Part shown: positions 1-16,550 of the stretch, piece after piece
How the letters are laid out: every line of letters starts with the position of its first letter
Numbering within the stretch: position 1 is the stretch's first letter
NCBI GenBank assembly: GCA_018664265.1
Contig: JABJOR010000564.1
Location: 1-16,550 of the forward strand
Length of the DNA stretch: 16,550 nt
Direction: 5' to 3'
From: Rhodospirillales bacterium
GTDB taxonomy: Bacteria > Pseudomonadota > Alphaproteobacteria > Rhodospirillales > Casp-alpha2
Translations under genes and position numbers: made by a program
Notes under the pieces: generated by a model
What the model saw: the letters and a program-made list of their open reading frames with translations, nothing else
What the model was told of the DNA's origin: nothing
Database searches by the model: none

Positions 1-84
1 AAAATCTGCGAGGGAAAAACGCCTATGCAGACTCTGGAGGGCGGCAAAAGTATCTGGAAGGAAAAATTTGTAGACCAAATCTGA
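1..84 (+). CDS. IS transposase, C-terminal 27 residues only (DDE/rve integrase type)
   Basis: Frame 1 is open from the first base to TGA at 82-84 and encodes a tail containing GKTPMQTLEGGK followed by a lysine-rich end. The short block G-K-T-P-x-Q-T is characteristic of the extreme C-terminus of rve-core transposases of the IS481 type, where it follows the DDE catalytic domain. Everything upstream, including the catalytic residues, is outside the window. The family call therefore rests on this short tail and on the look of the element end; an IS3-type element is the main alternative. The gene runs opposite to the chemoreceptor it interrupts. Confidence 0.55.
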   Translation, partial: KICEGKTPMQTLEGGKSIWKEKFVDQI

Positions 85-140
85 CCTGACAGACGCTGCC
101 TCAAATCTGGTAACTGTCAGATCAAGTCTGAACCACTACA
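1..140 (+). mobile_element. Right end of an insertion sequence (probably IS481 family)
   Basis: The element enters from beyond the left edge and appears to end at the ACA of 138-140, immediately before chromosomal chemoreceptor sequence resumes at 141. Support is threefold. A transposase-like C-terminus ends at 84. A short non-coding terminal region follows, with repeated CAAATCTG/AGTCTGA-like words at 76-83, 101-109 and 121-130. The chemoreceptor frame then stops one codon after the junction. Ends of the form TGT...ACA fit IS481-type elements. The other end and the target-site duplication are outside the window, so the exact boundary is inferred. Confidence 0.6.
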
Positions 141-1359
141 TTTCATGCATTACGCGTTTACGCTCTTGTTCCATTTCACGCTTCTGGAGCTCTTCAGCCT
201 CTGCAGCTTTCTTTTCTGCTTCGACCTCTTCAATGCGTCTTTGTTCAACACGCTCTGCGCGTTCAACGCATTCCTTCTCGGCCTCAGCCGCAAGGCGGCG
301 GTTTTCAATGGCATTTTCTTTAAACACCTCAACAGCCTTTGTCATGGTGCCAACTTCGTTGGTGTAATCTGTATTCAGAATTTCTTCATCCAGATTGCCT
401 TTTGCCAACTCATCCATGTTACCGGCAACTTCAGCCAATGGCTTGGAGATACCACGGCCAATAACATATCCGAGCATGAGAACAATAACCGTAACAACAC
501 CAATAGTCGTCGCCATCAAAGAAAATGTAGAGGCCTTGTTTTCTTCTAATGCCTCGGTAGCAGCCAAAGCGTCCGCAGAGCCTTTTTCATCAAAGAACTC
601 AAGACCTGGAATAATGCTGGCAAACGTTGCGCTCAAAACCTTTTGGTCTCCTGCAATTTCAGCACGAAGACTTGCCACTTGCTCAAAAGCTTTCTGATAT
701 TGAACAATGTCATCTGCAACTTCTGCTTTTTCTGCTTCGCTCAGGTCTTCATCCACAAGGGCGGCTCGAAATTCATCGGCAAAAGCAGCAAGGCTGGTGC
801 GGTCATTTTCTGACAAGGTAAGCATGAAAGATTTCTCATGTTCACGCATTTCCAGGAAAACCACGAGCAATTCCGGGTGTGGCTTGAGATCACCAACAAC
901 CTCCTCGCCAAGATCATTCAAGATTTTGTACAAACCCTCTTTTTGAGTAAGCCCGATCACTTTCCAGTCTTCAACAACTTCATTGAATTGCGCCGCATAA
1001 GCGAGGAAAATTTCTTCCATTTCTCCGACGAGTTGCTGTTCATCCGGTTCCTGATGAATTTCTTTTAATTTTTCAAAGTAGGGTAATACGTTGGCGACTT
1101 CCGCCTTATGGCGTTCAGCGTATTTCAGGTCCATTCTCAGGAAGAAATCTTTTTCATTGCGTCTTTCCGTGAGGAAACCTTTTGTGACCTCGGCGACATA
1201 TAAAACGCCAGCGGATTCAGATTTCTGTGTCTCGGCGAAACCGGCCTGTGTGTTGGTGCTGGTAATATACATTACCCCAACAATAACGAAGCCCATTATT
1301 GCAATCCCCGCAATAAGAGCTATCTGCGCACCAATCTTTAGATTTTTAAGAACCGACAT
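136..1359 (-). pseudogene. Methyl-accepting chemotaxis protein, truncated by IS insertion (sensor and HAMP remain)
   Basis: The remaining 407 residues show a chemoreceptor N-terminal half. There is a first membrane segment (about residues 11-32) and a long helical periplasmic region with an RRNEKDFFLR motif near residue 66, as in helical bimodular (HBM) sensor domains. A second membrane segment (about 278-301), a HAMP domain (about 302-354) and a charged coiled coil ending ERKRVMHEM follow. In alphaproteobacterial receptors this last motif leads directly into the methylation helices and the CheA/CheW-binding tip. Here the frame stops at TAG (136-138), of which at least two codons derive from the IS end. 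The signalling module is absent, so the product should not signal to CheA. A GAGGG ribosome site lies about 8 bases before the ATG at 1359. HBM domains are known to bind small organic acids; the ligand here is unknown. Confidence 0.8.
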
Positions 1360-1384
1360 ATCACTACCCTCTACATAAACTTGT

Positions 1385-1401
1385 CATAACTGCGAGTTAT
1401 G
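1385..1401. promoter_or_regulatory. Inverted repeat upstream of chemoreceptor
   Basis: A perfect 7-bp inverted repeat, CATAACT-GCG-AGTTATG, lies 26 bases before the chemoreceptor start. It could be an operator or a small 5'-leader hairpin. No regulator was identified. Confidence 0.3.
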
Positions 1402-1628
1402 GACTTACTTGCCCAAAACCAGAAAAAAACGCCCCATCAAGTCATTGAATGAAGTTGATTATCATCACTTGAATAAACCTGGGAAATATAAAATCGTTTA
1501 TAACTGCTGTTCCCCATACAGCATTTTAAACGTATATTACTTACACATATTATAATAACATAATAACATTATTTCACGCACTAAACTAACGTTACGGAAC
1601 AGTATATAGAAAAAGCACAGAAGAATCT

Positions 1629-1666
1629 TAACCAAGATCAATATTTTCTTCTATTTATCTTGGTTA
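1629..1666. promoter_or_regulatory. Inverted repeat (candidate operator) upstream of SDR gene
   Basis: The arms TAACCAAGAT (1629-1638) and ATCTTGGTTA (1657-1666) are perfect 10-bp inverted copies separated by 18 bases. The second arm ends 21 bases before the dehydrogenase ATG. The spacing and AT-rich centre suit two half-sites of a dimeric or tetrameric repressor/activator better than a compact terminator. The regulator is unknown. Confidence 0.45.
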
Positions 1667-1687
1667 TATGCATTAGGAATACACAAA

Positions 1688-2428
1688 ATGCCAAGAAAAA
1701 CTATTATTATAACTGGTGCCAGTTCAGGTATTGGCGCAGCCTGTGTAGAAAGTTTTTCTAATGCGGGCTTTAACATTATTGCAGCAGGGCGCAATCACGA
1801 ACGAGTCATGAAGGTTGTAGAAGATATTTCAGGGGCATCAACCTGGATTGGCGACTTGCAAAGCCCGGATGCCGCACAAAATCTCGTAGATCACGCCATA
1901 AATACATTCGGCTCCATTGATGTGTTGGTGAATTCTGCCGGCATAATTTATCGAGCCGATACAGAGGAAACCACCGATAGCATGTGGGCTGAAACCATGG
2001 CAGTTAATGTTACGGCGCTTTTCACTCTCAGCCGATCAGCCTTGCCACATTTGCGCAAAACCAAAGGGGCAATTATCAACATCGCCTCGGACTGGGGATT
2101 GCGGGGTGGAAAGAAAGCAATGGCTTATTGTGCCAGCAAAGGCGCAGTTGTCCAAATGAGTCGTGCCATGGCTTTGGATCATGCCCATGAAGGCATCCGT
2201 GTTAATGCAATATGCCCCGGCGATGTGAACACCCCCATGATTACCAACGAAATAGAACAGCAAGGACTTGACCTGGAAGCGGCTTTAAAACAGTGTGATG
2301 CAGACAGCCCCACAGGGCGCATGACACAGCCCGAAGAAGTCGCCGCACTGGCGCTTTACCTTGCATCTGATGCCGCCCGGCAAATTACTGGAGCCGCCAT
2401 GTCTATCGATGGCGGAACATCCGTCTAA
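1688..2428 (+). CDS. Short-chain dehydrogenase/reductase (classical SDR, 246 aa)
   Basis: This is a cytoplasmic NAD(P)-dependent oxidoreductase of the classical SDR family, at the usual length of about 250 residues. The cofactor motif TGASSGIG is at residues 9-16, NSAG (variant of NNAG) at 82-85, and the catalytic tetrad is N107, S134, Y147 and K151 (YCASK). PGDVNTPM follows near residue 180 and the family-typical SIDGG end is present. The basic/Asn stretch GRN after beta-2 leaves NADP preference possible. A weak AGGA lies upstream of the ATG. The gene stands alone on the plus strand and converges on the ureohydrolase with only 6 bases between stop codons. The substrate cannot be read from the sequence; polyol or 3-oxoacyl reductase-like roles are equally possible. 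Confidence 0.9.
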   Translation: MPRKTIIITGASSGIGAACVESFSNAGFNIIAAGRNHERVMKVVEDISGASTWIGDLQSPDAAQNLVDHAINTFGSIDVLVNSAGIIYRADTEETTDSMWAETMAVNVTALFTLSRSALPHLRKTKGAIINIASDWGLRGGKKAMAYCASKGAVVQMSRAMALDHAHEGIRVNAICPGDVNTPMITNEIEQQGLDLEAALKQCDADSPTGRMTQPEEVAALALYLASDAARQITGAAMSIDGGTSV

Positions 2429-2434
2429 GATCGG

Positions 2435-3847
2435 TTATTTCTTACGAATAGCTTCGGTGACCAAACCGATCAGCTCAAACATCAAGACCATGGAGTTCAT
2501 GGCGGTAATATTATTGGGGCTGTCTTTTGTCGGGATCATACAGACAATGTCGGCGCCAATCACATTCATGCCTTGCAGGCCGTGGAAAATCTTTATGGCA
2601 TCATAGACCCGCATTCCGGCGTATCCTGCTTCCAGATTTGACACCGCCTGGGCGTCTGCCGGATCAAGCACATCAAGATCAAAGGTTATGTACAGCGGCG
2701 CATCGCCAACCCGTTCACGAATGGCCTCAATTGTACGCTCCACACCAATTTCATCAAATTCATCATTGGTAATAATGCGGTAACCGCGCGGGCTGATCTT
2801 GTCGAGCGGTTTTGGCTTGGGGCGATTGCCACGCATTCCGATCTGTATACTTTTGTGGGGATCAACATGGTTTTCCGATACCAGATAAGCAGCCCAATGT
2901 CCGGCAGAACGTTCACTGCCAAGCCAGTGCGGTAAGTGATCATAATCATCCGTATGGGCATCAAAATGCAGAAGAGCCGCTTTCGCACCACCAGTAATTG
3001 TTGCATCTGCCCCGGCAATCGCTTTCAGGATCGGTCCGGTAATCGCATGGTCGCCACCAATGGAAACCGGGCGTGTATTTGCCGCATCCAATCGCTTGAA
3101 ATACGTTTCCATATGCTGAACACAAATATCATTAACCATGGCATGAGGTAGCGGTACATCGCCAAGATCATTGATCCTTACCTCATCCCAGGGACGGTAA
3201 CCATATTTCATATGGGCACGTCGATAAGCGCCTGACACATTACGCACAGCGCGCGGTGCAAGATGTTGATCGCGCTCGGTTGAGCCATTGCCGGAACTGT
3301 GCGGAACCCCGACCAGCGCAATGTCGCAATTTTCTGGATCCGCATCCCATTTACAGCGAAAGTACGTTGCTATCCCGTGCCAGTACCATTGCGAAACTTG
3401 CTGCTCGGCTTTTTCAATATCATAGACCCCCTCAGAGCTTACTGATTCCGAGCTGTCTTGTTTTATCTCTATTGTGGTTTCCAAATGCCGCGCCAAAGCG
3501 GCTCGCATAGCCTCTGGACCAAGACCCTTTTGGATATAACCCGTTGCGCCTTTTTGCATGCAGGCTTCTGCAACTACAGTGTCGTTTAGCGCACTGATCA
3601 TGACAACCTTGGCCGCACTATCTATTTTGAGAATTTCAACAATAGCCTCTATACCGCTGACATCCGGCATGCTGATATCCATCAATGTCAGATCCGGCTT
3701 TGCCGTAGCATAAAGCTTGATGGCATCACCGCCGTTTACGCACTCACCAACCAACTCGCAAGAAAGTGATTCAAGTTGCACCTTTAACAACGCCAAAATC
3801 ATTGGGTCGTCGTCGCAAATCAGAACACGCTTGGGTGTGGATTCCAT
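2435..3847 (-). CDS. Response-regulator receiver domain fused to agmatinase-type ureohydrolase (470 aa)
   Basis: Residues 6-121 form a complete CheY-like receiver: acidic cluster D12-D14, phosphoacceptor D57 (LMDISMPD), S85, switch aromatic Y104 and K107. A short polar linker (about 122-140) leads into a full ureohydrolase (about 142-470). Its two-manganese ligands are all present: H267 in SIGGDH, D296/H298/D300 in DAHTD, and D390/D392 in DLDVLDP. A possible guanidinium-binding glutamate is E406, although the usual GTGTPEPGG loop is replaced by AVSNLEAG. Such enzymes release urea from agmatine, guanidinobutyrate or related compounds. No in-frame ATG occurs between the receiver and M213, so the hydrolase is not separately started. 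A GGGAG ribosome site precedes the ATG by about 11 bases. The gene lies 82 bases downstream of the methyltransferase on the same strand and is probably co-transcribed. No sensor kinase is in the window. Fusion of a receiver to this enzyme family is unusual. Confidence 0.9.
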   Translation of the reverse strand: MESTPKRVLICDDDPMILALLKVQLESLSCELVGECVNGGDAIKLYATAKPDLTLMDISMPDVSGIEAIVEILKIDSAAKVVMISALNDTVVAEACMQKGATGYIQKGLGPEAMRAALARHLETTIEIKQDSSESVSSEGVYDIEKAEQQVSQWYWHGIATYFRCKWDADPENCDIALVGVPHSSGNGSTERDQHLAPRAVRNVSGAYRRAHMKYGYRPWDEVRINDLGDVPLPHAMVNDICVQHMETYFKRLDAANTRPVSIGGDHAITGPILKAIAGADATITGGAKAALLHFDAHTDDYDHLPHWLGSERSAGHWAAYLVSENHVDPHKSIQIGMRGNRPKPKPLDKISPRGYRIITNDEFDEIGVERTIEAIRERVGDAPLYITFDLDVLDPADAQAVSNLEAGYAGMRVYDAIKIFHGLQGMNVIGADIVCMIPTKDSPNNITAMNSMVLMFELIGLVTEAIRKK

Positions 3848-3929
3848 AGCCTGAAACTCCCGTACTAATTCAGATATACAGGTTCACCCGCCCGACACGT
3901 TATGTCTATAGTCTTTGTAAAATATTTTT

Positions 3930-5450
3930 TTAAGGACGCATCACATTCCGTGGCAACAGAATTTCAAACCGTTTGCGGATTTCTGCATCCACTTCATCGG
4001 AGATGACGCTCGGCCAGTTTTCACTTAAAATCAGCTCTGCCCGTTTGGTTGCGGCTTCGCGTAGATCCATGGAACCATCGGCTTCCCAATCAGCCCGGTT
4101 AGAGCGATTTATAATATCCGGGTAAAGGTATTCGGTTTTCATCAACGCCATGGTCTGCGGTTGATTAAGGAAATGACCGTCCGTACGGCATGCCGTATCA
4201 ATAACGTCAATAGACAAGGCTTCTTCGCTCATATCAATACCGCGAACCATACGCATGACCTGTCCATTGACTTCGTTATCAATAACGTACTGGGCAAAGG
4301 ATACGGTCAACATGCTTTCCAGGAAACCTGCGGAATGGTGAATGTAGTTGGCGCCAGACAGACCTGCTGCAAGACTGGTTAATACTTTTTCAATGCCAGC
4401 CTGACTGTCAGAGGTTTTGGATTCAGCGATACCGGCTGAATTATAGAGGGGAAGTTTCATATGCTGTGCGATCTGGGCGCATGCAGCATTCATTACCGAG
4501 GCTTCTGCCGAACTGCCTGTATAGGCACCTGTACGCAAATCGGCCTGGGCCGGGACACAGCCGACAATAACCGGATGACCGGGATTGAGCAGGTTCACAT
4601 AGGCAACACCGGAAAGTTGCTCGGCCCAAATCTGGACCAGTGATCCGGCAAGGGCTGCTGGTGACGTGGCACCGGATTGTGGAGCAGAAGACAACACGAG
4701 CGGCATGTTGTGCTCAACAATGCCATCAACCACATCAACAGTTTCTTCAGCATAACGAAGTGGGCTCACCGTCCAGCATGCAACAAATGATAAAGGTGGA
4801 CGGGCATCAAAGGCATCAGCACCGCCAACCATCATTTCACCCAGCGCGCGAATTTCAGCAACACTGGAGCGATCATAAGCGTTCGCCATGACGTGCTTCT
4901 TGGTAGCCGTCATGCAGGCGTAGTACTGATTAATATCAAGGTTCTCAACCGGAATTTCACGGCTGACAACCGGACGCATATAAAAATGAATGTGATCAAG
5001 CTTATCAACAAGACGACCGATATTGTAGTTATCGACCAATGTTGTTTCCCGCAATGATCCATCAAGATCAACGATGTTAATGGCCGACCCGCCCGTTCCC
5101 ATGTAGACCTTGCTGCCACCCAGGTTCAAATCATGTTCCGGCGCGCGTCCGGCAAGCAGAACTTCACTGGCTGCTGTGCTCAACCCTTGCTCGACCACCT
5201 TGCGAGGCATCAGGATGCGATCAGAAGTCGCATCAACCGTACAGCCTGCTTTCAACAGGACATCCCGGCACTGGCTGGGGGCCAATTCAATACCAGTGCG
5301 TTCCAGCACTGTGTAGGCAGCATCAATAATGCGCTCTACATCTGTTTGTTTAAGCGGCCGATAATTCCCCCCATTCATGCCCCCGTGGACAACGGCGGCC
5401 TCTGGACTGTTTGAAGCGGATCTATTTCTGGATTTTGAACGACGTGCCAT
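3930..5450 (-). CDS. MttB-superfamily (trimethylamine/betaine) methyltransferase, non-pyrrolysine (506 aa)
   Basis: The protein matches the trimethylamine methyltransferase family in length and in its conserved pattern. It has a basic disordered N-terminus (1-25), a helical region RIIDAAYTVLERTGIEL near 40-56, a glycine-rich MGTGGSAINIVDLDG block near 117-131, and the SKTSDSQAGIEK block in the second half of the barrel. Characterised members pass a methyl group from a quaternary or tertiary amine to a corrinoid protein. The frame has no internal amber codon, so it is not a pyrrolysine enzyme; known homologues of this class act on glycine betaine, proline betaine or carnitine-like substrates. 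No corrinoid protein or reactivase gene lies in the window. The start is supported by a GGGGGA ribosome site about 6 bases upstream. It is the first gene of a probable two-gene unit with the receiver-ureohydrolase. The substrate is unknown. Confidence 0.85.
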   Translation of the reverse strand: MARRSKSRNRSASNSPEAAVVHGGMNGGNYRPLKQTDVERIIDAAYTVLERTGIELAPSQCRDVLLKAGCTVDATSDRILMPRKVVEQGLSTAASEVLLAGRAPEHDLNLGGSKVYMGTGGSAINIVDLDGSLRETTLVDNYNIGRLVDKLDHIHFYMRPVVSREIPVENLDINQYYACMTATKKHVMANAYDRSSVAEIRALGEMMVGGADAFDARPPLSFVACWTVSPLRYAEETVDVVDGIVEHNMPLVLSSAPQSGATSPAALAGSLVQIWAEQLSGVAYVNLLNPGHPVIVGCVPAQADLRTGAYTGSSAEASVMNAACAQIAQHMKLPLYNSAGIAESKTSDSQAGIEKVLTSLAAGLSGANYIHHSAGFLESMLTVSFAQYVIDNEVNGQVMRMVRGIDMSEEALSIDVIDTACRTDGHFLNQPQTMALMKTEYLYPDIINRSNRADWEADGSMDLREAATKRAELILSENWPSVISDEVDAEIRKRFEILLPRNVMRP

Positions 5451-5479
5451 CTCATCCCCCGATGATATCTGATTAAGAA

Positions 5480-5500
5480 AAACTCAACTGTATTGAGTTT
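5480..5500. promoter_or_regulatory. Inverted repeat (candidate operator) upstream of methyltransferase gene
   Basis: AAACTCAA (5480-5487) and TTGAGTTT (5493-5500) form a perfect 8-bp inverted repeat with a 5-base centre, 30 bases before the methyltransferase ATG. The size and spacing are typical of a dimeric regulator site in a promoter or leader. The rest of the 5451-5707 gap shows nothing I can name. Confidence 0.45.
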
Positions 5501-5707
5501 AACCGCATTCTTATGGGGGATAATGACAGAAAAGCGGCGCTTCTCTAGTCAGAAACGTCGCCAAGACGACATTTTAGTCTGAATTTGGATAGTCTGGAAT
5601 AATTCTAGAGCTATCTAGCCTCATGTGAGTACAGATAAGTTTCCCAACCTTATTGGAAACGATCAAATTATCTAACCACAAATGTTTCCATTTGAAATTA
5701 GCTTGAT

Positions 5708-6241
5708 TTAGTCGAACAGAAGGTTGGTTGGAATAGAATAATACAGTGACAGGATTTCTGAACCCGGATTCTTATTGCCGATGCTGGCATTGGAATAATG
5801 CGCCACAGCCAAACCAAGGCGAGAGCGATTATCAAACCGGTAGGCAACTTCAACCTGAGAGCGGAACTCCAGATTGTGGCCCAGATCTTTATTATCATCG
5901 CTACCCTTAGAATAATAATGCGGCGCAAAACTGGGGGTCAGCACAATACGTCTGCCGAAATAGACGTCCATCAGGACACCCGCACCGACGAAATAGGTTC
6001 CGTTGGTGGTACCAGAAAGAGCGGCGAAGGGTTTTAGTTCCCACATTTTATAGTCAGAGCGATATTCCAGACGAAATTCCGTTGCAGTATCATCGCGCTT
6101 GTTGAAATCATAAGCACCCGCCGAGAAGCTCAAAAATGCAGGATCATCTGCATGGGCTACACTGGATACGGCACTGCCTGCCAATCCCATGAATATGGCA
6201 ATACAGATAGCTGCTGTTCGATTTACAAACTTTTTCATCAA
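5708..6241 (-). CDS. pagL: PagL-type lipid A 3-O-deacylase (acyloxyacyl hydrolase)
   Basis: This is an outer-membrane beta-barrel enzyme that removes the 3-position acyl chain from lipid A. A signal peptide covers residues 1-31, with a likely cut after A29-H30-A31. The mature part consists of alternating short beta segments ending in FD. The catalytic triad of PagL (His, Ser, Glu at +0, +2, +14) is met exactly by H148, S150 and E162 in the AHYSNAS...PGSE segment. Total length of 177 fits the family. Two adjacent ATGs (6241 and 6238) are both served by a GAGGGC ribosome site. It appears to be transcribed alone; the gap to the iminopeptidase downstream is 366 bases upstream-to-start in the same direction but 97 bases between gene bodies. 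Function in modifying surface lipid A is inferred from the family. Confidence 0.85.
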   Translation of the reverse strand: MMKKFVNRTAAICIAIFMGLAGSAVSSVAHADDPAFLSFSAGAYDFNKRDDTATEFRLEYRSDYKMWELKPFAALSGTTNGTYFVGAGVLMDVYFGRRIVLTPSFAPHYYSKGSDDNKDLGHNLEFRSQVEVAYRFDNRSRLGLAVAHYSNASIGNKNPGSEILSLYYSIPTNLLFD

Positions 6242-6338
6242 GCCCTCATAATCTCTCGGTCTATAGCATCATGATTATTCTTATAGTGCGTGCCCGGAAT
6301 AATAAAAGAATCTACTCAAGTTGCAAGAACAGGTTTTC

Positions 6339-7301
6339 TTATGCATTTAATTTCATGGTGTTGGTTGCCTTTACCAAGGCCCCCACAATCCCTGGCTCGA
6401 ATGCTGAATGCCCAGCATCACCGACAATTTCCAACCGTGATCCGGGCCAGTTTAAAGCCAGTTTTTCTGCACTCCAGGGTGGGCAAATAATATCATAACG
6501 CCCTTGAACAATAATACAGGGCAGATGGCTTATTGCAGTGATATTATCCAATATATAATTCTGGGGCAGGAACATATCGTTGACAAAATAGTGCACTTCC
6601 AACCGGGCAAGCGGCAAGGAGCCTGCTGTATCGCTATGGGCAGGTGGAATTAAACGTGCGCAGGCTGACTCGTAATTGCTCCAGGCTTTCGCCGCAGGGC
6701 GATGAATATCAGGATCAACATCGACCAATCGATGATGGTAGTTTTCCAGCAAGTTTTCATGTTCCTGTTCCGGCAAGGCTGCCAGGAAGTTACGCTTTGC
6801 ATCCGGGAAAAACCGCCCCATGTCTTCCATAAACCAGCGAACTTCTTCTGTTTGGCCTAGAAAAATCCCTCGCAAGACAAAGCCTGAACACCGCTCGGGG
6901 TGGGCTATGCCATACACCAGCCCCAATGTAGAGCCCCACGATCCGCCAAAAACCAACCAGCGCTCAATACCTAGGTGTTCACGAATGCTCTCGATGTCAG
7001 CAATCAAATGCTGTGTGGTATTGGACTCAACACTTGCCGCAGGTGTTGAGCGACCACAACCGCGTTGGTCAAACAGCACAATACGCCAGTGCTTTGGGTC
7101 AAAAAACCGACGATGGGCTGGTGCACATCCCGCACCGGGGCCACCATGCAGAAATATCACAGCAGGGCCTGCCGGATTACCGCTTTCTTCCCAATAAACC
7201 TGATGGCCATCCCCCACATCAAGCGTGCCGTCATTATTGTTCGCAAACGGCGGATAAAGCATATCCTTGCCCATTTGGGCATTGTTCGTGTTCTCAGCCA
7301 T
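6339..7301 (-). CDS. pip: Proline iminopeptidase (alpha/beta hydrolase, peptidase S33)
   Basis: This cytoplasmic serine peptidase releases N-terminal proline from small peptides. Numbered from the ATG at 7301 (320 aa), it shows the oxyanion motif HGGPGAG at 52-58, DQRGCGRS near 78-85, nucleophile S121 in GGSWGS, D270 in QGRYDIICP and H298 in GDAGHS, all typical of Pip. I chose the ATG at 7301 over the in-frame ATG at 7340 because it overlaps the Nudix stop as TAATG, has GAGAG just upstream, and gives the usual family length. The overlap means translation is probably coupled to the Nudix gene. A related prolyl or leucyl aminopeptidase specificity cannot be excluded. Confidence 0.92.
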   Translation of the reverse strand: MAENTNNAQMGKDMLYPPFANNNDGTLDVGDGHQVYWEESGNPAGPAVIFLHGGPGAGCAPAHRRFFDPKHWRIVLFDQRGCGRSTPAASVESNTTQHLIADIESIREHLGIERWLVFGGSWGSTLGLVYGIAHPERCSGFVLRGIFLGQTEEVRWFMEDMGRFFPDAKRNFLAALPEQEHENLLENYHHRLVDVDPDIHRPAAKAWSNYESACARLIPPAHSDTAGSLPLARLEVHYFVNDMFLPQNYILDNITAISHLPCIIVQGRYDIICPPWSAEKLALNWPGSRLEIVGDAGHSAFEPGIVGALVKATNTMKLNA

Positions 7302-8152
7302 TAGTTGCTCTCTATTTTGTGCCGTTTTAATAAGGCGCATACAGGATCATTACTTAGTATATTGCCGTGACGAGCGAGAAAATCAAGAATGGCGAGCGCA
7401 GAATCAAAGGCAAATTCGTCGCCTGCCCCTAAAACTTCCATGACTTTTTCAATCTCCCACAGATAAAACCCTTCAACTTCGCCATCGGTATTTTTCGGAA
7501 TAAAATCCCGTGGTAGTTCAAGTTCATAATTATAGTGTATATCATCTCGAATGCCTTCGGGGCGAAGTGTACAAAAACAAGTCGCGTCAACTTCAACCGC
7601 ACGACTTGCCAGACTTTCAGGAATAGCGGCTTCTTCCTGACATTCCTTGATCAGGTTAACACGCAACGAAATTCCCACAGGCTGACCACCGCCGACCACA
7701 ATGTCCAACTTCCCCGGATTGGTCTCCTTGGTTTGCGCGCGCCGTGCAATCCACATGGAGAGTTGCTCACCATCACGGACATATCCTAATAAATTAACGC
7801 CATAGGTGCGAATACCAAACAAAGTGGACGCGGCGCGTTCCATATCAAACAGGCTGGGCTCATCAAACGTCCGATTAACCGGATACAACTCGCCGCGCCA
7901 GCCTGGGATTTGCCCCTGCTCGCGCAAAGTCTCCAGAACACCCGCCACCGCCTGCGAGCGCGATCCATGATCATTCAAAAGGGGAGAAAGTGAAACGGCC
8001 ACTCGAGAGACATCAAAAACATCCGCAAAACCCGCTAGGCATTCAGCAAATTCAGGCTTCATCATACCAACGCGCAAGCCCTCCACCAAAAACGGAACAT
8101 AATCCGCCGGATCGCAAGGGTGCACATCGTGAATTCTGTCAGATAGGCTCAT
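7301..8152 (-). CDS. Nudix hydrolase with DUF4743 N-terminal domain (283 aa)
   Basis: The N-terminal half (about 15-130) resembles the DUF4743 region found in front of Nudix domains in thiamine pyrophosphokinase-related Tnr3-type and ADP-sugar diphosphatase-like proteins. The Nudix domain follows (about 117-270). Its box begins at G155 and carries the metal-binding core K169-E-C-Q-E-E174, but the upstream glutamate of the consensus is isoleucine (I161), the Arg is K169, and the late glycine is alanine. The EExEE-type ligands E170, E173 and E174 remain, so activity on a nucleoside diphosphate derivative is likely. There is no good ribosome site directly before the ATG; AGGAAG lies about 15 bases upstream. 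The gene begins just 25 bases beyond the gcrA terminator and overlaps pip by one base of a TAATG. Confidence 0.85.
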   Translation of the reverse strand: MSLSDRIHDVHPCDPADYVPFLVEGLRVGMMKPEFAECLAGFADVFDVSRVAVSLSPLLNDHGSRSQAVAGVLETLREQGQIPGWRGELYPVNRTFDEPSLFDMERAASTLFGIRTYGVNLLGYVRDGEQLSMWIARRAQTKETNPGKLDIVVGGGQPVGISLRVNLIKECQEEAAIPESLASRAVEVDATCFCTLRPEGIRDDIHYNYELELPRDFIPKNTDGEVEGFYLWEIEKVMEVLGAGDEFAFDSALAILDFLARHGNILSNDPVCALLKRHKIESN

Positions 8153-8177
8153 AGTGGAAATTTCACTTCCTGCTCAT

Positions 8178-8219
8178 AAAAAAACGGCACGTTTGGTTTA
8201 TACCAAATCGTGCCGTTTT
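8178..8219 (-). terminator. Rho-independent terminator of gcrA
   Basis: The arms 8181-8196 and 8203-8219 pair over 16 bp (AAAACGGCACG plus TTTGG with their complements, one bulged T at 8208) around a TTTATA loop. On the minus strand the stem is followed by seven T (A-run 8178-8184). It lies 27 bases after the gcrA stop codon and directly before the Nudix start. Confidence 0.92.
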
Positions 8220-8246
8220 CTTAAATAGACTTTTGATCAGCAGCTT

Positions 8247-8630
8247 TTATGCAACGGCAACCTTGCGACCATCACGGGTGATGCGCACGTACGCACGTTT
8301 GCAGTGATCCAGGCAATATGGCTTGTCCGGAACGGCGTCCTTGCCGCAGAAGCTGAACTCCTCGGTGCCGGGCTCGCCTTCTGGCCAGCAGCACATATCC
8401 CCTGACAGTTTATCAAGTTTGATAACCTGGCCTGTTGGTTTAACCGCTTTTTCAGCCGATTTACGAATTGGAGACTGGCGCTTGGGCAAGCCCAAACGAT
8501 GGACCTTGCCAACCACAGCATTCTTGGTAATCCCGAGACGGGTTCCGATGACACTGGTGGTCAATCCTTCTTCCCACAATGCAATCAATGCTGCGATGCG
8601 TTCCGCGTTCCATTCAAAGCCTGTCGACAT
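8247..8630 (-). CDS. gcrA: GcrA cell-cycle regulator
   Basis: GcrA is an alphaproteobacterial transcription regulator that binds sigma70 RNA polymerase and recognises promoters with CcrM-methylated GANTC sites. The 127 residues begin with the characteristic helical DNA-binding part: W7, LWEEGLTTSVIGTRLG at 18-33, then the NAVVGKVHRLGL block at 37-48. A basic linker follows, then the C-terminal cysteine/tryptophan segment CCWPEGEPGTEEFSFCG with YCLDHC, which serves RNA polymerase interaction in the family. Length is somewhat short compared with Caulobacter GcrA (about 170), as in many relatives. A GGGA ribosome site lies about 10 bases upstream. I saw no GANTC site in its upstream region. The gene has its own terminator and appears monocistronic. 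Confidence 0.93.
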   Translation of the reverse strand: MSTGFEWNAERIAALIALWEEGLTTSVIGTRLGITKNAVVGKVHRLGLPKRQSPIRKSAEKAVKPTGQVIKLDKLSGDMCCWPEGEPGTEEFSFCGKDAVPDKPYCLDHCKRAYVRITRDGRKVAVA

Positions 8631-8892
8631 GTATTTGTTTCCCTTATAGCGAACTGTTAATGCGGACCAGAAACAGCAAAAAGATGCTCCGATCTGACGC
8701 TTGTTAGCTCTTGTTATTAATTTTTACTAATCCACAAGATGTAGTAGCTTATACCGGGTATTGCGGTTTTCGGCAACAGGGCTAGCTATATTTTGTTGTG
8801 GATAAAGGGAAATCGCGGCAGAAATCTGCACTTTTTTACATAAAATCTCTTCGCACCTGCAAAAAAATCGTTTTGCATCTGCGCTGAGCGGT

Positions 8893-8898
8893 TATACT
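8893..8898 (+). promoter_or_regulatory. Possible -10 element of the mutase gene
   Basis: TATACT at 8893-8898 is a good -10 match 34 bases before the mutase start codon. The best upstream candidate, TTGCAT at 8873-8878, is only 14 bases away, so a proper -35 is not evident. The rest of the 300-base gcrA/mutase gap (8631-8931) shows no gene and no other element I can support. Confidence 0.35.
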
Positions 8899-8931
8899 CC
8901 CAGCCACTGAATGGAAATCTGGAGAGACCGA

Positions 8932-11079
8932 ATGAGCGATACGACCAAGCCCGATCTGCCCACTATAAACGACTGGGAAGCCGCCGCTACGAAAGACTAT
9001 AAAGGGACACCCCCGAGCGAGCGCACATGGATGACGCCCGAGGGCATAGAAGTCAAGCCGCTTTATACTGCCGCCGATCTTGAAGATCTGGAGGGTACCG
9101 ATACCTTGCCGGGCTTGGCGCCATACACCCGTGGCCCACGCGCCACCATGTATACCGGACGCCCCTGGACCATTCGCCAATACGCCGGATTTTCCACCGC
9201 AGAAGATTCCAACAAATTCTACCGTGACAATCTGGCTGCCGGACAAAAGGGCCTGTCAGTGGCATTCGATCTGGCTACGCACCGTGGGTATGATTCCGAT
9301 CACCCCCGTGTGGTTGGAGATGTGGGCAAGGCCGGGGTTGCCATCGACAGCATTGAAGACATGAAAATCCTGTTCGATGGAATTCCGCTTGATGAGATGA
9401 GCGTCTCCATGACCATGAACGGCTCCGTCCTGCCCGTTCTTGCGGGCTTTATCGTTGCTGCCGAAGAACAGGGCGTGGCACCAGAAAAACTGACTGGAAC
9501 CATTCAGAACGATATTTTGAAAGAGTTCATGGTTCGTAACACATTCATCTTTCCGCCTGAACCCAGCATGCGCATTGTCGCCGATATTATTGAATACACA
9601 GCAGAGAAAATGCCGCGTTATAATTCCATTTCCATTTCCGGCTATCACATGCAGGAAGCCGGGGCGACCGCTGTACAGGAATTGGCGTTTACACTGGCCG
9701 ATGGTGTTGAGTATGTTCGCGCGGCCCTGTCCAAAGGTCTCGACGTGGATGCCTTTGCTCCGCGCCTGTCTTTCTTCTGGGCGATCGGCATGAACTTCTT
9801 CATGGAAATCGCCAAGATGCGTGCAGCCCGTATGCTGTGGAGCGAGCTAATGGAACAGTTCGATCCGAAAGATCCACGTTCCAGCATGCTTCGCACCCAC
9901 AGCCAGACCTCCGGTGTGTCGCTGACCGAAAAAGACCCTTACAACAACGTCATCCGCACAACGATTGAGGCTATGGCCTCTGTGCTTGGTGGAACGCAAT
10001 CTCTGCACACCAACTCACTGGATGAAGCCGTTGCCCTGCCGACACCATTTTCGGCGCGCATTGCTCGTAACACCCAACTGATCCTGTCAGAAGAAACCGG
10101 CATCACCAATGTGGTCGACCCGCTTGGCGGCAGCTACTACGTGGAAAGCCTGACAGCCTCCATCGCCGATGCTGCACGCAAACTGATATCCGAGGTGGAA
10201 GACCTGGGCGGCATGACCAAGGCTGTTGAATCCGGTATGCCGAAACGTGCTATCGAGGAATCAGCCACACGACGTCAGGCCCGTATTGATCGTGGCGAGG
10301 AAGTCGTGGTTGGTGTCAACAAATACCCCCTCGACAAGGAAGCCGAGTTGGACATTCTCGACATCGATAACTCAGCCGTTCGTGAAAGCCAAATCGCCCG
10401 CCTTAAAAACATCCGGGCAACGCGCGACGAAGCCGCCTGCCAAGCTGCCCTCGATGCGTTGACCAATGCAGCTGAGTCCGGTGAAGGCAACATGCTGGAC
10501 CTTGCCGTCAACGCCACGCGCCTTCGCGCCACGGGCGGCGAGATCACAGACGCCCTTGAAAAAATTTATGGTCGTCACAAGCCGATCACGACCGCCATAT
10601 CCGGTGTTTATTCTGCGGCCTATGAAGGGGACGATGATTTCCTCGCCATTCGCGATGATGTCGCAACCTTCGCCAAAACTGAAGGTCGTCGCCCGCGTAT
10701 GCTGGTTGCCAAGATGGGTCAGGACGGCCATGACCGTGGTGCCAAAATTATTGCAACAGCCTTTGCCGATATCGGATTTGATGTAGACATCGGCGCCCTG
10801 TTTGCAACCCCGGATGAAACCGCCCGTGAAGCCATTGAAAATGATGTGCACATCATCGGCATTTCATCACAGGCCGCCGGGCACAAAACACTGGTCCCGC
10901 AATTGATCGAAGAGCTGAAGGCGCAAAACGCTGAAGACATCCTGGTTATCGTTGGCGGTGTCATCCCGGCCCAGGATTATGACTTCCTGAAATCAAAAGG
11001 CGTCTCCGCAATCTTTGGTCCCGGCACTCACATCCCGAGCGCCGCCAGAGAAATCATGGGCGTCATTCGCGGGGAATAG
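8932..11079 (+). CDS. scpA: Methylmalonyl-CoA mutase, adenosylcobalamin-dependent large subunit
   Basis: The enzyme interconverts (R)-methylmalonyl-CoA and succinyl-CoA, the last step of propionyl-CoA assimilation. The TIM barrel carries the substrate motif TMYTGRPW (72-79, with the catalytic-type Y74). The barrel core [11 protein letters not shown] and the [12 protein letters not shown] block follow. The C-terminal cobalamin domain has the base-off signature DGHDRG at 598-603, with H600 as the lower cobalt ligand, and the GGVIP motif. At 715 residues it matches single-chain catalytic subunits. I prefer the ATG at 8932 over the in-frame ATG at 8911 because GGAGAG sits about 6 bases before it. 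The pattern fits methylmalonyl- rather than ethylmalonyl-CoA mutase, but that distinction is a judgement. No small subunit, epimerase or meaB chaperone is adjacent. The symbols mcmA, mutB and bhbA are used elsewhere. Confidence 0.95.
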
Positions 11080-11094
11080 TAAGAAGAATAAACC

Positions 11095-11262
11095 TCACAA
11101 ACCGCACGCAATAAAAAAGCCGTCTCGATTTATAACATCGGGGCGGCTTTTGTGTTTGTCGTGACGGCGGTACGCTTTGGCAGAGGGGATGCGCTTGGTG
11201 GTGAGCCTTCGCACAATTGTCGCTGCCGGGTTCCGCCGCTTTATTTCTGCGCGGCGTTTCAT
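11095..11262 (-). CDS. arfA: Small basic protein, probable ArfA-family alternative ribosome-rescue factor (55 aa)
   Basis: This short reading frame has a near-ideal ribosome site, AAGGAG with 8 bases to the ATG at 11262, and its own promoter. The product starts MKRRAEIKRRNPAA and continues with the strongly basic segment K29-A-Y-R-R-H-D-K-H-K. That follows the ArfA pattern of an RNP-A block and a later K-x-Y-x-R-K tract that occupies the mRNA channel. It then ends in a hydrophobic tail (GFFIACGL). ArfA recruits RF2 to ribosomes stalled on messages lacking a stop codon. A full terminator hairpin lies inside codons 37-50, so most transcripts should end before the stop codon. That is the known arfA arrangement, in which tmRNA degrades the product and rescue fails over to ArfA when tmRNA is lacking. 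Similarity is from memory of the family and the sequence is divergent. Confidence 0.7.
   Translation of the reverse strand: MKRRAEIKRRNPAATIVRRLTTKRIPSAKAYRRHDKHKSRPDVINRDGFFIACGL
11113..11151. terminator. Bidirectional terminator: mutase gene (+) and inside arfA-like frame (-)
   Basis: The arms 11115-11128 and 11138-11151 pair over 14 positions, two of them G-U in RNA, around a 9-base loop. On the minus strand the stem runs into six T (A-run 11113-11118), a strong intrinsic terminator. On the plus strand it ends in TTTT followed by GTGTTTG, which is weaker. It lies 33 bases after the mutase stop and within the arfA-like codons. Confidence 0.88.
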
Positions 11263-11295
11263 GGGTCTTTCTCCTTATAGATATGGAACGCGCTT

Positions 11296-11324
11296 TATAT
11301 AGGCCGAAGCCGTTTAAAAATCAA
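11296..11324 (-). promoter_or_regulatory. Predicted sigma70 promoter of the arfA-like gene
   Basis: Read on the minus strand, TTGATT (11324-11319) and TATATA (11301-11296) are separated by exactly 17 bases. A start near 11289 would give a leader of about 27 bases carrying AAGGAG. The -35 box overlaps the stop codon of the upstream dehydrogenase gene. Confidence 0.6.
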
Positions 11325-12262
11325 TCTTCGTCGGCATACTTCAAATTTTGCTTCACGTCCAAAACACCTTTTAGCCCGGCGTCGCGCCAAGCCGCGATTT
11401 CATCAACCGAGCGCCCGTCGGTGGACTGCATGACTTCATCAATTACATGGGCAACGAATTCATCCGTCATATCCGGCGTGCCGTGATCCTTCCAGCGGTG
11501 GACCTGGCTTGGCCCCAGATGTTTCAGGTAATGTGCAATACCGCCCGGTCCACCGGATAAATGGTAGCTCATGAACGGCCCCATCAAGGCCCAGCGCACA
11601 CCGGGTCCATTGGCAATACAGGCGTCAATATCTTCGGCGGTGGCGACGCCCTGTTCCAAAATATAAAGTGCCTCGCGAAACAACGCCGAGGTCAGGCGGT
11701 TGGTAATGTGCCCGGTCATTTCTTTTTTCATAACCACAGGATGCTTACCAGCCCCCCGGAACAAGCGAGCCGCATGATCAACATGATGCTGGTCAATGCC
11801 AAACATCTCGACCAATGGCAACATATGCGGTGGATTAAACGGATGGGAGATCACGACGCGTTCCTTATGCTCGCAGTCGCGGGATATATCGCTGAGCAAT
11901 AAAGATGAGGTAGACGAAGCAATAATAACATGGGGTCCAGCCACCCGGTCAATATGGGCGAGCAGATCAACTTTGGTCTCTAACCGCTCTGGTGCATTTT
12001 CAATAATCATGTCGCAGCCCATTTCCATGGTCGCGATATCGGGATGCACGGTCAGGGTGCCACGCTCGCCCTCAGGCCAACACCCAGGAACGTCATCAAT
12101 GCTGCGCGCAACGAAGGCCTGTATGTACTCGCCATCTTCATCCAATGGGTCCCACGAGCGTACAGCAAATCCATGCGCCAAAAAACACGTCGCCCAACTA
12201 GCCCCGATCACCCCGGCTCCGGCGATGCCGATGGTTGCTGTTTCTGCGATATCACTTCCCAT
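11321..12262 (-). CDS. 3-hydroxyacyl-CoA dehydrogenase family protein, L-carnitine dehydrogenase-like
   Basis: The N-terminal Rossmann domain has GAGVIG at residues 15-20 and a cofactor-selecting acidic D38. ENAPE is at 88-92 and the catalytic histidine is H140 in SHPFNPP. The C-terminal helical domain contains GHITNRLTSALFREAL and the GPGVRWALMGPF...GGPGG block. At 313 residues it matches the single-function group that includes L-carnitine 3-dehydrogenase and L-gulonate 3-dehydrogenase (lambda-crystallin), rather than the large fatty-acid oxidation proteins. The GPGxRWALMGPF pattern with the downstream Gly-rich turn favours the carnitine-like side. NAD is the expected cofactor. AGGAAG lies about 6 bases before the ATG. 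It is followed by the arfA-like gene and converges on the mutase. A generic 3-hydroxybutyryl-CoA dehydrogenase remains possible. Confidence 0.82.
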   Translation of the reverse strand: MGSDIAETATIGIAGAGVIGASWATCFLAHGFAVRSWDPLDEDGEYIQAFVARSIDDVPGCWPEGERGTLTVHPDIATMEMGCDMIIENAPERLETKVDLLAHIDRVAGPHVIIASSTSSLLLSDISRDCEHKERVVISHPFNPPHMLPLVEMFGIDQHHVDHAARLFRGAGKHPVVMKKEMTGHITNRLTSALFREALYILEQGVATAEDIDACIANGPGVRWALMGPFMSYHLSGGPGGIAHYLKHLGPSQVHRWKDHGTPDMTDEFVAHVIDEVMQSTDGRSVDEIAAWRDAGLKGVLDVKQNLKYADED

Positions 12263-12297
12263 ACTTGCTTCCTTTCGTTTACACCGGACAGAACAAA

Positions 12298-12678
12298 TTA
12301 ACTCGATTCCGGGTATAGCGCGTTCATGACAACTTTAATCTCAAAAGCGAATGAAATCACCACAATCAGAATGGAAAAAATATAGAACCCGCGAAACGCA
12401 AGTTTCCGACGTTGATTAGAAATTTTACCAACGAGCTTTTCACCATGTGATAATTTTTCTTCATTGCGCTTCTGTAATTGGTACAAATGAACCGTATTAT
12501 GAACGGCCTGATCATGAACAAGTCCATGCTTCTCATAAAGCTGCAACCTGTTTGCAATAAGCAAGGCAATTAATGAAATTCCCAGCACAGCAAAACTACC
12601 AAAATAGAGAAACCCAAAACCGGCAATAATTGATAATATTACGGATGCCAGAACGGCTGTAAAAAATTCACTTGGCAT
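12298..12678 (-). CDS. Small membrane protein of unknown function (126 aa)
   Basis: I do not recognise this protein. It shows three hydrophobic segments at about residues 6-23, 26-43 and 95-116. The hydrophilic central loop (44-94) contains several His, Lys and Glu residues and is probably helical. The ribosome site is weak (GGGA about 11 bases before ATG). The stop lies 35 bases ahead of the carnitine dehydrogenase-like gene, whose own ribosome site falls in the gap. Base composition is lower in GC than the mutase or dehydrogenase, as in the next two genes, so this may be part of an acquired stretch. No motif suggests an enzyme. Confidence 0.65.
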   Translation of the reverse strand: MPSEFFTAVLASVILSIIAGFGFLYFGSFAVLGISLIALLIANRLQLYEKHGLVHDQAVHNTVHLYQLQKRNEEKLSHGEKLVGKISNQRRKLAFRGFYIFSILIVVISFAFEIKVVMNALYPESS

Positions 12679-12728
12679 TGAGTTTATGATCCCGCTTCAC
12701 ATAAAAAATGGCTATCTGGCAACCCTAG

Positions 12729-12754
12729 AACAACGTATGGTAGCTGGAAAGAAA
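12729..12754 (+). repeat. 26-bp direct repeat, copy 1 (flanks CPBP gene)
   Basis: This segment, starting AACAACGTATGGT, matches 13520-13545 at 23 of 26 positions in the same orientation. The two copies bracket the CPBP-family gene. Confidence 0.6.
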
Positions 12755-12801
12755 TTCCTGCCCGACTTCGGCGATGAGAATGGTTTCAAGTGCTGTAAAA
12801 T

Positions 12802-13509
12802 TTATATGGAGTAATAACTCATAATGGATGCGTTGATATAAAAGTGCGTAAGAATTGCTGGCCACAGAGATCGGCTGTATATGGTTTGGACAGCATAAAC
12901 AGATCCACCCAATGCTGTTTCCAATATTCTTTCAAACCCACTCCAGTAGTGCCAAAGACCAAAGAGTGCTGATGTACAGATAATCGCGCTGATTACTCCG
13001 TACGGGAGTCTTAATGCCACTTGATACAATATACATCGAAAAGATATTTCCTGTATGAACACAATCAGGAATGTCCCAAGAGTCATTTCCAGCCAATAAT
13101 ATGGGAACTCCGATAAAGGCATTGCATATTGATCATATGCCGTTGGCCCAACAGATATGGGTGGATAGAACACATCAATAAAATCTTGCACGCCCGCGAT
13201 TCCATAGTACCCAATAACACTCCATACCGCTACTTTACCTCCCACAAACGCAACGGTTTTCAAAGAAGAGCACTTAAGAGACAAAGATTGCAAAATCCAT
13301 TTTCTGTATTGCGGAACGGCAAAGCTATAGGTCAATATGGCAAGAGAACACAAATACAGCACGGGGTGTTTGATAAGATTGAATTGATACCCTGGTGCCC
13401 CAGGAAGAAAATAGGCATAAATCGGTGATGCAAGGACAATGATATATCCAGCGAACACAACCCGATCTTGCCAAACATTATTTTTATGATCAATCACAGC
13501 TTCCATCAT
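12802..13509 (-). CDS. CPBP-family intramembrane metalloprotease-like protein (235 aa)
   Basis: This polytopic membrane protein has about six hydrophobic stretches. In its C-terminal half are the three CPBP (Abi/CAAX protease-like) motifs. Motif 1 appears as Q153-E154-I-S-F-R158, where the family usually has two adjacent glutamates. Motif 2 is F183...H187 (FGLWH). Motif 3 is H222...N226 (THFYIN). Family members act as prenyl-protein proteases, bacteriocin self-immunity proteins or phage-related factors. The Q for E change may lower or abolish proteolysis. There is no recognisable ribosome site before either of the two ATGs (13509, 13506). The gene is lower in GC than the chromosomal genes to its left, stands next to the prophage lysis genes and is flanked by direct repeats, which suggests it was acquired. 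Confidence 0.8.
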   Translation of the reverse strand: MMEAVIDHKNNVWQDRVVFAGYIIVLASPIYAYFLPGAPGYQFNLIKHPVLYLCSLAILTYSFAVPQYRKWILQSLSLKCSSLKTVAFVGGKVAVWSVIGYYGIAGVQDFIDVFYPPISVGPTAYDQYAMPLSEFPYYWLEMTLGTFLIVFIQEISFRCILYQVALRLPYGVISAIICTSALFGLWHYWSGFERILETALGGSVYAVQTIYSRSLWPAILTHFYINASIMSYYSI

Positions 13510-13519
13510 ATGACATTAC

Positions 13520-13545
13520 AACAACGTATGGTTGCTTGAAAGACA
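13520..13545 (+). repeat. 26-bp direct repeat, copy 2 (flanks CPBP gene)
   Basis: This is the partner of the copy at 12729-12754. It begins 10 bases upstream of the CPBP start codon and overlaps the hairpin at 13525-13557. Confidence 0.6.
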
Positions 13546-13557
13546 AACAACCATACG
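13525..13557 (-). terminator. Hairpin after the prophage lysis genes, possible terminator
   Basis: CGTATGGTTG (13525-13534) and CAACCATACG (13548-13557) are perfect 10-bp inverted arms with a 13-base loop. The hairpin starts 21 bases past the stop of the peptidoglycan-binding protein gene. On the minus strand it is followed by TTGTTGT, an imperfect T-tract. It may end the lysis operon, or be a recombination or regulatory site, since one arm is repeated at 12729. Confidence 0.45.
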
Positions 13558-13577
13558 CATATACAGGATATTTTGTT

Positions 13578-14171
13578 TTACAGGGCCTTAATAAAATTCC
13601 AGTACAAATCATTCCAAAGCCCATTTATGATTTGTTCTCGTGAGTGGCCGGTTTCTTTCTCAATATTATCAATATCCTCATATGTTACACCATCAGGCAA
13701 ATCATGCCGTGGCCTTGCCCCTTTGACAAAAGGTGCTTCTGGCTCAGTAGGTTGATTAACCCTAGGCACATCTGGCGAAGTAGGTGTATCTACAATTGGG
13801 TCCGTTGGACTTGTTGGATCGTTTGGCGGTGTCGGTCCTTCAATAGAATTGCTATTTTGGGCGACCAGTATCCGCATGGTTTCGCCACGAGGATTTATGA
13901 GGCCGTCTTTCTTCAAGCCGTTGGCTTTTTGAAATCTTTGCACAGACTGTTTTAAGCGTTCACCGTAATAGCCCGTCGGACCATCCGTTTTATCAAGGTC
14001 CAGGTACCCCGCCTTGCCCAACAAGGTTTCCACCTTTGCAACATCTCGACGGTTATTGCTTGATGTGTTTCCTACGGGATTGGTGATCTGGAGCAAGTTT
14101 TTCAATCCATGAATTTCTTTATCCGTATTTTTTGATCGATTATATAAACGACCGGGGAAAGTAAGTGTCAT
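13578..14171 (-). CDS. Peptidoglycan-binding-domain protein with Pro/Thr-rich linker (197 aa)
   Basis: A PG_binding_1-like domain covers about residues 35-105. It has the pattern RRDVAKVETLLGKAGYLDLD, then DGPTGYYGE, then VQRFQKANGLKKDGL and a family-typical NPRGETMRIL end. A Pro/Thr/Asp-rich repetitive linker follows (about 112-148). A charged C-terminal region (149-197) is unfamiliar to me. No signal peptide or membrane segment is apparent, so export would depend on the phage holin or on release at lysis. The ribosome site GGAG lies about 7 bases before the ATG. It is the last gene of the phage-like set, 21 bases after the holin. Alphaproteobacterial proteins often carry this domain in cell-wall-associated roles; the exact function is unknown. 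Confidence 0.75.
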   Translation of the reverse strand: MTLTFPGRLYNRSKNTDKEIHGLKNLLQITNPVGNTSSNNRRDVAKVETLLGKAGYLDLDKTDGPTGYYGERLKQSVQRFQKANGLKKDGLINPRGETMRILVAQNSNSIEGPTPPNDPTSPTDPIVDTPTSPDVPRVNQPTEPEAPFVKGARPRHDLPDGVTYEDIDNIEKETGHSREQIINGLWNDLYWNFIKAL

Positions 14172-14192
14172 TGTCTTCTCCTTTGTTTAAAA

Positions 14193-14606
14193 TTATTCAG
14201 AACGTCCGCCAGGTCCGGGCTCTTTCCAGACCTTCACGCCTTTCTCCACCGAGCGCCCCACCACATACCCGCCAATACCGAGCTTCAACAGATCCCACAT
14301 GTCTGGGGGGATGTCGGCGATTGGGGTTCCAAACAAAGGAACAATTAAATAGTTGTTGGCGATGATTACGCCGAACAGGCACATCAGCATGGGTCGCCAG
14401 TTGCGTTGCAGCCAGCTGTCGCCGGTGGCTTCGGCGCGGATGATGGCGGCGGCTTCTTCGATTTCTTTCATCTGTCCGGTCAGGACCATTTCCTGCAACC
14501 GGGCCTTGATCTTTGCGGCTTCGTCCTTGTCTACGACGGTTTGGTCGATGACATTAAAAAGGCCGCCCAGGATCGGTCCTGCGACGGCGCTGAGAAGTCC
14601 AAGCAT
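14193..14606 (-). CDS. Phage holin, three-TM gene-transfer-agent type
   Basis: The 137-residue product matches the three-transmembrane holin family associated with phage and gene-transfer-agent release. It has an N-terminal hydrophobic segment with GPILGGLFNVID, and a charged coiled region KIKARLQEMVLTGQ with alanine-rich stretch (28-62). The motif W-R-P-M-L-M-C-L-F-G-V-I starts at about 70, then PLFGTPI and a terminal glycine-rich segment with GGYVVGRSVEK. It would permeabilise the inner membrane so that the adjacent lysin reaches the wall. A GGAGG ribosome site lies 8 bases before the ATG. It follows the lysin with a 15-base gap in the same transcription unit. Confidence 0.85.
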   Translation of the reverse strand: MLGLLSAVAGPILGGLFNVIDQTVVDKDEAAKIKARLQEMVLTGQMKEIEEAAAIIRAEATGDSWLQRNWRPMLMCLFGVIIANNYLIVPLFGTPIADIPPDMWDLLKLGIGGYVVGRSVEKGVKVWKEPGPGGRSE

Positions 14607-14621
14607 GAGAGGTTCCTCCGT

Positions 14622-15131
14622 TCATTCAATGTTGTTGTAAAAAACGTGTGCGCCGATCTCGACGCTGGACACACGCCCGCGCGCCCAGGGCGGGTTGACT
14701 GTTTTATTGTGATAGTGGGTCGCCCCGAATGTTGTATCACGCAGGGTTCCGGCAATGGCACGACGCGCGACACGAATGCAGGATTGGAAGTTTTCGTTTT
14801 CCAGCCCGACGGTTTCAATTTTCTCGCGGTTTGGATCGTGGGCATTCCAGCAACTGAATTGCCAGGCTTTCCTACAAACATCGCGCACTGTGCCACCCCA
14901 CCAGTACCGTCCGCCGCGTGCCCGTGCACGCCGGACACGATTGAGGATCACACAGGCGACGGCTTGTTTTCCTGCAACCAGTTCCCCTCGGGCCTCGCCA
15001 TAAATCGTTCGGGCCAGAGTATCTACATCCAATGCAAACGCAGTCGGCGGCGGGGCCTCATTATCCGGTGAAGAAATCACCGGGCCGTTGGGGCCTTTCA
15101 AGTTGGCATCACTTAAGGGACAAATCTTCAT
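14622..15131 (-). CDS. SleB-type cell wall hydrolase (phage endolysin)
   Basis: Residues 38-165 form a Hydrolase_2/SleB domain, a glycosidase of the lytic transglycosylase type. It begins LARTIYGEARGE, with the catalytic glutamate probably E46. It continues with the QAVACVILNRV strand, YWWGGTVRDVCRK and WQFSCWN. The closing GATHYHN segment and a final Trp/Arg-rich tail follow. The N-terminus (1-36) is proline-rich and has no clear signal peptide, so it probably passes through the holin. The ATG overlaps the stop of the preceding gene as ATGA, with GGGG about 8 bases upstream, indicating coupled translation. It is placed between the membrane/coiled-coil protein and the holin. Confidence 0.88.
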   Translation of the reverse strand: MKICPLSDANLKGPNGPVISSPDNEAPPPTAFALDVDTLARTIYGEARGELVAGKQAVACVILNRVRRARARGGRYWWGGTVRDVCRKAWQFSCWNAHDPNREKIETVGLENENFQSCIRVARRAIAGTLRDTTFGATHYHNKTVNPPWARGRVSSVEIGAHVFYNNIE

Positions 15132-15430
15132 GACGCATCCCCTTTGCCACTACCAAGTTTGTTTTCAATGCGGACCAGATGGCTGGTCAGACGACGTTCG
15201 ACTTCCTTCAGGTAAGGCATGGAGACGTAAGATTGCGCCACCTCCAGTTTATAGGCCGAAAGGCTTTCGCGCAGAAAGGCGAGGCCAGTATCTGAATCGT
15301 GTGCACCATCACTAACCGCATCTTCCATATCACGGCGGGTGCGCCAGTTTATCCAAAACAGTCCGGCCAGTGCGGGAAGTTCCACCATGGAAATCCACCA
15401 GACCAGATCGAGTGTCAGAGTATTTTGCAT
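15128..15430 (-). CDS. Prophage small membrane/coiled-coil protein (100 aa)
   Basis: A single hydrophobic segment (about residues 8-28, VWWISMVELPALAGLFWINW) is followed by a charged helical region with regular YKLEVAQSYVSMPYLKEVERRLTSHLVRIENKL spacing, likely a coiled coil facing the cytoplasm or periplasm. This pattern is common in alphaproteobacterial prophages beside SleB lysins, but I know no assigned function. The layout (one membrane anchor plus coiled coil in a lysis cassette) resembles an inner-membrane spanin subunit. That is only a positional guess, and no outer-membrane lipoprotein partner is seen. AGGA lies about 8 bases before the ATG. It overlaps the lysin start by ATGA. Confidence 0.7.
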   Translation of the reverse strand: MQNTLTLDLVWWISMVELPALAGLFWINWRTRRDMEDAVSDGAHDSDTGLAFLRESLSAYKLEVAQSYVSMPYLKEVERRLTSHLVRIENKLGSGKGDAS

Positions 15431-15455
15431 CTAAATTTTCCTTTCTTGTGTTTGA

Positions 15456-16550
15456 TTACAAATTAAAATCCGTTTTTGCCGCATAGGAGCGCGAGCCAGC
15501 CCGCCATTCCGGCGCCCGCTTGGGCGGCTTTGTGCCAACACGACGCGGCAGACGAACGGGCTCAGCCAGCAAGCATCCGGCAACCGCGTCCAACCCGTCA
15601 TCTCGTGTCATGGCACCGGGCCTCCATTCGCGCATTTCTTCAATCAAAGGCGAGCCCATCACAGAGGCATGGGCATAAAGCCTGCTCGCCGCCATGGGGG
15701 CATCAAAAGCATCGACAATGCGCATGGCTTTTGCCCTGGTTGAATGCGACCCATCAACCGCGATGGGCAGGTTGGCGGCGGCAATTTCACTGCGCAGTAA
15801 CCCGGGTAGGAACTTGCCGATGCCGTTGCTTTCAATGGTCACCTTGGGCAAATGCAGACGACGGACAAAATCAATGACTTGCCTGCATTGCTGTGTGGCT
15901 TCGTCCGCCTCATTCAACTTGTTCGGGTCGTGATTGAGGTAGGCGACTTCATGCAGACGGTAGTTGCCATCCTCGTCAGTAAAGACTGCGGCGATCACGC
16001 TGGCGTCGCCGCGTCCGGGTGCGCCGTAGGCCGGGTCCCACCAGCATGAGGCAGACACCAGTCGCCTCTCGCCCAAGCGTAATTCAGCCTCGCCTCCGGC
16101 TTCCCGATAATCGAGGTTTGCATCATAGACGACCAGTCGATCCGGATTAAGCCGCCCGTCTACGATGGACATGGGGCGCAGCATCATCTGGCTGGCGAAC
16201 TTGGCTGGGCCGGAACGCCGCTTGATGGTTTCTATCCGCTCCATCGAAAATCGTTCGGGCCAGCGGCTGTTGCCATCCTCGTCCACAAGAGCCAACTCCA
16301 GTCGTTTGTAATCATAAAGGTACGGTGGAGCCTCACCCGGGTCTGTGCTCCGCGCAGCATAGATTGACTCGCGCGCGTGTGGTGTTCCGACGAATAATTT
16401 CAATCCACCGGGCACCAGCACATATTCAATTTCATCCAGACGGTCACGAAGATCTTCGCGCTTACCCGGTGTATCACAGGTCTTGGGGACCTCCACGTCA
16501 TCACAAATCACCACATCGGCGCGGCTGCCTGTAATATTGGCACCAATGCC
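15456..16550 (-). CDS. Phage terminase large subunit, partial (N-terminus beyond right edge)
   Basis: This is the DNA-packaging motor/nuclease of a tailed phage. The frame stays open to the right edge. Upstream of the GTG at 16514 it reads GANITGSRAD and then VVICDDVEVP, the Walker B/adjacent motif of the ATPase, so the true start is outside the window and GTG 16514 is not a start. Downstream come the ATPase C-terminal part (LFVGTPHA) and then the RNase H-like nuclease domain. The nuclease domain has an acidic WWDPAYG motif and a GDASVIAAVFTD strand. VTIESNGIGKFL and a late DDGLDAVAG segment, which commonly bears the last metal-binding aspartate, follow. The pattern fits TIGR01630-type or P2/Mu-like terminase C-termini. 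It leads directly into the lysis genes (25-base gap), so the segment is prophage. Confidence 0.88.
   Translation of the reverse strand, partial: GIGANITGSRADVVICDDVEVPKTCDTPGKREDLRDRLDEIEYVLVPGGLKLFVGTPHARESIYAARSTDPGEAPPYLYDYKRLELALVDEDGNSRWPERFSMERIETIKRRSGPAKFASQMMLRPMSIVDGRLNPDRLVVYDANLDYREAGGEAELRLGERRLVSASCWWDPAYGAPGRGDASVIAAVFTDEDGNYRLHEVAYLNHDPNKLNEADEATQQCRQVIDFVRRLHLPKVTIESNGIGKFLPGLLRSEIAAANLPIAVDGSHSTRAKAMRIVDAFDAPMAASRLYAHASVMGSPLIEEMREWRPGAMTRDDGLDAVAGCLLAEPVRLPRRVGTKPPKRAPEWRAGSRSYAAKTDFNL

Follow-up and report, generated by a model that had tools for sequence, protein, structure and literature searches.

Receiver (REC) domains switch upon phosphorylation of an aspartate, and the locus described here raises the question of whether such a switch, joined in one reading frame to a ureohydrolase, could control that enzyme directly. 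The window, by which we mean the whole 16,550-nucleotide stretch of DNA analysed, contains the gene and its parts at the following positions.

2435..3847, minus strand: REC-ureohydrolase fusion gene, 470 codons plus stop (open frame, Pfam matches, identical protein P0001)
3494..3826, minus strand: CheY-type receiver domain, residues 8-118 (Pfam Response_reg, residue table against 15 related receivers)
3677-3679, minus strand: codon of the phosphoacceptor D57 (residue table)
3425..3475, minus strand: linker of ~17 residues, about residues 125-141 (end of the free receiver P0137, starts of homologues, codon usage, pLDDT)
2468..3325, minus strand: ureohydrolase domain, Pfam Arginase, residues 175-460 (six metal ligands H267, D296, H298, D300, D390, D392)

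In Pfam the fusion protein scores 85.4 bits against Response_reg (E 3.8e-24, cut-off 30.2) and 194.2 bits against Arginase (PF00491; E 4.3e-57, cut-off 22). Besides the profile match, the receiver has the acidic pair, Asp, Ser/Thr and Lys of the REC family, with D12, D13, D14, D57, S85, Y104 and K107 all present; positions D57, S/T85, Y/F104 and K107 are conserved in 15 of 15 related receivers. The enzyme part combines the PF00491 match and the fold of the arginase superfamily with two His and four Asp metal ligands. REC and catalytic domain sit in one chain, as expected of a fusion between a receiver and a metabolic enzyme, and the claim of the preliminary description that a receiver and a ureohydrolase share one 470-codon frame, with the receiver residues and the six metal ligands in place, was borne out. 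We regard this fusion as almost certainly genuine. An assembly or indel artefact joining two genes, the least probable of the alternatives considered here, would find some room in frame +1 of the linker, which has TAG and TAA right after the receiver end so that a single-base error could in principle join the frames, and in the fact that the genes are separate in a relative (genome G013, below). Against it, an identical 470-residue protein (P0001) is listed on a contig of 115,696 bases, presumably from another assembly since the window's own contig has 16,550 bases. A codon-usage profile trained on six further genes of the window's contig favours frame 0 throughout the linker, at 15 of 15 positions tested over the junction (by a small margin at the final ones), and the two alternative frames have three stops each within codons 116-150. 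Homologous enzymes begin at about window residues 133-142, inside a stretch (codons 123-200) in which ATG, GTG and TTG are all absent in frame; an indel alone would not yield two ordinary genes, and the enzyme part would hardly be made alone. The in-frame start candidates flanking this stretch are TTG118, TTG122, GTG201, GTG204 and ATG213. The earlier statement that the enzyme has no possible ATG of its own before M213 is right for the enzyme part, ATG114 falling within the receiver, but the four other start codons just named are also in frame. In the predicted structure, which rests on a 24-sequence alignment, linker residues 127-139 have pLDDT values under 50.

A whole-protein database search (8,000 candidates scored, 2,716 passed) gave as the best 120 of 2,716 the window's own protein and 119 single-domain PF00491 proteins with 57-71% identity, and it is to these 119 homologues listed that the following counts refer. 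The six metal ligands are invariant in their alignment. Residue 436 (window numbering) is Cys in 119/119, residue 315 is Ala in 116/119 and Ser in 3/119, and residue 317 is His in 119/119. Cys436 aligns with Glu274 of Escherichia coli agmatinase SpeB (7lol), which binds the guanidinium group, and Ala315 with His163, the proton shuttle, so that both residues are replaced in the window enzyme; in E. coli agmatinase E274A leaves 1-2% and H163F 3-5% of the activity, as described in PMC8125230. In all five PDB alignments shown (guanidinopropionase, proclavaminate amidinohydrolase, guanidinobutyrase and two agmatinase entries) residue 436 faces Glu and residue 315 faces His. The Pseudomonas aeruginosa 3-guanidinopropionase (3nip, 3niq), with Glu and His at these two positions, also differs from the window protein in its substrate loops and has no receiver. 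The NCBIfam agmatinase models are missed as well, with 103.1 against a cut-off of 174.3 bits for TIGR01230 and 165.1 against 302 for PRK02190. An agmatinase identity was rejected on these two replacements and the unreached cut-offs: judged by its sequence the window enzyme is not an agmatinase, and the label "complete agmatinase-type" does not hold. The altered substrate loop had been taken as a sign of a substrate other than agmatine. That expectation is probably right, but the alteration is mostly a property of the subfamily, as N404 occurs in 119/119 homologues listed, Q400 being the exception. The subfamily has its own invariant residues (183, 195, 317, 318, 404 and 436, each in 119/119 homologues listed), indicating that this Cys-type subfamily, which was met in eight families of the window's class, probably has a distinct specificity; the substrate is probably some other amidino or C-N compound. 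A conserved catalytic His is likewise replaced in the metformin hydrolase MetCaCb / MfmAB (Asn199 in MetCa, according to the text of PMC11271267), which differs in being a heterohexamer of two arginase-family proteins without a receiver; its identity to the window protein is about 22% in the VIA-align fold alignment, whose matches are filled by the enzyme domain and are uninformative on the receiver. Some members of the subfamily appear interrupted: the match is split between frames in L067 (G173:C55, 5615-6422), and L109 (G711:C29) has an internal TAG.

The surroundings of the enzyme genes give few indications of the substrate. One neighbour of the fusion gene had been emphasized in the preliminary description.

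3930..5450, minus strand: MttB-family methyltransferase gene, 82 bases upstream of the fusion gene and on the same strand

This neighbour scores 364.5 bits against Pfam MTTB and 370.9 bits against NCBIfam TIGR02369 (below the cut-off of 525), and it is a possible operon partner of the fusion gene. As a conserved partner it was rejected: conservation beside MttB genes, proposed at the outset as a check, dissolves on comparison, since the window itself, L036 and L064 are the only 3 of 33 loci with an MttB gene close to the enzyme. A more distant ureohydrolase outside the 33 (L039, 40% identical) adjoins an MttB gene too. When the neighbours of 23 loci were clustered, no gene was widely common to the window's clade that would form a conserved operon around the enzyme. 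Among the neighbours of clade-B members are a DMSP-lyase-family gene (L034), FAD/GcvT proteins (L036, L064) and a glycine-betaine binding protein (L037), and such betaine/DMSP-type neighbours hint at a possible role of some clade-B members in osmolyte or methylated-amine catabolism; they are too scattered for a substrate to be named from them. In L034 (G022:C31, 2488-4065) the subfamily ureohydrolase is followed by the DMSP-lyase-family gene on the same strand. In L037 (G002:C73, 10937-14364) CobW/HypB/UreG-type and HypA-type genes precede two arginase-family genes, an arrangement resembling that reported for metformin-hydrolase-like pairs in the text of PMC11271267.

The fusion itself was met once. 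The proteins retrieved with the receiver part (867 candidates scored, about 258-822 residues) were P0001 and 16 others, and PF00491 is present in P0001 alone, in a search that reaches relatives sharing short exact words and can miss diverged fusions. A second match covering both domains was absent from 48 genomes of the family, a second fusion was also absent from the best 120 of the 2,716 whole-protein matches, and a search of named genomes with the whole fusion gave two loci matching in the receiver part only (37% and 33% identity). REC domains attached to metabolic enzymes are an accepted class that places enzymes under environmental control (PMC5847659), and the response regulators with enzymatic output treated there have a REC joined to an enzyme as in our fusion; they differ in that an arginase-family output is not described in the main text of that paper, where "arginase" and "agmatinase" have 0 occurrences. 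REC-enzyme fusions are already known, and a ureohydrolase as the output was not found described in the literature searched, which excluded most subscription journals.

Absence of homologous fusions from relatives had been named at the outset as a refuting outcome, and the searches above indeed yielded no second fusion; the separate neighbouring genes of G013 nevertheless favour a functional connection. Subfamily members were retrieved by genome searches from 13 of the 385 genomes searched in the class (E 1e-75), from 5 of 317 in the order (E 1e-90) and, in three further groups at E 1e-90, from 3/5, 5/16 and 10/17 genomes, these sets overlapping; 33 distinct enzyme loci, the window included, were compared. 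A related receiver lies near the enzyme in two of them, fused in the window and separate in G013, and was not found near it in the other 31, three of which (L059, L066 and L125) have a contig end within ~0.4-0.55 kb upstream of the enzyme, where a receiver may have escaped notice. G013 (contig C261) belongs to the window's family, and its free receiver gene immediately precedes the enzyme gene in the same orientation (L031, 5505-5876; 123 codons, 50% identical to the window receiver). It has its own stop codon, followed by two further in-frame stops, and the gap to the enzyme is 48 bases to the first ATG or 87 bases to a later ATG preceded by what we read as a Shine-Dalgarno-like stretch. The receiver P0138 is 75% identical to that of G013 and the enzyme P0035 is 84% identical to that of G013; the longest contig listed for each has 126,564 bases, and since this is the only value shared between the 119 listed enzyme rows and the 47 listed receiver rows that give a length, P0138 and P0035 are very likely on one contig. 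The nearest receiver to the window's, P0137 (78% identical), is listed with a length of 124 residues. Its end, which may be set by the end of its 2,301-base contig, corresponds to window residue 124, where the linker starts; it keeps the phosphoacceptor site, S85, Y104 and K107. In the receiver tree the window pairs with P0137 (96/98) and G013 with P0138 (99/98), whose gene probably shares a contig with that of P0035. These four receivers and those of G015 and G001 form one group (82/91), and the stretches fetched around the G015 and G001 receivers contain no enzyme gene. The two linked receiver pairs as a single clade have a support of only 44/20.7, and the enzymes of the window and G013 belong to different subclades of the enzyme tree and are not sisters, which indicates either two origins of the pairing or an old pairing with frequent loss. 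By a rough, after-the-fact estimate that assumes one receiver of the group per ~3,000 genes, about 0.01 such neighbours would be expected by chance in 33 loci, compared with the two seen. In G441 and G173, of one genus, the enzyme gene is closely followed, in the same orientation, by another response regulator (REC and Trans_reg_C matches). With 25% identity to the receiver of the window (blastp E 0.002-0.008), it fell below the cut for counting receivers in the 33-locus comparison and was judged unrelated to the fused receiver; it is still a second case of a response regulator next to the enzyme. In G441, an open frame of 787 codons (L060, G441:C9, 6378-8741) matches Response_reg, Trans_reg_C, NTP_transferase and mannose-6-phosphate isomerase; this putative single gene would combine a response regulator with a sugar-nucleotide enzyme.

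The split pair and the free receiver P0137 also bear on whether the fusion is merely neutral or decaying, i.e. whether neighbours were joined by accident, with the receiver as a passenger and the enzyme perhaps losing its activity. This would agree with the single occurrence of the fusion and with the history of the enzyme part, which has a branch of 0.66 in the enzyme tree, compared with a median of 0.14 (four rows are longer). It also carries two private changes, G316 and Q400, at sites that are Ala and Pro, respectively, in 119/119 homologues listed, and among the best 120 of 2,716 the window enzyme alone has more than one private change at invariant sites (residues 154-465). The long branch and the private changes may reflect adaptation or decay. 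A paralog exists in the same genome and perhaps covers for the enzyme: on contig C278 two arginase-family genes adjoin (L035, G000:C278, 5937-7995), the second of which is this paralog, a clade-B subfamily member sharing 53% identity with the window enzyme. PF00491 is matched 11 times in the genome. Such an accidental joining is nevertheless unlikely, as the frame is uninterrupted in both domains and the family residues examined are retained in each, the receiver is little changed relative to the free P0137 (end branch 0.097) and linkage of such a pair occurs in another lineage too.

An N-terminal CheY-like REC on an enzyme of arginine or polyamine metabolism has a precedent in the extended (winged) AAT-fold Arg/Orn/Lys decarboxylases, which derive from a shorter, REC-less form and need the REC for decamers or higher oligomers, according to the text of PMC8503589. 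The receiver of the fusion could, by analogy with this neighbouring metabolic area, be a structural wing that promotes oligomer assembly or protein contacts and is not switched by phosphorylation. We consider this unlikely, slightly more so than an accidental joining. Against it, the phosphoacceptor site, the switch residues S85 and Y104, and K107 are intact in the fusion and are kept in the free P0137 too. The winged decarboxylases differ in their enzyme fold and in using the REC for oligomerization, whereas the window protein is a ureohydrolase with an intact phosphoacceptor site; Response_reg and Arginase are its only Pfam matches (E 0.001), and an AAT-fold PLP decarboxylase domain was not found in it.

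The likeliest explanation, to which we give a probability of roughly 0.55, is that an adjacent receiver became fused to a Cys-type ureohydrolase and that phosphorylation would control the hydrolase; it is preferred because an intact phosphoacceptor site and an intact metal site occur in one chain and a relative has the split pair. In the ancestral state a single-domain CheY-type receiver would have been encoded beside, and probably have acted on, the enzyme. In the window's lineage the stop codon of the receiver and the start codon of the enzyme would then have been lost. The gene appears to be a recent fusion of two partners that some relatives already have linked. D57 is probably still phosphorylated, by a histidine kinase encoded elsewhere or by a small phosphodonor, and the receiver switch would alter the activity or assembly of the binuclear-metal hydrolase, making a metabolic enzyme the output of a response regulator. 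Three of these steps are inferred: binding of the enzyme by the receiver in trans prior to fusion, phosphorylation of the receiver, and a resulting change in activity. More tentatively, and with somewhat less than an even chance, free single-domain receivers may control the enzyme in trans in the relatives, so that the merger seen here would mark the birth of a new response-regulator output class. Counting against the explanation are the single fusion, the 31 of 33 enzyme loci without a related receiver nearby, the non-sister enzymes of the window and G013, the long enzyme branch with its private G316 and Q400, the G015 and G001 receivers without an enzyme gene in the stretches fetched around them and the absence of a kinase from the subset of window ORFs scanned against family libraries. 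At 136-1359 the window encodes a HAMP-domain sensor-like protein of 407 residues, for which Pfam gave no kinase or MCP signalling domain; its frame stops before the contig end, and no continuation was seen in the window's first 300 bases. The other end of the window, 13578-16550 (the contig end), is prophage-like, with endolysin, holin, a second endolysin/cell-wall hydrolase and terminase large subunit (PHROGs).

Single-domain receivers often act through protein contacts, and the direction of control could be the reverse, with the ureohydrolase-like domain sensing a ligand and tuning receiver phosphorylation, the receiver serving as a phosphate sink or acting on a third partner. The absence of two classical catalytic residues from the enzyme would fit such an arrangement. 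It is nonetheless highly improbable, if marginally less so than an artefact, as the invariance of the six metal ligands in the 119 homologues listed points to a working hydrolase.

The preferred reading remains phosphorylation control of the hydrolase: with receiver and enzyme fused in the window and encoded by neighbouring separate genes in a relative, a signalling switch may directly control the enzyme. If this is true, two-component signalling would reach the hydrolysis of guanidino-type or related nitrogen compounds directly, bypassing gene expression. The fused and split forms in relatives would provide a ready pair for studying how a receiver takes control of an enzyme, and the Cys-type ureohydrolase subfamily, without two residues important in agmatinase, raises the second question of what is hydrolysed.
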